This document shows positions 1 through 64,000 of a DNA stretch of 64,000 nucleotides, piece by piece; position 1 is the first letter of the stretch; every line of letters begins with the position of its first letter. The position numbers were made by a program, and so were the translations under genes. The notes under the pieces were generated by a model. That model was not told where the DNA came from. It saw only the letters and a list, made by a program, of their open reading frames with translations, and did no database searches. Origin of the DNA: an uncultured Anaeroplasmataceae bacterium. GTDB taxonomy: Bacteria > Bacillota_I > Bacilli_A > Acholeplasmatales > Anaeroplasmataceae. The stretch is taken from assembly GCA_944325695.1 (NCBI GenBank), contig CALVBA010000005.1, positions 1-64,000 of the forward strand, in the 5' to 3' direction.

Positions 1-36
1 TTTAAAACACCCAATGAAGTCATGCTTGGTTTATAA
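1..36 (+). CDS. Possible 3' end of an IS-type transposase (partial, cut by window edge)
   Basis: Reading from base 1 gives FKTPNEVMLGL and then TAA at 34-36. A final TPNE-type motif is common at the C-terminus of IS3/IS150-like integrase-core transposases, which often end in ..SL.YKTPNEV. The sequence after the stop (50-66) resembles an IS end more than a gene start, but I cannot see a defined terminal inverted repeat. Only twelve codons are visible, so this is a weak call. Confidence 0.3.
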   Translation, partial: FKTPNEVMLGL

Positions 37-222
37 CTTACATTAGGTGTTGCACTTAATTTGACAAATCATCTATGATAAAAATATTCAACTTTCGGTT
101 AAATTTGCGGATATTCTTTTCTATTAATTATTCCATCTTTTTTCATTCAATAGCTAAATTTTTATAGGTTATAGTTTCAACTTTGTTATATTTACGTAAA
201 AAATATTGTGATTAAAATGATA

Positions 223-248
223 AAAAGGTAACTTTTAAGTTACCTTTT
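223..248 (-). terminator. Rho-independent terminator of the tRNA-Lys gene
   Basis: Perfect inverted repeat AAAAGGTAAC (223-232) / GTTACCTTTT (239-248) with a 6-base loop, lying just downstream of the leftward tRNA. The stem is flanked by short A/T runs on both sides, so it could act in either direction. Confidence 0.75.
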
Positions 249-265
249 AAATTAATTAAATTTAG

Positions 266-341
266 TGGTGGGACCTAAGGGACTCGAACCCTTGACCCAA
301 TGATTAAGAGTCATTTGCTCTACCAACTGAGCTAAGGTCCC
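266..341 (-). tRNA. tRNA-Lys (anticodon CUU)
   Basis: A complete [15 protein letters not shown] on the minus strand. The acceptor stem is GGGACCT/AGGTCCC, the D-arm is GCTCAGTTGGTAGAGC, and the anticodon stem AATGA/TCATT encloses a CTCTTAA loop, giving anticodon CTT, which reads AAG. The T-arm is GGGTTCGAGTCCC. The discriminator base is A and the 3' CCA is encoded (266-268). The gene is a single tRNA and not part of a visible cluster. A terminator hairpin follows at 223-248. Confidence 0.95.
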
Positions 342-445
342 AATAAATTGATAAGATACATAAATATTGTACATGGGTTATTATACATCAGATAAAAAAA
401 ATATGCAAGAAAAAAATAAAAATATTCCAAATAATATTAAATAAA

Positions 446-469
446 AAAACTGTGAAAAATCACAGTTTT
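446..469 (-). terminator. Terminator of the 475-1008 gene
   Basis: Inverted repeat AAAACTGTG (446-454) / CACAGTTTT (461-469). On the minus strand the stem is followed by a run of seven T (complement of 443-449), a normal intrinsic terminator six bases past the stop codon. Confidence 0.8.
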
Positions 470-474
470 AAAAA

Positions 475-1008
475 TTAGTTTTTAATTAAATTAACTAATC
501 CTAATAATAATGATCCAATTGCAGCAATATATAATCCATATTGCATTTTATAAGTTGCAACAGTAACAGTAACAATAATATTTGTTTCTAAAATGTTAGT
601 TGAAGTAAATAAATATCCAGTTGCTAAGATTAAAACTGCTCCAACAAGAAGAACCATTGAACAGAATTTAGAAATTTGTTTAATATTTAATTTTAAACCT
701 AATAATTTAGATACAAAATTTAAAACAATAATTAAAGAAGCTAAAGCTACAATAACAACTAAAATACTGTTAATTACTCCGTAAATAGAATTAAAACTTT
801 TTCCAAATACTTCATATAAACTTTGTAATTCTAAATCCCCATATTTGTAATTGCTAAAAATGTTAAATGATTGTTCAAATTTTTTATCTGCCCCATTCCA
901 GTTTACAGAAAACATTGGTAAGAACAAACTCACAATAACAGCAAGGCCTAAAACAGCTTTAACAATTTCAAAAGGTAAATTAATTTTTACTTTTTTTGAA
1001 CGTTTCAT
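475..1008 (-). CDS. Small integral membrane protein, function unknown (177 aa)
   Basis: I do not recognise a family. The protein has a basic N-terminus (MKRSKKVK), a first membrane segment at about residues 13-33, a roughly 45-residue extracytoplasmic stretch, then three more hydrophobic segments near 78-103, 113-133 and 140-174. A GGAGG ribosome binding site (1016-1021) fits the ATG at 1008. The gene is monocistronic, ends at its own terminator and runs opposite to the next gene, itself an unrelated small membrane protein. Nothing in the context suggests a pathway. Confidence 0.75.
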   Translation of the reverse strand: MKRSKKVKINLPFEIVKAVLGLAVIVSLFLPMFSVNWNGADKKFEQSFNIFSNYKYGDLELQSLYEVFGKSFNSIYGVINSILVVIVALASLIIVLNFVSKLLGLKLNIKQISKFCSMVLLVGAVLILATGYLFTSTNILETNIIVTVTVATYKMQYGLYIAAIGSLLLGLVNLIKN

Positions 1009-1147
1009 ATTATTTTCCTCCTTATATTTTACGACTAAAGTAAACCATAAAAAAACAAATATTGCAAGTATTATTTAGTGGTAAATCAAAAAACTTTGTG
1101 ATATAATTAAAGAACATATTTAAATTTTATGTAAGGGAGGTCTATAA

Positions 1148-1798
1148 ATGAAAAAATATAATTGGCTACTTAAAATTTTGGGATGTGCGACATTATTAGT
1201 TTTTGCCGCTTTAGTTTATTTTGTTTTTGAGGAAAAGATAGTTTATTTACTAACGGGTATTGCAGTTATAATATTTGCCTTAATTCGTTTAGTTCCACTG
1301 ATCAAATCATTAAAAACAGATAATGCAAAGATTTTAAATTCAGTAGAAATAGTAGGAAATATTGTAATAGGAGCATTGCTTTTAATTTTCACATTTACTG
1401 AAAGTACAGCAATGAAATCAATTTATAAATATCTTCTTGCAAGTGTTTTATATTTTAGAGGACTTGTGTACTTTATCACCACATCAGTTTTTAAAGAAGA
1501 AACTGATACATCACAATTTTGGTTCCATATTATCTTTCTAACACTTGGGGCAGTGATTGCCGTTATACCACAAATAACAGCAGAACTATTAAGTGTTTTA
1601 TTAGTAGTTTTATCATTACTTGTGGCATTGTATTTAGGAATAAGTGGTGGTATGGGATATGCAAATTATCGTAAAAACTTCAACAATAATTCATCAAATC
1701 AACGAGATTTAGAAAATAAGCGTCCGGAACAAGAAAAAAGATCGGATGTAAATAATTTTCCACAAGATGAAAAACGTGATAGGCCATATGTTAATTAA
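1148..1798 (+). CDS. Membrane protein of unknown function with charged cytoplasmic tail (216 aa)
   Basis: About six hydrophobic segments fill residues 8-170 in closely spaced pairs, a layout reminiscent of HdeD/DUF308-type proteins, though I see no diagnostic motif. From residue about 172 to the end the chain is hydrophilic, rich in N, Q, R, E and K, and probably a disordered cytoplasmic tail. The start is set by GGGAGG at 1135-1140. An extended -10 (TGatATAATT, about 1098-1107) lies upstream. It stands alone between a divergent gene and tig. Confidence 0.7.
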   Translation: MKKYNWLLKILGCATLLVFAALVYFVFEEKIVYLLTGIAVIIFALIRLVPLIKSLKTDNAKILNSVEIVGNIVIGALLLIFTFTESTAMKSIYKYLLASVLYFRGLVYFITTSVFKEETDTSQFWFHIIFLTLGAVIAVIPQITAELLSVLLVVLSLLVALYLGISGGMGYANYRKNFNNNSSNQRDLENKRPEQEKRSDVNNFPQDEKRDRPYVN

Positions 1799-1824
1799 AA
1801 TAGGTTAAAAATAAGTGTTTAGTC

Positions 1825-1852
1825 TTTACTTTTATCTAAAAAGTGATATAAT
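1825..1852 (+). promoter_or_regulatory. Sigma-A promoter of tig
   Basis: -35 TTTACT (1825-1830), 16-base spacer, -10 TATAAT (1847-1852) with an extended TGa element at 1844-1846. It lies about 30 bases before the tig start. Confidence 0.75.
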
Positions 1853-1881
1853 ATTACCGAGTATTTTTTTAGGAGGAAACT

Positions 1882-3165
1882 ATGAAATTCGAAAAATTAG
1901 AAAAAAGCCAAGTTAAATTCACAATTGATGTAACTGCTTCAGAATTTGAAACAGCTTTAGATAAAGCTTTTGATATCGTAAAAGAAAAAGTAGAAGTTAA
2001 AGGATTCAGAAAAGGTCATGTACCTAGAGGAATGTTTGAAAAAAAATTTGGAGTTGAAGCTTTATATGAAGAAGCTATTAACTACATCGTTCCATTAAAA
2101 TATAATGAAGTTTTAACAAACGATGAATTTGTAATCGTAAGTCAACCAGTAATCGATTTAGATTTCGCAAGTTTAGAAAGAGGAAAAGATTTCACTTTCA
2201 CAGCAACAGTTGATGTTAAACCTGAAGTTACTTTAGGAGATTATAAAGGATTAGCTTGCAAACAAGCTGATTTAGTTGTAACTGATGCTGAAGTTAACGC
2301 TCAAATTAAATCATTATTAGAAAAAGATGCATCTTTAGAACCTAAAAAAGAAGGAAGTCTTGAAAAAGGTGATGTTGCAATCTTTGATTTTGAAGGAAAA
2401 TTAGATGGTGTAGCATTTGACGGTGGAACTGCTGAAAACTATGAATTAGAAATCGGATCTAACCAATTTATTCCAGGATTTGAAGATCAAATGGTAGGAA
2501 TGAATGTTGGAGAAACTAAAGATTTAAATGTAACATTCCCTGAACAATATCATGAAGCTTCTTTAGCTGGAAAGGCAGTTGTATTTACTGTTAAATTACA
2601 TGAAATTAAAGTAAAAGTTGCTAAAGAATTAAATGATGAATTCGTTGTGTCTTTAAATAGAGAAGGAATTACTACTGTTGAAGCTTTAAGAAATTCTATT
2701 TTAGAAGATTTAAGCAAAAAACGTGAAGTTCAAGAAAGAAATAGAATGATTGATACTTTAGTAGAAAAAGCTACAGCAAATGCAACTTTTGAATTACCAA
2801 ACGGTATGGTTGAAACTGAAAAAAATAGAATGAGAAAAGATGTTGAAGCACGTGCTAAACAATATAATATTCCATTTGAAATGTTCTTAACAATTACTGG
2901 ATCTTCATTAGAAAAATTTGAAGAAGAATTAACTAAAGAAGCTACTAAAAAAGTTTCTTATGAATTAGTAATTGAAGCTATTGCTAAAGCTGAAAATATT
3001 GAAGCAAGTGAAGAAGAATATGCTAATAAATGCGAAGAAATCGCTAAAATGTATGGAACAACTGTTGACCAAGTTAAACAATTTATTCCTGAAGAAACAG
3101 TTAAAGCTGATGTAAAATTCCAAAAAGCAATTGATTTATTAGTAAGTTCAAGCGTTGCTGAATAA
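1882..3165 (+). CDS. tig: Trigger factor, ribosome-associated chaperone and peptidyl-prolyl isomerase (427 aa)
   Basis: The N-terminal ribosome-binding domain carries the signature region GFRKGHVPRGMFEKKFG (residues about 41-57). The central FKBP-type PPIase domain (about 150-245) includes GDVAIFDFEGKLDGVAFDGG and the FIPGFEDQMVGM segment. The C-terminal helical chaperone arms fill the remainder. Length matches the family (about 430). An AGGAGG site at 1871-1876 sets the start. The gene has its own promoter and terminator. In many Firmicutes tig is followed by clpX. Here lon follows instead as a separate unit. The family binds nascent chains at the ribosome exit tunnel. Confidence 0.96.
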   Translation: MKFEKLEKSQVKFTIDVTASEFETALDKAFDIVKEKVEVKGFRKGHVPRGMFEKKFGVEALYEEAINYIVPLKYNEVLTNDEFVIVSQPVIDLDFASLERGKDFTFTATVDVKPEVTLGDYKGLACKQADLVVTDAEVNAQIKSLLEKDASLEPKKEGSLEKGDVAIFDFEGKLDGVAFDGGTAENYELEIGSNQFIPGFEDQMVGMNVGETKDLNVTFPEQYHEASLAGKAVVFTVKLHEIKVKVAKELNDEFVVSLNREGITTVEALRNSILEDLSKKREVQERNRMIDTLVEKATANATFELPNGMVETEKNRMRKDVEARAKQYNIPFEMFLTITGSSLEKFEEELTKEATKKVSYELVIEAIAKAENIEASEEEYANKCEEIAKMYGTTVDQVKQFIPEETVKADVKFQKAIDLLVSSSVAE

Positions 3166-3172
3166 GATTTTT

Positions 3173-3196
3173 AACCGAAGTTTAATTACTTCGGTT
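3173..3196 (+). terminator. tig terminator
   Basis: AACCGAAG (3173-3180) / CTTCGGTT (3189-3196) with an 8-base loop, followed by TTTATTTTT. Confidence 0.85.
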
Positions 3197-3299
3197 TTAT
3201 TTTTACATTTTTAGAATGATTATATAATTTATTAAAATAATAAAAGATGATGCTTGTTTTGGTAGTTGAAAATTTTTATTTAGAAAAGCAAAAAATATA

Positions 3300-3364
3300 T
3301 TGGCAAACTACTTGCCTATTTGCCAAAAATATAGTATTATATAGAAAGTAGTTGGGGAAACTAC
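3300..3364 (+). promoter_or_regulatory. lon promoter with palindromic operator and leader hairpin
   Basis: An inverted repeat TTGGCAAA (3300-3307) / TTTGCCAA (3319-3326) with 11 bases between the arms encloses the probable -35 TTGCCT (3312-3317). The -10 TATTAT (3335-3340) sits 17 bases later. The leader then holds a small hairpin GTAGTT (3348-3353) / AACTAC (3359-3364). The palindrome is neither the CIRCE element nor a CtsR box, so the repressor is not identified. Confidence 0.6.
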
Positions 3365-3390
3365 ATATGTTAACTTAGGAAGGTGAAATC

Positions 3391-5718
3391 ATGGAAAATA
3401 TTGAAAAAGTAAATGAACTAATTTTACCTGCAATTGCTGTTAGAGGTTCAGTACCAATCCCTAATAGTGACTTTAGAATCGAAGTTGGTCGAACAATTTC
3501 GTTAAATGCAATTGATTTAGCTGAAAAAGAAAATCAAGGTAATATAATATTATTAATTCAAAAAGATGCATTAGTAGACGATGTTACTAGTGATGATTTA
3601 TATGAATATGGGGTTTTGGCTAAAATTTCTTTAAAGTTAAAATTACCAAATAATAATTATAAGGTTAAATTTAGTGTTCAAAGTCGTGTTAAAATTAAAC
3701 GTTTTGTCGAAGTAAAACCGACATTCTTAGTATCTTATACATTAAATCCATCTTATTCGGATAATTTAGATGAAGAATTAACTTTATCAAAAATGGTAGC
3801 AAAAGAAATCGTTGAAAACCAAGTAATAAATTTTAATAATGCTGAAGAAATTATCCGTGGTGTTCAACAAGGAATCACAACAGATGAATTATGTGATTTG
3901 ATAGCTAATAACTTTAAAAACGCAAATGTTGAAAGTCGTTACCGTTATGTTAAAGAAGCATCAATTAGTGAACGTTTAAAATTTATTTTAGAAGATTTAG
4001 CAAAAGAAAAAATGATCGCGGATATTGAAAATAAAATTAATTCTGAAGTAAAACGTTCTGTTGATGAATCACAAAAAGAATTCTATTTACGTGAAAAAAT
4101 GAAGGCTATTCAAAATGAATTAGGTGATAAAGCTAAACGTGAAGAGGAAATTGAAGAATTAAGAGAAAAAATTCTTGCTGCAAAAATGCCAAAACAAACA
4201 GAAGAAAAAATGCTAGATGAATTAAATCGATATGCTTCAACTCCATCACAAATGGCAGAAAGTAATATCATTAAAGCTTATTTAGATTTTGTTGTATCAT
4301 TACCATGGTATCAAGAATCAGAAGATAATAAAGATTTATCAAAAGTAGTAGAGGAATTAAATAAAAATCACTATGCACTTGATAAAGTTAAAGATCGTAT
4401 TATTGAATATCTTTCTGTTAAAATTATGACAAATCGTAACCCACAAACAATTTTATGTTTAGTAGGGCCACCAGGTGTTGGAAAAACAAGCTTAGCGATG
4501 TCAATTGCGAAAGCATTAAATCGTAAGTTTGTTAAAGCTACTTTAGGTGGAGTTAAAGATGAATCAGAAATTCGAGGACATCGAAGAACGTATATTGGAG
4601 CTTTACCTGGAAGAATCATGAAAGGAATGCGCGATGCACAAACGGTAAATCCAGTCTTTTTACTTGATGAAATTGATAAAATGGCAAGTGATTATAAAGG
4701 AGATCCAGCATCAGCAATGCTAGAAGTACTAGATCCACAACAAAATAATTCATTTAGTGATCACTATGTTGAAGAACCATATGATTTAAGTAAAGTTCTA
4801 TTTGTTATCACAGCTAATTATATTGAAAACATTCCAGCGCCTTTAAGAGATAGAATGGAAATTGTTGAATTATCAAGTTATACAGAATTTGAAAAATTTA
4901 ATATTGCTAAACTTCATTTAATCAATCGTAATTTAGAGGCACATGGATTAAAAGATTCACAATTCTCAATTACTGATGGAGCAATTTATTATATAATTCA
5001 ACATTATACTCGTGAAGCGGGAGTTCGTGAATTAAATCGTGTTATTGGTTCTTTAGTTCGTAAATCAATTAAAGAAATTTTATTAAACAAGGTTGAAAAA
5101 GTTGATGTTACAGTTGACAATATTGAACATTTCTTAGGAAAAATTAAATATACAAATAATAAAGCAAATGAAAAAGATCAAATTGGTGTTGTAACAGGAT
5201 TAGCTTATACAGCGTTTGGTGGAGATACTTTAGACGTCGAAGTAACTTATTATAAAGGTAAAGGTGGTCTTGTATTAACAGGAAAACTTGGAGATGTCAT
5301 GAAAGAGTCTGCACAAATTGCATATTCATATGTACGTGCTCATGCGGATGAATTTAATATTGATCGTAAAATCTTTGAAGAAAATGACATTCATGTCCAT
5401 GTTCCTGAAGGAGCGACACCAAAAGATGGTCCAAGTGCAGGGGTTACTTTAACCACAGCAATTGTATCAGCTTTAACAAATCGTTATGTTGATTCACATA
5501 TTGGAATGACAGGTGAGGTTACACTTCGTGGTAATGTTTTACCAATTGGTGGATTAAAAGAAAAGTCGATTGCTGCTCATAGAAGTGGATTAAAACGTAT
5601 CTTAATTCCAAAGGAAAATAAACGTGATATTGATGATATTCCACAAGAAGTACAAAAAGAATTAGAAATTATTCCAGTTAGTCATGTTTCTGAAGTATTA
5701 AAATATGCATTAAAATAA
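3391..5718 (+). CDS. lon: ATP-dependent protease Lon (775 aa)
   Basis: Cytoplasmic AAA+ serine protease that degrades damaged and regulatory proteins. The N-terminal substrate-binding LON domain spans about residues 1-200 and is followed by a coiled coil. The ATPase module has Walker A GPPGVGKT (about 358-365) and Walker B VFLLDEID. The C-terminal protease domain has the catalytic serine in PKDGPSAGVT (about 682) and the partner lysine in GGLKEKSIAAHR. Length is typical of bacterial Lon. The start follows AGGAAGGTG at 3377-3385. It is a single-gene unit whose promoter is covered by a palindrome, suggesting stress-type repression. The regulator is unknown. Confidence 0.97.
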   Translation: MENIEKVNELILPAIAVRGSVPIPNSDFRIEVGRTISLNAIDLAEKENQGNIILLIQKDALVDDVTSDDLYEYGVLAKISLKLKLPNNNYKVKFSVQSRVKIKRFVEVKPTFLVSYTLNPSYSDNLDEELTLSKMVAKEIVENQVINFNNAEEIIRGVQQGITTDELCDLIANNFKNANVESRYRYVKEASISERLKFILEDLAKEKMIADIENKINSEVKRSVDESQKEFYLREKMKAIQNELGDKAKREEEIEELREKILAAKMPKQTEEKMLDELNRYASTPSQMAESNIIKAYLDFVVSLPWYQESEDNKDLSKVVEELNKNHYALDKVKDRIIEYLSVKIMTNRNPQTILCLVGPPGVGKTSLAMSIAKALNRKFVKATLGGVKDESEIRGHRRTYIGALPGRIMKGMRDAQTVNPVFLLDEIDKMASDYKGDPASAMLEVLDPQQNNSFSDHYVEEPYDLSKVLFVITANYIENIPAPLRDRMEIVELSSYTEFEKFNIAKLHLINRNLEAHGLKDSQFSITDGAIYYIIQHYTREAGVRELNRVIGSLVRKSIKEILLNKVEKVDVTVDNIEHFLGKIKYTNNKANEKDQIGVVTGLAYTAFGGDTLDVEVTYYKGKGGLVLTGKLGDVMKESAQIAYSYVRAHADEFNIDRKIFEENDIHVHVPEGATPKDGPSAGVTLTTAIVSALTNRYVDSHIGMTGEVTLRGNVLPIGGLKEKSIAAHRSGLKRILIPKENKRDIDDIPQEVQKELEIIPVSHVSEVLKYALK

Positions 5719-5722
5719 TATT

Positions 5723-5751
5723 AAAAGGTGTTACATTTTGTAACACCTTTT
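5723..5751 (+). terminator. lon terminator
   Basis: AAAAGGTGTTAC (5723-5734) / GTAACACCTTTT (5740-5751), 5-base loop, followed by TTTC. Confidence 0.88.
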
Positions 5752-5775
5752 TTCATCAACAATTTTGGAAATTAT

Positions 5776-5850
5776 TTGCAAAAGGAAACAAATGTGATAT
5801 AATTAAATTGGACTTTTAACTTGATTTAGCATCTAAATAGTTGTTAAAAG
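5776..5850 (+). promoter_or_regulatory. adhE promoter and structured leader
   Basis: -35 TTGCAA (5776-5781), 16-base spacer, extended -10 TGaTATAAT (5795-5803). Just after the expected start site lies a two-storey hairpin: outer stem CTTTTAAC (5813-5820) / GTTAAAAG (5843-5850), inner stem ATTTAG / CTAAAT around a CAT loop. It has no T-run after it, so it is not a terminator. It ends 14 bases before the ribosome binding site. Confidence 0.6.
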
Positions 5851-5876
5851 GCAATTATAATCATAGGAGGGGTTTT

Positions 5877-8480
5877 ATGGTTAAAGAAATAAATGTTGAT
5901 CAAATGATTGACGATTTAGTACAAAATGCAACAAATGCTTTAGAGAAGTTTATGTCAATGAACCAAGAACAAATCGATAATATCGTTCATGCAATGGTTT
6001 TAGCAGGAGTTGATAACCAATTGTTATTGGCTAAAAAAGCTGTTGAAGAAACAAAACGAGGTGTTTTTGAAGATAAAGTAATTAAAAATATCTTCGCAAC
6101 AGATTATATATGGCATGATATTAAAAAAGAAAAAACGGTTGGTATTATCAATGAAAATAAACTAGAAGGTTATGTTGAGATTGCTGAACCAGTTGGAGTA
6201 ATTTGTGGTGTAACACCAGTTACAAATCCAACATCAACGACAATGTTTAAATCAATAATTGCGATTAAATCGCGTAATCCAATTATTTTTGGGTTTCATC
6301 CAGGAGCACAAGAATGCTCTAAATTAGCTGCAAAAATATTACTTGATGCGGCTTTAAAAGCCGGAGCACCAGAAAATTGTATCCAATGGATTGAACACCC
6401 ATCAATTGAAGCTACAACTAAACTGATGCATCATCCTAAAGTTGATATGATTTTAGCTACTGGTGGACCATCAATGGTTAAAAGTGCTTATAGCGCTGGG
6501 AAGCCTGCTTTAGGTGTTGGTAGTGGAAATGTTCCATGTTATATAAGTGCATCTGCTGATTTAGAACGTGCATGTAATGATTTAATTCTATCAAAAACAT
6601 TCGATAATGGGATGATTTGTGCATCGGAACAAGGAGCAATTGTTGATAAAGAAATTGCTTTAAAATTTGAGAAAATTATGCAAGAAAATTGCTGTTATTT
6701 TACAACAGAAGAAGAAACGAAAATGCTTACTGAATATATGTTTCCAGAAGATAAAAACGGAAATTTAAATTCGTTTGTTGTTGGGAAAAAACCTTTTGAA
6801 ATAGCTAAAAATGCAGGATTTGATGTTCCTGAAAATACTAAGATTTTAATTGCTAAAATCGCAGATATTGACTTTGATTATCCATTGGCGCATGAAAAAT
6901 TATCGCCTGTATTAGCATATTATATTGCTAAAAATGCCGATGATGCGATTAGTAAATGTGAAAAAATGCTTGAGATTGGTGGATTAGGACATTCAGCAGT
7001 AATTCATTCTAAAGATGAAACATTGTGTGCCCAATTTGCCTCAAAAATGAAAGTTGGTCGAGTAATTAAAAATCAACCATCAAGCCAAGGTGGAATTGGT
7101 GATATTTATAATTCTAACACGCCATCATTAACATTAGGTTGTGGTTCTTATGGACACAACTCAACAACTTCTAATGTTTCAACGATGAATCTTTTAAACA
7201 TCAAAAAAGTGGCTACAAGGAGAAATAATATGCAATGGTTTAAAATTCCGCCAAAAATTTATTTTGAATATGATTCTATTCAATACTTACGTGATATGCC
7301 AGATATTTCAAGGGCGTTTATCGTTACAGATGAAATGATGGTTAAATTAGGATATATCGATAAAGTATTATATTATTTGCGTCAACGTGACATTTATTGT
7401 CATAGTGAAATCTATGCGGATGTTGAACCAGATCCAAGTGTTGAAACAATTAATCGTGGTGTTGAAGCAATGCGTAAATTTAATCCAGATGTAATTATTG
7501 CTTTAGGTGGTGGATCAGCAATTGATGCTGCAAAAGGAATGTGGTTATTCTATGAACATCCTGATACATCATTTGATGGATTACGTTTAAAATTCTTAGA
7601 TATTAGAAAACGATCTTTTCAATTTCCAACGCTAGGAAGTAAAGCGAAATTAGTGGCTATTCCTACAACATCTGGAACAGGAAGTGAAGTTACATGTTTC
7701 AGTGTTATTACAGATAAAGAAAATGGTGATATTAAATACCCATTAGCTGATTATGAATTAACACCAGATGTAGCAATTATTGATCCTCAATTTTGTTTGA
7801 CAATGCCTAAATCAATCACTGCTGATACAGGTTTAGATGTTTTAACACACGCTATTGAAGCATATGTTTCGGTCTTAGCAAGTGATTATACAGATGCTTT
7901 AGCTTTAAAAGCAATTGAATTAGTCTTTACTTACTTACCACGAGCATATAAAAATGGATCAACAGATATAGAAGCCCGTGAAAAAATGCATAATGCTTCT
8001 GCAATTGCTGGAATGGCCTTCACAAATGCATTTTTAGGAATTAATCACTCTTTAGCACATAAAATTGGAGGAGAGTACCATATTTCTCATGGTAAAGCTA
8101 ATGCTATTTTATTACCATATACAATTAAATATAATTCTAGCTTACCAACAAAATTTACTACATGGCCTAAATATGAAAAATTTATTGCCCATGAAAAATA
8201 TGCTGATATCGCTAAAAAATTAGGTTTAAAAGCATCTACAGTTGAAGAAGGTGTAAATAGTTTAATTGATGCTGTTGTTGGATTATTAAAAGAGGTTAAT
8301 GAACCAACTTCATTTAAAGAATGTGGTATTGATGAAACATTATTTAATATTAATTTAGATAAAGTTTCTTTAAGAGCCTTTGATGATCAATGTACAACAG
8401 CTAATCCACGATATCCTCTTGTAAGTGAATTAAAAGAAATTTTAGTTAAGGCATATCATGGATCAGATCCTAAAAAATAA
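5877..8480 (+). CDS. adhE: Bifunctional acetaldehyde-CoA/alcohol dehydrogenase AdhE (867 aa)
   Basis: The enzyme reduces acetyl-CoA to acetaldehyde and then ethanol, regenerating NAD+ in fermentation. It usually assembles into filaments called spirosomes. The N-terminal aldehyde dehydrogenase half (about 1-440) carries the catalytic cysteine in the FDNGMICASEQ segment. The C-terminal iron-dependent alcohol dehydrogenase half has the NAD-binding GGGSAIDAAKG and the metal-ligand region with NHSLAHKIG. Total length fits the family. I place the start at ATG 5877 because AGGAGGGG (5865-5872) sits directly before it. An upstream in-frame ATG at 5841 would add a non-conserved segment inside the leader hairpin. 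Monocistronic. Confidence 0.96.
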   Translation: MVKEINVDQMIDDLVQNATNALEKFMSMNQEQIDNIVHAMVLAGVDNQLLLAKKAVEETKRGVFEDKVIKNIFATDYIWHDIKKEKTVGIINENKLEGYVEIAEPVGVICGVTPVTNPTSTTMFKSIIAIKSRNPIIFGFHPGAQECSKLAAKILLDAALKAGAPENCIQWIEHPSIEATTKLMHHPKVDMILATGGPSMVKSAYSAGKPALGVGSGNVPCYISASADLERACNDLILSKTFDNGMICASEQGAIVDKEIALKFEKIMQENCCYFTTEEETKMLTEYMFPEDKNGNLNSFVVGKKPFEIAKNAGFDVPENTKILIAKIADIDFDYPLAHEKLSPVLAYYIAKNADDAISKCEKMLEIGGLGHSAVIHSKDETLCAQFASKMKVGRVIKNQPSSQGGIGDIYNSNTPSLTLGCGSYGHNSTTSNVSTMNLLNIKKVATRRNNMQWFKIPPKIYFEYDSIQYLRDMPDISRAFIVTDEMMVKLGYIDKVLYYLRQRDIYCHSEIYADVEPDPSVETINRGVEAMRKFNPDVIIALGGGSAIDAAKGMWLFYEHPDTSFDGLRLKFLDIRKRSFQFPTLGSKAKLVAIPTTSGTGSEVTCFSVITDKENGDIKYPLADYELTPDVAIIDPQFCLTMPKSITADTGLDVLTHAIEAYVSVLASDYTDALALKAIELVFTYLPRAYKNGSTDIEAREKMHNASAIAGMAFTNAFLGINHSLAHKIGGEYHISHGKANAILLPYTIKYNSSLPTKFTTWPKYEKFIAHEKYADIAKKLGLKASTVEEGVNSLIDAVVGLLKEVNEPTSFKECGIDETLFNINLDKVSLRAFDDQCTTANPRYPLVSELKEILVKAYHGSDPKK

Positions 8481-8486
8481 TAGAGT

Positions 8487-8507
8487 AAAGGGCTTTTTAA
8501 GCCCTTT
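8487..8507 (+). terminator. adhE terminator
   Basis: AAAGGGCTT (8487-8495) / AAGCCCTTT (8499-8507), followed by CTTTAAAT. Confidence 0.8.
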
Positions 8508-8534
8508 CTTTAAATAAAAAAGTGAGGTTACAAT

Positions 8535-9155
8535 ATGAACGAAACAAAAAATCTTGAAAACTTATTTACTGAATTAAATAAATATAGTATTAATAACGAT
8601 GAATATAAAAAACTATTTAATTGTGACAATAAAACAATCAAAAAATATCGTCAAGCTAATGATTTTAAAAATAGTGTTGCTGATGAACATTTAACAAGAC
8701 TATTTGAGGTTTTTGATGTAGCTTCGTATGAGGAGTTAGAAGCGGTAGCTGCGTTAAAAAAACGTGCTTTTGCGCAAAAAAGAGAAGCCGTTCAAAAAAA
8801 ATTAAAAGAGTTATTAAATGCTGAATATTATGATGATGTATATGAATGTAAAACTTTAGAAGATGTTAAATTAGATTTAACAAATGTAGAATTAGAAGCC
8901 AAAATGACTTACTATCGCAGTATTATTAATAAGTTACAAAATGAAAATCAAGCTTTAAAAGAAGAAATAGAAACAATTAAACAACATCTTAGTATGCAAT
9001 TAGCCATAATCAATCAAGATAAAGAAAATATAAAAAATGCTTATCGTGAATTATTGATTGCTAAATTTGATTATTTAATCAAAAACTTAAATAATGAACA
9101 AGATTTTTTATTAGTTTTACAAAAATTTATTGAAATTGATGAACTTCTAAAATAA
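8535..9155 (+). CDS. Coiled-coil protein of unknown function (206 aa)
   Basis: I do not recognise a family. The first 90 residues look globular and helical. The stretch around NCDNKTIKKYRQAND might form a helix-turn-helix, but this is not certain. Residues about 125-170 form a coiled coil with heptads (YYRSIINKLQNENQALKEEI). There is no signal peptide or membrane segment. A GAGG site (8522-8527) precedes the ATG. The LysR gene begins one base after its stop, so the two are probably translated from one message. The gene could encode a partner of that regulator, but nothing proves it. Confidence 0.65.
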   Translation: MNETKNLENLFTELNKYSINNDEYKKLFNCDNKTIKKYRQANDFKNSVADEHLTRLFEVFDVASYEELEAVAALKKRAFAQKREAVQKKLKELLNAEYYDDVYECKTLEDVKLDLTNVELEAKMTYYRSIINKLQNENQALKEEIETIKQHLSMQLAIINQDKENIKNAYRELLIAKFDYLIKNLNNEQDFLLVLQKFIEIDELLK

Positions 9156-9156
9156 A

Positions 9157-9975
9157 ATGGATATTCGTTTTAAAACTATTCTCGATTTAGTAAAAACAAA
9201 GTCGTATACGAAAACTAGTCGTAATTTAAACTTAACACAACCAGCGATAACAGTTCATGTGAAAAGTTTAGAACAAGAATATAATATTACGATTTTTATC
9301 AAAGAAAATAAGCGAATTATTGACTTAACTGATGATGGAAATCTCTTAGTGGATTATATTAAGAAAGTTTTATTGCTGGAACGAAATTTTGATTTAGAAA
9401 TTAGAAAGAAAAAACAAAAAATAATTACTATGGCAATTGCATCTACTTTAAAAAATCATCCTCTAATTAATAAAATGATTGAGAATTACTTAAAAGATAT
9501 AAACCCTAATAAAGTATATATAACTTATCAGTCCAATAATCTTTTAACTAATTTAGATGAAGGAAAATGTGATTTTGTAATAACAGATGAGATATTTGAT
9601 AAGGATAAATATCAATATCGAAGACTTTTTAAAGAAGAAATTGTTTTTTTGATGAATCCTCAAAATCCACTTTATCAAAGACGTAATATTGGTTTAAATA
9701 CATTAAAAAATGAAATGATTATGATAAGCAGTAGTTCTTTTTTTAAACATTTAGATAAATTGGATTTAAATTATAATATTGTCGAATTGGATAATTTGAT
9801 TAATCTTTTTTTGGCAAATAATAATTTTATTTATTGTGATTATCAGTATAAAATGGCTTTTTTTGATCAATGTTATAAACGTTTTTTTATTCCTGAATTA
9901 AAAGCTAAAGACATTTATTTATTAACTAATGATAAACTTAATGATATTGCATTGACACATTTTTGTAATTACTAA
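9157..9975 (+). CDS. LysR-family transcriptional regulator (272 aa)
   Basis: The N-terminal winged helix-turn-helix (about residues 1-65) is typical: FKTILDLVKTKSYTKTSRNLNLTQPAITVHVKSLE. The C-terminal part shows the alpha/beta pattern of a LysR substrate-binding domain but is somewhat short (family usually 290-300). The ATG lies directly behind the stop of the 8535 gene with no clear Shine-Dalgarno, indicating translational coupling. The effector and targets cannot be read from the sequence. The nearest transport genes are potABCD, separated by a terminator, so a link to them is only possible. Confidence 0.8.
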   Translation: MDIRFKTILDLVKTKSYTKTSRNLNLTQPAITVHVKSLEQEYNITIFIKENKRIIDLTDDGNLLVDYIKKVLLLERNFDLEIRKKKQKIITMAIASTLKNHPLINKMIENYLKDINPNKVYITYQSNNLLTNLDEGKCDFVITDEIFDKDKYQYRRLFKEEIVFLMNPQNPLYQRRNIGLNTLKNEMIMISSSSFFKHLDKLDLNYNIVELDNLINLFLANNNFIYCDYQYKMAFFDQCYKRFFIPELKAKDIYLLTNDKLNDIALTHFCNY

Positions 9976-10040
9976 TTTCAAAAGCACTTTATCTTTACAA
10001 AGTAAAATTTGTATGTTAGAATACTTTTGAGGTGATTCAA

Positions 10041-10334
10041 GTGCAATTTGAAAAAAATGAATTAATCGATAAACTGTTTGAAGCCGTTTTAAAATTAAAA
10101 ACAACAGAAGAATGTTATGCTTTTTTTAATGATTTGTGTACTGTTGTTGAAATAGAGGCAATGTCAATTCGTCTTGAAGCTGCTAAGAAATTATTAGAAG
10201 GTCGTACTTATGAAGAAATTCAAAACACTGTTAATATTTCATCTGCCACTTTAAGTCGTGTAAGTAAAGCCTTACAATACGGAAAAGATGGATATAAAAT
10301 GATTATTCAACGTGTATCGAGAAAAAACTTTTAA
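10041..10334 (+). CDS. yerC: YerC/YecD-family TrpR-like regulator (97 aa)
   Basis: A short all-helical protein with a TrpR-type helix-turn-helix near residues 45-85 (EAAKKLLEGRTYEEIQNTVNISSATLSRVSKAL). It matches the TrpR-related YerC/YecD group found across Firmicutes, whose ligand is not generally known. I choose GTG 10041 because GAGGTG (10029-10034) is well spaced before it. GTG 10032, inside that site, is an alternative adding three residues. A strong terminator follows, so it is not co-transcribed with potABCD. Confidence 0.8.
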   Translation: MQFEKNELIDKLFEAVLKLKTTEECYAFFNDLCTVVEIEAMSIRLEAAKKLLEGRTYEEIQNTVNISSATLSRVSKALQYGKDGYKMIIQRVSRKNF

Positions 10335-10352
10335 TTGAATAAATTTTTATAT

Positions 10353-10382
10353 AACCTCCAAACTGGAAACAGTATGGAGGTT
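10353..10382 (+). terminator. yerC terminator
   Basis: Stem AACCTCCA (10353-10360) / TGGAGGTT (10375-10382), extended after one A/A mismatch by ACTG/CAGT around a GAAA tetraloop, followed by TTT. Confidence 0.9.
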
Positions 10383-10644
10383 TTTGATTTTAAAATTATC
10401 AAAATAAAAATTAAATTTAATATTTTTATCACAAATCCGTTTTATAGTTATATTAATTACATTAAAAAAATTTCGCATAACTAAGATAGTAGTTTAGTAA
10501 AAATAAACTTGTATGACAAAAAACCACCAAAAAACGCTAAATATTTAGTCTAAGTAAATGCACAAAAAAACTTAAAAAAAGTTGTTTACATTTAGATATA
10601 TAAAGATTATAATTATATCGAAATTTTAAACGGAGGGTATGTTT
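10383..10644 (+). promoter_or_regulatory. potABCD upstream region with promoter and palindrome
   Basis: This stretch has no gene. It holds a 12-bp perfect palindrome CTAAATATTTAG (10537-10548) and a sigma-A promoter: -35 TTTACA (10585-10590), 17-base spacer, -10 TATAAT (10608-10613). The palindrome lies about 37 bases before the -35 and could be an operator. The rest is low-complexity A/T sequence in which I see nothing else. Confidence 0.65.
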
Positions 10645-12408
10645 ATGGCTAAAAAATTAGTAGAATTGAGAGGCATTGGAAAATGCTATGGGGACAATGT
10701 TATTTTACAAGATTTGAATTTGCAAATTAATGAAAACGAGTTTGTTACATTACTTGGACCATCAGGTTGTGGGAAAACAACAACTTTACGAATTATCGGA
10801 GGGTTTGAGACAATTGATGAAGGTGAAGTATTATTAAATGGTGAGGAACTACACTATTTACCGGCCCATAAACGCCCTATTAATACTGTATTTCAAAGAT
10901 ATGCGTTATTCCCTCACTTAAATATTTTTGATAATATAGCTTATGGATTACGCAATAATGTGTATTCAAAAGTAGTACATATCGGTGTTTCTAATTTACT
11001 TGATGAATATTCTTTTTCAATTGAAGATGAAAAAGAAATCAGTGAGTATTTAGATCAATATAAAAAACCTAAAGAAGCAAGTAAAAAAGCAATTGAGCTT
11101 TTTAAAAAGAAAAGTATTGCTTATCAAGTTTATGATGAATTAATGAAAGCAGTTAAAAATAAGGTTTTAACAAGTAATAAATATCATGAAATCATCACAA
11201 AATATAATTTATCGATTGAAAAACCACATTTAGAAGGTAAGAAATTAGCAAAAGCGGTATTTGATTTATTAAAAGATGATGATGTATATTACAAAATGAT
11301 TGCGCAAATAAGTGATCGTAAATTTAAAGAAAATGTCATTAAAGTAGAAGTAGAAAAGGCATTAAAGTTAGTAAATTTATCAGGGTTTGAAAAACGTAAA
11401 CCTGAAAATATGAGTGGTGGGCAAATGCAACGCGTGGCCATTGCCCGAGCTATTATTAATAAACCAAAAATTTTACTTCTAGATGAGCCACTTGCAGCAT
11501 TGGATTTAAAACTACGACAAAGTATGCGCTATGAATTACGTCAAATGCAACGCGATTTAGGAATTACTTTTATCTTTGTTACACATGATCAAGAAGAAGC
11601 GATGGTTATGAGTGATACGGTTGTTATTATGAATAAAGGAAAAATTCAACAAATCGGTCGACCTGAAGATATTTATAATGCTCCATTAAATCGTTTTGTT
11701 GCGGATTTTATCGGGGAATCAAATGTAATTAGTGGAATTTATCGTGGAAATAAACGTGTTGACATGTTAGGGAAAACATTTAAAGTATCAGCTAAAGATT
11801 TTAACATTGGCGATAAAATTTATTGTATTGTCGAGGCAGCTGATTTTGATGTTATGGATATTGAACGTGCTCCATTAAAAGGGGAAGTATTATCAGTTAA
11901 ATCATTTAAATCACATTATGAATTGCAAGTATTAATTAATGATAGAAAAGTTAAAGTAGAAACATATACAAAATATGCTCAAGGTGATGTTTTAGGATTT
12001 GGTGTTGATGCGCAAAATATTTATTGTGAATCATTTAATGAACCAAAAGAACATATTTTAGCTAATTACGACGGAGATAACATTTTAGAAGGTTTATATG
12101 TTGCAGAAAATAAAGTTTCTTTTTTAGGAGCAGAATTTGACTGTGATGTTGAAACATTTAAAGCCAATGAAAAAGTTGATGTAGTAATTCGTCCTGAGGA
12201 TTTTGACTTAGTAATTGACAATCCAGAAAGTGCTATTTTATCAGGAATAGTTACGTCTAGTGTTTTTACAGGAGTTCATTTTGCATTGCATGTTGATGTA
12301 AATGGCTTTAATTTAATCGTTCATGATTATCAAAATGTTGAAGTAGGGACAAAAATAGGGTTAAAAATCGATTACTATGAAATGCATATGATGAAGGTGT
12401 ATGAATAA
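10645..12408 (+). CDS. potA: Spermidine/putrescine ABC importer ATPase PotA with large insertion (587 aa)
   Basis: Cytoplasmic ATPase energising polyamine uptake with PotB, PotC and PotD. It shows Walker A GPSGCGKT (about 38-45), Q-loop glutamine 84 in VFQRYALFPHL, signature MSGGQMQR (about 256-263), Walker B ILLLDE and the switch histidine in FVTHDQEEA. Between Q-loop and signature there are about 130 extra residues (about 104-234), mostly charged helices, absent from ordinary PotA of about 370 residues. Mycoplasma PotA proteins are also enlarged. The C-terminus carries two TOBE-like modules (about 345-587). GGAGGG (10632-10637) favours ATG 10645 over ATG 10639, which is only one base away from it. 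Confidence 0.93.
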   Translation: MAKKLVELRGIGKCYGDNVILQDLNLQINENEFVTLLGPSGCGKTTTLRIIGGFETIDEGEVLLNGEELHYLPAHKRPINTVFQRYALFPHLNIFDNIAYGLRNNVYSKVVHIGVSNLLDEYSFSIEDEKEISEYLDQYKKPKEASKKAIELFKKKSIAYQVYDELMKAVKNKVLTSNKYHEIITKYNLSIEKPHLEGKKLAKAVFDLLKDDDVYYKMIAQISDRKFKENVIKVEVEKALKLVNLSGFEKRKPENMSGGQMQRVAIARAIINKPKILLLDEPLAALDLKLRQSMRYELRQMQRDLGITFIFVTHDQEEAMVMSDTVVIMNKGKIQQIGRPEDIYNAPLNRFVADFIGESNVISGIYRGNKRVDMLGKTFKVSAKDFNIGDKIYCIVEAADFDVMDIERAPLKGEVLSVKSFKSHYELQVLINDRKVKVETYTKYAQGDVLGFGVDAQNIYCESFNEPKEHILANYDGDNILEGLYVAENKVSFLGAEFDCDVETFKANEKVDVVIRPEDFDLVIDNPESAILSGIVTSSVFTGVHFALHVDVNGFNLIVHDYQNVEVGTKIGLKIDYYEMHMMKVYE

Positions 12409-13223
12409 TGAATCGTTTTTATAAATTAGCAATTCCATATTTAATATGGTTAATTATTTTAGTCGTTATTCCTCTTTTAACAATGTTAATGTTGGCCTTT
12501 GGTAATACAATTGGTGCTGATTTTTCAACTTACAAATTTACATTTGATAACTTTTCGTTAATCACTGATTTTGTTTATGTAAGAGCTTTTTTAAATTCAA
12601 TCAAAATTGCTGGAATTACAACTTTATTTTGTTTAGTAATTGGTTATTCATTAGCATATGCGATTTCAACTTCAAAAATAAAAAATAAAAAATTAATTTT
12701 ATTATTATTAATTTTACCGATGTGGAGTAATATATTATTACGCATCGTTGCCTTAGAAAATGTTTTTAGTTCAGTTTCAATTTTAAATAGTTTTGGTATT
12801 CCAACTATGGATTTAAAAGGAACCGAATTTGCAGTAATATTTGGATGTGTAACATGTTATTTACCATTTATGGTTTTTCCAATTTTTACAACATTAGAAA
12901 AGATGGATTTATCACTTTTAGAAGCCAGCAATGATTTAGGTGTCGATAAGATAAAATCATTTTTTAAAGTAACTGTTCCTCTTTCGATGAAAGGAGTAGT
13001 TAGTGGGGTAATAATGGTTTTCTTACCATCAGCTACTGGATTTTTAGTTCCTAAGCGTTTAGGAGCGGGAAATATCTCGATGATTGGTGATATTATTGAA
13101 CGACAATTTAAAACGGCAAGCAACTACAATCTTGGAGCATTATTATCCTTATGTATTGTTTTTGTCATTTTATTAGCGGTTTTATTATTAAGTAAAGTAG
13201 ATAAGGATGGTGAAACATTATGA
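12408..13223 (+). CDS. potB: Spermidine/putrescine ABC permease PotB (271 aa)
   Basis: Six-helix inner membrane permease subunit. The family EAA loop is visible as LLEASNDLGVDKIKSFFKVTVPLS (about residues 165-188), which docks onto PotA. The start ATG shares its A with the potA stop (TAATG at 12406-12410), giving tight translational coupling. Length matches PotB proteins (about 270-285). Together with PotC it forms the channel for polyamines delivered by PotD. Confidence 0.93.
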   Translation: MNRFYKLAIPYLIWLIILVVIPLLTMLMLAFGNTIGADFSTYKFTFDNFSLITDFVYVRAFLNSIKIAGITTLFCLVIGYSLAYAISTSKIKNKKLILLLLILPMWSNILLRIVALENVFSSVSILNSFGIPTMDLKGTEFAVIFGCVTCYLPFMVFPIFTTLEKMDLSLLEASNDLGVDKIKSFFKVTVPLSMKGVVSGVIMVFLPSATGFLVPKRLGAGNISMIGDIIERQFKTASNYNLGALLSLCIVFVILLAVLLLSKVDKDGETL

Positions 13224-14044
13224 TGATTAGATCATCACGTTTAAAACAAATATTAAATGCCATCATCCGTTTTATGATTTACTTAGTCGGTTTTGGTGCA
13301 ATTTACTTACCAGTAATTTTAATTTTTATTTTTTCCATTAATAAGCAAAAAGCAGGAACTGAATTTACTGGTTTAACATTAAAATGGTATATGGAAATAT
13401 TTACTGATCGTAATTTATTACAAAGTATCTTGAACACGTTATTAGTAGCCATTACAACGACGATTTTTGCTTCTATTATTGGAACATTGGCCTCAATTGG
13501 CATGAATGCCTTAAGTGTTAAGAAACGTCAATCGATGATGTTGCTGAATAATATTCCTGTTTTAAATAGTGAAGTTGTAACAGGAATTTCGATGATGTTG
13601 CTATTTAGTTTACTAATACCTTTATTTCCTGATATTTTTGGTTTTTTTACGATGACAATTGCCCATATCTTTTTTACAGTTCCCTATGTAATTTTATCAG
13701 TAATGCCAAAGCTACGTGAAACAGATGAATCGTTATTTGAGGCTTCACTTGATTTAGGTGTTTCTCCTTATCGTAGTTTATATAAAGTGATTATTCCCTC
13801 AATTAAAACAGGTATTTTTACAGGAGCATTGCTTGCATTTACCATGAGTATTGATGATTTCGTTATCTCTTATTTTACTACTGGAAATGGTTTTACTAAT
13901 ATTTCTAATTATATTTATCCTTCTATTGGGCGTAATAATTTTACACCAGCTACTTATGCCTTTAATTCTCTATTAACGATTATTACATTTATTATCGTTA
14001 TTGTATTTTATTTAAAAGGGAAGAAAGGAGTAAAAACTAAATAA
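13220..14044 (+). CDS. potC: Spermidine/putrescine ABC permease PotC (274 aa)
   Basis: Second six-helix permease subunit. The EAA motif is LFEASLDLGVSPYRSLYKVIIPS (about residues 173-195). The segment FTMSIDDFVISYFTTGNG is typical of PotC. It overlaps the potB stop by four bases (ATGA). The C-terminus ends in a basic tail (KGKKGVKTK). Its position and sequence make the assignment firm. Confidence 0.93.
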   Translation: MMIRSSRLKQILNAIIRFMIYLVGFGAIYLPVILIFIFSINKQKAGTEFTGLTLKWYMEIFTDRNLLQSILNTLLVAITTTIFASIIGTLASIGMNALSVKKRQSMMLLNNIPVLNSEVVTGISMMLLFSLLIPLFPDIFGFFTMTIAHIFFTVPYVILSVMPKLRETDESLFEASLDLGVSPYRSLYKVIIPSIKTGIFTGALLAFTMSIDDFVISYFTTGNGFTNISNYIYPSIGRNNFTPATYAFNSLLTIITFIIVIVFYLKGKKGVKTK

Positions 14045-15201
14045 TGAAAAAGCAAGTTTATATCATTAGTTTTTTACTAAGTTTATTATTGTTAGTTGGA
14101 TGCAGTAATAAAAATAAATTATATTTTTTAAACTGGGGTGAATATGTTAATCCGGAATTAATTACTATATTTGAAAAGAAATATAATGTTGATGTAGTAA
14201 TGCAAGAAGTTTCATCTAGTGAAGAAATGTATAACGAGGTAATTGCTCGTAAAACCCGTTTTGATGTCATCTGTGTTGGTGATTACATACTAGAAAGAAT
14301 GATTAACGAAGATTTGTTACAAAAATTAGACTATAATATTATTACCAATTATTATGATGGTATTTATGTAGATAGTTTAGAAAAAATTATTAAAACATCT
14401 AATACGCCATATTTAGAGTATGGATCACCTTATTTTTGGGGTGTTTATGTTATGATGTATAATAATGAAAAAAAGGGTTTAAAATCTGTTATTGAAGAAG
14501 AAGGTTTAAACATCTTTTTTGACCACAATTCGCATCATGGAATGAATATAAATGTTGGAATGTATGATGTTGAACGATATGTTACTACAGCATATCTATT
14601 AAATCAAAATTTGGATGTTAATACGACAGATATTAAACTGCTTGAGCCAATTGTCGATGCGATTAAAGATGTTGGATATAAATCTTGGGGAACTGATGAT
14701 TTAAAAAAAGATGTCGTTAAGGGATCTTTAGATGTGATATTTACGCAAATTGGTGATTTTTTTGATACAACCAACATTTATATAACAGATCATTTAAATA
14801 GTGAAGGAAAATTAAATTCGGACTTTAAATTAAAAGCTGATTTATATATTCCAAGTCAAAATGTCGCATTCTTTGATTCTTTAGCCATTCCTAAAAATGC
14901 TAGAAATCCACAATTAGCTAATGAATTTATTAATTTCTTTATGGATAATGACGTTGAATTTGCCCAAAATAACTATCATATAAGTTTAATGAACGCTGAA
15001 TATGTTGGTTATTCACCTACACTTAAACCAACTGTTGAGTTATTAAAGCAATCAACTAATGTTGCGACTCAATTTTTCAATGCCAATTATCCAGAATATT
15101 TAGATCCAGCTAAAAATGTTACATCATTATCGATTTTAAAAAATTTAGATTCAAAATTTATATCTGAAATTATAACATTAATTTCTAAAACAAAATCGTA
15201 G
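14044..15201 (+). CDS. potD: Polyamine-binding lipoprotein PotD (385 aa)
   Basis: Substrate-binding component of the importer. The N-terminus is a lipoprotein signal: basic start, hydrophobic stretch, then lipobox LLVGC with Cys at about residue 20, so the mature protein is anchored outside the membrane. The mature start LYFLNWGEYVNPELITIFEKKYNVDV is the classic PotD/PotF beginning, and the FWGVYVMMYNN and NVAFFDSLAIPKNARNP segments also fit. The ATG shares an A with the potC stop (TAATG). It is the last gene of the operon. Its stop codon abuts the terminator. Confidence 0.93.
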   Translation: MKKQVYIISFLLSLLLLVGCSNKNKLYFLNWGEYVNPELITIFEKKYNVDVVMQEVSSSEEMYNEVIARKTRFDVICVGDYILERMINEDLLQKLDYNIITNYYDGIYVDSLEKIIKTSNTPYLEYGSPYFWGVYVMMYNNEKKGLKSVIEEEGLNIFFDHNSHHGMNINVGMYDVERYVTTAYLLNQNLDVNTTDIKLLEPIVDAIKDVGYKSWGTDDLKKDVVKGSLDVIFTQIGDFFDTTNIYITDHLNSEGKLNSDFKLKADLYIPSQNVAFFDSLAIPKNARNPQLANEFINFFMDNDVEFAQNNYHISLMNAEYVGYSPTLKPTVELLKQSTNVATQFFNANYPEYLDPAKNVTSLSILKNLDSKFISEIITLISKTKS

Positions 15202-15219
15202 TCCTAGTTTTTACTAGGA
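15202..15219 (+). terminator. potABCD terminator
   Basis: TCCTAGT (15202-15208) / ACTAGGA (15213-15219) with a 4-base loop followed by eight or more T. Confidence 0.88.
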
Positions 15220-15235
15220 TTTTTTTTAAATCCGA

Positions 15236-15264
15236 TTGAAAACGGTTTTAATAATTGTTATAAT
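15236..15264 (+). promoter_or_regulatory. Pectate lyase promoter overlapped by a cre-like site
   Basis: -35 TTGAAA (15236-15241), 17-base spacer, -10 TATAAT (15259-15264). Bases 15237-15250 (TGAAAACGGTTTTA) match the catabolite-responsive element consensus TGWAANCGNTNWCA at all but one position and cover the -35. Bound CcpA would block this promoter. The site call is by consensus only. Confidence 0.65.
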
Positions 15265-15295
15265 AAAGACAAATATATAAAAAAAGAGGTATGTT

Positions 15296-17035
15296 ATGAA
15301 AAAAATTATTTTAAGTATTGGTTTAGCTTTATGTGTAATAGGATTAGCTGGATGTGAAAACAATGAAATATTATCATCAAGTAATAATTCATCATCTTCA
15401 AGTATCATTGAAAGTGATTCATCTAGTAGTTTAACAAGCAGTAGTTCATCAAGTATGTCAAGTGATTCAAGTATTTCAAGTGATATATCAAGCAGTGATA
15501 CGACTATTCAAAAAGTTGTTATTAGTGAAGCTAGAGGATTAAACGAAGGTATTTATATTAGATGGGAAGAAGTAAAACAAGCGACATCATATAATGTTTA
15601 TTATCACGAAAAAGGGGCAAATGAAAAAGTTTTAGTCGATGAAGAATTGATTAGAGGACTTGAAGCTTATTTAGTGGGATTAAAAGGGAATGCAATTTAT
15701 GATGTTGAAATCGTACCAGTATTTGACAGTGAAGAAAGAATTGATTTAAGCGTTACAAAAGAAATTGAAACAGAAGCATATGACCGTTCTGGATATGCAC
15801 ATTTTAAAATGAATGATTCAATTGGTGCTTATAATAATGATGGTACCTTATTAAAAAATGCCGATATTATTTATGTAACAGAAGAAACTAAAAACACTGT
15901 TCAATATCAAGGATATACAGGAATCGGTTCAATTTTAAAAAATTCTTCTAAATTTACAAATCCGGTGGTAATAAGAATTGTAGGACAAATATATACAGCT
16001 CAATATAAATATAAAAAAGTTACTCCAAGACTTACATCTGTTCAATGGAGCGATGAGGAAATTCAAAATCATTTTGCTAATGAATTAGAAAATGATAACG
16101 TAATTAATGGAATAACAAATAATGTTAAAAATGCAAATGGTAAAACAACAATTAATCCAACTACGGGATTAGAAGTCTACGATGATGATTCATATTTTAA
16201 TATGATGGATGTAGTTGAAGCTAAAAATATTACCATTGAAGGAATTGGGTTTGACGCGGAATGCTTCCAATGGGGATTTACATTTAAAAAATGTCAAAAT
16301 GTTGAAGTTCGTAATTTAACTTTTACAGATTATCCTGAAGATGCTTGTAGTTTTGAGGGAGATAATAGTAATCCTGATTCATATGGACGTTATTTTGTTC
16401 ATCATAATACATTTAATCGTGGTAAAAATAACTTTGATTTAACTGGTGAGCAAGATAAAGGTTATGGCGATGGAGCAACAGATATTAAAGGAGTAAGTAA
16501 TGTTACTTTGGCATATAATCACTATATAAAGACTAAAAAATCAGGTCTTATTGGTGGAGGAGATTCTAATTTACAAAAAAATATTACTTTCCATCACAAT
16601 TTTTATGAAGAATGTGGTTCACGATTACCATTAGGTCGTCAAGCTAATATGCATATTTATAATAATTACTATTATAAAGTAGGACGTGCTAGCGATATCC
16701 GTAAAAATGCCTATGTTTTAAGTGAAAATAACTACTTTGAAGAGTGTAATGACCCTGTAGTAATTGATGCTAAATATATCACATCCGATAGTATTGCTGC
16801 TTATAAATCGATTGGTAATATTTTTGAAAATTGTACAGGTAAAAATAACCAGACTATAGTTACTGCAAGAGATGAATATGTTGATAATACTTGTAGTTTT
16901 GGAAAAACATTTGACATTGATGAAAATTTATTCTATTATAATTCAGTAAGCAAAAAAAGTGTTGTCGAAAGAATGACAGATGCACTACAAGCTAAAAGCG
17001 ACTGCTTAAATGAAAGTGGAGTATGGAAAAAGTAA
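15296..17035 (+). CDS. Secreted pectate lyase-like lipoprotein, family PL1 type (579 aa)
   Basis: Expected to cleave polygalacturonate at the cell surface. The N-terminal signal peptide ends in lipobox LAGC (Cys about 20). A serine-rich linker covers about residues 28-70, a fibronectin type III-like domain about 74-160, and a right-handed beta-helix the rest. The helix shows GIGSILKNSSKF, ITIEGIGF, a DIKGVSNVTLAYNHY strand matching the family's vTvSyNhf motif, and ITFHHNFYEECGSRLPLGR followed by NMHIYNNYY. The arginines in this last segment are where PL1 enzymes place the catalytic Arg. RBS AGAGG precedes the ATG. The next gene starts directly after its stop. Confidence 0.82.
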   Translation: MKKIILSIGLALCVIGLAGCENNEILSSSNNSSSSSIIESDSSSSLTSSSSSSMSSDSSISSDISSSDTTIQKVVISEARGLNEGIYIRWEEVKQATSYNVYYHEKGANEKVLVDEELIRGLEAYLVGLKGNAIYDVEIVPVFDSEERIDLSVTKEIETEAYDRSGYAHFKMNDSIGAYNNDGTLLKNADIIYVTEETKNTVQYQGYTGIGSILKNSSKFTNPVVIRIVGQIYTAQYKYKKVTPRLTSVQWSDEEIQNHFANELENDNVINGITNNVKNANGKTTINPTTGLEVYDDDSYFNMMDVVEAKNITIEGIGFDAECFQWGFTFKKCQNVEVRNLTFTDYPEDACSFEGDNSNPDSYGRYFVHHNTFNRGKNNFDLTGEQDKGYGDGATDIKGVSNVTLAYNHYIKTKKSGLIGGGDSNLQKNITFHHNFYEECGSRLPLGRQANMHIYNNYYYKVGRASDIRKNAYVLSENNYFEECNDPVVIDAKYITSDSIAAYKSIGNIFENCTGKNNQTIVTARDEYVDNTCSFGKTFDIDENLFYYNSVSKKSVVERMTDALQAKSDCLNESGVWKK

Positions 17036-17722
17036 ATGAATGAATTAGAAGTTATTTATGAAGATAATCATGTTTTAGTTGTTTATAAACAACCAGGAAT
17101 TCTATCACAAGAAGATCATACCAAAGATTTAGACTTAGTTAATATGGCTAAAAAATATCTAAAAGAAAAATATCAAAAGCCTGGTAATGTTTATGTAGGG
17201 TTAGTTCATCGTCTAGATCGTATGACCTCTGGGGTTTTAGTTTTAGCTAAAACAAGTAAAGCAGCTAGTAGATTATCCGAACAAATGAAAAAAGGACAAT
17301 TTAATAAAAAATACTACGTGATTGTCCATGGTAAAACTAATGATTATGGAATTTTGGAAAATAAATTACTTAAAGATGAAAAAAAGAATAAAAGTTTTGT
17401 TACAAATAGTCCCAATGGAAAATTAGCGAGTTTAGAATATCGTAGATTAAGCACTTTTTCACATAAAAATGATCTTTTTAGTTTAATTGATGTAAAATTA
17501 AACACAGGTCGACATCATCAAATAAGGGTGCAGTTTAATCATATAAATCATCCATTATATGGTGATACTAAATATGGGAATGATAAGGTTAAAAGTTATG
17601 AAAAATTCTTTTTATGCGCTTATAGTTTAGAATTTATTCATCCAACGACAAAGCAATTAATGCATTTTTCAATTCAGCCGAAAGATAGTATTTTTCAAAT
17701 TGCCATAACAAAAAATAAATAA
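17036..17722 (+). CDS. RluA-family rRNA/tRNA pseudouridine synthase (228 aa)
   Basis: The catalytic motif VHRLDRMTSGVLVLAK (about residues 59-74) contains the conserved Asp used by RluA/RluD-type enzymes. The C-terminal core motif is LNTGRHHQIRVQFNHINHPLYGD. There is no S4 domain at the N-terminus, so this is the short RluA/TruC-like form and its exact RNA target is uncertain. The ATG follows the pectate lyase stop with no gap and no good ribosome site, implying coupling. An own promoter inside the upstream gene cannot be excluded. Confidence 0.88.
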   Translation: MNELEVIYEDNHVLVVYKQPGILSQEDHTKDLDLVNMAKKYLKEKYQKPGNVYVGLVHRLDRMTSGVLVLAKTSKAASRLSEQMKKGQFNKKYYVIVHGKTNDYGILENKLLKDEKKNKSFVTNSPNGKLASLEYRRLSTFSHKNDLFSLIDVKLNTGRHHQIRVQFNHINHPLYGDTKYGNDKVKSYEKFFLCAYSLEFIHPTTKQLMHFSIQPKDSIFQIAITKNK

Positions 17723-17724
17723 AA

Positions 17725-17769
17725 AAAACGAAGATATTACCTATCAAATTGATAGTATATCTTCGTTTT
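17725..17769. terminator. Bidirectional terminator between convergent genes
   Basis: Outer stem AAAACGAAGATAT (17725-17737) / ATATCTTCGTTTT (17757-17769) with inner stem CTATCAA / TTGATAG. A-runs and T-runs on the two sides let it serve both the rightward pseudouridine synthase gene and the leftward DUF1836 gene. Confidence 0.88.
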
Positions 17770-17770
17770 A

Positions 17771-18340
17771 TTATTCTTTAGTTTTCTTTTCAGTTTTTTC
17801 TTTATATTTTTGAACATAGAATAAAATGCGATCACTAATAGCTAAATTAACTTGTGCTTTAATTGCTAGATCTAATGCTAAATCATTTAAAGCATCAATG
17901 TTGTTTTCACTTGTTTTAGAAATAGTATTTAATGTTTCATTGGCGATTTGATTAATATAGGCATCTTCAATTTCTTTAAATTTATTAAATCCTTCATTGA
18001 ATTTATTATCTTTAAATTGTTCATCAAATAGAGCTTTAATTTGATTAATTGATAATACTTTTTTTAAAGCACAAATCTCTAAAATAAGGGCAATATGTGA
18101 TTTATTGTATTTCTTTTTGATAGGACTTGGAATAACATCACCTTTAACATAATTATTAATCATTGAAGAAGTGATTTGTTTGTCTTGAGATGTTGATTCA
18201 AATATTCGTAGTTGTTTTTCTAAATAAGTAATAACTTGATCCATATATAAGTCAATATCTGGTAACTCTTCATAAGGAGTAATTTTGTAATCAACAAGCT
18301 CATCAAGCCACATCGTAATTATTTTATTAATACTATTCAT
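17771..18340 (-). CDS. DUF1836 family protein, probable DNA-binding regulator (189 aa)
   Basis: The N-terminal half matches the DUF1836 pattern of Firmicutes: PDIDLYMDQVITYLEKQL followed by ITSSMINNYVKGDVIPSPIKKKYNKSHIA, a MerR-like helix-turn-helix arrangement. The family function is not established. The C-terminal half is helical and ends in a lysine-rich tail. RBS AGGAGG lies before the ATG at 18340. A good sigma-A promoter (18373-18401, minus strand) is divergent from the putative sporulation gene at 18454. Confidence 0.8.
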   Translation of the reverse strand: MNSINKIITMWLDELVDYKITPYEELPDIDLYMDQVITYLEKQLRIFESTSQDKQITSSMINNYVKGDVIPSPIKKKYNKSHIALILEICALKKVLSINQIKALFDEQFKDNKFNEGFNKFKEIEDAYINQIANETLNTISKTSENNIDALNDLALDLAIKAQVNLAISDRILFYVQKYKEKTEKKTKE

Positions 18341-18372
18341 AATTAATCCTCCTAGTTTATCTCGTTTTTAAT

Positions 18373-18401
18373 ATTATATCAAAGATTTTAATATAGTACA
18401 A
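18373..18401 (-). promoter_or_regulatory. Sigma-A promoter of the DUF1836 gene
   Basis: Reading leftward: -35 TTGTAC (18401-18396), 17-base spacer, -10 TATAAT (18378-18373) with an extended TGa. Confidence 0.7.
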
Positions 18402-18409
18402 TAAAATTT

Positions 18410-18437
18410 ACTTTTTTCAATTTTTTCACATATCCTA
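18410..18437 (+). promoter_or_regulatory. Possible sigma-K-type sporulation promoter
   Basis: AC (18410-18411), 17 bases, then CATATCCTA (18429-18437), fitting the mother-cell sigma-K pattern AC-N16/17-CATAnnnTA. No sigma-A -10 is visible between here and the gene start. Sigma-K itself is not in this window. Confidence 0.4.
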
Positions 18438-18453
18438 TTAATAGGTGATAGAT

Positions 18454-18774
18454 ATGAATAATGATCCATTGATGTACATTGAAGGTTATATTGATATAAA
18501 AGAGGGGATTGAAAATCAAATTAATTATGATTCTAGAAGTAAAAAAAAGAAGGTAAAACATCGATTAGATGATGTTTTTAGCCTTCTTTCATATAAAAAG
18601 AATGTTTTAGTTAACTTAAAATATCAAAATGAATTATTAGAAGGTGTCGTAGAATATATTAAAGAAAATAAATTAAAGTTATATGGAGTAAGTGAACTTC
18701 TTAATATCGAAGAAATCGATGAAGTTAATATTTTAAGATTTGATGCTAAGAGTAGTGATTTTTTATATTTCTAA
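18454..18774 (+). CDS. Small protein of unknown function, perhaps sporulation-expressed (106 aa)
   Basis: Not recognised. It is hydrophilic, acidic and basic residues are mixed, with a lysine cluster (SRSKKKKVKHR) near residue 30 and no signal peptide or membrane segment. AGGTGAT (18443-18449) supports ATG 18454. An earlier GTG at 18445 lies inside that site. Its 3' end overlaps the 3' end of the convergent coat gene by 12 bases. The upstream sequence looks like a sigma-K promoter. Together these make a spore coat or coat-assembly role plausible but unproven. Confidence 0.6.
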   Translation: MNNDPLMYIEGYIDIKEGIENQINYDSRSKKKKVKHRLDDVFSLLSYKKNVLVNLKYQNELLEGVVEYIKENKLKLYGVSELLNIEEIDEVNILRFDAKSSDFLYF

Positions 18775-19143
18775 ATCAATTGCCCCATAACATTGTAAAG
18801 CACAAACACATTCTAAATCTAAAATCATATAAGAATCAGTCAATGTAAAAGTTCCATTTTCTCTAAATAGACCACGCAATGTTACATAGCGGTCATGGCG
18901 TATGCACTCAATACGGAAATAAGGTGAGTCCACATCAGTGCATCTAAAAAGACGAATTGTAAATGGGGCTCCATTACAGCTGTAAAAGGTAACAGGAACA
19001 GTGTTGTTAGTAGTTACCAAGCATGTATCACAAATTGTAGGGCAACGCATTTCAGGACATAATGCCTCTTTTTGCAAACGATCAATTTTTTCAACATTTT
19101 CAACAATTTGATTTACTTCTTTTTTACGTTCTAAATTATCCAT
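18763..19143 (-). CDS. Cysteine-rich CotY/CotZ-like spore coat protein (126 aa)
   Basis: The chain has about eleven cysteines, in clusters ALCPEMRCPTICDTCL and LECVCALQCYG near the end. It also has a central VPVTFYSCNGAPFTIRLFRC segment and FRIECIRHDRYVTLRGL. This order and the final CVCALQC motif match CotY/CotZ outer-coat or crust proteins of Bacillus, which crosslink into disulfide-rich sheets. Family members are usually 150-160 residues, so this is a short form. RBS GGAGGTG lies just before the ATG at 19143. A close sigma-E promoter match lies upstream (19162-19190). Confidence 0.78.
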   Translation of the reverse strand: MDNLERKKEVNQIVENVEKIDRLQKEALCPEMRCPTICDTCLVTTNNTVPVTFYSCNGAPFTIRLFRCTDVDSPYFRIECIRHDRYVTLRGLFRENGTFTLTDSYMILDLECVCALQCYGAIDLEI

Positions 19144-19161
19144 TTTTTCACCTCCTAATAT

Positions 19162-19190
19162 AGAGTATGAAAAAATAAGGTCTAATACTA
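19162..19190 (-). promoter_or_regulatory. Sigma-E-type promoter of the coat gene
   Basis: Reading leftward: -35 TAGTATT (19190-19184), exactly 14 bases, -10 CATACTCT (19169-19162). The Bacillus sigma-E consensus is KMATATT-N14-CATACnnT, so 6 of 7 bases match at -35 and all fixed bases match at -10. It lies 18 bases from the ATG. A sigE gene is present at 36174. Confidence 0.7.
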
Positions 19191-19604
19191 GACTTCTAAC
19201 AAGTATTTTTTCAAATAAATAAAGTCTTTTATTGATTTATTAGTTGTTACAAAACCACGCATTACAAATAACTCAGTATAATCTTTTGAAATTGCGATAA
19301 AATACTCTAATACATTAATTGATTGCATGTAATAATCGATTAATTCAATTAAGCTATCTAAATGCATACTTATAGAATCCATTGTGATAAATTCGACAAT
19401 ATAATCATTATCTTCACTATATCGAATACGTAAACTACCAATCATTAATTTATTAAATAACAATAAAAAATTACATGATAGTTCATCTAAACCGTCAAAG
19501 ACATCAAAAACATCAAAATGAAGTTTATCTATAAAATAATTATTTCGTAGCATAAAGCATTTTACTAATTCATCTTCGGTTTGACAAATTTGTAATTCGT
19601 ACAT
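19188..19604 (-). CDS. Hypothetical protein, weak GNAT acetyltransferase resemblance (138 aa)
   Basis: The start region (YELQICQTEDELVKCFMLRNNYFIDKLHF) and the strand GSLRIRY resemble the beginning of a GNAT fold (VR..VFI.E, then iGt.Ri). The acetyl-CoA pyrophosphate loop (Q/RxxGxG/A) is not clear, so activity is doubtful. GAGGTGAG (19609-19616, minus) supports ATG 19604. A longer reading to 19655 lacks a ribosome site. The coat gene lies downstream in the same direction with its own promoter overlapping this stop codon. Confidence 0.55.
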   Translation of the reverse strand: MYELQICQTEDELVKCFMLRNNYFIDKLHFDVFDVFDGLDELSCNFLLLFNKLMIGSLRIRYSEDNDYIVEFITMDSISMHLDSLIELIDYYMQSINVLEYFIAISKDYTELFVMRGFVTTNKSIKDFIYLKKYLLEV

Positions 19605-19715
19605 AAATCTCACCTCTTTACTAATATATTTTATACTAATATTTAGTTTTTGCAACTTGTAAAATATAACAAAAATGGTATAATAAAAACAAGAGAAGTA
19701 AAAGTAGGTGAATTG

Positions 19716-20063
19716 ATGTTGGAATTATGGCAAATCATAACAATTATTGTCGTTTTACTAGTTGTTTTAACTTTAGCAATTATTATATTTGCTTCCAAAA
19801 AGAAAAATAAAGTAAAAATTGACGATAGTTTTTTAGATATTTTAATCACAAGCTTAGGTGGACTAACAAATATTATAAGTGTCGATGTTGACAATAAACG
19901 CATCAAATTTGCAGTAAATAATGTCAATTTAACACATCCTAATGATTTAAAAGATAAATTAAATGCTAGTGGTGTTGTTATTTCTGGAAAAACAATTAAA
20001 GCATTATTTTCTTATGATGCGGTAATAATAAAAGATAATTTAGATAAAAAACTTAAAAAATAA
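19716..20063 (+). CDS. Membrane-anchored PTS EIIB-like protein lacking the active cysteine (115 aa)
   Basis: A single N-terminal membrane helix (about residues 5-26) and a lysine-rich stop-transfer precede a domain of about 80 residues. It aligns along its length with glucose-type EIIB: ILITSLGGLTNIISVDVDNKRIKFAV against the family's ALGG..NI..lDACiTRLRV. The C-terminal ASGVVISGKTIKALF matches GVVVaGngvQaIF. The phosphorylated cysteine position is occupied by Asp59. AGGTG (19706-19710) fixes ATG 19716. The ptsH gene follows 20 bases later in the same direction, suggesting co-expression. A regulatory, non-transferring role is inferred. Confidence 0.7.
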   Translation: MLELWQIITIIVVLLVVLTLAIIIFASKKKNKVKIDDSFLDILITSLGGLTNIISVDVDNKRIKFAVNNVNLTHPNDLKDKLNASGVVISGKTIKALFSYDAVIIKDNLDKKLKK

Positions 20064-20083
20064 TGTAAGGAAGGTTTTTTAAT

Positions 20084-20356
20084 ATGCTAAAAAAGAATTT
20101 TAAAGTAACAGCAGAAACAGGATTACATGCTCGCCCAGCTACCATCTTAGTAAGTGAAGCCACTAAATTTGAATCTGAAATTTTTTTAGAGTCACAAAAT
20201 AAGATTATTAATTTAAAATCAATTATGGGTATTATGTCTTTAGGAGTTTATAAAGGTGAAGAAGTTAGTTTAATTATTTCTGGACGCGATGAACAAGAAG
20301 CTATGATTTCTTTAACTGAATGCTTTATGAATTTAAACTTAGGAAAAGAGTTGTAG
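20084..20356 (+). CDS. ptsH: Phosphocarrier protein HPr (90 aa)
   Basis: Cytoplasmic phosphocarrier between Enzyme I and the sugar-specific EIIA proteins. His15 lies in TGLHARPA, and Ser46 lies in NLKSIMGIMSL, the site of the HPr kinase of Firmicutes. With Ser46 intact, HPr can be a CcpA corepressor, relevant to the cre-like site at 15237. RBS GGAAGG precedes the ATG. ptsI does not follow. Instead a terminator overlaps the stop codon, so ptsH is separate from Enzyme I here. Confidence 0.95.
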   Translation: MLKKNFKVTAETGLHARPATILVSEATKFESEIFLESQNKIINLKSIMGIMSLGVYKGEEVSLIISGRDEQEAMISLTECFMNLNLGKEL

Positions 20357-20366
20357 TAATACAACT
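20349..20366 (+). terminator. ptsH terminator overlapping its stop codon
   Basis: AGTTGTA (20349-20355) / TACAACT (20360-20366), GTAA loop, seven T. Confidence 0.85.
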
Positions 20367-20391
20367 TTTTTTATCGAAAGGAGAATTATAA

Positions 20392-21747
20392 ATGGACTTT
20401 TATCAATTAGCACTAAAATATAAAGAAGAAGCGATAAAAATGCTTGATGATGTTTTACGTTTTGAAACAGTTTTAGATGAATTCAAACAAGAAAGTGATG
20501 CACCATTTGGTCAAGCTAATAAAAATTGTCTAGAATATTTTATAAAAAAAGCTAAAGAAGATGGATTTGTTGTTTCTAATGCAGATAATTATGCGATCGA
20601 TATTAAGCTTGGTTCTGGTAATAAATTATTAGGAATTTTAGGCCATTTAGACGTAGTTCCAGCAACAGGAAATTGGGATTCGAACCCCTTTATTCCGACA
20701 TATAAAGATGGTAAGATATATGCCCGTGGAGCAATTGATGATAAAGGTCCGGTGGTGGCTAGTTACATTGCTTTAAAAATTTTAAAAGATTTAAATATAG
20801 AATTTAAAAAAGAGGTAAAATTAATCTTAGGGTGTGACGAAGAGTCAGGTAGTAGATGTTTAGAACATTATTTTAAACAGCATAAGCTTCCAGATTTAGG
20901 ATTTTCACCAGATGCTGATTTTCCATTGATATATGGTGAAAAAGCTCATTTACATGTCAAAATAACGGGAAAAGTAACTAATTCTATTATCGAAAGTTTT
21001 CATGCTGGAAAACGGACTAACTTAGTTATTGACGAAGCCTGTGCGGTATTGAAAAAAGATTTAAAAGAAGAATTTTATGCTTTTTTAGATGCTAAAGGAT
21101 ATCAAGGAGAAGTAATTGATAACAAATATATTACATATGGTATTTCAGCACATGCTATGCATCCCCAAAAAGGATTAAATGCTTGTTATATTATGATGGA
21201 ATTTTTAAACACATATGATAATAGTAATGTGGTGCGTTTTATCAATGATAAATTATTACACGATAGTTTTGGTAAAAAAATGAAAATTGATATTTACGAT
21301 GAAGATATGAAAGAATTAACAATGAATCTAGGTGTAATTTCTATTGAACAAGATAATTTAATGCTTCTTTTAGATCTTCGTGTTCCTATTGATTCTCATG
21401 AAGAATTATTACGTGAAAAATTTACAACAGCAACTTTAGATTATCAATTAGAATGTAGTGATTTTACTTTCCAAAAACGTCATTATGTTAGTAAAGATTC
21501 TAATTTAGTCAAAACTTTGATGGATTCATATGTTAAATATACTAATGATTATGAAAATAAACCATTTACTATTGGTGGGGGAACATATGCAAAGTTTATT
21601 CCAAACGCTGTTGCTTTTGGACCACTTTTTCCAAATCGAGAAGATGTGGTCCATCAAGTAAATGAATATATTATAATAGAAGATTTTATTAAATGCATCA
21701 GCATTTATGCCGATGCGATTTATAGATTGGTGGTACAATGCGATTAA
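20392..21747 (+). CDS. pepV: Dipeptidase PepV-like, M20 metallopeptidase (451 aa)
   Basis: Two-zinc dipeptidase that releases amino acids from imported dipeptides. Zinc-ligand motifs are GHLDVVPATGNWDSNPF (about residues 82-98), ARGAIDDKGP (about 113-122) and the CDEESGSRC region (about 151). The large insertion lid domain of PepV is present, and a late conserved TIGGGTYAKFIPNAVAFGP segment carries the final ligands. Length is close to PepV (about 470). RBS AAAGGAG lies before the ATG. The 3' end overlaps trmB by 10 bases. Confidence 0.9.
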   Translation: MDFYQLALKYKEEAIKMLDDVLRFETVLDEFKQESDAPFGQANKNCLEYFIKKAKEDGFVVSNADNYAIDIKLGSGNKLLGILGHLDVVPATGNWDSNPFIPTYKDGKIYARGAIDDKGPVVASYIALKILKDLNIEFKKEVKLILGCDEESGSRCLEHYFKQHKLPDLGFSPDADFPLIYGEKAHLHVKITGKVTNSIIESFHAGKRTNLVIDEACAVLKKDLKEEFYAFLDAKGYQGEVIDNKYITYGISAHAMHPQKGLNACYIMMEFLNTYDNSNVVRFINDKLLHDSFGKKMKIDIYDEDMKELTMNLGVISIEQDNLMLLLDLRVPIDSHEELLREKFTTATLDYQLECSDFTFQKRHYVSKDSNLVKTLMDSYVKYTNDYENKPFTIGGGTYAKFIPNAVAFGPLFPNREDVVHQVNEYIIIEDFIKCISIYADAIYRLVVQCD

Positions 21748-22373
21748 GAAATGTAAAAAATGCTTATGATAAATTATTAAAAGGTAAAAATTTTATTAAA
21801 GATCCTAAAGGTTTAAAAGAAACTAAAGTTTTTTTAAACGATAATCCTGTATGTATTGAAATTGGAATGGGGAAAGGAACTTTTATTACCTCATTAGCTA
21901 AACGTCATCCTGATATTAATTATATTGGAATTGAAAAATATGACAGTGTTTTAGTAAGAGCGATCGAGAAAGATGATGAGACATTAGATAACTTAAAATT
22001 TATGTGTTTAGATGCGAAAGAACTATTAGAAGTATTCACATCACATAGTATTGACACAATTTATTTAAATTTCTCAGATCCATGGCCTAAATCACGTCAT
22101 GCTAAACGACGCTTAACAAGTCCAAGTTTCTTAGATATTTATAAAGAATTGTTAAAAGAAGATGGTAAAGTGATTTTTAAAACAGATAATATTCATTTAT
22201 TTGAGTATTCACTTACTTCAATGTGTAACTATCAAATGATTTTTGATGAGGTTTCATTAAATCTACATCAAACACCATTTCATTTAAGTGGCGAAAATAT
22301 CATGACTGAATATGAACAAAAATTTTCTCCTCATGGTCCAATTTATCGCTTAGTAGCTCGTTTTAGAAAATAA
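21738..22373 (+). CDS. trmB: tRNA (guanine-N7-)-methyltransferase TrmB (211 aa)
   Basis: Class I SAM-dependent enzyme forming m7G46 in tRNA. The SAM site is IEIGMGKGTFITSLAKRHPDINYIGIEKYDSV. The family signature NFSDPWPKSRHAKRRLTSPSFLDIY carries the catalytic and tRNA-contact residues. The C-terminus (TEYEQKFSPHGPIYRLVARF) is conserved. The start lies inside the end of pepV, so translation is coupled. pepV and trmB are also neighbours in other Firmicutes. Confidence 0.95.
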   Translation: MRLRNVKNAYDKLLKGKNFIKDPKGLKETKVFLNDNPVCIEIGMGKGTFITSLAKRHPDINYIGIEKYDSVLVRAIEKDDETLDNLKFMCLDAKELLEVFTSHSIDTIYLNFSDPWPKSRHAKRRLTSPSFLDIYKELLKEDGKVIFKTDNIHLFEYSLTSMCNYQMIFDEVSLNLHQTPFHLSGENIMTEYEQKFSPHGPIYRLVARFRK

Positions 22374-22403
22374 TAAATAAAACATTTTATTTTAAGATGA
22401 TAT

Positions 22404-22488
22404 CTCCAAAAAAGACTAATAAAAATTAAAATATAATTTTCTAAGATATTTTATAGCTTTTAATTATTAGTTTATTTTGGAGTTTTTT
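22404..22488 (+). repeat. Long imperfect inverted repeat followed by a T-run
   Basis: The left arm starts CTCCAAAA at 22404 and runs to about 22431. The right arm runs from about 22458 to TTTTGGAG at 22482. The arms pair over about 25 bases with a few mismatches or bulges around a 26-base loop. Six T follow (22483-22488). It could terminate pepV-trmB, or be a degenerate miniature element. Its right arm includes the GGAG before a tiny ORF. Confidence 0.6.
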
Positions 22489-22551
22489 ATGAAAAAAATG
22501 TATTATTATATTCAAAATAAAGATAGAAAATCTTTTCTTGGTAAAAAGTAA
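22489..22551 (+). CDS. Possible tiny ORF (20 aa) with sequestered ribosome site
   Basis: ATG to TAA, encoding a basic peptide MKKMYYYIQNKDRKSFLGKK. GGAG (22479-22482) lies six bases upstream, an ideal spacing, but within the right arm of the long hairpin. A 20-codon frame can occur by chance, so this is only a candidate. Confidence 0.25.
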   Translation: MKKMYYYIQNKDRKSFLGKK

Positions 22552-22622
22552 TTACAATTATATTAAAGTATTGCTAGATTATTTGAGATAATTTAAATAC
22601 TTTTTGGAATATAAAATAATAA

Positions 22623-22649
22623 AAAAGAGAGTTTTTAAGACTCTCTTTT
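22623..22649 (-). terminator. Terminator of the giant coiled-coil gene
   Basis: AAAAGAGAGT (22623-22632) / ACTCTCTTTT (22640-22649). On the minus strand a T-run follows (complement of 22618-22626). Confidence 0.8.
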
Positions 22650-22650
22650 C

Positions 22651-25600
22651 TTATAAAGCTTGTTTTTTATATTTTCGATAGAAATTACGTTCTAAAGTTT
22701 TTTTATTACTAACAAGATATTTAATTTCTTTGTCAATGTTGGTAATCAACTTGTTATTTTTAATTAAAGTATTTAAATTTAAACGATTCAATTCTTTTGT
22801 TGATTTTCGTTGTTCTAAAAAATGCATTTTAACAGTTTTACGATCATACATTTCATTTTTAGAAAACTTATCATTGAAATTCTTTTCTCTTTCTAAACTT
22901 TCTTCAAAAATTCGTTTTTGATAATGATTATGTTCATCAAGCGATTTTTTTAACGTTTTTTGTTGATAGTTTTTATTTTTTAAAATTAAATTTTCAGTAA
23001 AAGCATTATTATCAATTTGATTATCAATAACATTATTAATAACCTTCATGTTATCATTAGTAAATTTATTGATATGAGATTTAAAGTTTTCATTAAAACA
23101 ATTTATAATATTTGTAAGAAGTAATATAGCATCGTTTTGTTGTCTACATTCTTCATCATATTTATCTTGTAGGTTCTTTATACTTGTTTGATATTGATTT
23201 TTTAAAGCTTCAATTTCTTTATCTGTTTTTAAGTAGAATACATCTTTCTTGTGATTTATTCTTTTAGTATTATTATTTAATATTTTCAAAGCTTCTTTAG
23301 CTTTAATAGAAGAAGTTTTCGAAGTAGATTTTTTCAATTTTGTTGATAAAGAAGTTAAAAACTTGTTATAAGAATTCAAATAATAAGAATTAATTAAATA
23401 ATTATCAATATGATTAAATGACGCATCAGAGTATTTCTTATATTTTTCAAATTGATGATTAATCTTTTTAATTTCATCAAACAAGAATGGCATTTCTGAT
23501 TTTTTAGCATCTTCTAAATTTGTAATATTTTGGTTAATATTCAAAGATAAACGTTTTTTCTCTTTATCAATTTTTATAATCTCACTTTGATATTTGATGA
23601 TTCTTTCATCAATTTTTTTAATTTGCTTAACTAATAGATGATATTGTTCTTTTTTCATCTTATAGTTACGTTGATTCTTATTGTGTGATAATTTGTAATT
23701 ATTTAATTCATTTTCTATCATAATAATGGATTGATAAAAGTTATTTTTAGCTTCATCAAGTTTTTTAATTGTATTAGTAAGTTCTGTTTTCTCATCTTTT
23801 AAATCATTTATTTTTTCATTAGTATACAAAATCTTTTTCTTTTTTTTACGCTGTATGTTCATTTCGCTTTGTAAAATGATTTGTTTATTTAAAATATCTA
23901 ATACTTTTTTATTTAAATAATTAATTAAATCAACAATCATTTTTTTATAAGCTGTATTAATTTGTGTTAAAGAATTCAATTCATTATTAGAAAAAATTTT
24001 TAACGCCATTGAGATAACTTTTTTATGAACAATAAGTAGTTGTTTAAAAATATCGTTAAAAAAAGTTGTTAGATAATCTAAGAAGATTAAATTATTAGTA
24101 ATTTTTTGGCAATAGATATCTTTTTTTAAGATGATTTCTTGGTATTCCCGTTTATAATCCAATTCCTTTTTAATAAATAAATTTCCTTTTTCTTCAAGAC
24201 TAATTTTAATATTTAAAGTATTATTTTCTAAATTAATCTTTAAAGTATTTTGTTTTAATTTAAAGTCTATTTCATTAGTTTTTAAATCTCTTTTTAAGAA
24301 AGTTAATCGTTCTTTATTGGCGAAATCTTCTTTATAAAGTTTAATTTTTTCTAAAATTAAATTATTGTTAAACTTCTTTAACATATCATTTTTAGAGACT
24401 TCTAGCACATAATAGACACTATTTTGCTTTGAACGATGGTCGATATTAAAAATATCGTTATCTTCTTGGATTGCTAGTTGTTTTAAATCCATTTCGTGAT
24501 CTTTTTCAATAAATTCTAAACGTCTTTTTAAATAAGTTAAATGATTATCAACGTGTTCTTGATATTTATGCAAATCAAAATTAACATTTCCTTCGTTTTT
24601 AACTTGGTGAATAATAGATTCCTTAATTTTGATATTTTCAATCAATAACGCCATTTTTTCTTCATAACTCTTTTTAGAATTATAAATTTCAATTTCATGC
24701 TTTAACTCAAGCATTTCAATTTTTTCAGAAACTTTAATAATTTCTAAGTTTCCTTCGCGTTCTTTAATTGCTTGTCGTTTTAAATACTGACTATGTCGCA
24801 TTTGTTTACTTAACTCTTTTTCTAAGACTTTGATATCCATATCGCGTTGTCTTTTATAATTCTTTTTCACACCATTATTAAAATTTTTAAGTTGTTTAAT
24901 TTGGTATTCTTTTTTGATATCGGATATTTTATTATTAATTATTTTAGTAATATTTTGTAAGTTATTATCAATTTCAACAATTTTATTATTAAATTTTTTG
25001 AAATATTCCGCTTTTAATTCGTCGTAATATGCTTTTGTATCATCCATTTTATTTTGTAGCTTTGTGATTTGATAATCAATATTAGCAACAATGTTTTCTA
25101 AATTGGAACGTGTTTCTTCGCGTAAAGAGTTGATTTCTTTATTATAAGAGTTAGAAATTTGATTGATTAATGCTGTTTTTTCCGCTAGTTTCTCTTGATA
25201 TTTTTGATATATACTCTGGTAATAATTATTTTCTAGAAGTATTAGATTGTGATATTTTGAGTTAACAGTGTCCTCTTCACGTTTAAATAAGTTAATTGTT
25301 TTATTATAATCAGCTTTATAAAAACGTTCATTTGCAAAAGCTTTTGAATTTAGATAAAGAATCGTTTGATCATAATTTTTTTGAATGGAACTTTTATAAC
25401 GATTATAAAAATCAATTTGATTATTCATTGCTAAAAGAAATCCATAAATTTCTTTATTAGCAATAGCTATTGGTTCTTTTTTGGCATCATTAGCCATTTT
25501 ATTATCTAGCTCTAGTGATGCAAGATTTATCTTAATCTGATTTTTTAAGTCATTAACTTTGATTGCTTGTTCATTGATAATATTTTGGATTTGAACATTA

Positions 25601-25845
25601 ATTGTTTTTATAAGTTCTTTTTTTCTATTTTCATGTGATAAATTAGTTTCTAACTGTAATCGTAAATAATTTCCTTCTTCTTGCTCTAAATTTTTAAAAG
25701 CTTCAAGAAAATCTTTAAGTGCTTGTTCTTTTAAGTTATTAAAGTCCGAATAGATACTATTAAAGTCAAGATGAGCTTTAGAATGTTCAGTAAATAATTT
25801 TTCAATAAGATTAAGATATTCTAAAATTATACCTCCATTATGCAC
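22651..25845 (-). CDS. Giant coiled-coil protein of unknown function (about 1064 aa)
   Basis: Almost the entire chain is charged, K/N/E/I/L-rich and helical with long heptad stretches. There is no Walker A, no SMC hinge, no signal peptide and no membrane segment. It is therefore not SMC, RecN or a secreted fibril by sequence, but looks like a cytoplasmic filament or scaffold. AAGGAG (25854-25859, minus) suits GTG 25845. An upstream GTG at 25854 overlaps that site. The gene is transcribed alone, divergent from the LysM (SafA-like) gene. Codon and base use resemble the neighbours, so recent transfer is not indicated. Relation to sporulation is possible from position only. Confidence 0.75.
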   Translation of the reverse strand: MHNGGIILEYLNLIEKLFTEHSKAHLDFNSIYSDFNNLKEQALKDFLEAFKNLEQEEGNYLRLQLETNLSHENRKKELIKTINVQIQNIINEQAIKVNDLKNQIKINLASLELDNKMANDAKKEPIAIANKEIYGFLLAMNNQIDFYNRYKSSIQKNYDQTILYLNSKAFANERFYKADYNKTINLFKREEDTVNSKYHNLILLENNYYQSIYQKYQEKLAEKTALINQISNSYNKEINSLREETRSNLENIVANIDYQITKLQNKMDDTKAYYDELKAEYFKKFNNKIVEIDNNLQNITKIINNKISDIKKEYQIKQLKNFNNGVKKNYKRQRDMDIKVLEKELSKQMRHSQYLKRQAIKEREGNLEIIKVSEKIEMLELKHEIEIYNSKKSYEEKMALLIENIKIKESIIHQVKNEGNVNFDLHKYQEHVDNHLTYLKRRLEFIEKDHEMDLKQLAIQEDNDIFNIDHRSKQNSVYYVLEVSKNDMLKKFNNNLILEKIKLYKEDFANKERLTFLKRDLKTNEIDFKLKQNTLKINLENNTLNIKISLEEKGNLFIKKELDYKREYQEIILKKDIYCQKITNNLIFLDYLTTFFNDIFKQLLIVHKKVISMALKIFSNNELNSLTQINTAYKKMIVDLINYLNKKVLDILNKQIILQSEMNIQRKKKKKILYTNEKINDLKDEKTELTNTIKKLDEAKNNFYQSIIMIENELNNYKLSHNKNQRNYKMKKEQYHLLVKQIKKIDERIIKYQSEIIKIDKEKKRLSLNINQNITNLEDAKKSEMPFLFDEIKKINHQFEKYKKYSDASFNHIDNYLINSYYLNSYNKFLTSLSTKLKKSTSKTSSIKAKEALKILNNNTKRINHKKDVFYLKTDKEIEALKNQYQTSIKNLQDKYDEECRQQNDAILLLTNIINCFNENFKSHINKFTNDNMKVINNVIDNQIDNNAFTENLILKNKNYQQKTLKKSLDEHNHYQKRIFEESLEREKNFNDKFSKNEMYDRKTVKMHFLEQRKSTKELNRLNLNTLIKNNKLITNIDKEIKYLVSNKKTLERNFYRKYKKQAL

Positions 25846-25954
25846 TATTATCACTCCTTCTTAAATCAAAATAGTATGATTATATTTTATCATATAATTA
25901 TTTTTTTGTATAATAAAATTAATGTTTTTTCATATACTTAACTAAGGTGATAAA

Positions 25955-26332
25955 GTGATTACACATATAATTAAGCAAAATGAAACAATTGAAGAAATAA
26001 TTATGTATTATAAGGTTAATTTCGATGATATTACGAGTAATAACTTCCATATTACAGATTTTAAAAAATTACGTTCAGGAATGCGTCTTTTTATTCCATT
26101 AATTAATGAAGAAATAACAGATATTTTAAAAATTTCTGAACCTTTTGTAGAAGAGGTTATTATTGAAGATAAACAATTTACACCAAAAGAAGAAAAACTT
26201 TTAAATATAGAAGAAGAACAAAAAGAAGAAATAAAAAAAGAAGAACAAGCTACATCTACTAATAATAAAATAAAGGTGTCTAATCGTTATTTAGAATACT
26301 ATGAAAAAAGAGGAGAAATTCGTCGAATATAG
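25955..26332 (+). CDS. LysM-domain protein in the safA position (125 aa)
   Basis: The N-terminal 48 residues form one LysM: ITHIIKQNETIEEIIMYYKVNFDDITSNN, then KKLRSGMRLFIPL, degenerate at the usual GDTL turn. The rest is acidic, low-complexity E/K (about 60-100) with a basic end. There is no signal peptide, so the domain works inside the cell, as in the Bacillus spore coat morphogen SafA. In B. subtilis safA lies a few genes before ruvAB-queA-tgt, and that order is kept here. AAGGTG (25944-25949) supports GTG 25955. It is much shorter than SafA (about 390), so the identity is an inference from domain and synteny. Confidence 0.6.
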   Translation: MITHIIKQNETIEEIIMYYKVNFDDITSNNFHITDFKKLRSGMRLFIPLINEEITDILKISEPFVEEVIIEDKQFTPKEEKLLNIEEEQKEEIKKEEQATSTNNKIKVSNRYLEYYEKRGEIRRI

Positions 26333-26349
26333 CAAAAAAGAAAAAGTTA

Positions 26350-26358
26350 TGATATAAT
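26350..26358 (+). promoter_or_regulatory. Extended -10 promoter of ruvAB
   Basis: TGaTATAAT at 26350-26358 lies 25 bases before ruvA and after the LysM gene stop, so ruvAB can be expressed independently of that gene. The -35 is poor. Confidence 0.55.
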
Positions 26359-26383
26359 TGCGAAGTGAAAGTGATGTGATTAA

Positions 26384-26935
26384 ATGTATAATTATGTGAA
26401 AGGATTTATTAGTGTTGTTAATCCGAAATATATCGTAGTAGACAATAATGGTATTGGATATCAGATTATGGTTTCTAACCCATATGATTTTAAGATTAAT
26501 GAACCATATAAAGTTTATACACATCTAAATATTAAAGAAGATGCCCATGAATTATATGGATTTAAAACAGAAGCCGAACGCGACTTCTTTTTAAAATTAA
26601 TTAGTGTTAAAGGAATTGGCCCTAAAACAAGTTTAGCCATTTTAGCTTCAGCCAATGTTAATGATTTAATTTGTGCGATTGAAAATGCTGATGCTAAGTT
26701 TTTACGTAAATATCCTGGGATTGGACCAAAGGCTAGTCAGCAAATCATTTTAGATTTAAAGGGAAAGATTAGTTTAGAACTTTTACCAAATAATAGTAAC
26801 GCTAATTTACAAGAAGTAGAAGAAGCACTACTTTCTTTAGGATATAATAAAAAAGAAATAAGTAAAGTTCTTGATAAACTAGATTCAAGTAAGCCAATTA
26901 ATGAACTAATTAAAGATGCATTAACATTATTTTAG
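26384..26935 (+). CDS. ruvA: Holliday junction branch migration protein RuvA (183 aa)
   Basis: N-terminal OB-fold (MYNYVKGFISVVNPKYIVVDNNGIGYQI). Two helix-hairpin-helix motifs follow: LISVKGIGPKTSLAIL (about 74-89) and the second near FLRKYPGIGPKASQQIILDLK (about 106-126). The C-terminal RuvB-binding domain is short (EVEEALLSLGYNKKEI). RuvA tetramers hold the four-way junction and load RuvB. ruvB begins 12 bases later. Confidence 0.96.
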   Translation: MYNYVKGFISVVNPKYIVVDNNGIGYQIMVSNPYDFKINEPYKVYTHLNIKEDAHELYGFKTEAERDFFLKLISVKGIGPKTSLAILASANVNDLICAIENADAKFLRKYPGIGPKASQQIILDLKGKISLELLPNNSNANLQEVEEALLSLGYNKKEISKVLDKLDSSKPINELIKDALTLF

Positions 26936-26947
26936 GTAGGTGATAAG

Positions 26948-27943
26948 ATGGATCGATTAGTTAATCCAGAAGAAGTTAATCATGAAGATGAATTGACAGT
27001 TCGTCCAAAACGTTTAAAAGAATATGTTGGACAAGAAGAATTAAAAGAAATGTTAGAAGTTTATATTAAAGCATCATTAAATCGTAGTGAAGCTTTGGAT
27101 CATGTTTTATTATATGGCCCACCAGGACTTGGGAAAACAACTTTAGCCCAAATTATTGCTAATGAAATGGGAGTAGGGATTAAAATTGTTAGTGGTCCTA
27201 CTATTGAAAGAAGTGGGGATTTAGCGGCTGTTATGTCCCAATTACAACCAGGAGATGTTTTATTTATTGATGAAATTCATCGTTTGCCGCGTTTTGTTGA
27301 AGAAATTTTATATCCAGCAATGGAAGACTATGTTTTAGATATTTTAGTTGGAAAAGATGCTACAGCTAAATCAATTCGTATTGATTTACCTCCTTTTACG
27401 TTAGTAGGAGCTACAACACGTGTTGGTGACTTATCACACCCTTTAAGAGATCGTTTTGGGGTTATTGAACGTTTAGAATATTATAAAATTGAAGAATTAA
27501 TGAAAATTATTAAACGGACAAGCACGGTATATAATGTTAAAATTGAAGATGAAGCATTATATGAATTAGCTAGCCGAAGTCGTGGAACACCACGTATTGC
27601 CAACCGCTTATTTCGAAGAATTCGTGATTTTGCTGAAGTTTTAGGTAATGGGGTTGTTACTTTAGATATTACTAAAAAAGCTTTAAGTAAACTTAATATT
27701 GATAAATCAGGTCTTGATTATACTGATTACCGTTATTTAAAAGGGATTATCGATTATTTTAATGGTGGACCAGTAGGACTTGAGGCTATTAGTGCAACAA
27801 TTCAAGAAGAGCCTTCGACAATAGAAGATGTTTATGAACCTTATTTATTACAAGAAGGTTTTATTCAAAGAACACCACGTGGTCGTGTTGTAACAACGAA
27901 GGCAATAGAATATGTCAAAAAAATTAATGCCGATAGTTTTTAA
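26948..27943 (+). CDS. ruvB: Holliday junction DNA helicase RuvB (331 aa)
   Basis: AAA+ motor of branch migration. Walker [10 protein letters not shown] (about residues 56-64), Walker [11 protein letters not shown] (about 104-113), sensor [19 protein letters not shown] and arginine finger region, then a C-terminal winged helix ([14 protein letters not shown]). Length is normal. RBS AGGTAGGTG. ruvC is not in the window. Confidence 0.97.
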
Positions 27944-28249
27944 AGATAAAATAAATTTTACTTAGATTAAATACGCCTATAAATAAGACAATATTTAAAA
28001 TTGTTTTTATTTATAGGATTTTTTATATTCACTTTTAAAATAATATATGAATCATTATTTAGCTTAATAATATATTTATAATTAAGTTAGCTTTAGAAGT
28101 TATTTTTTAAATCATTTGAAAACTGTAAATTATAAATAGCATTAATTTTAATTATACAATAAATAATATTGATTTTTAAAAATCGCTTTTTTTTTTAGTT
28201 TCATTATGTTAAAATATAATGATTAAATATAAAAAAAGGATTGATATAA
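27944..28249 (+). promoter_or_regulatory. ruvB-queA intergenic region: terminator and promoter
   Basis: A long hairpin CCTATAAATAA (27976-27986) / TTATTTATAGG (28007-28017), extended by GACAAT/ATTGTT, is followed by ATTTTTTAT and ends ruvAB. A TATAAT at 28215-28220 is the probable -10 for queA-tgt, with a weak -35. The 190 bases between are A/T-rich and I see no gene, riboswitch or preQ1 aptamer. Confidence 0.65.
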
Positions 28250-29272
28250 ATGAAAACAAGTGATTTTGATTTTAATTTACCATTAGAATTAATTGCACAA
28301 ACGCCATTGAAAGATCGAAGTTCTTCGCGATTGCTTGTTTTAAATAAAAAAACAGGGCAAATAAAACACGAACAATTTCACGATATTACAAAATATTTAA
28401 AAACGGGAGATGTTTTAGTATTAAATGATACTAAAGTTATTCCAGCACGTTTATACGGAGTCAAAGAAGATACTAAAGCTCATATGGAAATTTTATTGCT
28501 TCATCAAGAAGGTGATTTTTGGGAAGCACTAGTTAAACCGCAACGTCGTTGTAAAGTAGGAACAGTTATTTCATTTGGTGATGGACTACTTAAAGCTAAA
28601 TGTATAAAAGTTTTAGAAGAAGGAATTTGTCATTTCAATTTGATATATGATGGAATATTATATGAAATTTTAGATCAATTAGGAGAAATGCCTATTCCAC
28701 CATATATCCACGAAAAACTAACGGATAAAGATCGATATCAAACCGTTTATGCTAAAAACCCTGGAAGTGCTGCCGCACCAACTGCGGGACTACACTTTAC
28801 AAAAGAGTTATTAGAAGAAATTAAACAAATGGGAGTTAACGTATGTTATGTAACCCTTCATGTTGGATTAGGAACATTTAGACCAGTTAATGTCGATGAT
28901 GTTACAAATCATAAAATGCATGAAGAATACTATGAAATTACTAGTGAAACAGCCGATATTCTTAATCAAGCTTTAAAAGAAAAAAGAAGAATTATTGCAG
29001 TTGGAACGACATCAACTAGAACATTAGAAAGTGCTTATCATAACGGATATCAAGCTTGTAAAAATAAAACTGATATATTTATATATCCAGGATATCAATT
29101 TAAAGCAGTATCTTGTCAAATTACTAACTTTCATTTACCTAAATCTACTTTGGTAATGCTAGTTTCTAGTTTTTGTAACAAAGAAATGATTTTAAACGCT
29201 TATCAAGAAGCAATTAAAGAAAAATATCGCTTTTTCTCTTTTGGAGATGCAATGTTAATATATGAGGAGTAA
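28250..29272 (+). CDS. queA: S-adenosylmethionine:tRNA ribosyltransferase-isomerase QueA (340 aa)
   Basis: Adds the cyclopentenediol precursor (from SAM) to preQ1 in tRNA during queuosine synthesis. Recognised by [31 protein letters not shown], the [18 protein letters not shown] segment, [14 protein letters not shown] and [11 protein letters not shown]. Length fits. tgt follows after 3 bases, the usual operon partner, so the organism can modify tRNA with queuosine or an intermediate. Confidence 0.97.
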
Positions 29273-30403
<1,131 letters not shown>

Positions 30404-30450
30404 TTTTTTGTTAAAAATAAAAAAATAATAAAAAAAATTAAAAAAAACTC

Positions 30451-30479
30451 TTTACAACTTATAAAAAATTTGATAATAT
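30451..30479 (+). promoter_or_regulatory. Promoter of the candidate small RNA
   Basis: -35 TTTACA (30451-30456), 17-base spacer, -10 TAATAT (30474-30479) with extended TGa at 30471-30473. The predicted start is at or near 30486. Confidence 0.6.
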
Positions 30480-30484
30480 ATTCC

Positions 30485-30577
30485 CGCATTCGGATAGAAT
30501 GCGATCCCCTAAATATAGTGTGACATACACACAAAATCCCCTTTGCACAGCCTATCCCCCCTTGGCTGTGCCTTTTT
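30485..30577 (+). ncRNA. Candidate small regulatory RNA with three UCCCC motifs
   Basis: No ORF is present. Three perfect hairpins follow a promoter: CGCATTC/GAATGCG (30485-30503), GTGTG/CACAC (30518-30532) and the terminator GCACAGCC/GGCTGTGC (30545-30571) with a long T-run. Unpaired segments hold ATCCCCT (30504-30510), ATCCCCT (30536-30542), and the terminator loop TATCCCCCC (30553-30561). C-rich unpaired motifs of this kind in Staphylococcus aureus small RNAs bind ribosome binding sites. It lies between tgt and ftsW, so an attenuator for ftsW is the alternative. Confidence 0.6.
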
Positions 30578-30636
30578 TCTTTTTAATCGCATATTTTTTT
30601 TTATATAACATATGCTATTTTAGGTGAAAAATAAAA

Positions 30637-31746
30637 ATGATAAAAAAACTAACATTAAGTATGACTACACTTTTAATATTAGGGATTGTAATGATCTATT
30701 CAAGTTCAAGCGTTTTAGCCACATTTAAACATGATAATCAATTTTATTATTTAGAAAGACAATTAATTTTTTTAGGATTAGGTTTAATTGTCTTTTCTTT
30801 ATTTTATCGATTAAATTTAAAGTGGATTAAAGATAAAATATTATATCTTTTAATTGGTTCTTTTTCACTATTAGTCATCGTTTTAATTCCAGGAATAGGA
30901 TTGTTAAGAGGTGGAAGTCGAAGTTGGATTGGTATTGGAGCTTTTTCTATTCAACCAAGTGAAATAATAAAAATTGTTCTTATTTTATACTACGCCGAAC
31001 TACTAAGTGATAATTTTAAAAAAACAGATCAGTTTTTTTACTTATTAAAGAGTTTAATTCCATTATTTATTGCTTTAGGATTAATCATGCTAGAGCCTGA
31101 CTTTGGAAGTGCTTTTGTCATTTTTTTAAGCATTGCAGTAATGTATTTGATGAGCAATGTTAAAATGAAATGGATCAGCTATAGTGGATTTCTAAGTGTA
31201 TTTTTAGGATGTATACTTATTATGTCAGCTTCTTATCGTTTAGCCCGGATTAAATCTTATATAGACCCGTATGAAGACCCTTTAGGCAGTGGATTTCAAA
31301 TTATTCAATCTTTTTATGCTTATATACCAAATAGTTTTTTTGGAAGAGGACTTTTTAACTCAATTCAAAAATATTTCTATCTTCCAGAACCACAAACAGA
31401 TTTTATTTTTGCGATTATTGTTGAAGAGTTGGGGTGTGTAGGAATAATCTTAGTTTTTTATAGTTTTTATACTTTATTAACTTCGACGATTAAAATTGCG
31501 TTTCAAGAAGAAGATAAATATCATAAATATTTATTAATAGGATTAATAGGATCGCTTTTCTTTCAAGTTTTCATCAATTTAGGAGTTGTTGTGGGATTAA
31601 TTCCTGTAACCGGTGTTACATTACCATTTTTAAGTTATGGTGGATCAAGTTTATTAATAACATTAGCAATGATGGGAATTATATTTAATATTGGTAGTAA
31701 AAATAAACTGCTCAATATTAAAAGTGAAAAAAGAGGTGGATTATAA
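30637..31746 (+). CDS. ftsW: SEDS-family glycan polymerase FtsW/SpoVE (369 aa)
   Basis: Polytopic membrane protein (about ten helices) polymerising lipid II at the septum or, for SpoVE, the spore cortex. SEDS signatures include RGGSRSWIGIGAFSIQPSEIIKI (about 89-111), MLEPDFGSAFVI, SFYAYIPNSFFGRGLFNS, and the C-terminal LPFLSYGGSSLL. Its place directly before murG-murB is that of spoVE in B. subtilis, so it could be the sporulation paralogue or serve both jobs. The murG start overlaps its stop (TAATG). Confidence 0.92.
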   Translation: MIKKLTLSMTTLLILGIVMIYSSSSVLATFKHDNQFYYLERQLIFLGLGLIVFSLFYRLNLKWIKDKILYLLIGSFSLLVIVLIPGIGLLRGGSRSWIGIGAFSIQPSEIIKIVLILYYAELLSDNFKKTDQFFYLLKSLIPLFIALGLIMLEPDFGSAFVIFLSIAVMYLMSNVKMKWISYSGFLSVFLGCILIMSASYRLARIKSYIDPYEDPLGSGFQIIQSFYAYIPNSFFGRGLFNSIQKYFYLPEPQTDFIFAIIVEELGCVGIILVFYSFYTLLTSTIKIAFQEEDKYHKYLLIGLIGSLFFQVFINLGVVVGLIPVTGVTLPFLSYGGSSLLITLAMMGIIFNIGSKNKLLNIKSEKRGGL

Positions 31747-32744
31747 TGAAAATTATTTTTTCAGGAAGTAAAACAGCTGGACATTTAAAACCATTAATAG
31801 CATTAGCTTTTCGGTTTAAAAAATTGGGATATCAGACAATCTTTATCGGTGGTTTAGATGATACAACTAAAAAGTATGTGACAGATTGTTTCGATGAAAT
31901 TCATTTAATTAAGATTAAGAATATCAATCGAAAAAATATTTTTAAAAATAAAGAATTTATTAAAAATTTTATAAATGCCAAAAAACAAATCCAACCTTAT
32001 TTTGATGATGTTGATTTTGTAATAACCAGTGGTGGATTAATTAGTTATTTAGTGTGTAAAGAAGCTCAACGTAAAAAAATAAAATATTATGTCCATGAAC
32101 AAAATACAACGCTTGGATTAAGCAATAGTTTAGTGTGTAAAAAAGCAAGTAATGTATTTTTAACATTCCCTATTAAAAAAGTATCAGGAATTGTCGTTGG
32201 TAATCCTTGTGTAGAATTACTTCAAAAATATCCTAAAAAAGAAACTGATTATTATAATATTTTATTTTTAGGTGGTTCTTTAGGAAGTGATTTTATATTA
32301 GAACTAGCTTTATATTTATCACAATATATTCAAGATAGTCATATTAAATTTATAGTAGTATCACCAAAAATAATCCAAGAAGATTATCCTGGTTTAGAAG
32401 TTATTAATTATCATGAGGATATGGGTAGTTTGATAAGTAAAAGTGATTTAATAGTTAGTAGAGCTGGTAGTGGGAGTATATGTGAAATAATGAGTATTAA
32501 TAGACCACTAATTTTAATTCCAAGTATAAATGTAAGTAATGATCATCAAATGAAGAACGCTCTTTATTTAAAAAAATTAGGTTGTTGTCTTGTTTTTGAT
32601 GAGAAAAAGCTACACAAAGAAGATTTACTTTTAAGCATCATCAATTTATTAAAAGATGAAAATAAAAGAAATGTAATGTTAGAAGCACAAAAGAAAACAT
32701 GTTTATTAAATGCTGGGGGGAGTATTGTTGAACATTTACTATGA
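31746..32744 (+). CDS. murG: UDP-N-acetylglucosamine transferase MurG (332 aa)
   Basis: Transfers GlcNAc to lipid I, making lipid II on the inner membrane face. GT-B fold. The N-terminal loop reads FSGSKTAGHLKPLIALA, in place of the commoner GGTGGH form, but keeps the catalytic-type AGH histidine. VHEQNTTLGLSN and the C-terminal donor site LIVSRAGSGSICEIMSINRPLILIPS are typical. It is about 25-30 residues shorter than most MurG. Its end overlaps murB. Confidence 0.92.
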   Translation: MKIIFSGSKTAGHLKPLIALAFRFKKLGYQTIFIGGLDDTTKKYVTDCFDEIHLIKIKNINRKNIFKNKEFIKNFINAKKQIQPYFDDVDFVITSGGLISYLVCKEAQRKKIKYYVHEQNTTLGLSNSLVCKKASNVFLTFPIKKVSGIVVGNPCVELLQKYPKKETDYYNILFLGGSLGSDFILELALYLSQYIQDSHIKFIVVSPKIIQEDYPGLEVINYHEDMGSLISKSDLIVSRAGSGSICEIMSINRPLILIPSINVSNDHQMKNALYLKKLGCCLVFDEKKLHKEDLLLSIINLLKDENKRNVMLEAQKKTCLLNAGGSIVEHLL

Positions 32745-33597
32745 GTTATTAAAATATGGTAAAGTTTTAGAAAAGATTTATCTAAAAGATTATACAACCA
32801 TTAAAGTTGGTGGTATGGCACGTTATTTGTTCTATCCAACTAATATAAAAAATCTGCAAAAAGCTTTAAAATATTTAAAAAAAATTAAATATCCATCTTT
32901 TATTCTAGGTATGGGTAGTAATATTTTAGCTACAGATGATTTTCACGATTTAGTAATCATCAAATTAGATCATTTAAGCAGTGAATTTATTATTAATAAT
33001 GAATTATTGAAAATATCAAGCAATTACAAGTTATCTAATGCTACAAAAAAATTAAATCATTTAGGATATGGTAATTTTTTAGGATTCAGCTTAATTCCGG
33101 CAAGTATTGGTGGAGCGATAAAAATGAATGCCTCTTGTTACGGTAATACAATTAGTGATACTTTAGTCAAAATAATCACAATAAATAAAAATGGTAAAAT
33201 AAAAATCTATCATAAAGAAGATTTGCATTTTAAATATCGTAAATTATTGTTAGAAGAAATTATTTTATATAGTTTTTTTAAACTATATTCTCAAAGTGAT
33301 TTAAATACATTAGAAGAATCGATTTCGATTAAGAAAAAAAGCACTCAAGTTTATGATTATCCGAATTTTGGCTCTGTTTTTAAAAATGGAGAAATTAAGA
33401 GTTACCAATTAATTAAAGATACTAATATGCAAGGGGTTAAAATTGGTGGGGCTATGTTTTCGTTAAAACACGCTAATTTTATTGTCAATCTTGGAGAAGC
33501 AAAAGCAAAAGATATTTTTACATTAATTAAAATGGTCCAAAAAAAAGTCTATTATCAGTATAAGGTTAATCTAAATTTAGAAGTTATTATTTTATAA
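32728..33597 (+). CDS. murB: UDP-N-acetylenolpyruvoylglucosamine reductase MurB (289 aa)
   Basis: FAD enzyme completing UDP-MurNAc synthesis. FAD-binding signature YTTIKVGGMARYLFYP and GMGSNILATDD; substrate region GFSLIPASIGGAIKMNASCYG; catalytic serine in YPNFGSVFKNG and catalytic glutamate near the end (NLEVIIL). The strong site GGGGGGAG (32715-32722) points to a TTG start at 32728, overlapping murG by 17 bases. An ATG at 32710 precedes that site. The G-rich site could pair with the C-rich RNA at 30553. Confidence 0.88.
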   Translation: MNIYYELLKYGKVLEKIYLKDYTTIKVGGMARYLFYPTNIKNLQKALKYLKKIKYPSFILGMGSNILATDDFHDLVIIKLDHLSSEFIINNELLKISSNYKLSNATKKLNHLGYGNFLGFSLIPASIGGAIKMNASCYGNTISDTLVKIITINKNGKIKIYHKEDLHFKYRKLLLEEIILYSFFKLYSQSDLNTLEESISIKKKSTQVYDYPNFGSVFKNGEIKSYQLIKDTNMQGVKIGGAMFSLKHANFIVNLGEAKAKDIFTLIKMVQKKVYYQYKVNLNLEVIIL

Positions 33598-33608
33598 GGC
33601 TTTATTTT

Positions 33609-33637
33609 TTGGTAAAAAAGCAAAATTATGATATAAT
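33609..33637 (+). promoter_or_regulatory. ftsZ upstream promoter
   Basis: -35 TTGGTA (33609-33614), 17-base spacer, -10 TATAAT (33632-33637) with TGa. A second, poorer candidate is TTGCGT (33790-33795) with TATTAT (33811-33816). The 200 bases between are A/T-rich without an ORF. No ftsA or divIB remnant is visible. Confidence 0.55.
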
Positions 33638-33840
33638 AAGCTTATAGAGTAAAAATAAAAAGATATAACTTTCATTTAAGAATAAGATAGAATACAAAAA
33701 ATAAACAAAATAAGATATTAAAATTCCAATGTTGTTTTTGAAAAATAAATTATTCTTATTTAAGATATTTTAAAAAATAACGTTTTTTTTTGCGTACAAA
33801 TAATGTAAAATATTATAGTAAAGGTATTGGAGGTATTTAT

Positions 33841-34995
33841 ATGATTTTCGGAGAATTTGATAATTTTAATCAAAAACCAATAATTAAAGTAATAGGTGTT
33901 GGTGGTGGTGGCGGAAATGCCGTTAACAGAATGATAGATAATGGTGTTAAAGGTGTTGAATTTGTCACTATTAATACCGATGCACAAGTTTTAAAACTTT
34001 CAAATGCCGATAATAGAATTCAAATAGGTCGCAAATTAACACGTGGTTTAGGGGCAGGTGCTAAAGCTATTGTCGGAAGGGAAGCAGCTTTGGAATCTGA
34101 AGATGAGTTACGTGAAATTGTTACAGGGACAGACATGGTCTTTATTACTGCCGGAATGGGTGGTGGAACAGGAACGGGAGCTGCACCAGTTGTTGCACGT
34201 TTAGCTAAAGAAGAAGGAGCATTAACAGTTGGAATTGTAACTAAACCTTTTCATTTTGAAGGGCCAAAACGAATGAGTCAAGCTATTGAGGGGTTAGAAG
34301 AATTAAAAAAATATGTTGATACTTTAATTGTTATTCCTAATGAAAGATTAATTGATTTAGTTGATCCTGGAACACAAATGTTAGAAGCATTTAGGGAAGC
34401 AGATAATGTTTTACGACAAGGAGTTCAAGGGATTGCTGAAATTATTTCAATTCCGGGATTAATCAATGTCGATTTTGCCGATGTTAAAACAGTTATGGAA
34501 AATAAGGGAACAGCTTTAATGGGAATTGGGATTGCTAAAGGTGAACACCGAGCAATTGAAGCTGCCAGAAGAGCTATTCACTCAAGTTTATTAGAAGTAT
34601 CTATTGATGGTGCAACAGATGCGATTGTTAATATAACAAGCGGGGAAAACATTAGTCTAAAAGAAGTAAGTAATGCTTTAGAAGAAATTAGAAATGCTTG
34701 TGACAGTGATTTAAATATTATTTATGGTTCAACTGTCAATATCGATTTAAAAGATGAAATGATTGTAACGGTTATTGCTACAGGATATGAATTAAAAGCT
34801 AAAGAAAATGATTTAATTGATATTGCGCAAGAAATTTTTAAAAAACGTAGCAATGATCAAATTGATGTTGCTTCACTATTTAGTCAAACTGCAAAATTAG
34901 ATATTATGAAGCAAACATCTTTTACAGAAGAAACAAAAGAAGAACCTAAAAAACAAGGAATTCCTAGTTGGTTATCAAAAAAATTTGGAAAATAA
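33841..34995 (+). CDS. ftsZ: Cell division GTPase FtsZ (384 aa)
   Basis: Tubulin-like GTPase forming the division ring. N-terminal [17 protein letters not shown], the tubulin signature [15 protein letters not shown] (about 102-116), and T7 loop [11 protein letters not shown] are present. The C-terminal peptide [13 protein letters not shown] matches the partner-binding tail of FtsZ, the expected SepF site. GGAGG (33829-33833) fixes ATG 33841. An upstream in-frame start at 33790 lies in promoter-like sequence. In most relatives ftsA lies directly before. Here it is missing. Confidence 0.97.
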
Positions 34996-34996
34996 T

Positions 34997-35015
34997 AGTC
35001 GTCTTAATGGCGACT
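34997..35015 (+). terminator. ftsZ terminator
   Basis: AGTCG (34997-35001) / CGACT (35011-35015), extended by flanking A/T pairs, followed by TTTTTT. Confidence 0.8.
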
Positions 35016-35035
35016 TTTTTATTATTTTTAAAAAA

Positions 35036-35087
35036 TGGAAACGTTTACTAAAAAACAGTGGTTTTTTTAAAATGTTTATTATATAAT
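35036..35087 (+). promoter_or_regulatory. Upstream region of the P-loop gene with cre-like palindrome
   Basis: TGGAAACGTTTACT (35036-35049) resembles a CcpA/LacI-family operator, with two deviations from TGWAANCGNTNWCA. TATAAT (35082-35087) is the likely -10 with no good -35. Low certainty. Confidence 0.35.
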
Positions 35088-35118
35088 TAAAATATAAAAT
35101 AAAAAGGGAGGTATTTTT

Positions 35119-35415
35119 GTGATATTAGTTTTAGGGAGACCTGGAAGTGGAAAGACTAAAAAGATGTTAGAATTGAGTGCTATAAACAATATTCCTCTTC
35201 TATGTGAATCAGAAGCGCGTAAAATGCGTTTATTGATTAAGGCTGAAGGTTATAATTTGAATATACCAACACCAATAGTTTTAGGGGAAGAAGTAGCAAG
35301 TAATCAAAAAGTTTATATCGATGATATTAAACGTGTTTTAGAAGTGGCATTAAATATTCAAGTTGAAGCTATTTCGGTAAATGAATTAGATAGTGATGAA
35401 GTAATAAAATTATAA
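35119..35415 (+). CDS. Tiny P-loop protein of unknown function (98 aa)
   Basis: Begins MILVLGRPGSGKTKKML, a perfect Walker A (GRPGSGKT, residues 6-13). The hydrophobic strand KVYIDDIKRVL (about 64-74) looks like Walker B. At 98 residues it has room for only the core strands of a P-loop fold, so it may need a partner or dimerise. GTG start with GGGAGG (35105-35110). It lies between ftsZ and spoIIGA, bounded by its own terminator. I know no named family. An analogous gene is not part of this locus in B. subtilis (where bpr lies there). Confidence 0.6.
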   Translation: MILVLGRPGSGKTKKMLELSAINNIPLLCESEARKMRLLIKAEGYNLNIPTPIVLGEEVASNQKVYIDDIKRVLEVALNIQVEAISVNELDSDEVIKL

Positions 35416-35436
35416 ACACATGATTATTCATGTGTT
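35415..35436 (+). terminator. Terminator after the P-loop gene
   Basis: AACACATGA (35415-35423) / TCATGTGTT (35428-35436), TTAT loop, seven T. Confidence 0.85.
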
Positions 35437-35504
35437 TTTTTATTTGGGCATGAAAAAACAATTTTTTTATATCTAATCAAGTATGATAGAAGTTGGTGAT
35501 AGAA

Positions 35505-36172
35505 ATGGTTATTTATATTGAAGAAGTTTTAGCAGTTAATGCAGTTGTTTTTATTTTTACATGTACGATGATTTATTTGATTAACAATCAAAAAAAGGGT
35601 TTAGGATTATTATTGGAGGTGTTATTGATTTAATTTTATGCTTTGTATCTTTAAATTATAATACTAAACATTTAGGATTAGTTATCGTGATAATAGTTTC
35701 TATGATTTCGTGTTTAAATTTAAAGATGATGGTTGAATTTATTTTTTTGAATTATATTGTTTTAGGACAATATCATCTTTTAAGAGATTTGCTGAATAAA
35801 AAAACAGCTTTATTAGTAACGATAATTGGATTATACTTACTATTTAAAAAAATATACCGGCATTATTTTGCAAAAATTGAAGTTAAAAAGTTTTATGATG
35901 TCGTAATTAATAATCAAAAGATAAAAGCCTATCTTGATACGGGAAATGAAGTTAATTATCATGGAATTGCGGTGTGCTTTACTAATGATATAAGGTTATT
36001 AGAAAAATTTTATAAAACCATTTCCATTGCAACAGCAAATGGAATTACGAAAATAGATTTATATATTTGTAGTTGTTTTGAAATTAATGCGAAAATAAAA
36101 ACAATTTATTTAGCGTATTTAGATACTCCATATAAAATGATAGTGGGGTTAGATATATTTTTAGGGGGATAA
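35505..36172 (+). CDS. spoIIGA: Pro-sigma-E protease SpoIIGA, interrupted by a -1 frame shift
   Basis: Membrane aspartic protease that activates SigE in the mother cell. ATG 35505 begins MVIYIEEVLAVNAVVFIFTC, typical of SpoIIGA membrane segments, but this frame stops at 35631. The protein continues in the -1 frame: after the A7 run (35590-35596), GFRIIIGGVIDLI and four or five membrane helices lead to the protease half. That half has the active-site motif YLDTGN (about 35931-35948) and a final MIVGLDIFLGG. Joined length is about 222 residues (B. subtilis about 309). The break sits at A-AAA-AAG, the dnaX-type slippery heptamer. It could be programmed frameshifting, transcript slippage, a sequencing indel or a real mutation. 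sigE starts one base after the stop. Confidence 0.75.
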
Positions 36173-36173
36173 G

Positions 36174-36848
36174 ATGTTAATAAGACTATTTGTAAAAAAG
36201 ATGTATTATATAAAAAATAATTTTGTTTTACCAGAACCTTTAAATGATAAGGATGAATTAGAATGTTTATTACTTGTTCAAGAAGGTAATTTAGAAGCGC
36301 GAAATAAGTTAATTGAGCATAATATGCGACTAGTGGTATTTATAGCTAAACGTTTTGAAACACCTAAGGCACAATTAGAGGATTTAGTCTCAATTGGTTC
36401 TATGGGTTTGATTAAAGGAATAAACACTTTTAAACTTGATAAAAATATTAAACTAGCTACTTATGCATCACGTTGTATTGAAAATGAAATATTAATGTTT
36501 TTAAGAAAAATGCAAAAGATGAAAGGTGAACTATCGTTAGATGAAACCTTAAACGTTGATTCAGATGGAAATGAATTATTATTACAAGATATTTTAGGAA
36601 GTGATGATTTCTTTTTTGATGAATTATTAGAAGATGAACGGAAAAAATTTATGTATGCATGTATTGAAAAACTATCCAAAAGAGAAAAAGAAATTATGGT
36701 ATTACGGTATGGGTTATATAATAATAACTCTATGACACAAAAAGAAGTAGCAGTTTATTTGGGGATATCACAATCTTACATCTCTCGACTAGAAAAAAAG
36801 ATTATTGACAACATCAAAGAAGAAATTCTTAGTAAGATAACCTTTTAA
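36174..36848 (+). CDS. sigE: Sporulation sigma factor SigE with very short pro-sequence (224 aa)
   Basis: Early mother-cell sigma factor. Region 2 is unmistakable: NLEARNKLIEHNMRLVVFIAKRFE, LEDLVSIGSMGLIKGINTF and KLATYASRCIENEILMFLRK. SLDETLNVDSDGNELLLQDILG and the region 4 helix QKEVAVYLGISQSYISRLEKKI follow. The SpoIIGA-SigE-SigG order supports SigE over the similar SigK. Aligned at YYI, only ten residues (MLIRLFVKKM) precede the mature start, against nearly thirty in B. subtilis. An in-frame TAG at 36162 rules out a longer form. The start site GGGGGATA (36164-36171) overlaps the spoIIGA stop. Confidence 0.92.
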   Translation: MLIRLFVKKMYYIKNNFVLPEPLNDKDELECLLLVQEGNLEARNKLIEHNMRLVVFIAKRFETPKAQLEDLVSIGSMGLIKGINTFKLDKNIKLATYASRCIENEILMFLRKMQKMKGELSLDETLNVDSDGNELLLQDILGSDDFFFDELLEDERKKFMYACIEKLSKREKEIMVLRYGLYNNNSMTQKEVAVYLGISQSYISRLEKKIIDNIKEEILSKITF

Positions 36849-36915
36849 AATGAATAAAATACCATTAATAAATAATTATACATTAAACGCAGATACTAAT
36901 ATTGGAGGCGATTTA

Positions 36916-37689
36916 ATGTATAAAGTAGAAATAACAGGAATTGATACATCAAAGTTAGAAGTTTTATCAAACGATGTAATGAATGATTTACTATATCAGA
37001 TTAAAAATAATCAAGATATCGATGCGCGTAATAAAATGATAAAAGGAAATTTAAAGTTAGTTTTAAGTGTTTTAAAAAAATTTAATAATCGTAAAGAAAA
37101 TGTTGATGACTTATTCCAAGTTGGATGCATTGGTTTGATGAAGGCAATTGATAATTTTGATTTATCACATAATGTTCGATTTTCTACGTATGCTGTTCCG
37201 ATGATCATTGGTGAAATAAGAAGACATCTAAGAGATAATGGAATGATTAGAGTTTCTCGAAGTTTAAAAGATATCGCATATAAAGCCATTGGATTAAAAG
37301 AACAACACTTAAGAGAACATCAAACAGAGATGACACTAAAAGAAATTGCTGATGTGTTGATGGTTGAAGAATCTGATGTAATAATGGCTTTAGAAGCTAT
37401 TCAAGATACTGTATCGATGAGCAAACCCATCTATGATAACGGAGGAGATGTAATTGAGTTATCTGATCAATTAGGTGCTAATGATGAAACAATGGAAAAC
37501 TTTATTCGTGATAAAATGTTAAATGATGCATTTAAACATCTTAATAAACGCGAAAAAAGGATAATTTATAGTCGATATTACGATGATAAAACACAAACAG
37601 AAATTGCTTTAGAACTGGGAATAAGTCAAGCACAAGTATCTAGATTAGAGAAAAATGCTTTAAAGACGATGTATGAGGTTCTAAAATAA
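36916..37689 (+). CDS. sigG: Late forespore sigma factor SigG (257 aa)
   Basis: The start YKVEITGIDTSKLEVLSNDVM matches the SigG N-terminus (KVEICGVDTSKLPVLKN). Region 2 DDLFQVGCIGLMKAIDNFDLSHNVRFSTYAVPMIIGEIRRHLRDNGMIRVSRSLKD is nearly identical to SigG. Region 4 ends GISQAQVSRLEKNALKTM. GGAGG (36904-36908) fixes ATG 36916. The ATG at 36850 would add 22 unconserved residues and leaves no room for a promoter. In B. subtilis a sigma-F promoter lies between sigE and sigG. I find no convincing one in the 67-base gap. Confidence 0.95.
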   Translation: MYKVEITGIDTSKLEVLSNDVMNDLLYQIKNNQDIDARNKMIKGNLKLVLSVLKKFNNRKENVDDLFQVGCIGLMKAIDNFDLSHNVRFSTYAVPMIIGEIRRHLRDNGMIRVSRSLKDIAYKAIGLKEQHLREHQTEMTLKEIADVLMVEESDVIMALEAIQDTVSMSKPIYDNGGDVIELSDQLGANDETMENFIRDKMLNDAFKHLNKREKRIIYSRYYDDKTQTEIALELGISQAQVSRLEKNALKTMYEVLK

Positions 37690-37779
37690 TAAAAATTGAC
37701 TTTTTCATTAGAATATGTTACAACTACAATATAATAAATGCTTATTTTGTAATTTAATAATATGATAGGGGAGTTAGTT

Positions 37780-38307
37780 ATGAATATTTGGCATGATATC
37801 GACTGTTCACGCATTAATGAAGATGATTTTATTGCAGTAATAGAAATTAGTAAAGGCAGTAAAATGAAGTATGAATTAGATAAAGATACCGGAATGTTAA
37901 TTTTAGATCGTGTTTTATCGACTTCAACTATTTATCCTGCTAGCTATGGTTTTATTCCTAAGACATTTTGTGATGATAATGACCCACTTGATGTTTTGGT
38001 ATTATGTCAAGAACCGATTAAAAGTTATACCGCTGTTAGATGTTATCCAATTGGAATGTTAAAAATGATTGACAATAATGAAACAGATGAAAAAATTATT
38101 GCGATTCCTTTTAAAGATCCATCAATGAATCAATATCATGATATATCGGAATTACCAAAACACTTATTTGAAGAAATTATGCATTTTTTTAAGATTTATA
38201 AAGCTTTGGAGAATAAAGAAACAACAGTGGGTGAACTTTTAGGGTGTAATGAAGCCAAAAAGTGTATTAAAGAAGCCAAAGAATTTTACAATAAAAAATT
38301 TTTATAA
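37780..38307 (+). CDS. ppa: Soluble inorganic pyrophosphatase, family I (175 aa)
   Basis: Hydrolyses pyrophosphate released by biosynthesis. Family I signatures are GSKMKYELDKDTGMLILDRVL, YPASYGFIPKTFCDDNDPLDVLVL (metal-binding acidic cluster DDNDPLD) and RCYPIGMLKMIDNNETDEKIIAIP. It ends close to the usual 175 residues. GGGGAG (37768-37773) supports ATG 37780 over 37762. Many Firmicutes use the unrelated family II enzyme, so family I is a useful lineage marker. Confidence 0.93.
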   Translation: MNIWHDIDCSRINEDDFIAVIEISKGSKMKYELDKDTGMLILDRVLSTSTIYPASYGFIPKTFCDDNDPLDVLVLCQEPIKSYTAVRCYPIGMLKMIDNNETDEKIIAIPFKDPSMNQYHDISELPKHLFEEIMHFFKIYKALENKETTVGELLGCNEAKKCIKEAKEFYNKKFL

Positions 38308-38316
38308 CTAAAAATC

Positions 38317-38345
38317 TTGAATAATTTTTATAGTAAAGGTATAAT
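38317..38345 (+). promoter_or_regulatory. Promoter of the leader RNA / GltD-like gene
   Basis: -35 TTGAAT (38317-38322), 17-base spacer, -10 TATAAT (38340-38345). Predicted start near 38352. Confidence 0.7.
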
Positions 38346-38350
38346 AGCTA

Positions 38351-38457
38351 TAGATGGAATGCCATCTAACAACCAATCACTTTTAGTTCTAATACCCACA
38401 CACACTTCAATATAAAAGTGCATTGGTAAAGAGTGAATAAAATTTCACTCTTTTTTT
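38351..38457 (+). ncRNA. Structured leader RNA with terminator (riboswitch, attenuator or small RNA)
   Basis: Three stems: TAGATGG/CCATCTA (38351-38368); CCAAT-CACTTTT paired with AAAAGTG-c-ATTGG (38373-38426) with a 29-base loop containing ACCCACACACAC; and terminator AAAGAGTGAA/TTCACTCTTT (38428-38453) with seven T. The promoter lies before and the GltD-like gene starts 29 bases after, with no second promoter evident. This is the layout of a transcription-attenuating leader. I cannot match it to a known riboswitch class. No ORF lies inside. Confidence 0.6.
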
Positions 38458-38485
38458 AGATAATACTAGTAAAGGGGTTATTAAA

Positions 38486-39691
38486 ATGTATTTAGATGAA
38501 CTAAATCGTTGTTTAGGATGTAAAAAGCCACGTTGTAGTCAGGGTTGTCCAGCTAAAACCCCTATTTATGACATATTTAATTGTTTGAAAAATGGATTAG
38601 AAGAAGAAGCAGGACGTCTTTTTTTTGAAAATAATCCATTATCGTATTTATGTAGTTTAGTATGTGATCATGCTAAACAATGTTATGGTAATTGTGTTTT
38701 AAATGCTAAAGGAAATCCGATTAAGGTTTATGAAATTGAACAAGAAGTATCTAAAAAATATTTAGATATGTTGAAATTAAATAAACCAGTACCAAATGGT
38801 AAGAAAGTTGCGATTGTTGGAGCTGGACCGGCTGGTATCACAGCAAGTATTAAATTAGCATTAAAAGGTGTTTCTGTAACCCTTTTTGAAGCAAATGAAA
38901 AAATTGGCGGCGTTTTACAATACGGTATTCCTGCTTTCCGTTTAGATCGTTCGATTATTAAAAAGTATGAAGATATTTTACGCTCTTTAGATGTAAAAAT
39001 TCGTTATAATACGTTGATTGGGCAAACCTTAACATTAGATGTTTTACAAAAAGAATATGATGCAATCATTTTAACAGTTGGATTACAAAAAGCTTCATCC
39101 TTAAAATTAGAAGGTGAAGGATTGAGTACGACTTATTATGCAATTGACTATTTAAAAAATGCAGATTCGATTAAATTAGGGGATAAAGTAGTAGTTATTG
39201 GGGCTGGAAATGTTGCGATGGATGCAGCAAGAAGTGCCAAACATTATGGTTCCAAAGAGGTTTATGTTTTTTACCGAGCTGATGAATCGCGAATGAAAGC
39301 GACAAAAAAAGAAATTCAAGAGGCTAAAGATGAAGGAGTTATCTTTAAACTTTGTGCCCGACCTATAAAAATAATCGAAGGTAATTTTATTTATCGTAAT
39401 ACCGAACAACTAGAAGATAAATCAATCCGTGATTTAGATGAAGTTGATCACGCTTTTTCTTGTAGTAATGTTATTATTGCTACAGGACAAGAAACACGTA
39501 TGGATTTTAATTCAGAAAATCTTAAATATAATAAATATCGATTATTAGAAGTTGATGAAAACTATATGACATCTTTAGAAAACGTTTATGCCTGTGGTGA
39601 TATTGTTAGTGGCGCTAAAACAGTTGTTGAAGCAATGGATATGGCCAAAAAATGCGTTGCTTGTCTATATGATAAATTACAAATCGATTAA
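38486..39691 (+). CDS. GltD-like NAD(P)-dependent FAD/iron-sulfur oxidoreductase (401 aa)
   Basis: The N-terminus has two cysteine clusters for Fe-S centres (LGCKKPRCSQGCPAKTPI and CSLVCDHAKQCYGNCVLN). FAD-binding VAIVGAGPAGITASIKLALKGVSVTLFEA and NAD(P)-binding VVVIGAGNVAMDAARSAKHYGSKEVYVFYR follow, with the final ACGDIVSGAKTVVEAMDMAK. This is the glutamate synthase small-subunit family. No GltB large subunit is nearby, so it may act alone or with another partner, as GltA-type or NfnB-like proteins do. Ribosome site AAGGGG. Its expression probably depends on readthrough of the leader terminator. Confidence 0.88.
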   Translation: MYLDELNRCLGCKKPRCSQGCPAKTPIYDIFNCLKNGLEEEAGRLFFENNPLSYLCSLVCDHAKQCYGNCVLNAKGNPIKVYEIEQEVSKKYLDMLKLNKPVPNGKKVAIVGAGPAGITASIKLALKGVSVTLFEANEKIGGVLQYGIPAFRLDRSIIKKYEDILRSLDVKIRYNTLIGQTLTLDVLQKEYDAIILTVGLQKASSLKLEGEGLSTTYYAIDYLKNADSIKLGDKVVVIGAGNVAMDAARSAKHYGSKEVYVFYRADESRMKATKKEIQEAKDEGVIFKLCARPIKIIEGNFIYRNTEQLEDKSIRDLDEVDHAFSCSNVIIATGQETRMDFNSENLKYNKYRLLEVDENYMTSLENVYACGDIVSGAKTVVEAMDMAKKCVACLYDKLQID

Positions 39692-39709
39692 GTGCTCGTT
39701 TAGAGCACT
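39691..39709 (+). terminator. Terminator after the GltD-like gene
   Basis: AGTGCTC (39691-39697) / GAGCACT (39703-39709), 5-base loop, followed by TATTTCTTT. Confidence 0.7.
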
Positions 39710-39733
39710 TATTTCTTTAAAGGAGAAAAGAAT

Positions 39734-40411
39734 ATGATTTATTTAGCATTATTTTATGTTTATGGTTTCTTAGGTTGGCTTTTAGAAGTTATATTTCATT
39801 TATTTAAAAGTCATAAATTCATTAATAGAGGATTTTTAAAAGGTCCAATATGTCCGATATATGGTGTTGGGATGGTAGCTTTAGTTTGGTTTTTATCACC
39901 TTTTATCGATAATGTGGTGATACTTTTTGTCTTAGCAGTTATCCTAACAAGCCTTTTAGAATATATGACAGGATATTTATTAGAGGTTATTTTTCAAAAT
40001 AAATGGTGGGATTATAGTCAAATGCCTTTAAATGTTAAAGGATATATTTGTCTTCCATTTAGTTTGATTTGGGGTGTTTTAGGTGTTATTTTAGTTAAGT
40101 TTGTAAATCCACATGTCACAAGTTTAGTTATGATGTTTGAAAATCATTTAAATATTATTGTCATATCGATATCGATTTTATTTATTATTGATATCATCTT
40201 AACAATAATTCAAGTCACTAACTTTAATGCTGATATTAAAAAATATGTGCAATTATTTAAAGAAAACACTTTAAAAGAACGCGAAATAGACTTGCTTAAT
40301 AAATTTAAAAGAGGATATCGTCGTATTATTAATTCGTTCCCTCGATTAGAAAATAAAAAATATCGCGGTATTATTAAAACAATTAAAGAAAAAATCAGTA
40401 AAATGTTATAA
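39734..40411 (+). CDS. CmpB-type putative ABC-transporter membrane protein, PF06541-like (225 aa)
   Basis: Five or six membrane helices in the first 160 residues with the family motifs FYVYGFLGWLLEVIFHLFKSHKFINRGFLKGPICPIYGVG and WWDYSQMPLNVKGYICLPFSLIWGVLG. Then comes a basic cytoplasmic tail (NKFKRGYRRIINSFPRLENKKYRG). The family is annotated as putative ABC-transporter type IV but its function is unknown, and no ATPase gene is adjacent. RBS AAAGGAG. A hairpin ATTATTCC/GGAATAAT (40411-40431) follows the stop without a T-run. Confidence 0.8.
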   Translation: MIYLALFYVYGFLGWLLEVIFHLFKSHKFINRGFLKGPICPIYGVGMVALVWFLSPFIDNVVILFVLAVILTSLLEYMTGYLLEVIFQNKWWDYSQMPLNVKGYICLPFSLIWGVLGVILVKFVNPHVTSLVMMFENHLNIIVISISILFIIDIILTIIQVTNFNADIKKYVQLFKENTLKEREIDLLNKFKRGYRRIINSFPRLENKKYRGIIKTIKEKISKML

Positions 40412-40526
40412 TTATTCCAAATCGGAATAATAAAAGACTTTATAATGAAATGTTAAAATAAGGGTAAATATGGTTTGCTTTTTCAATTAACTACTAGTAA
40501 AATCATATTAGGAGTGATTTGGGTTT

Positions 40527-42035
40527 ATGAGTTTAGATGATAAAAAGAAAAAAGAAATATTGTTAGAAGAAAAACGAAAAAAAAGGCAAGAAATTTCCTT
40601 TGAAAAAGCTAAAACAAAAAGAAAAATGATTTTATCAGGAAGTGTTGTACAAACAATTTTTGCTGTATGCTTACCACTTTTTTTCTATAATCTATTCAAT
40701 TCATTTTATGGATTAGTTGATTCCATTATGGTAGCAAGTATTAATTCAAGTGCTGTTTCAGCTGTTAGTAGTTTAAATCAGTTAAAAACATTAATTGAGT
40801 CGGTGATAACAGGTGTTGGTGCTGGTGGGGCAATTATCGTGTCAAGACGGTATGGAGCAGGTGATTTAAAAGAAGCCCGAAAAAATGCTAATGTTTTAGT
40901 AACGTTAGGATTAACAATTAGCTTTTTATTAATTGTTATTTGTGTCCCTTTTGCAGTTCCTATAATGGAGTTAGCTAATGTTCCAGATTCATCGATTACA
41001 ATCGGTGTTGGGTATTTTAGAGTCCAAATGTTAATGCTAGCCTTAATTGCGATTAATACTATTTATATTGGGTTAGAAAAAGCAAAAGGAAATACAAAGT
41101 TAATTTTCGCTTTAAATATTATCGTTATGATAACAAAACTTTTCTTCACATTTTTATTTGTTAAAGTATTGAATATTCAAGATGTAACATGGGTTGCTTT
41201 TGCTACTTTTATTGCGCAATTGGTATTATTTGTAATTGCCATTTATATCTTGACAAGCAAAAATAATGTTTTACGCGTTCGTATTCGTGAATTAGGTTTA
41301 AAGTGGTCATATGTATATCCGATTTTAATCATTTCATTACCAATTTTTTTAGGAAAATTTGTCTTTTCACTAGGAAAAGTGGTTGTTAATGGTATGTGTA
41401 AAATTTACGGTGATTTAACTGTTGGAGCGTTGGGTGTGTCAAATAGTATTTGTGGTATTATTACTTCACCGACTAACTCTTTTGAAGAAGGTGAATCAAC
41501 AATGATTAGCCAAAACCTAGGTAATCGTAATATTTCTAGAGCGATGAAAATTTTTAAGAAAACATTATTAATTTCTTCGTTAATCGGTTTATTTGGATAT
41601 ATTTTAGTTCGTTTTATCATCCAAGATCAATTAATTATGTTATTTAATACAGGAAATAATTTAGAAGAAGCAGAACAATTTGTCAAAATGATTGAAGAAA
41701 TTTTTAAATACGATTCTTTAAGTATTCCTGCTTTAGCAGTCAATGCTGCAGTATTAGGTGTTTTATATGGATTTGGAAAAACGGGATTATCGATGATAAT
41801 TAACATTTCTCGCGTTTTTGTATTCCGAGTTCCAATATTGTGGTATTTTAAAACATTTAAACCAGAATTAGGTTCTAAGGCTGCGGGAATTTCGATGGGG
41901 ATATCCAATATTTGTATTATGATAATGTCTATTGTTGTTTTAATTATTTTTTTAATTAGTATTAAGAAAAATGGGTATAAGGGAATGCATTTTGGTGATC
42001 CAGAACCGGATGTATCAGAATTAATTATCAATTAA
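40527..42035 (+). CDS. MATE-family multidrug/cation exporter (502 aa)
   Basis: Twelve predicted membrane helices in two homologous halves after a charged cytoplasmic N-terminus of about 30 residues (KKKEILLEEKRKKRQE). MATE features include NLFNSFYGLVDSIMVASINSSAVSAVSS, GVGAGGAIIVSRRYGAGDLKEARK and, in the second half, TSPTNSFEEGESTMISQNLGNRNISRAM. Substrate is not predictable. It is likely driven by Na+ or H+. Its own ribosome site is AGGAG, about 12 bases before the ATG. Confidence 0.88.
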   Translation: MSLDDKKKKEILLEEKRKKRQEISFEKAKTKRKMILSGSVVQTIFAVCLPLFFYNLFNSFYGLVDSIMVASINSSAVSAVSSLNQLKTLIESVITGVGAGGAIIVSRRYGAGDLKEARKNANVLVTLGLTISFLLIVICVPFAVPIMELANVPDSSITIGVGYFRVQMLMLALIAINTIYIGLEKAKGNTKLIFALNIIVMITKLFFTFLFVKVLNIQDVTWVAFATFIAQLVLFVIAIYILTSKNNVLRVRIRELGLKWSYVYPILIISLPIFLGKFVFSLGKVVVNGMCKIYGDLTVGALGVSNSICGIITSPTNSFEEGESTMISQNLGNRNISRAMKIFKKTLLISSLIGLFGYILVRFIIQDQLIMLFNTGNNLEEAEQFVKMIEEIFKYDSLSIPALAVNAAVLGVLYGFGKTGLSMIINISRVFVFRVPILWYFKTFKPELGSKAAGISMGISNICIMIMSIVVLIIFLISIKKNGYKGMHFGDPEPDVSELIIN

Positions 42036-42100
42036 AATTTTCAAAATGTATAAACTGGAGTATAATAAGAATATAAATTTATTTAATAGGAGTTATTGAA

Positions 42101-42514
42101 ATGAATATCTTATTTTTATTGACACCGAAAACAAAACTAGAATTCTTATATAGTGATTCAACAATTCGTCAAGCTATGGAAAAAGTTGATCTATATAAAT
42201 ATTCAGTCTTACCATTAATTAATCGTGATGGAACATATGCTGGAACGATTTCAGAAGGTGATTTAATTCGTTTTATTAAAAATGAATGTAACTTTGATAT
42301 TAAGAAAGCTGAAAGCGTGAAGCTAACAGATGTGCCTAAATATCGACCTTATGAAGCTGTTTCAGTTGATGTAAATTTAGATGACTTGGTAAATACCGCT
42401 TTAAATCAAAATTTTATTCCTATCATTGATGATCGTAATATGTTTATTGGAATTGTAAAACGTAAAGAAATTATTTTACATTACTATAACCAATCAAATA
42501 ATGAAAATAAATAA
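42101..42514 (+). CDS. CBS-domain protein (137 aa)
   Basis: Two CBS motifs make one Bateman module. The first is STIRQAMEKVDLYKYSVLPLINRDGTYAGTISEGDLIRFIK (about 21-61) and the second is VNLDDLVNTALNQNFIPIIDDRNMFIGIVKRKEII. Such stand-alone modules bind adenine nucleotides and sense energy state. The N-terminus LFLLTPKTKLEFLYSD resembles the CbpA/CbpB-type CBS proteins of Firmicutes, some of which bind c-di-AMP. I cannot decide the ligand. AGGAG precedes the ATG and a terminator follows. Confidence 0.85.
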   Translation: MNILFLLTPKTKLEFLYSDSTIRQAMEKVDLYKYSVLPLINRDGTYAGTISEGDLIRFIKNECNFDIKKAESVKLTDVPKYRPYEAVSVDVNLDDLVNTALNQNFIPIIDDRNMFIGIVKRKEIILHYYNQSNNENK

Positions 42515-42524
42515 AATTAAAAAT

Positions 42525-42557
42525 AGCCTTCTAACTTGCAAATGCAATGTGAAGGCT
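42525..42557 (+). terminator. Terminator after the CBS gene
   Basis: AGCCTTC (42525-42531) / GAAGGCT (42551-42557) with inner TTGCA/TGCAA, followed by TTTATTTTT. Confidence 0.88.
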
Positions 42558-42629
42558 TTTATTTTTCGACAAAAAAAAGTAAAAATAAGCAATTAAAACT
42601 ATTTTTCTGTTTTATTGTAATAAAGTATA

Positions 42630-42638
42630 TGATATAAT
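42630..42638 (+). promoter_or_regulatory. Extended -10 promoter of ychF-jetABC
   Basis: TGaTATAAT (42630-42638), 33 bases before the ychF start, with a weak -35 TTTATT at 42611-42616. It is the only promoter I can see for ychF and the three following condensin genes. Confidence 0.55.
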
Positions 42639-42671
42639 AATAAATACCAAATAAATTATTAGGAGGAATAT

Positions 42672-43772
42672 ATGTCATTAACAGCTGGAATTGTAGGATT
42701 ACCAAATGTAGGGAAATCTACATTATTTAATGCGATAACTAAAGCAGGTGTTTTAGCTGCTAACTATCCTTTCGCAACTATTGAACCAAATGTTGGAGTA
42801 GTGGAAGTACCAGATGAAAGATTAGAACACTTAGCTAAAATATATAACCCCAAACGTGTTTTACCAACAACGTTTGAATTTACTGATATTGCAGGATTAG
42901 TAAAAGGAGCATCAAATGGAGAAGGGTTAGGAAATCAATTTTTAACAAATATCCGTAATGTTGATGCTATCTGTCATGTTGTGCGTTGTTTTGATGATGG
43001 AAACGTTACACATGTTGAAGGAAAAGTTGATCCAATTCGTGATTTAGAAATTATTAATTTAGAGTTAATTTTTGCAGATTTAGACGTTGTAGAAAAACGC
43101 ATCCCTAGAATTTTAAAACAAGCACAAGCTCGTGTTGGTGATGCAGAAAAAGAATTAGAATTATTAGAACGTATTAAAGCCGTTTTAATGGATAATTTAC
43201 CAATTAGAACAATGGAATTTACTGCAGAAGAAGAAAAAATGATTAAAGCTTTCTGCTTTTTAACACAAAAACCGATGTTATATGTTGGAAATGTTTCAGA
43301 TAGTGATTTAGCTTCACTAGAAGATAATCCACATTATAAACGTTTAGTTGATTATGCTTCAAAAGAAAATACAAAAGTTGTACCGATTTGTGCTCAAATT
43401 GAGGCAGAAATTTCAGAATTAAATGATGAAGATAAAAAGCTTTTCTTAGAGGATTTAGGATTAAAATGTAGTGGATTAGATTTATTAATTCGTGCTTCAT
43501 ATGATCTTTTAGGGTTAGCTACTTATTTTACAGCAGGAGTGCAAGAAGTAAGAGCATGGACTTTTATTAAAGGAATGAAAGCACCACAATGTGCAGGAAT
43601 TATTCATACCGATTTTGAACGTGGATTTATCAAAGCTGAAACAGTATCATATGATGATTTAATAAATTCAGGTTCAATTACCAAAGCCAAAGAGTTAGGT
43701 AAAGTACGTCAAGAAGGAAAAGAATATGTTGTCAAAGATGGCGATATAATGCTTTTTAAATTTAATGTTTAG
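42672..43772 (+). CDS. ychF: Ribosome-associated ATPase/GTPase YchF (366 aa)
   Basis: OBG-family P-loop protein binding ATP. G1 is GLPNVGKST (about 8-16), followed by the YPFATIEPNVGVVEVPDERL segment, G3 DIAGLVKGASNGEGLGNQFL, and the C-terminal TGS-like domain with TAGVQEVRAWTFIKGMKAPQCAGIIHTDFERGFIKAE. Full normal length. RBS AGGAGG. The JetA-like gene begins 12 bases after the stop, so the two are most likely on one message. Confidence 0.96.
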   Translation: MSLTAGIVGLPNVGKSTLFNAITKAGVLAANYPFATIEPNVGVVEVPDERLEHLAKIYNPKRVLPTTFEFTDIAGLVKGASNGEGLGNQFLTNIRNVDAICHVVRCFDDGNVTHVEGKVDPIRDLEIINLELIFADLDVVEKRIPRILKQAQARVGDAEKELELLERIKAVLMDNLPIRTMEFTAEEEKMIKAFCFLTQKPMLYVGNVSDSDLASLEDNPHYKRLVDYASKENTKVVPICAQIEAEISELNDEDKKLFLEDLGLKCSGLDLLIRASYDLLGLATYFTAGVQEVRAWTFIKGMKAPQCAGIIHTDFERGFIKAETVSYDDLINSGSITKAKELGKVRQEGKEYVVKDGDIMLFKFNV

Positions 43773-43783
43773 TAGGTGATTTT

Positions 43784-45169
43784 ATGGATTTATTTAAAAT
43801 CATTCCAGAGAACTTCTTTTCTATACTAGCTTCTAAAAACAAACATATTTATCTAAAGGCGATTATGCAAGCTTTTAAAATTTATGAAGAAGGTTCGATT
43901 TTAGGAATTGATAAGAAAATTGTCGTTGAAGTATTAACAGATTTTTGTGAACAAAATCAATTTGATGAGGCTATATTAGAAAACTCTAGTAAGGAAAAGG
44001 CTAATTTTTTATTGCGTAAGCTAGAAGAATGTGGTTGGATCGATATCGATGTTACAAATGATTACGAAGAGATTCTTAATTTCCGTGATTATGCAATTCA
44101 AATTATCGAAGCCTTACAAAATATTATTCCGTCTTATGATATTATGGATAATGTTTTTGAAATTGATGGTCAACGTAAAATCGAGTTTAGAGGATATATT
44201 TATACGATTTACTCTTTATTAAATTCAAATACATTAGAATACGGACTTTTAATGGAACAAGTATATCGTAATACTAAACTTTTTATTCGTGAACTAAGAA
44301 AATTAGATGCACGTTTAAAAGAATATATTAAATCAATTGTTGAGACAACAGAGATTAAAGACTTAATTGAAACATTAATAAATTATAAAACAGAGTTAGT
44401 TGACAAGTCATATCAAAGATTAAAAACAAGCGATAATGTCAATAAGTACCGCTTGTTTATCATTAATAAATTAGAAAACATGCAAGATGACGAAATTATT
44501 ATGGATGTTATTGCACGTGATTACATGATTAAAATTAAAGATTACGAACAAGCTTATATGAAAGCTAATCGTGATATCAACGAAATAATCGATATTTTTA
44601 ATGAATTAGATGATATGATTTTAGAAATTGATGCTAAAAATAGAACATATATCAATTCTACAATTGGAAAGATAAAATTCTTACTAGCAGAAGATAACAA
44701 TATTGTTGGAAAATTAAATGCGATTTTAAAATTTATTAAAACGGCAAATGCTGATAATAAACTAGATGAAGCATTAAAGATTATAAAACCACTTTATACA
44801 GTTAATAGTATTAAGACAATTAATGAAGGATCATTATATCAACCTCGAGGATCATATAATCATATGCAAGCGCAAGAGTTATTTATTGATAATCTTGACT
44901 TCTCATCATTAGAGGCTGATTTCTTTAAACAATATGAATCTCCTTATAAGGAATCAGAAATAATTAAAAAGATTGATAATTTAGAACAAAATGTAATTTT
45001 AGGATCAGAATTAATCAATTATGATTCTTCAGATGAAGAAGTTTTAACGGCTTTATATATGCTAATTTATGCAAATGATGAAAATAACTTGCACGTTATA
45101 CCATTAGATGATTTAATTGAACATAAAAAATTTAAAATGAAAAACTTTAAGATTGAAAGGAATGGTTAA
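43784..45169 (+). CDS. jetA: JetA-like condensin kleisin subunit, Wadjet/MukF type (461 aa)
   Basis: The start MDLFKIIPENFFSILASKNKHIYLKAIMQAF is the conserved beginning of the JetA (DUF5716) family, in which a winged-helix N-terminus is followed by a long helical kleisin-like body. Residues about 100-330 are helical with a middle coiled coil. The C-terminus is acidic. Such subunits bridge the heads of the JetC SMC-like ATPase. AGGTGA is the ribosome site. The gene sits 12 bases behind ychF and 6 bases before jetB, an unusual tie between a housekeeping gene and a defence-type set. Confidence 0.8.
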   Translation: MDLFKIIPENFFSILASKNKHIYLKAIMQAFKIYEEGSILGIDKKIVVEVLTDFCEQNQFDEAILENSSKEKANFLLRKLEECGWIDIDVTNDYEEILNFRDYAIQIIEALQNIIPSYDIMDNVFEIDGQRKIEFRGYIYTIYSLLNSNTLEYGLLMEQVYRNTKLFIRELRKLDARLKEYIKSIVETTEIKDLIETLINYKTELVDKSYQRLKTSDNVNKYRLFIINKLENMQDDEIIMDVIARDYMIKIKDYEQAYMKANRDINEIIDIFNELDDMILEIDAKNRTYINSTIGKIKFLLAEDNNIVGKLNAILKFIKTANADNKLDEALKIIKPLYTVNSIKTINEGSLYQPRGSYNHMQAQELFIDNLDFSSLEADFFKQYESPYKESEIIKKIDNLEQNVILGSELINYDSSDEEVLTALYMLIYANDENNLHVIPLDDLIEHKKFKMKNFKIERNG

Positions 45170-45174
45170 TAGAA

Positions 45175-45771
45175 ATGTTTGATACATACGATAAAATGAC
45201 TACATCACAACGCCGTAATTTTTCTGATGTAGCTAATAAACTATTAGCTAATAACTTCTTAGCACGCGATAAAAAAGATAATCGCGATGATTATTATTTT
45301 GTAATTAGTTATAAAGATTTATTTGATGAATATTTTCAAGTAATTAACTATGAATTAAATGTTGACCGTGAGTTAGGGTATGTTGAATTGGCAAACAACA
45401 CAAATGCTCCAACAATTAAATTTAAAAAAGAAGAATCGATTGTTTTACTAATCTTACGCGTTTTATATCATGAAAAAATGCAACAAACATCATTAAATGA
45501 TAATGTTGTGATATCGGTAAGTGATATTCATGATAAATATGATTACTTAGAAATGAAGAAAAAAATTAATAAAACGGACTTAATAAATATCTTACGTATG
45601 GCAAGAAGATATAATTTAATTGAGTCACAAGGAGATATTACAAATTCGCAAACAAAATTAGTTATCTTTCCAACTATTTTGTGTGCTTTAAAAACAAGCA
45701 ATATTGAAGATGTTTATCGTCATGTGCAAAAAATCTCTTCGGATGGTGGTAATTTAGATGAAAAAGCTTAG
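45175..45771 (+). CDS. jetB: JetB-like condensin KITE subunit, DUF4194/MukE type (198 aa)
   Basis: Winged-helix accessory subunit. The stretch FDEYFQVINYELNVDRELGYVELANNTNAPTIKFKKEESIVLLILRVLYHEK (about 45-97) fits the DUF4194 pattern: a dimer-forming winged helix with a relGyv strand and an E-S-I-V-L-L-I-L-R-V-L-Y helix. Then a second winged helix ends near residue 165. Its 3' end overlaps jetC by 14 bases, indicating coupled translation and fixed stoichiometry. Confidence 0.78.
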   Translation: MFDTYDKMTTSQRRNFSDVANKLLANNFLARDKKDNRDDYYFVISYKDLFDEYFQVINYELNVDRELGYVELANNTNAPTIKFKKEESIVLLILRVLYHEKMQQTSLNDNVVISVSDIHDKYDYLEMKKKINKTDLINILRMARRYNLIESQGDITNSQTKLVIFPTILCALKTSNIEDVYRHVQKISSDGGNLDEKA

Positions 45772-48700
45772 AAAAATTCGTTTAATTAACTGGCATTATT
45801 TTTCAAATGAAACAATTGAAATTAAAAATAATGTTTTACTTACAGGACAAAATGCAACAGGAAAATCAACAATTCTAGATGCCATTAGTTTTGTGATTAC
45901 TGCTGGAGAACAACAATTTAACTTAGCAGCTAATGAAAAAGGAAAACGTGATTTAAAAGGTTATGTTAAATGTAAGTTAGGTGCTGAGGATAAAGAATTT
46001 TTACGTGAAGGTGATGTTTCTGGTCATATTTCACTTGAATTTTTTGATGAATCAACACAAAAAGCATTTACTGTTGGTGTTGTAATTGACGCTTTTGGTG
46101 AATTATTACCTGCAAAAGTTGTTTTCTACTCATATGAGGATGTGATTAATGATTCTATTTATGTCGATGAAAATGGCTTAATTTTAGGAACAGTTGCTTT
46201 TAGAAAACGCAATGGATTTATGAATTTCTATTTAACAAGAAAAGAAGCTAAAAGTGCATTTAGAAATTTATTTGGATCAATTAATGAAGAATTTTTCCGT
46301 TTGATTCATAAAGCACTAGCTTTTAAACCGATTAGCGATGTAAAAGATTTCATTTACCAACATTTATTAGAAGAAAAAGAAATTGACGTAGAAAATGTTA
46401 AAGATTCGATTCGAAGTTATAAAGAATTAGAATTAACATTAAAAAATATTAAAGCTAAAATTGAAGCATTAAAAGAAATGAATGTTGTTTATGAAGATAT
46501 TAAAGAAATGTATAATCGTGCTTCATATTATCGTTTCGCTTCAAAATTGATTTCAAGTAAAAATGACGATTATACATTAGAACGTTTAAATAATGAATTA
46601 AGCAAATTAAATAGTAAAAAAGACATTAAAAAAGAAGAATTACGTTTATTAAATATCGATATCGATGCGTGTGATGAACGTATAAAAGAACTTTACTTAC
46701 AACTATCTAATCAAGATAGCTTCAAGCAAAATGAATTTATTGATAAAAAAATCATTAAAGCACAACAAGAAATTAAAGATTTAGAAAATCGTTTTGATGA
46801 TCATGTTCGTTATGTTTCTTATTTTAAAGATTTAGCATTAGAGTTACGTAATAACAATAAAGATGTTAAATTGTATACTAATTTATATAATTTGGCCCTT
46901 AATAATGTTGCAGAAGACAAATTATTAGATGTTAAAAATAACATTCAAGATCTAGATAAAGCTACAAAAGAACAACTACAACTTATTTATCAAGAACAAG
47001 GGCGTTTAGAAACTTTAAAACAAATTGTTTTACAAGATATAAGTGAAATTCGTCAAACATTAACGTCATTAGAAAATAAAAAATTACGTTATCACCCATC
47101 GCTTGTTAAGATTAAAGAAGATATTCAAGCTGGATTACGCAATGTTTATGGTTATGAAGTTTCAGTACATATCTTAGCAGAATTACTTGAAGTTACAAAC
47201 CCAAAATGGCATGATACAGTTGAAAATTATTTAGCTTCACAACGTTTTAACTTAATTGTTGAACCTCGTTATTTTGATCAAGCATTACAAATTTATAATC
47301 GTATAAAAAATAAATATAATTACTTTGGTACAGGATTAGTAAATACTAAAAAAATCACACAATTTGAAAATTGCAAGCCAAATAGTATTGCTAGTATTAT
47401 TGAAAGTCACTCAGTTGATGCTAAACGTTATATCAATATGATTTGTGGTAATGTAATTATGTGCGATGATGTTAAAGATTTAGAAAACTACTCTTCATCA
47501 GTTACAAATGATGGGTTAATTTATCGTAATTTTACTGTTCGTAGTTTAAATTTAAATACAGAAAAACCATTTATTGGTAAAGATGCAAATAATCAACAAA
47601 AAGAAAAATGGAGTATTGAAGCTGAAAATAAACGAACAGAATATATTGAAATTACTAAACAGTTAGAAGCATTACGTTTAGAAGCAAATAATTTAGCGAA
47701 AATGGATTTCCAAAATCTTTTACGAAATTTAGATGTTTCTAGTAAACTACAAGCAACTAAAGATCAATTACAAGATTTAAAATTCCAAAAGAAACAACAA
47801 GCAACATATACAGATGATGATATTAAAATCGAGTATAATAAAGCTAAAGATGAATTAAATTTATTAGAAAATAAACGTCGTAATTATTACAGCGAAATGG
47901 GTAAATTAGACGGTGCCATTGAACAAATGGAAAAAAATATTTTATTACATCAAGAAAATATGAAAGCTTTAAGCAACGAAATTGAGGAAGTTTCATTAAA
48001 TAATCCAAGTTTCATGATTAAAGCAACAGAAGAAATCAATTCTTTAAATTTAGATGTTAAAAATATTGAAAGTATTGCAAAAGAATATATAACAAAAGCA
48101 GAACGTGAAATGTCAAATGCTAGCCATACGACTGATCGTTTAATTACGAAACAAGCTAAATACATCACAGATTATCAATTATCTTATGGTGTTGGATATA
48201 ATGAATTTGCAAGCTACCAACAAGAATTGTTTAAATTAGAACGTTCGGAATTAATAACATATGAAAATAAAGTTCGTAAGGCACGTGAAGATGCTGAAAT
48301 CGTATTTAAAGAAGATTTCTTATCGAAATTACGTAATTATATTATGTCAGCTGAAAATGAAATTGCAAAAATTAATAATACTTTAAGAAGTATTTGTTTT
48401 GGTGGCGATACATATGAATTTATCTTCCCTAAATCAAAAGAATATTCAGCATTATATGAAATGGTTACAAGTGACTTAACATCTAGTGAGTCAACTGGTT
48501 TATTAACTTTAGATTTTGAGTTAAAGTATAATGAACAATTAGAGTTACTATTTACGGCATTAGCTCAAGATGAATTAAACTCTAAAGGAGCTATTTCTAA
48601 ATTCACTGATTATCGAACATATATGGATTATGATATTCGTATTACAAATGCTAACGGAGATTCGATTTTATATTCTAAGGTGTTTAAAGAAAAATCCGGA

Positions 48701-49012
48701 GGAGAAACACAAGTTCCATTTTATGTAGCTATTATTGCATCGTTTGTTCGTTTATATCAACGTTCAAATAAAAACTCATTAAGTGATACAATTGGACTTG
48801 TCTTATTTGATGAAGTATTTGATAAAATGGACTCTTCTCGTATGAAAGCGATGATGGGATTTATCACTTCAATGCCGATTCAAATTGTGTTAGCTTGTCC
48901 ACCACAACGAATGGAAATTTTATCAGAATATACTGATACAACATTAATTACATTACGTGAAGGAAGAAATGCGAAAATTTACTCACGATTAAAAGAAGAA
49001 AATGATAAATAA
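45758..49012 (+). CDS. jetC: JetC-like SMC/MukB-type ATPase (1084 aa)
   Basis: Condensin motor. The N-terminal head has Walker A GQNATGKST (residues 30-38). Two long coiled-coil arms (about 210-420 and 610-880) flank a hinge (about 430-600). The C-terminal head has the ABC signature in KEKSGGETQVPFYVAI (about 977-992) and Walker B LVLFDEVFDKMD. The pattern matches JetC/SbcC-like ATPases of Wadjet and MukB/MksB more than true SMC. Complete, with all ATPase residues, so probably functional. Followed by sepF after 67 bases. No JetD topoisomerase VI-like nuclease gene (DUF3322/DUF2220) is in the window. Confidence 0.85.
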   Translation: MKKLRKIRLINWHYFSNETIEIKNNVLLTGQNATGKSTILDAISFVITAGEQQFNLAANEKGKRDLKGYVKCKLGAEDKEFLREGDVSGHISLEFFDESTQKAFTVGVVIDAFGELLPAKVVFYSYEDVINDSIYVDENGLILGTVAFRKRNGFMNFYLTRKEAKSAFRNLFGSINEEFFRLIHKALAFKPISDVKDFIYQHLLEEKEIDVENVKDSIRSYKELELTLKNIKAKIEALKEMNVVYEDIKEMYNRASYYRFASKLISSKNDDYTLERLNNELSKLNSKKDIKKEELRLLNIDIDACDERIKELYLQLSNQDSFKQNEFIDKKIIKAQQEIKDLENRFDDHVRYVSYFKDLALELRNNNKDVKLYTNLYNLALNNVAEDKLLDVKNNIQDLDKATKEQLQLIYQEQGRLETLKQIVLQDISEIRQTLTSLENKKLRYHPSLVKIKEDIQAGLRNVYGYEVSVHILAELLEVTNPKWHDTVENYLASQRFNLIVEPRYFDQALQIYNRIKNKYNYFGTGLVNTKKITQFENCKPNSIASIIESHSVDAKRYINMICGNVIMCDDVKDLENYSSSVTNDGLIYRNFTVRSLNLNTEKPFIGKDANNQQKEKWSIEAENKRTEYIEITKQLEALRLEANNLAKMDFQNLLRNLDVSSKLQATKDQLQDLKFQKKQQATYTDDDIKIEYNKAKDELNLLENKRRNYYSEMGKLDGAIEQMEKNILLHQENMKALSNEIEEVSLNNPSFMIKATEEINSLNLDVKNIESIAKEYITKAEREMSNASHTTDRLITKQAKYITDYQLSYGVGYNEFASYQQELFKLERSELITYENKVRKAREDAEIVFKEDFLSKLRNYIMSAENEIAKINNTLRSICFGGDTYEFIFPKSKEYSALYEMVTSDLTSSESTGLLTLDFELKYNEQLELLFTALAQDELNSKGAISKFTDYRTYMDYDIRITNANGDSILYSKVFKEKSGGETQVPFYVAIIASFVRLYQRSNKNSLSDTIGLVLFDEVFDKMDSSRMKAMMGFITSMPIQIVLACPPQRMEILSEYTDTTLITLREGRNAKIYSRLKEENDK

Positions 49013-49079
49013 GTAAATTAAATCTTCTTTTCATGGTAAAATATCATTAAAGATAATAACTTTAAGGATGTGGATATAA

Positions 49080-49412
49080 ATGGCATTATCATTTTTAAAA
49101 AAAAATAATGAAAAAGAGCTACAGGAATTTGATACTGTAGCTAAAGATAGAATTTTATTTGAAGTTATAGCTAATGATGATGGTCGAATGGCTGTTTTAG
49201 TTGACAAATTAAAACAAGGGACACCCCTTGTTTTATGCTTTGAAAAATTAGATATTGATGCGGGAAATAAGATGCTTGCCTTTTTACAAGGAGCGATTTA
49301 TGCAATTGATGGTGAAACACGTAAAATCACTGATGATACATACTTATTTGCTCGTAAAGTTGATTTTCAAGATGGCTCTTTAGATGAATTTATTAGAAAT
49401 TTAAAGGAATAA
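49080..49412 (+). CDS. sepF: Cell division protein SepF (110 aa)
   Basis: Membrane-tethering and bundling partner of FtsZ. The core DUF552 fold is clear: KLKQGTPLVLCFEKLDIDAGNKMLAFLQGAIYAIDGETRKITDDTYLFAR (about 40-90). The N-terminus MALSFLKKNNEKEL can form the membrane-binding amphipathic helix, but the usual linker is very short. sepF-ylmH-ileS order recalls B. subtilis, with ylmG and divIVA missing. With no ftsA in the ftsZ cluster, SepF may be the main FtsZ anchor. Confidence 0.92.
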   Translation: MALSFLKKNNEKELQEFDTVAKDRILFEVIANDDGRMAVLVDKLKQGTPLVLCFEKLDIDAGNKMLAFLQGAIYAIDGETRKITDDTYLFARKVDFQDGSLDEFIRNLKE

Positions 49413-49413
49413 A

Positions 49414-50154
49414 ATGCAGTATAATAACGATGATTTTTTAAAAAAGATAACGAATTATTGTTTATCAGCGTATAATGATTCAAAGATTCATTTAACTAAG
49501 TTTTTAAGTTCTTATGATCAAGAAGTTGTAAAAACAATTGCCAAAAAATATCAAGTCAATGCCTATTTTTATGGTGGATATGAACAAAGTGAATATAAAA
49601 GAGCTTTAATAACCAATTTTGATTATGAAAAAAGTGACTTTAAGGTTGTGATTTTTAAAATTAAATATCCTAAAAAATATCTTACTTTATCACATAGAAT
49701 AGTTCTTGGTACTCTTTTAAGCTTAGGAATTACAAGAGAGTCAATTGGCGATATTATTTGTGATGATGAATGTTTTTTAATTGTTTGTAAGGAAATTGCT
49801 AAATACATCAAAGAAGAATTTAATACTATAAATAGACATTATATTACATTAGAAGAAGTTTTTAATCCCAATATTGAGGTTAAAGACGAATATCTTTATA
49901 GTGATATTATTTGTAGTTCATTAAGATTAGATGCTATATTAGCTAAAGCATATAATCTAAGTCGTAATCAAGCATTTGAAGTAATCAAAAATAAAATGGT
50001 TAAACTGAATGGTATATTATGTGATAATCCAAGTGCTAATTTAAAAGAGTCTGATCTTTTATCTGTAATGAAAAAAGGACGATTAAAAATTGTCCAAATC
50101 AAAGGTCATACTAAACAAAATAACTTAGTTATTGAAGTTGGTAAACTCCGATAA
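49414..50154 (+). CDS. ylmH: YlmH-type S4-domain RNA-binding protein (246 aa)
   Basis: N-terminal helical region and a central alpha/beta domain including the segment LTLSHRIVLGTLLSLGITRESIGDII typical of YlmH. A C-terminal S4 domain follows: SLRLDAILAKAYNLSRNQAFEVIKNKMVKLNGILCDNPSANLKESDLLSV. YlmH relatives bind stalled 50S subunits in ribosome rescue. The start is one base after the sepF stop, with AAGGA inside the sepF end. The T-box promoter begins just past its stop. Confidence 0.92.
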   Translation: MQYNNDDFLKKITNYCLSAYNDSKIHLTKFLSSYDQEVVKTIAKKYQVNAYFYGGYEQSEYKRALITNFDYEKSDFKVVIFKIKYPKKYLTLSHRIVLGTLLSLGITRESIGDIICDDECFLIVCKEIAKYIKEEFNTINRHYITLEEVFNPNIEVKDEYLYSDIICSSLRLDAILAKAYNLSRNQAFEVIKNKMVKLNGILCDNPSANLKESDLLSVMKKGRLKIVQIKGHTKQNNLVIEVGKLR

Positions 50155-50160
50155 AAGATA

Positions 50161-50189
50161 TTGCATAATATCAGAAAGCATGGTATAAT
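50161..50189 (+). promoter_or_regulatory. Promoter of the ileS T-box transcript
   Basis: -35 TTGCAT (50161-50166), 17-base spacer, -10 TATAAT (50184-50189) with TGg extension. Confidence 0.8.
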
Positions 50190-50195
50190 TAGTGC

Positions 50196-50435
50196 GCAAA
50201 TTAATAACAATTACTGTGAACTAGACACGTATTTAAAATAATATTTTTTAGCGAACTTGGGATGGTGCAAGCCAAGGAAAATATTTTTAAATATATCACT
50301 AGGGAGTACTATACTGATATGTAGGATATAGCGTCTTTCCACGTTACGGATTTTAAGTGCCGATTTTTTATCGGAATTAAGGTGGTACCGCGGTTATTTT
50401 CGCCCTTAGGATTGAATCTTAAGGGCTTTTTATTA
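50196..50435 (+). promoter_or_regulatory. T-box riboswitch (isoleucine) controlling ileS
   Basis: The distal stem I segment GGGATGGTGCAAGCC (50259-50273), a specifier triplet ATC (50295-50297), the conserved T-box AAGGTGGTACCGCG (50379-50392) and a strong terminator GCCCTTA...TAAGGGC (50402-50426) with a T-run are all present in order. Uncharged tRNA-Ile would pair with the specifier and the T-box bulge and let transcription continue. The specifier was placed by eye and agrees with the downstream gene. Confidence 0.92.
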
Positions 50436-50452
50436 TTTAAAGGAGTGATTAT

Positions 50453-53149
50453 ATGAAAGACTACAAAGATACTTTATTAATGGGTAAAACAGGTTTTGAA
50501 ATGCGTGGAAATCTAGGTAATAAAGAACCATTGATACAAAAAAAATGGGAAGAAATGGATTTATACAATAAAGTAATTGAAAAAAATAAAGACAAAAAAG
50601 AATATACATTACATGATGGACCTCCTTATGCTAATGGAGATATTCATTTAGGACATGCCTTAAATAAAATTTTAAAAGATTTTGTTGTTCGTTATAAAAA
50701 CATGAATGGATATAAGTCTGTTTATATTCCAGGATGGGATACACACGGATTACCAATTGAAACTGCACTAACAAAAGCTGGAGTAAATCGTAAAGAAAAA
50801 ACATCTTTAGAATTTAGAGTTTTATGCGAAGAATATGCTTATAAACAAGTAAAACGCCAAGAAGTTGGATTTAAACGTTTAGGTGTTTTAGCTGATTATG
50901 AACATCCATATATTACTTTACAACATGATTTTGAAAAAGATCAAATCTTGTTATTTGCGAAAATGGCTGAAAAAGGATTAATTTATAAAGGGCTAAAACC
51001 TGTTTATTGGTCACCATCAAGTGAATCAGCTTTAGCTGAGGCGGAAATTGAATATCATGACCGTGAAGATTCATCTATTTATTTTAAACTTCCAATTGTT
51101 AATGGAGAAAATAACTTCAAAAATGCTAGTTTTGTTGTTTGGACGACAACTCCATGGACATTACCGGCTAATTTAGCTGTATGTGCTGGTCCAGAAATTA
51201 CATATGTCGTATGTGATACAAACAAAGGACGTTTAATCTTTGGAAAAGACTTACAAGAAAAATTAACTGAATTATTAGGATTAGAAAATGTTGTAGTTTT
51301 AGAAGAAATTACAGGCGATAATTTAACACATTTACAATATAAACATCCATTATATGACCGCATAAGTCCATGTATTAATGCAGATTATGTTTCAACATCA
51401 GATGGAACTGGATTAGTTCATATCGCTCCAGGACATGGAGAAGATGATTTCATTGCTGGAAAAGAATATAATCTTGATATTTTATGTCCAGTAAATGGTA
51501 AAGGTGTTATGACAAGTGAAGCTGGTAAATATGAAGGAATGTTCTATGAAGAATGCAATAAAGAAATTATTAAAGACATGGATGAATGTGGAAGTTTATT
51601 AAAATTAATTCCAATTGTTCACAGCTATCCACATGATTGGAGAACAAAAAAACCAGTTATTTTTAGAGCGACTCCACAATGGTTTGCTTCAATTGATCCA
51701 ATTAAAGATGATATTTTAAAAGCTATTTCTAGCGTTAATTGGAATCCAAAATGGGGAGATGTCCGTATTAGTAATATGATTAAAGATCGTCATGATTGGT
51801 GTATTTCAAGACAACGTGTATGGGGAGTACCAATTCCAATTTTTTATGCAGAAGATGGAACAGAAATCCTAGACCAAGAAGTATTTAAACATGTTGCTGA
51901 TTTATTTGGTAAACATGGATCAAATATTTGGTTTATGAAAGAGGCTAAAGAATTATTACCAGAAGGATTTACTCATCCAGGAAGTCCAAATGGTTTATTC
52001 ACTAAGGAAACCGATATTATGGATGTATGGTTTGATTCAGGATCAAGTCATACTTTATTAAAACGTCGCGGTTTATCTTATCCTGCAGATTTATATTTAG
52101 AAGGGTCAGATCAATATCGTGGATGGTTTAATTCAAGTATCATTACAGGAGTAGCAACTACTGGAATTGCTCCTTATAAAAACGTTCTTTCACATGGATT
52201 TACATTAGATGGTCAAGGAAGAAAAATGGCTAAATCATTAGGTAATACCGTAGATCCGATTAAAGTATGTAATGAAATGGGTGCTGACATTTTACGTTTA
52301 TGGGTTGCTTCTGTTGATTATCGAAGTGACTTTGTTATGAGTCAAGAATTGATTAAACAAGTTTCAGAATCATACCGTAAAGTACGTAATACGTTACGTT
52401 TTATGCTAGCTAATATTTCTGATTTCGATATTAACAAAAAAGTTTTATTTGCTAACTTAGAAGAAGTTGATCAATATACATTAATTAAATTTAATAATTT
52501 CGTTAAATATGTAAAAGAAAGCTATGATGAATTTGAATTTGGTGAGGTATATCGTAGTGTAAATCAATTTATTACAAATACTTTAAGTGCTTTTTATTTA
52601 GATTTTACGAAAGATATTTTATATATTGAAAAACAAGATTCATTACGTCGTTTGCAAGTTCAAACAGTTTTATATGAAATTACTTCAGGATTAATTAGAT
52701 TATTAACACCAATCTTACCACATACGATGAGTGAAGCATATCAATTCTTACCTGAAGAACATTTAGAAGATGTATATCTATGTGATATGCCAGAGGTATT
52801 AGAATTAAGTTCATATAATCATGTTTACGAAAAATTTGAAAAATTCATGCAATATCGTGATATAATTTTAAAATCATTAGAAGAAGCTCGTGCTAATAAA
52901 ATTATTGGTAAATCATTTAATGCTTTATTAGAAATTGTTTTAGATGATGAATCTGAAAAAGTATTTGCAAGCATTAATAATGTTGCTCAAATTTTAATTG
53001 TATCAAAAATTAACTTCACAAAAGGCGATAGTTTTAATGTAACTGTAAAAGCGGCTTCTGGTGCTATTTGTGCTCGATGCTGGAGTGTAGTTGATAGCGT
53101 TGATGAAGACGAATTATGTCCTCGTTGCGCAAATATTTTAAAAGCATGA
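50453..53149 (+). CDS. ileS: Isoleucyl-tRNA synthetase (898 aa)
   Basis: Class I synthetase. HIGH motif in DGPPYANGDIHLGHALNKIL (about residues 56-75), an editing domain with TTPWTLPANLAV, KMSKS variant KMAKS in GRKMAKSLGNTV, and a C-terminal zinc finger CARCWSVVDSVDEDELCPRC. Length fits the bacterial type. AAAGGAG precedes the ATG. Expression is under the T-box. Its last codons overlap surE (ATGA). Confidence 0.97.
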   Translation: MKDYKDTLLMGKTGFEMRGNLGNKEPLIQKKWEEMDLYNKVIEKNKDKKEYTLHDGPPYANGDIHLGHALNKILKDFVVRYKNMNGYKSVYIPGWDTHGLPIETALTKAGVNRKEKTSLEFRVLCEEYAYKQVKRQEVGFKRLGVLADYEHPYITLQHDFEKDQILLFAKMAEKGLIYKGLKPVYWSPSSESALAEAEIEYHDREDSSIYFKLPIVNGENNFKNASFVVWTTTPWTLPANLAVCAGPEITYVVCDTNKGRLIFGKDLQEKLTELLGLENVVVLEEITGDNLTHLQYKHPLYDRISPCINADYVSTSDGTGLVHIAPGHGEDDFIAGKEYNLDILCPVNGKGVMTSEAGKYEGMFYEECNKEIIKDMDECGSLLKLIPIVHSYPHDWRTKKPVIFRATPQWFASIDPIKDDILKAISSVNWNPKWGDVRISNMIKDRHDWCISRQRVWGVPIPIFYAEDGTEILDQEVFKHVADLFGKHGSNIWFMKEAKELLPEGFTHPGSPNGLFTKETDIMDVWFDSGSSHTLLKRRGLSYPADLYLEGSDQYRGWFNSSIITGVATTGIAPYKNVLSHGFTLDGQGRKMAKSLGNTVDPIKVCNEMGADILRLWVASVDYRSDFVMSQELIKQVSESYRKVRNTLRFMLANISDFDINKKVLFANLEEVDQYTLIKFNNFVKYVKESYDEFEFGEVYRSVNQFITNTLSAFYLDFTKDILYIEKQDSLRRLQVQTVLYEITSGLIRLLTPILPHTMSEAYQFLPEEHLEDVYLCDMPEVLELSSYNHVYEKFEKFMQYRDIILKSLEEARANKIIGKSFNALLEIVLDDESEKVFASINNVAQILIVSKINFTKGDSFNVTVKAASGAICARCWSVVDSVDEDELCPRCANILKA

Positions 53150-53826
53150 AATTTGTAGTTGTAAATGATGATGGAATTAATGGAGTAGGATACCGCGTTT
53201 TAGCGGATATCCTTACTTCGTATGGTGAAGTTGTTGCAATTGTTCCAAGTAATCACTGTAGCGCTAAAAGCCATGGTGTTACTTTAAAGCATGAATTTAG
53301 TCTAATTAAATATCAAAATGACAAATATGAATTATATACTGTTGATGGATTACCAGCTGATTGTTCTAGATTTGCTAAGTATTTAGTTCCAGATTGTGAT
53401 ATCATTTTTTCTGGAATTAATGATGGCATTAATTTAGGGATGGACACTCTTTATTCAGGAACAGTTGCAGCTAGTAAAGAAGCTGCACTTTTAGGATATC
53501 GCAGTGTTGCTTTGAGTTGTCCATTAAATAGTGAAGAGATTGTTGATGATGTTCGTTATTTTATAGAGCAACTATTATTTAATAATTTATATCATGATGA
53601 AAAAGTTATTAATGTTAACTTTCCACAAAAAGTATTACATAAAGAAATTAAAACAACAGTTTTAGGTGGATATTTACACGATGATGGTGTTATTAAATTG
53701 GCAAATGGAAAGTATACATACGATAATAAAACAAATTTTGTTGGTGTAGAAGGGACCGATGTCCATGCATTTAATAATGGATATGTTTCGGTAACACCAC
53801 TAATTTTAGATACCACTAAAAAATAA
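53146..53826 (+). CDS. surE: 5'/3'-nucleotidase SurE (226 aa)
   Basis: Metal-dependent nucleoside monophosphate phosphatase used in nucleotide salvage and survival. The metal site VVVNDDGINGVGY lies at the very start, with APxxxxS-type VPSNHCSAKSHGVTL, DGLPADCSRFAKYL and FSGINDGINLGMDTLYSGTVAASKEAALLG. I set the start at ATG 53146, which overlaps the ileS TGA by four bases. A longer form from 53116 would add non-conserved residues. It shares the T-box transcript with ileS. Confidence 0.93.
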   Translation: MKFVVVNDDGINGVGYRVLADILTSYGEVVAIVPSNHCSAKSHGVTLKHEFSLIKYQNDKYELYTVDGLPADCSRFAKYLVPDCDIIFSGINDGINLGMDTLYSGTVAASKEAALLGYRSVALSCPLNSEEIVDDVRYFIEQLLFNNLYHDEKVINVNFPQKVLHKEIKTTVLGGYLHDDGVIKLANGKYTYDNKTNFVGVEGTDVHAFNNGYVSVTPLILDTTKK

Positions 53827-53920
53827 AAATTATTAGCAACCAAAATGATTTTTATGCATTAAGTAGTCAATTTACGTATAAACTAATTTTAATTTAAAAT
53901 AGTTTTTCATGTAATTTATT

Positions 53921-53949
53921 TTGACATTTTTTGCAAAATGTGTTATAAT
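53921..53949 (+). promoter_or_regulatory. Consensus sigma-A promoter with palindrome in the spacer
   Basis: -35 TTGACA (53921-53926), 17-base spacer, -10 TATAAT (53944-53949), both perfect, with TGt before the -10. ACATTTT/AAAATGT (53924-53941) forms an inverted repeat across the spacer, a possible operator. Confidence 0.85.
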
Positions 53950-53977
53950 TTTAAAAAAGTTTTTGGGGGTAGTGTTA

Positions 53978-54835
53978 GTGAAATTTTTTGTTCATTTCTT
54001 TAAAGAAAAAACTCGTAAGATTGATGTTGAAGCTTTGTTTGAATTCTTTGAAAATTATAAAAATATTAAACCATATGAAAAAGATAACACCATATATTTT
54101 TCATTTGAAGATGATAACATTAAATTATATGCTGATTTTGCGTTAACGCCAAAAAGTATCGTTTCAGATATTCATAGGCTAGATCCTAAGTACTTAGACA
54201 TTAATTTTCACTTAGAGATTTCACCGTTACTACCAACATATAAAGCCGAAATCATCTTTGAAATTATCGCTGAATTATGTGAAGAATTTAAAATTTTTAT
54301 TTATAACGAACTATTTGATAATGTCTTACCTTTTCGTAAAGAATTATTAGTAACAGTTTACGAAATAATAAAAAAAGCTTTTAAAGAAAAATCTTTAGAT
54401 GAATATGAAAAAATGTATTATATGGAAAAAGATTATTTAAATCAAATTCTAAAATATCAATACATTATTGAATCAATAAAAACATACTTAAAAAATGATG
54501 ATATTACTGTTCCGAATTATCTTTTCTTTAAACCTTTAAATGGGAATACAGTAAAAACAGCAATTGAATGGATTCATGGAGTTAATACGGTTTTTCCGCC
54601 TAAATTAGATTATGTAATATATAAAAAAGATGGTAAAGAAATGCTTTATTCTTTTGACGAAGTTAATAAAGCAATCGCAAAACATTTATCAGAGTTACCT
54701 ATTTTTGTTAAAGATACTCGAATTAGTGCCAAACATTCATTTAAAAAGATTTTAAAAATAATGAATAAAAATAAGTTTAGAGAATTGGAAGATAATTTCA
54801 TTAGAATAGATATCGAAGATATCATCGATATTTAA
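53978..54835 (+). CDS. Hypothetical cytoplasmic protein upstream of deoC (285 aa)
   Basis: Not recognised. It is soluble, mixed alpha/beta, rich in F, Y, K and I. No nucleotide-binding motif, signal peptide or membrane helix is seen. GTG 53978 is eight bases from GGGGG (53965-53969). GTG 53972 is a less well-spaced alternative. A TTG start at 53921 is excluded because those bases are the -35 element. deoC follows after 19 bases, so it probably belongs to the deo operon. A link to nucleoside use is only contextual. Confidence 0.65.
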   Translation: MKFFVHFFKEKTRKIDVEALFEFFENYKNIKPYEKDNTIYFSFEDDNIKLYADFALTPKSIVSDIHRLDPKYLDINFHLEISPLLPTYKAEIIFEIIAELCEEFKIFIYNELFDNVLPFRKELLVTVYEIIKKAFKEKSLDEYEKMYYMEKDYLNQILKYQYIIESIKTYLKNDDITVPNYLFFKPLNGNTVKTAIEWIHGVNTVFPPKLDYVIYKKDGKEMLYSFDEVNKAIAKHLSELPIFVKDTRISAKHSFKKILKIMNKNKFRELEDNFIRIDIEDIIDI

Positions 54836-54854
54836 TTAAGAAAGGAATTCTAGA

Positions 54855-55523
54855 ATGAAAGAAACAAAATTTATTGATCACACAGTTTTAAAAGCTACAT
54901 CTACGAAAGAAGATGTAAAAAAATTATGTGAAGAAGCGATTAAATATGATTTTATGAGCGTTTGTATTAATCCTTGCTTTGTTAAAGATGCACATGAATT
55001 TTTACAAGGTAGTGGTGTTTTAACATGTACTGTAATTGGGTTTCCTTTAGGTGCTAATACAATAGCTACAAAAGTTTTTGAAACAAAAGATGCTATTCAA
55101 AATGGTGCTGAAGAAATCGATATGGTTATTAATATTGGAAAAGCAAAAGAGCATGATTATGACTATATTGAAGAAGAAATTCGTGCAGTTGTCGAAGCTG
55201 CTAATGGTACTTTAGTAAAAGTAATCATTGAAACTTGTTATTTAACAGATGAAGAAAAAGTTGAAGTATGTAGACGTGCTGTCAATGCTAAAGCTCATTA
55301 TGTAAAAACTTCTACAGGATTTGGAACAGGTGGAGCAACACAAACTGATGTTAAACTTATGAAAGATACTGTTTTAGATAAAGCTTTAGTTAAAGCAAGT
55401 GGTGGAGTACGTACAAAAGCTGATTTCGATGCTATGGTTTCAGCAGGAGCTTCACGCATCGGAACATCAAATGGAACAACAATCTTTGGAGGTGGAAACA
55501 ATGATTCCAACGCCTCATATTAA
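54855..55523 (+). CDS. deoC: Deoxyribose-phosphate aldolase DeoC (222 aa)
   Basis: Splits 2-deoxyribose-5-phosphate to glyceraldehyde-3-phosphate and acetaldehyde. Class I aldolase: [23 protein letters not shown] at the start, [21 protein letters not shown], and the Schiff-base lysine in [16 protein letters not shown] (about 150-165), then [12 protein letters not shown] with the second lysine. The product acetaldehyde can enter AdhE. RBS AAAGGAA. The 3' end overlaps deoD by 23 bases. Confidence 0.96.
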
Positions 55524-56211
55524 TATTATCAATAAAGAAGATGTTGCGGAAACAGTTTTAATGCCTGGTGACCCGCTACGTGCTAAATTTATTGCTGATA
55601 CATTTTTAAAAGATGTTAAAGAAATTAATAGTGTTCGTAATATGTTAGGATTTACTGGATACTATAATGGTAAAAAAATTACAGTTATGGGTTCAGGAAT
55701 GGGAATGCCTAGTATTGGAATCTATTCATTTGAATTATATAAATTCTATGATGTAAAACGAATTATTCGTATTGGTTCAGCTGGAGCATATACAGATAAG
55801 TTAAATGTTTATGATGTAGTATTAGCTAACTCAGCATATAGTGAATCTACATTTGCTCAAGCCTTAGATGGAAGTGATGACCACATTTTATATCCAACAG
55901 AAAGCTTAAATCAAGCTATTATCGAAAAAGCTAAAGAAATCGGTATTAAACTTCATTTAGCTAAAATTCACTCAAGTGATGTCTTTTATCATAAGGAATT
56001 CGATTATGGTTTAAAATTAGCAGCTAAAGAAGGTGTTGAATGTGTTGAAATGGAATCATTTGCCTTATTTGCAAATGCAAGATTATTAAATAAAGAAGCT
56101 GCATGTTTATTAACAATTTCTGATTCTTTAGTTACACATGTTGAAACAACAGCCGAAGAACGCCAAAAATCATTTACAGAAATGATGCGTTTAGCGTTAG
56201 AAATGGCCTAA
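55501..56211 (+). CDS. deoD: Purine-nucleoside phosphorylase DeoD (236 aa)
   Basis: Hexameric PNP cleaving purine (deoxy)ribonucleosides. [35 protein letters not shown] is the DeoD start, with [50 protein letters not shown] and the catalytic aspartate in [30 protein letters not shown] (55488-55495), inside deoC, fixes ATG 55501. An upstream open frame from 55399 is within deoC sequence. Confidence 0.96.
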
Positions 56212-56225
56212 TAGTTGTAGATGTT

Positions 56226-56253
56226 AGACACTTCGAACTACTTTGAGGTGTCT
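56226..56253 (+). terminator. deo operon terminator
   Basis: AGACAC-TTC (56226-56234) / GA-GGTGTCT (56245-56253) with one mismatch, followed by TTTATTAT. A smaller GCCT/AGGC hairpin with seven T lies at about 56266-56280. Confidence 0.7.
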
Positions 56254-56302
56254 TTTATTATAAGTGCCTTTTTTTAGGCAATAATATATAAGAGGTGAAA
56301 TC

Positions 56303-57565
56303 ATGTATCAAGTAATAGAAAATGAGAATTATAACCTATATTTAATTAAAACCGATAAATTTAAAACAGCACAAATCACATTTCGCTTTACAGATTTACT
56401 AAATCGTGATGAGGCAACATTAAGAAGTATCTTACCACACGTTTTACGAAGTGGAACAAAAACATATCCATCAAAAAAAGCTATTAGTATGCGATTAGAG
56501 GGATTGTATGGAAGTATGATCACAGCTTCGACAACAAAAGTAGGTTGTGCTAGTTTAGTAACATTTACTTTTAAAATTCCAGCAGTTGAATATATTAAAG
56601 AAGAAAACTTTATCAATGATGTAGTTGATTTGGCTTATGAATTGTTATATGAACCGTATTTAGAGGATGGTCATTTTTCTAATAAATTAGTTAAAGATGA
56701 AATTCAAATTTTGAAAGAAGAACTTTTAAGCGTTGAAGACGAACCACGAAAAAAAGCATATAACGAATTTAATGCTATTATGTTTAAAAATGAAAAATAT
56801 GGTTTAGTTGTCAGTGGATATTTAGATGATTTAAAAAATGTAAATAGTTGTAATTTATATGATTACTATAAACGTTTTTTACAAACAAATAAATTAGATA
56901 TTATTATTTGTGCGAGCACACCTGATTTGATAAGTAAAGTAATTGAAACTAAATTTACTTTTAAGCATTCTAAGAAAAATATTTCATTAATTGATAAAGA
57001 AATTCCATATTTCAAATTAAAAAATGAAGTTGTAATTAAAGACGTTAACCAAGGAATTTTATGGATGGGATATCGTAGTAATATTTATCGTGATAGTAAA
57101 AATTATTATTCCATGCTACTTTTAAATCTTTTATTAGGAGTATATCCACATTCCTTATTATTTACTAATGTACGTGAAAAAAATTCTTTATGTTATTCAA
57201 TTAGTAGTCGGTATGATGCTTATAAAGGGGTATTAGTTATTAACTCCGGAATTAGTTTTGACAAATATGAACAGGTTGTAAATATTATTGAAGAACAAAT
57301 AAAAGTTATTGAAAAAGGACAAATTGATCAATTATTAGAAATGACAAAAGTGGCATTTAAAAATAACTATTTAGAATCTCTGGATAACCAAAGCCAAATG
57401 ATGTCAAAAGCATATACTGAGATTGTTCTTAATGAAAAAATCACAACAGATGAATTATTTGAATTAATCGATAATATAAAAGTATCAGATTTACAAGAGT
57501 GTGTTAAAACCTTGCAATTAGATACCATTTATTTCTTACGAGGTGATTATAATGCAAAAAATTAA
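56303..57565 (+). CDS. M16-family peptidase-like protein, YmfF type, probably inactive (420 aa)
   Basis: Two M16 half-domains. Where active members carry HxxEH, this protein reads LPHVLRSGTKTYPSKKAISMRLEGLYG, so the zinc ligands are missing. The C-terminal domain has QGILWMGYRSNIYRDSKNYY and TNVREKNSLCYSISSRYDAYKGVLVI, usual for M16 proteins. It is the non-catalytic partner of the next gene, as with ymfF and ymfH of B. subtilis. The downstream start lies inside its last codons (14-base overlap). Confidence 0.85.
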   Translation: MYQVIENENYNLYLIKTDKFKTAQITFRFTDLLNRDEATLRSILPHVLRSGTKTYPSKKAISMRLEGLYGSMITASTTKVGCASLVTFTFKIPAVEYIKEENFINDVVDLAYELLYEPYLEDGHFSNKLVKDEIQILKEELLSVEDEPRKKAYNEFNAIMFKNEKYGLVVSGYLDDLKNVNSCNLYDYYKRFLQTNKLDIIICASTPDLISKVIETKFTFKHSKKNISLIDKEIPYFKLKNEVVIKDVNQGILWMGYRSNIYRDSKNYYSMLLLNLLLGVYPHSLLFTNVREKNSLCYSISSRYDAYKGVLVINSGISFDKYEQVVNIIEEQIKVIEKGQIDQLLEMTKVAFKNNYLESLDNQSQMMSKAYTEIVLNEKITTDELFELIDNIKVSDLQECVKTLQLDTIYFLRGDYNAKN

Positions 57566-58817
57566 TTTAAAACACATCAATGAAACCTTATATTATGAGA
57601 AATTAGACTGTGGTTTACAAGTTTATTTTATTCCAAAAAATAATTTCAATAAAACATATGTCACACTTTCAACTAAATATGGAGCGATTAATAATCACTT
57701 CTATGATGAAGATGGAAATTTAAAAGATGTTATTCCGGGTACAGCTCATTTCTTAGAACATAAAATATTTGAATTGCCGGATAAAAGCGATGCCTTTATG
57801 CATTTATCAAATATTGGAGCACAAGCTAATGCCTTTACTTCCCATACACAAACATCATATTTATTTTCAACGACTACAAAATTAAAAGAAGCTACGGATA
57901 TTTTATTAGACTTTGTTTATACCGATACGTTTAATGAGGAATCGACGAATCGTGAAAAAGGAATCATAACTGAGGAAGTAAAAATGTATCAAGATTACCC
58001 ATATGTTATGTTACAAACTGCTTTATTGAAAAATATGTATAAAAATAACGCAATTCGTGATGAAGTAAGTGGGACAGTTGACGATGTATTAAAAATTGAT
58101 TACCAGCATTTAAAAGATGTATATCGCAATTATTACCATCCATCAAATATGGTTTTTGTGGCTTGTGGTAAGATAAATGTTGAAGAATATATTAAGCAAA
58201 TTAAAGATAAAATAGCTTCATTTACTTTCAAGCAACCATTAAAAATATATCAAAATCAATTTGATGAGCCAGAAAATGTTCTTGTAAAACAACAAGTAAT
58301 TGAAAAAAATGTCAATGTAAGTTTATTTTTAATGGGTATAAAATTACCTTTAATTAAAGAAAACATTGCAAAAGAAGAACTAAAATTAAGTATGTTATTA
58401 TCATTGATTTTAGGAGAATCAAGTCAAAACTATGAACAATTATTTGATGAGGATTTAATTAGTGATGACTTTGAAGTAAATTTGGAATGCGAAAAAGATT
58501 ATAATTTTATTATTTTAGGTGGATCATCGAATAATCCAGAAAAATTAGAAAAAAGACTACATGATATTTTAATTAATAAAGAAAATCATAATTTTGATGA
58601 AAATGATTTTAATAGACTTAAGAAAAAACTTCAAGGAAATTTCATTATGTCACTAAATTCGATTGAAAATATAGTGAATGTTTTTACAAGATACACTTTT
58701 TTAAATGAGAATTATTTTTCTATGAATGAAATTTTAGAAAGTATTTCTTATAATGATATCATAGAATTAAAAAATATTTTTAAAGAAGAATGTATTAGTG
58801 CTGCTATTTTAAAATAA
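57552..58817 (+). CDS. M16-family zinc peptidase, YmfH type (421 aa)
   Basis: Zinc motif HxxEH is intact: GTAHFLEHKIFELPD (about residues 62-76), with the downstream glutamate in NREKGIITEEVKMYQDYPYVML. GAQANAFTSHTQTSYLFSTT follows the M16 pattern. The active subunit of a YmfF/YmfH pair. Relatives of this pair are linked to EF-P modification or peptide processing, which cannot be decided here. AGGTG (57541-57545) supports ATG 57552. Confidence 0.88.
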   Translation: MQKINLKHINETLYYEKLDCGLQVYFIPKNNFNKTYVTLSTKYGAINNHFYDEDGNLKDVIPGTAHFLEHKIFELPDKSDAFMHLSNIGAQANAFTSHTQTSYLFSTTTKLKEATDILLDFVYTDTFNEESTNREKGIITEEVKMYQDYPYVMLQTALLKNMYKNNAIRDEVSGTVDDVLKIDYQHLKDVYRNYYHPSNMVFVACGKINVEEYIKQIKDKIASFTFKQPLKIYQNQFDEPENVLVKQQVIEKNVNVSLFLMGIKLPLIKENIAKEELKLSMLLSLILGESSQNYEQLFDEDLISDDFEVNLECEKDYNFIILGGSSNNPEKLEKRLHDILINKENHNFDENDFNRLKKKLQGNFIMSLNSIENIVNVFTRYTFLNENYFSMNEILESISYNDIIELKNIFKEECISAAILK

Positions 58818-58821
58818 AAGT

Positions 58822-58841
58822 CTTAAATCTTTTGATTTAAG
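58822..58841 (+). terminator. Terminator after the M16 pair
   Basis: CTTAAATC (58822-58829) / GATTTAAG (58834-58841), TTTT loop, then TCTTTTTTTT. Confidence 0.85.
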
Positions 58842-59216
58842 TCTTTTTTTTTACCTTATTTTAGAATATTTAATCAAAATAAAAATAAAAAAAATACAAT
58901 TTAAGGCATCTTTAAAGTTATTTTTTTAAAATTAATTTATTAAATTGTAATAATTATAAATTAATATCATCTTCTAAAGGTTTTTTTAGTAAATTAATCA
59001 TCAATTGAAAATATTTTTTAAATCGTAAGTTTGTTATAAATCAAACATAATTATGTTTTATATTAAAAATAATGAAAATTTTTATTTTAAAGAAAAAAAG
59101 TTTAAGCAAATGACATTTTTTTCGCAATAAGGCTAAAATACTTATTCTTAAATCACGTTATAAGATTTTTATTTAATATAAATTTTTGTTATAGTAAAGA
59201 AAAGGGAGGTGGGAAA
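58842..59216 (+). promoter_or_regulatory. Gene-free region before the ssb-like gene
   Basis: About 375 bases of extreme A/T sequence with stops in every frame. It holds a perfect 16-bp palindrome AAACATAATTATGTTT (59043-59058) and a probable -10 TATAGT (59190-59195) with a weak -35. GGGAGGTGGG (59204-59213) is the ribosome site. I see no RNA gene or mobile element remnant. Confidence 0.5.
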
Positions 59217-59537
59217 ATGAATATCGTTATTTTAACAGGCCGGTTAGTTCATGATGTTGAAATCGTAGAATTAGAAAATGATAAGTGTAAAGCTTTAATC
59301 ACTGTAGCCGTCCAAAGAGAATTTAAAAACCCAAAAAACGATACTTATGAAACAGATTTTATTAAAGCTACACTGTGGCAAGGGATAGCGCGAAATGTTA
59401 GTATGTATTGTAAACGAGGGGATATGATTAATTTACGTGGTCGTATTGTAATGGATAGACATACATGTAGTGATGAAAAAGCATTTAACTATCCAGAAAT
59501 CATTGCCGAACGTGTTACTTTTTTAACTTCAAAATAG
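59217..59537 (+). CDS. Short single-stranded DNA-binding protein, SsbB/YwpH-like (106 aa)
   Basis: A single OB-fold SSB domain: MNIVILTGRLVHDVEIVELENDKCKALITVAVQREFKN, TDFIKATLWQGIARNVSMYCKRGDMINLRGRI. The acidic C-terminal tail with DDDIPF that recruits repair proteins in the replicative SSB is absent, so this is the short paralogue, as with SsbB of B. subtilis (113 aa), which protects incoming DNA in competence. The main ssb would be elsewhere, normally between rpsF and rpsR. Confidence 0.88.
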   Translation: MNIVILTGRLVHDVEIVELENDKCKALITVAVQREFKNPKNDTYETDFIKATLWQGIARNVSMYCKRGDMINLRGRIVMDRHTCSDEKAFNYPEIIAERVTFLTSK

Positions 59538-59556
59538 CTGAGAGAATTATTAGATT

Positions 59557-59583
59557 AAAAAGACCTTATATTTAAGGTCTTTT
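59557..59583 (+). terminator. Terminator after the ssb-like gene
   Basis: AAAAGACCTTA (58-68 of 59.5 kb, 59557-59568) / TAAGGTCTTTT (59573-59583), followed by GTTTT. Confidence 0.85.
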
Positions 59584-59622
59584 GTTTTATGTTGTGCTAA
59601 AAAGTTTTTATCATCCTTAACC

Positions 59623-59651
59623 TTGAAAATTCAGTGAATTTATAATATAAT
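59623..59651 (+). promoter_or_regulatory. Promoter of the thyA operon
   Basis: -35 TTGAAA (59623-59628), 17-base spacer, -10 TATAAT (59646-59651). An overlapping TATAAT at 59641-59646 has a 12-base spacer and is less likely. Confidence 0.75.
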
Positions 59652-59698
59652 TTAAATCATAGTAATTATATTAAAATAAAAATTAAGGGTGAAAAACG

Positions 59699-60565
59699 AT
59701 GGAACAGTATTTAAAATTATGTAAAAAAATTATGGATGATGGAACGTATAAAGCTGATCGAACTAATACAGGAACTAAATCTATTTTCGGATATCAAATG
59801 CATTTTAATTTAAATGAAGGATTTCCTTTATTAACTACTAAAAAGGTTCATCTTAAAAGTATAATTCATGAATTATTATGGTTTATAAGTGGTTCTACAA
59901 ATATTAAATATTTAGTAGATAATGATGTTAGAATTTGGAATGAATGGCCTTATGAAGCATATAAGAAAAGTGCTGATTTTCAAAATGAAACAATTGAAGA
60001 ATTTGCTTTAAAAATTAAAGAAGATGCACTTTTTGCAGAAAAATATGGTAATTTAGGACCAGTTTATGGAAAACAATGGCGTAATTTTGATGGCATTGAT
60101 CAACTACAATCGTTGATTGAAGAAATAAAATGTAATCCTAACTCACGTCGATTAATTATAAACAGTTGGAATCCAAAAGAAATAGCATCTATGGCTTTAC
60201 CACCGTGTCACTGTTTCATGCAATTTTATGTCGTAGATAATAAACTTTCGTGTCAGTTATATCAACGTAGTGCTGATGTTTTTTTAGGAGTTCCATTTAA
60301 TATTGCATCATATGCATTGTTGACAATGATGATTGCCCAAGTATGTGATTTGGAAGTAGGAGAGTTTGTCCATACATTAGGAGATGCTCATATCTATAGC
60401 AATCACTTTGAACAAATTGCACTACAATTAAAAAGAACGCCCAAAAAATTACCTAAAATGCATTTAAACCCACAAATAAAAAATATTGAAGATTTTAAAT
60501 ATGAAGATTTCACTTTAGAAGGATATAATCCTGATAAGGCTATAAAAGGGAAGGTTGCTGTATAA
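59699..60565 (+). CDS. thyA: Thymidylate synthase ThyA (288 aa)
   Basis: Makes dTMP from dUMP and methylene-tetrahydrofolate, releasing dihydrofolate. Conserved [18 protein letters not shown], the catalytic cysteine in [12 protein letters not shown] (about 172), the dUMP arginine [11 protein letters not shown] and DLxLYQRSxDxFLGxPFN seen as [24 protein letters not shown]. Shares its stop A with the folA start (TAATG). The pairing with folA regenerates tetrahydrofolate. Confidence 0.97.
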
Positions 60566-61044
60566 TGATTAAATTAATTTGGGCAATGGATAAAAATAAT
60601 TTAATTGGAAAAGAAAATAAAATTCCATGGCATTATAAAAAAGATTTACAATATTTTAAAAATCATACTCAAAACCAAGATGTCTTAATGGGAAAAAATA
60701 CTTATTTATCGTTAAAAACATATTATAAAGATCGTCCATTACCTTTTAAAAAAATTTATGTTGCTTCTAATACTTTAAATGATAATAACGAATACGTTCT
60801 TGTAAAAGATCTGACTAATTTTTTGCAAAATTACCCTAAAGAAAAAGATTTATTTGTTTGTGGTGGGAGTATGATTTATGAAAAAGCATTAGAATATGCA
60901 GATTATTTATATGTCACGAAAATTAATGAAGAATATGATGGTGATGCATATTTTCCTTACTATGATGAAAACAACTACAATTTAATCAAACAAAACGATA
61001 TTGATGTTTTATCATTTTGTGTTTATGAAAGGAAGAAAAAATAA
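60565..61044 (+). CDS. folA: Dihydrofolate reductase (159 aa)
   Basis: NADPH-dependent reduction of dihydrofolate. IKLIWAMDKNNLIGKENKIPWHYKKDLQYFKNHTQNQDVLMGKNTYLSL contains the substrate-pocket IPWH, with aspartate 27-type residue replaced by the local KKDLQYF order as in Gram-positive enzymes. FVCGGSMIYEKALEYADYLYVTKI is the NADPH site. Translationally coupled to thyA. plsC begins directly after its stop. Confidence 0.95.
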   Translation: MIKLIWAMDKNNLIGKENKIPWHYKKDLQYFKNHTQNQDVLMGKNTYLSLKTYYKDRPLPFKKIYVASNTLNDNNEYVLVKDLTNFLQNYPKEKDLFVCGGSMIYEKALEYADYLYVTKINEEYDGDAYFPYYDENNYNLIKQNDIDVLSFCVYERKKK

Positions 61045-61845
61045 ATGGCAGTAATTTTTGTTTTATTATTATTATATATCGGTTATATGCTATTATTTAC
61101 ACATTTAACCGTTTTAAGCGTTGGTTATTTTATTTTATGGACAATTGTATCCATTCTTTTAAGTGTTATCACACTTGTTTTATTGGTGTTAATTTTTATT
61201 TACCCTTATTTATTAAAATCAAAATATAATAGTAAAATTAAACATGCGATTATTTATCAATTTGTATGGTTTTTAAATCGTCTTTTAGGATTTAGAATTA
61301 AAGTTGAAGGAAAAGAAAATATTCCTTATGGACGTAAATATGTTGTAATTGGAAATCATAAATCTAAATGTGATGTTATGATTATTTATGAAATTTTTAA
61401 AAATCCGATGGCAGCTGTAGCTAAGGATAATCTTTTAAAAGTTCCTTTTTTACGTGGGTTAATGTATTCAATTGGTTGTATTCCAATTGATCGTGGAAAC
61501 GATCGTGAAGCATTAAAAAATTTACGTCAAGGATATAAACAAGTTGAAGATGGTTATCCGATGATGGTTTTCCCAGAAGGTGGAATTAAAACGCGTGACA
61601 CAGAAAAAATGGTCGATATCCGACCAGGAGCATATAAACTAGCTACAAAACCAGAAGCTGATATTGTTCCTGTTGTGATTAAAGGAGCTTCTAAGATTTC
61701 TAAAAATGCTTTACGTCGTAAAACAAAAATTGACGTTAAGATATTAGAACCAATGCGTTATGAAGAATATAAAGATTTGACAACAGTTGAGTTAGGTGAT
61801 CATTTCTTCAACTTAATCAATAAGGAATTTAATGATGAAGAATAA
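61045..61845 (+). CDS. plsC: 1-acyl-sn-glycerol-3-phosphate acyltransferase PlsC (266 aa)
   Basis: Makes phosphatidic acid at the inner membrane. Two N-terminal hydrophobic segments (about 1-25 and 28-55) anchor it. The acyltransferase motif H(x4)D is seen in VIGNHKSKCDVMIIYE, and the glycerophosphate motif is FPEGGIKTRD, with IPIDRGNDREALKNL. It starts without a gap after folA, so it belongs to the same operon. Confidence 0.93.
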   Translation: MAVIFVLLLLYIGYMLLFTHLTVLSVGYFILWTIVSILLSVITLVLLVLIFIYPYLLKSKYNSKIKHAIIYQFVWFLNRLLGFRIKVEGKENIPYGRKYVVIGNHKSKCDVMIIYEIFKNPMAAVAKDNLLKVPFLRGLMYSIGCIPIDRGNDREALKNLRQGYKQVEDGYPMMVFPEGGIKTRDTEKMVDIRPGAYKLATKPEADIVPVVIKGASKISKNALRRKTKIDVKILEPMRYEEYKDLTTVELGDHFFNLINKEFNDEE

Positions 61846-62041
61846 TTTTAATCGAAAAGATTTAATTATTTTTACAAATATGATGTTTGCTTTTTTTATC
61901 GGAAGTTTAATTTTATTTTGTGGTATTGTTTTTCAAAATATTAAATTATTAATTTGTGGTGCCATAATAGATTATATTATTTTAATTTTAATTATAATTT
62001 TAGCTGGATTTAAAATTATAAAAAGGAGAAAAAATGCCTAG
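61832..62041 (+). CDS. Small two-helix membrane protein (69 aa)
   Basis: Not recognised. It has a short charged start (MMKNNFNRKD), two hydrophobic segments (about 12-33 and 36-60) and a basic end (KIIKRRKNA), so both ends probably face the cytoplasm. It overlaps plsC by 14 bases and the next gene by 8, and is translationally linked to both. ATG 61835 is an equally good start. Confidence 0.65.
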   Translation: MMKNNFNRKDLIIFTNMMFAFFIGSLILFCGIVFQNIKLLICGAIIDYIILILIIILAGFKIIKRRKNA

Positions 62042-62750
62042 TTTTGAAGAAGTTAAAAGAAAAATTTTAAATGATGATTTAGATGTGATTGAAGAAAATA
62101 TTGTTGAAGATTTTCCGTATGAAGTTGATGAGATTTTTGAAAATTCTAATTATAGTAATATCGAAGATTATACCCAATACAAAATCCGAAAAAATATTAT
62201 CGCAAATATTAAAGATTTAATTAAAGAAGATTTAGAAAATGAAGTTGATTTTAATTTATATCTGCAAGAAGAAATTCCAGCAATTGCTACATTTATAGCT
62301 TTATCTGATATATATGATGAAAATGAAGCCTTAGAAATTATGTATCTTCAACACTTTGACCTAGCTAAAAAGATTAAAGAAAAACGCAGTTTTAAAATTT
62401 TATATAATAACTTTAAATATTTTAAAAAGCATTTTAAAAAATTCTTAAATGAAACATACGCTAATAAAGATATTAAAATTAAAGATATTTCAAGCGATGT
62501 TATGTCTTTTAGCTTTTTAAAGTGTCCGCATTATGATTATTTAACATCGCATGAATATTCATTTTTAGTTCGTTTTTCATGCATGATTGAGGTGGCTATT
62601 ATTGCAACAAAAACCCATAAGCATACAGTATTTGTTGAAAGAACAAAAGAGTCAAGTGATGTATGTTTATTCAAAGTTGTTCGCCGATTAAATACGACAG
62701 GTGTTAAATTTACTGGATGGCGGAATAATTTTTCTAAAAATCGCTTTTAA
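62034..62750 (+). CDS. Hypothetical protein, faint resemblance to L-2-amino-thiazoline hydrolase family (238 aa)
   Basis: Not firmly recognised. The N-terminal half is acidic and helical (EEVKRKILNDDLDVIEENIVED). The C-terminal half has FSFLKCPHYDYL and VERTKESSDVCLFKVVRR, spaced like the CP.. and ERT..la.GD..C.F motifs of the ATC-hydrolase-like family. The helical front is unlike that family. No signal peptide or membrane helix. AGGAG (62023-62027) supports ATG 62034. Last gene of the thyA operon, ending in a strong terminator. Confidence 0.6.
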   Translation: MPSFEEVKRKILNDDLDVIEENIVEDFPYEVDEIFENSNYSNIEDYTQYKIRKNIIANIKDLIKEDLENEVDFNLYLQEEIPAIATFIALSDIYDENEALEIMYLQHFDLAKKIKEKRSFKILYNNFKYFKKHFKKFLNETYANKDIKIKDISSDVMSFSFLKCPHYDYLTSHEYSFLVRFSCMIEVAIIATKTHKHTVFVERTKESSDVCLFKVVRRLNTTGVKFTGWRNNFSKNRF

Positions 62751-62772
62751 CGTTATGATTATTCATAACGTT
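62749..62772 (+). terminator. thyA operon terminator
   Basis: AACGTTATGA (62749-62758) / TCATAACGTT (62763-62772), TTAT loop, seven T. Confidence 0.9.
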
Positions 62773-62801
62773 TTTTTAGGCTTTTAAAAATGTAATAAAT
62801 A

Positions 62802-62810
62802 TGATAAAAT
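62802..62810 (+). promoter_or_regulatory. Extended -10 promoter of pdp
   Basis: TGaTAAAAT (62802-62810) about 30 bases before the gene, -35 poor. Confidence 0.5.
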
Positions 62811-62840
62811 AAAGTACTGTTAAAAAGGATGTGTTAAAAA

Positions 62841-64000
62841 TGAGAATGGTCGATTTAATTGAAAAAAAACGTGATGGCCACAGTTTAAGTAAAGAAGAAA
62901 TTAATTTTATTATTGAAGGTTACACAAATGGAACCATTTTAGATTATCAGATGTCAAGTTTAGCTATGGCTATTTATTTCCAAGGAATGAATGATGAAGA
63001 ATCTACAAATTTATCTTTGGCAATGTTAAACAGTGGTGATGTTATGGATTTATCATCAATCAAAGGAATTAAGGTAGATAAACATTCTACAGGTGGAGTT
63101 GGAGATAAAACAAGTTTGGTTTTAGGACCACTTGTTGCTTCATTAGGAGTTAAAGTAGCTAAAATGAGTGGAAGAGGCTTAGGTCATACTGGTGGAACTT
63201 TAGATAAATTAGAATCAATTAAAGGATTTAATATTAATCAGAATATGGATTCATTTAAAGAAATTGTAAATAAAACAGGAATTGCGATTGTTGGGCAAAC
63301 AGGAAATTTGTGTCCAGCCGATAAAAAACTTTATGCGCTACGTGATGTAACTGGAACTGTTCCATCAATTCCTTTAATTGCATCATCAATTATGAGTAAA
63401 AAATTAGCAAGCGGTGCTGATGCAATTTGTCTAGATGTTAAAGTAGGAAGTGGAGCATTTATGAAAACAATTGAAGAAGGGCGCAAATTAGCTAATTTAA
63501 TGGTTAATATTGGGAAAAATTGTGGACGAAAAATGACCGCAATTTTAACTGATATGGATGAACCATTAGGTTTTGCGATTGGAAACAGTCTAGAAGTAAT
63601 AGAAGCTATTAATACTTTAAAAGGTCATGGTCCACAAGATTTAACTGATTTATGTGTAGAAATTGGTTCATATTTAGCCTTAGATGCAAATGTCTGTCAA
63701 ACTAGAGAAGAAGCATGTTTAAAACTTCGTGAAAATTTACAAAATGGAAAAGCATTTAATAAGTTTATGGAAATGGTTATAGCTCAAGGTGGAGATGTCA
63801 ATTATGTAATGGATATAAATAACTTTGCTAAAGCAAGTGAAGTCATTCCAGTATGTGCACAAGAAACTGGATATATCGCTTATATTGATGCTTTATCGAT
63901 TGGTTTAGCTGCGATGTTATTAGGTGCAGGTCGAGAAACTAAAGATGATAAAATCGATATGGCAGTAGGAATTGTCTTAGATAAAAAAATTGGCGATTAT
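62841..64000 (+). CDS. pdp: Pyrimidine-nucleoside phosphorylase (5' 386 codons, cut by window edge)
   Basis: Begins [33 protein letters not shown], with the phosphate/nucleoside sites [19 protein letters not shown] and [20 protein letters not shown], then [46 protein letters not shown]. This is the thymidine/pyrimidine phosphorylase family; the Firmicutes enzyme Pdp acts on uridine and thymidine. About 45-50 C-terminal residues are beyond the window. Separate transcription unit from deoC-deoD, though in the same salvage route. Confidence 0.95.

Follow-up and report, generated by a model that had tools for sequence, protein, structure and literature searches.

SpoIIGA cleaves pro-sigma-E on a SpoIIR signal from the forespore and switches on the mother-cell programme. 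In Bacillus subtilis, removal of the first 17 residues yields a SigE that does not need SpoIIGA for activity in vivo (PMC10141391), and Clostridioides difficile, which has no processing protease for sigma-K, makes this factor without a pro-sequence (PMC3789822). Sporulation genes have repeatedly been lost in the orders Acholeplasmatales, RF39 and RFN20 (PMC10868615). A review by Atkins and colleagues (PMC5009743) attributes programmed -1 slippage at the heptamer A_AAA_AAG of Escherichia coli dnaX to weak pairing of the sole tRNA-Lys with AAG, and suggests a second tRNA gripping AAG as a possible reason for the different route taken in Thermus.

Here we describe a spoIIGA gene that is split between two reading frames at a run of seven A. 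The window (the whole stretch of DNA analysed, 64,000 nucleotides) is contig C5 of a 1.34 Mb draft genome in 56 contigs, with 97% completeness and 27.8% G+C. The genome comes from an uncultured bacterium related to wall-less bacteria, probably of the Anaeroplasmataceae or a neighbouring family of the Acholeplasmatales, to judge by the very small size of genomes across its order and by PMC10868615. The reading we favour, and consider somewhat probable, is that the split is a recent and genuine indel in the A run, perhaps tolerated as sigma-E depends less on SpoIIGA. We infer three parts of this reading: the presence of the indel in the living population, its recency, and the bypass of processing by sigma-E.

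The split gene and its neighbours

The gene order around the split is ftsZ, a 98-codon ORF, a terminator, spoIIGA, sigE and sigG, with the following features:

35414..35437, forward strand: terminator-like hairpin that separates spoIIGA from the small ORF before it
35505..35633, forward strand: 5' part of spoIIGA in the 0 frame, 42 codons encoding the first membrane helix, from the ATG at 35505 to a TAA stop at 35631-35633
35585..36172, forward strand: remainder of spoIIGA in the -1 frame, with the membrane part, the DTGN aspartic-protease motif and a C-terminal GLD motif
35589..35599, forward strand: frame-change site C-A7-GGG, with A_AAA_AAG at 35591-35597 in phase with the 0 frame
36174..36848, forward strand: sigE, intact, 224 aa, matching NCBIfam PRK08301 at E 5e-84 (below the curated cut-off), 60-67% identical to family relatives
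36850..37689, forward strand: sigG, intact, matching NCBIfam PRK08215 at E 4e-106 (slightly below the curated cut-off), the sole SigF/SigG-type sigma factor found in the genome

An earlier note, made from the letters of the window and their open reading frames, had described this frame split, and our recount agrees with its coordinates: the run at 35590-35596 is seven A, flanked by C at 35589 and GGG at 35597-35599, and the 0-frame codons at the join are CAA-AAA-AAG (35589-35597). In the -1 frame, 195 codons stay open (35585 to 36169) up to a stop at 36170-36172, with a position-specific G+C of 0.31/0.24/0.18, a coding-like composition. Because the terminator-like hairpin precedes spoIIGA, spoIIGA-sigE probably has its own promoter. 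The ORF at 35119-35415 (98 codons) between ftsZ and spoIIGA starts with a Walker-A-like GRPGSGKT and has no Pfam or NCBIfam match. Elsewhere in the window, a T-box leader lies at 50207-50410 (Rfam RF00230).

A -1 shift at the heptamer gives a product of 222 residues, in which DTGN at residue 145 is preceded by four hydrophobic segments in the hydropathy plot. Against a profile built from the SpoIIGA proteins of 17 relatives this shifted product scored 64.5 bits (E 8e-19) over residues 3-221; scored alone, the -1 part gave 55.6 bits and the 5' part a weak 7.8 bits. The alignment of SpoIIGA homologues across the join, which had been proposed as a check, was gap-free with the shifted product. The shifted product had no match to Pfam PF03419 (Peptidase_U4) at E<=1, nor did any protein of the genome at E<=0.1, whereas 18 relatives' SpoIIGA pass the cut-off of this family. 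A match to Pfam DUF2955 scored below that family's cut-off and was set aside. The gene lies directly upstream of sigE, in a spoIIGA-sigE-sigG cluster, and this position together with the profile match bears out the name spoIIGA given to it at the outset; by these alignments the split gene is a diverged SpoIIGA homologue.

The locus is complete in 18 relatives, namely 17 genomes of the family and the genome L039, and in each of them the gene is in a single frame, so that relatives are intact where one lesion is found here, as would be the case for a recent pseudogene. sigE itself is present in 20 of 55 family genomes. The split allele was seen once, in what is the single genome of its species and genus in the comparison. 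A search of genome contigs gave no relative for the -1 frame protein and, with SigE as query, L039 as the nearest, at 64%, with no close genome; a search of viral contigs returned distant sigma factors only.

Decoding at the A7 run

The first possibility raised for this locus was a dnaX-type programmed frameshift that gates SigE activation, which would place a developmental sigma factor under frameshift control; a narrow literature search found no precedent for such control. The site has the form of a slippery heptamer (X_XXY_YYZ), insofar as A_AAA_AAG at 35591-35597 is in phase with the ATG at 35505. The further evidence does not support programming. Neither A7 nor AAAAAAG occurs at the homologous codons of any of the 18 relatives, none of which is of the same genus. 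A programmed site conserved across the family is excluded on these alignments, an exclusion that does not reach a site confined to this genus. Inspected by eye, the 30 bases that precede the site contain nothing like AGGAG, in keeping with what the earlier note had said of an upstream Shine-Dalgarno, and GGAGGT at 35615-35620 lies downstream, the wrong side for a stimulator. A stable downstream stem-loop was not significant against shuffled sequences in any of four stretches (z +0.76, -1.12, +1.16 and +1.30, in a model that does not include pseudoknots).

The genome also encodes a lysine tRNA for AAG:

266..341, reverse strand: tRNA-Lys with anticodon CUU, an AAG-specific reader

This tRNA is expected, by analogy, to grip AAG and so to work against slippage at A_AAA_AAG (mechanism per PMC5009743), and the dnaX situation of a sole tRNA-Lys(UUU) does not apply here. 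Nor does the organism avoid the heptamer, since the 734 homologue-supported ORFs hold 98 in-frame copies against 88.3 +/- 9.0 expected from synonymous shuffles; genome-wide there are 159 in-frame occurrences in 143 predicted ORFs. Heptamers that lack stimulators gave, in E. coli, no more than ~10 times background (PMC4066793). Transcriptional slippage is known from runs of nine A (PMC5009743), and the present run of seven falls short of the approximately nine or more A or T at which it would be looked for.

A weaker form of recoding would need no dedicated signals: some ribosomes, by a -1 shift at A_AAA_AAG, or some transcripts would restore the frame, and a low amount of SpoIIGA would suffice for, or limit, sigma-E activation. 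Consistent with this, the in-phase heptamer is of the E. coli dnaX type (PMC5009743), the -1 frame is unbroken, no gap is needed to align the fused product and the divergence of SpoIIGA is not accelerated; a low SpoIIGA level might be enough. The same observations that argue against programming, from the heptamer found in 0 of 18 relatives to the tRNA-Lys(CUU), the lack of avoidance and the short run, also weigh against such productive slippage, and we regard it as distinctly unlikely. Slightly more doubtful again is the proposal that A7 acts as a lineage-specific decoding throttle, in which rare -1 shifts or transcript slippage would give a trickle of SpoIIGA that, with the short pro-sequence, resets the timing of sigma-E. 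If true, a leaky checkpoint would take the place of a proteolytic one in the control of sporulation.

As a separate observation, a dnaX-like gene of this genome, picked by motif (G000:C1:94896-96584), has an A9 run at about nt 1198 (codon 399) with stops nearby in both other frames. This A9 resembles the site in Thermus dnaX at which slippage during transcription gives rise to the shorter product.

Homopolymer errors and run-length change

The split could also be an artefact of assembly or consensus, or reflect a mixed population, with a wrong or minority length of the A run recorded and the organism mostly carrying a single-frame gene. The genome is a 56-contig draft, probably metagenome-derived, the lesion is exactly a homopolymer indel, and the remainder of spoIIGA and of the pathway is intact, all of which would fit. 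Against this, we performed a census of the whole genome versus approximately three quarters of the relative G017 (676 G017 proteins with matches, ~700 comparable genes). A/T runs of length 7 and above number ~1,200, yet the joins inspected revealed no further homopolymer break due to a single indel.

Seven candidate frame joins were listed and the main ones inspected base by base, leaving out two joins that overlap one weak repetitive match on contig C22 and three that came from a more sensitive search. The cmk/rpsA and methyltransferase/esterase joins proved to be separate genes that are fused in G017 rather than frame breaks, and one further join, antisense to an ATP-synthase boundary, was rejected. 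The sole broken gene found, at C3:25770-26690 (two joins), has decayed into a pseudogene interrupted by several stops and frame changes; its counterpart in G017 is the related gene G017_C2:92952-93818. When deletions were simulated in 150 runs, 58 (39%) were detected, or ~71 of 150 (47%) with the more sensitive search, and because of this detection power up to ~7 such breaks could be hidden from the census. Even so, a genome in which ~700 genes and ~1,200 runs yield no second break of this kind is unlikely to carry widespread homopolymer error. Sequencing error and a sporulation-loss mutation, both listed as options when the split was first noticed, thus both stay in consideration, with the census favouring a real indel; we rate the artefact or mixed-population explanation as unlikely, though not negligible.

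Reversible switching would be a further source of a single A-run change in an otherwise intact gene: the run would change length at replication, and the population would mix cells in which spoIIGA is on with cells in which it is off. Seven A is short for hypermutable switching. The run is also unremarkable in this genome, the predicted ORFs of which hold ~1,200 A7 and ~270 A8 runs, and the relatives are without an A7 run, so we consider switching very improbable. The same ORFs contain 11 A9 runs. Across the genome, A/T runs drop sharply with length (518 of length 8, 44 of length 9, 1 of length 10 and 1 of length 11), which looks as if longer runs were selected against.

Sigma-E and the sporulation pathway

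The gene downstream of the break departs from its homologues at its start:

36174..36206, forward strand: predicted sigma-E pro-sequence, MLIRLFVKKMY, ~11 residues before the aligned cleavage site

In relatives the corresponding stretch is 18-21 residues. The LPxPL motif follows the start codon after 18 residues here and after 24 or more in 96 other sigma-E proteins (taking the first in-frame ATG, an upper bound); counted from the innermost ATG, the distance is 9 residues versus 13 or more. The predicted pro-sequence is thereby the shortest of the 97 compared. An in-frame stop at 36162 limits any start further upstream, and the three codons between this stop and the ATG at 36174 are non-start codons. 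A missing acidic residue before the cleavage site was not used as evidence, as it is also missing in 36 of the 96 other proteins. The active B. subtilis SigE that is truncated by 17 residues retains ~10 residues before its cleavage site; by analogy, it is plausible that sigma-E here needs SpoIIGA less, and this lower need would plausibly explain how the break is tolerated.

The rest of the pathway is present. Spo0A, SpoIIR, SpoIVA, SigE, SigG and a SigK-like factor are all open reading frames in this genome, which leaves the spoIIGA break as a single lesion in a pathway that is otherwise in place. Across the family, the three genes scored (sigE, SpoIIR and Spo0A) largely co-occur. SpoIIIAE was not found in this genome, to which that search was confined. 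A 24-base match to sigE on contig C3 is antisense to another gene and looks like chance. This genome and each other sigE-bearing genome of the family have one SigF/SigG-type sigma factor, adjoining sigE (here window 36850-37689; G000:C51:2617-3291 is listed with it), and no separate SigF was found among them; sporulation here may use just one sigma factor in the forespore.

The divergence of SpoIIGA on this branch is proportionate to that of SigE (tree distance ratio 2.65, versus 2.53-2.62 elsewhere). Since divergence is proportionate and the -1 frame is still coding-like, with 195 codons open, constraint on spoIIGA appears to have lasted until recently. Identities and profile scores had suggested that SpoIIGA decayed faster than SigE on this branch, which the tree distances did not support, and the idea was dropped.

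The recent indel that we favour would leave a 42-residue 0-frame peptide with one membrane helix. Because the protease part would be missing from this peptide, most or all SpoIIR-triggered activation of pro-sigma-E would be lost. B. subtilis sigma-E works unprocessed with a pro-sequence about as short as the one of ~11 residues already predicted here, so that sigma-E may be active or partly active without SpoIIGA, and the break would be tolerated in a lineage that is loosening its sporulation controls. Two points speak against parts of this account: a long independence of sigma-E from SpoIIGA would be expected to have left more decay than one indel, and a length that needs no processing in B. 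subtilis may still need it in this organism. Provided that the indel is real, the locus shows the SpoIIGA checkpoint on its way out with the remaining sporulation programme still standing, and would be a testable case of a compartment-signalling protease becoming dispensable in lineages heading to spore loss. The indel itself is an ordinary kind of event; the predicted pro-sequence of sigma-E is the most unusual feature found, and its trimmed state, paired with a broken spoIIGA, is the part that merits a closer look.

The locus resembles E. coli dnaX in having A_AAA_AAG in the same phase, a shift in the -1 direction and a 0-frame stop nearby. It differs in that the spoIIGA site is without an upstream Shine-Dalgarno, significant downstream structure or conservation, in the AAG-specific tRNA-Lys gene, and in that the shift precedes the part of the protein that is essential. 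The B. subtilis SpoIIGA/pro-sigma-E module is matched in its spoIIGA-sigE-sigG order, N-terminal hydrophobic helices, DTGN aspartic-protease motif and the presence of SpoIIR, whereas here spoIIGA is frame-split, its shifted product misses PF03419 and the pro-sequence is ~11 residues rather than 27. The region of the tree is the one in which PMC10868615 described sporulation loss, with partial gene sets and repeated independent losses; that study scored gene presence, while the present case is a single lesion inside one regulatory gene. The sigma-K of C. difficile provides a precedent for the direction of change, in that both the pro-sequence of a mother-cell sigma factor and the protease that processes it were lost, although here the pair is sigma-E and SpoIIGA, the pro-sequence is shortened rather than absent, and the protease gene appears newly broken rather than missing.
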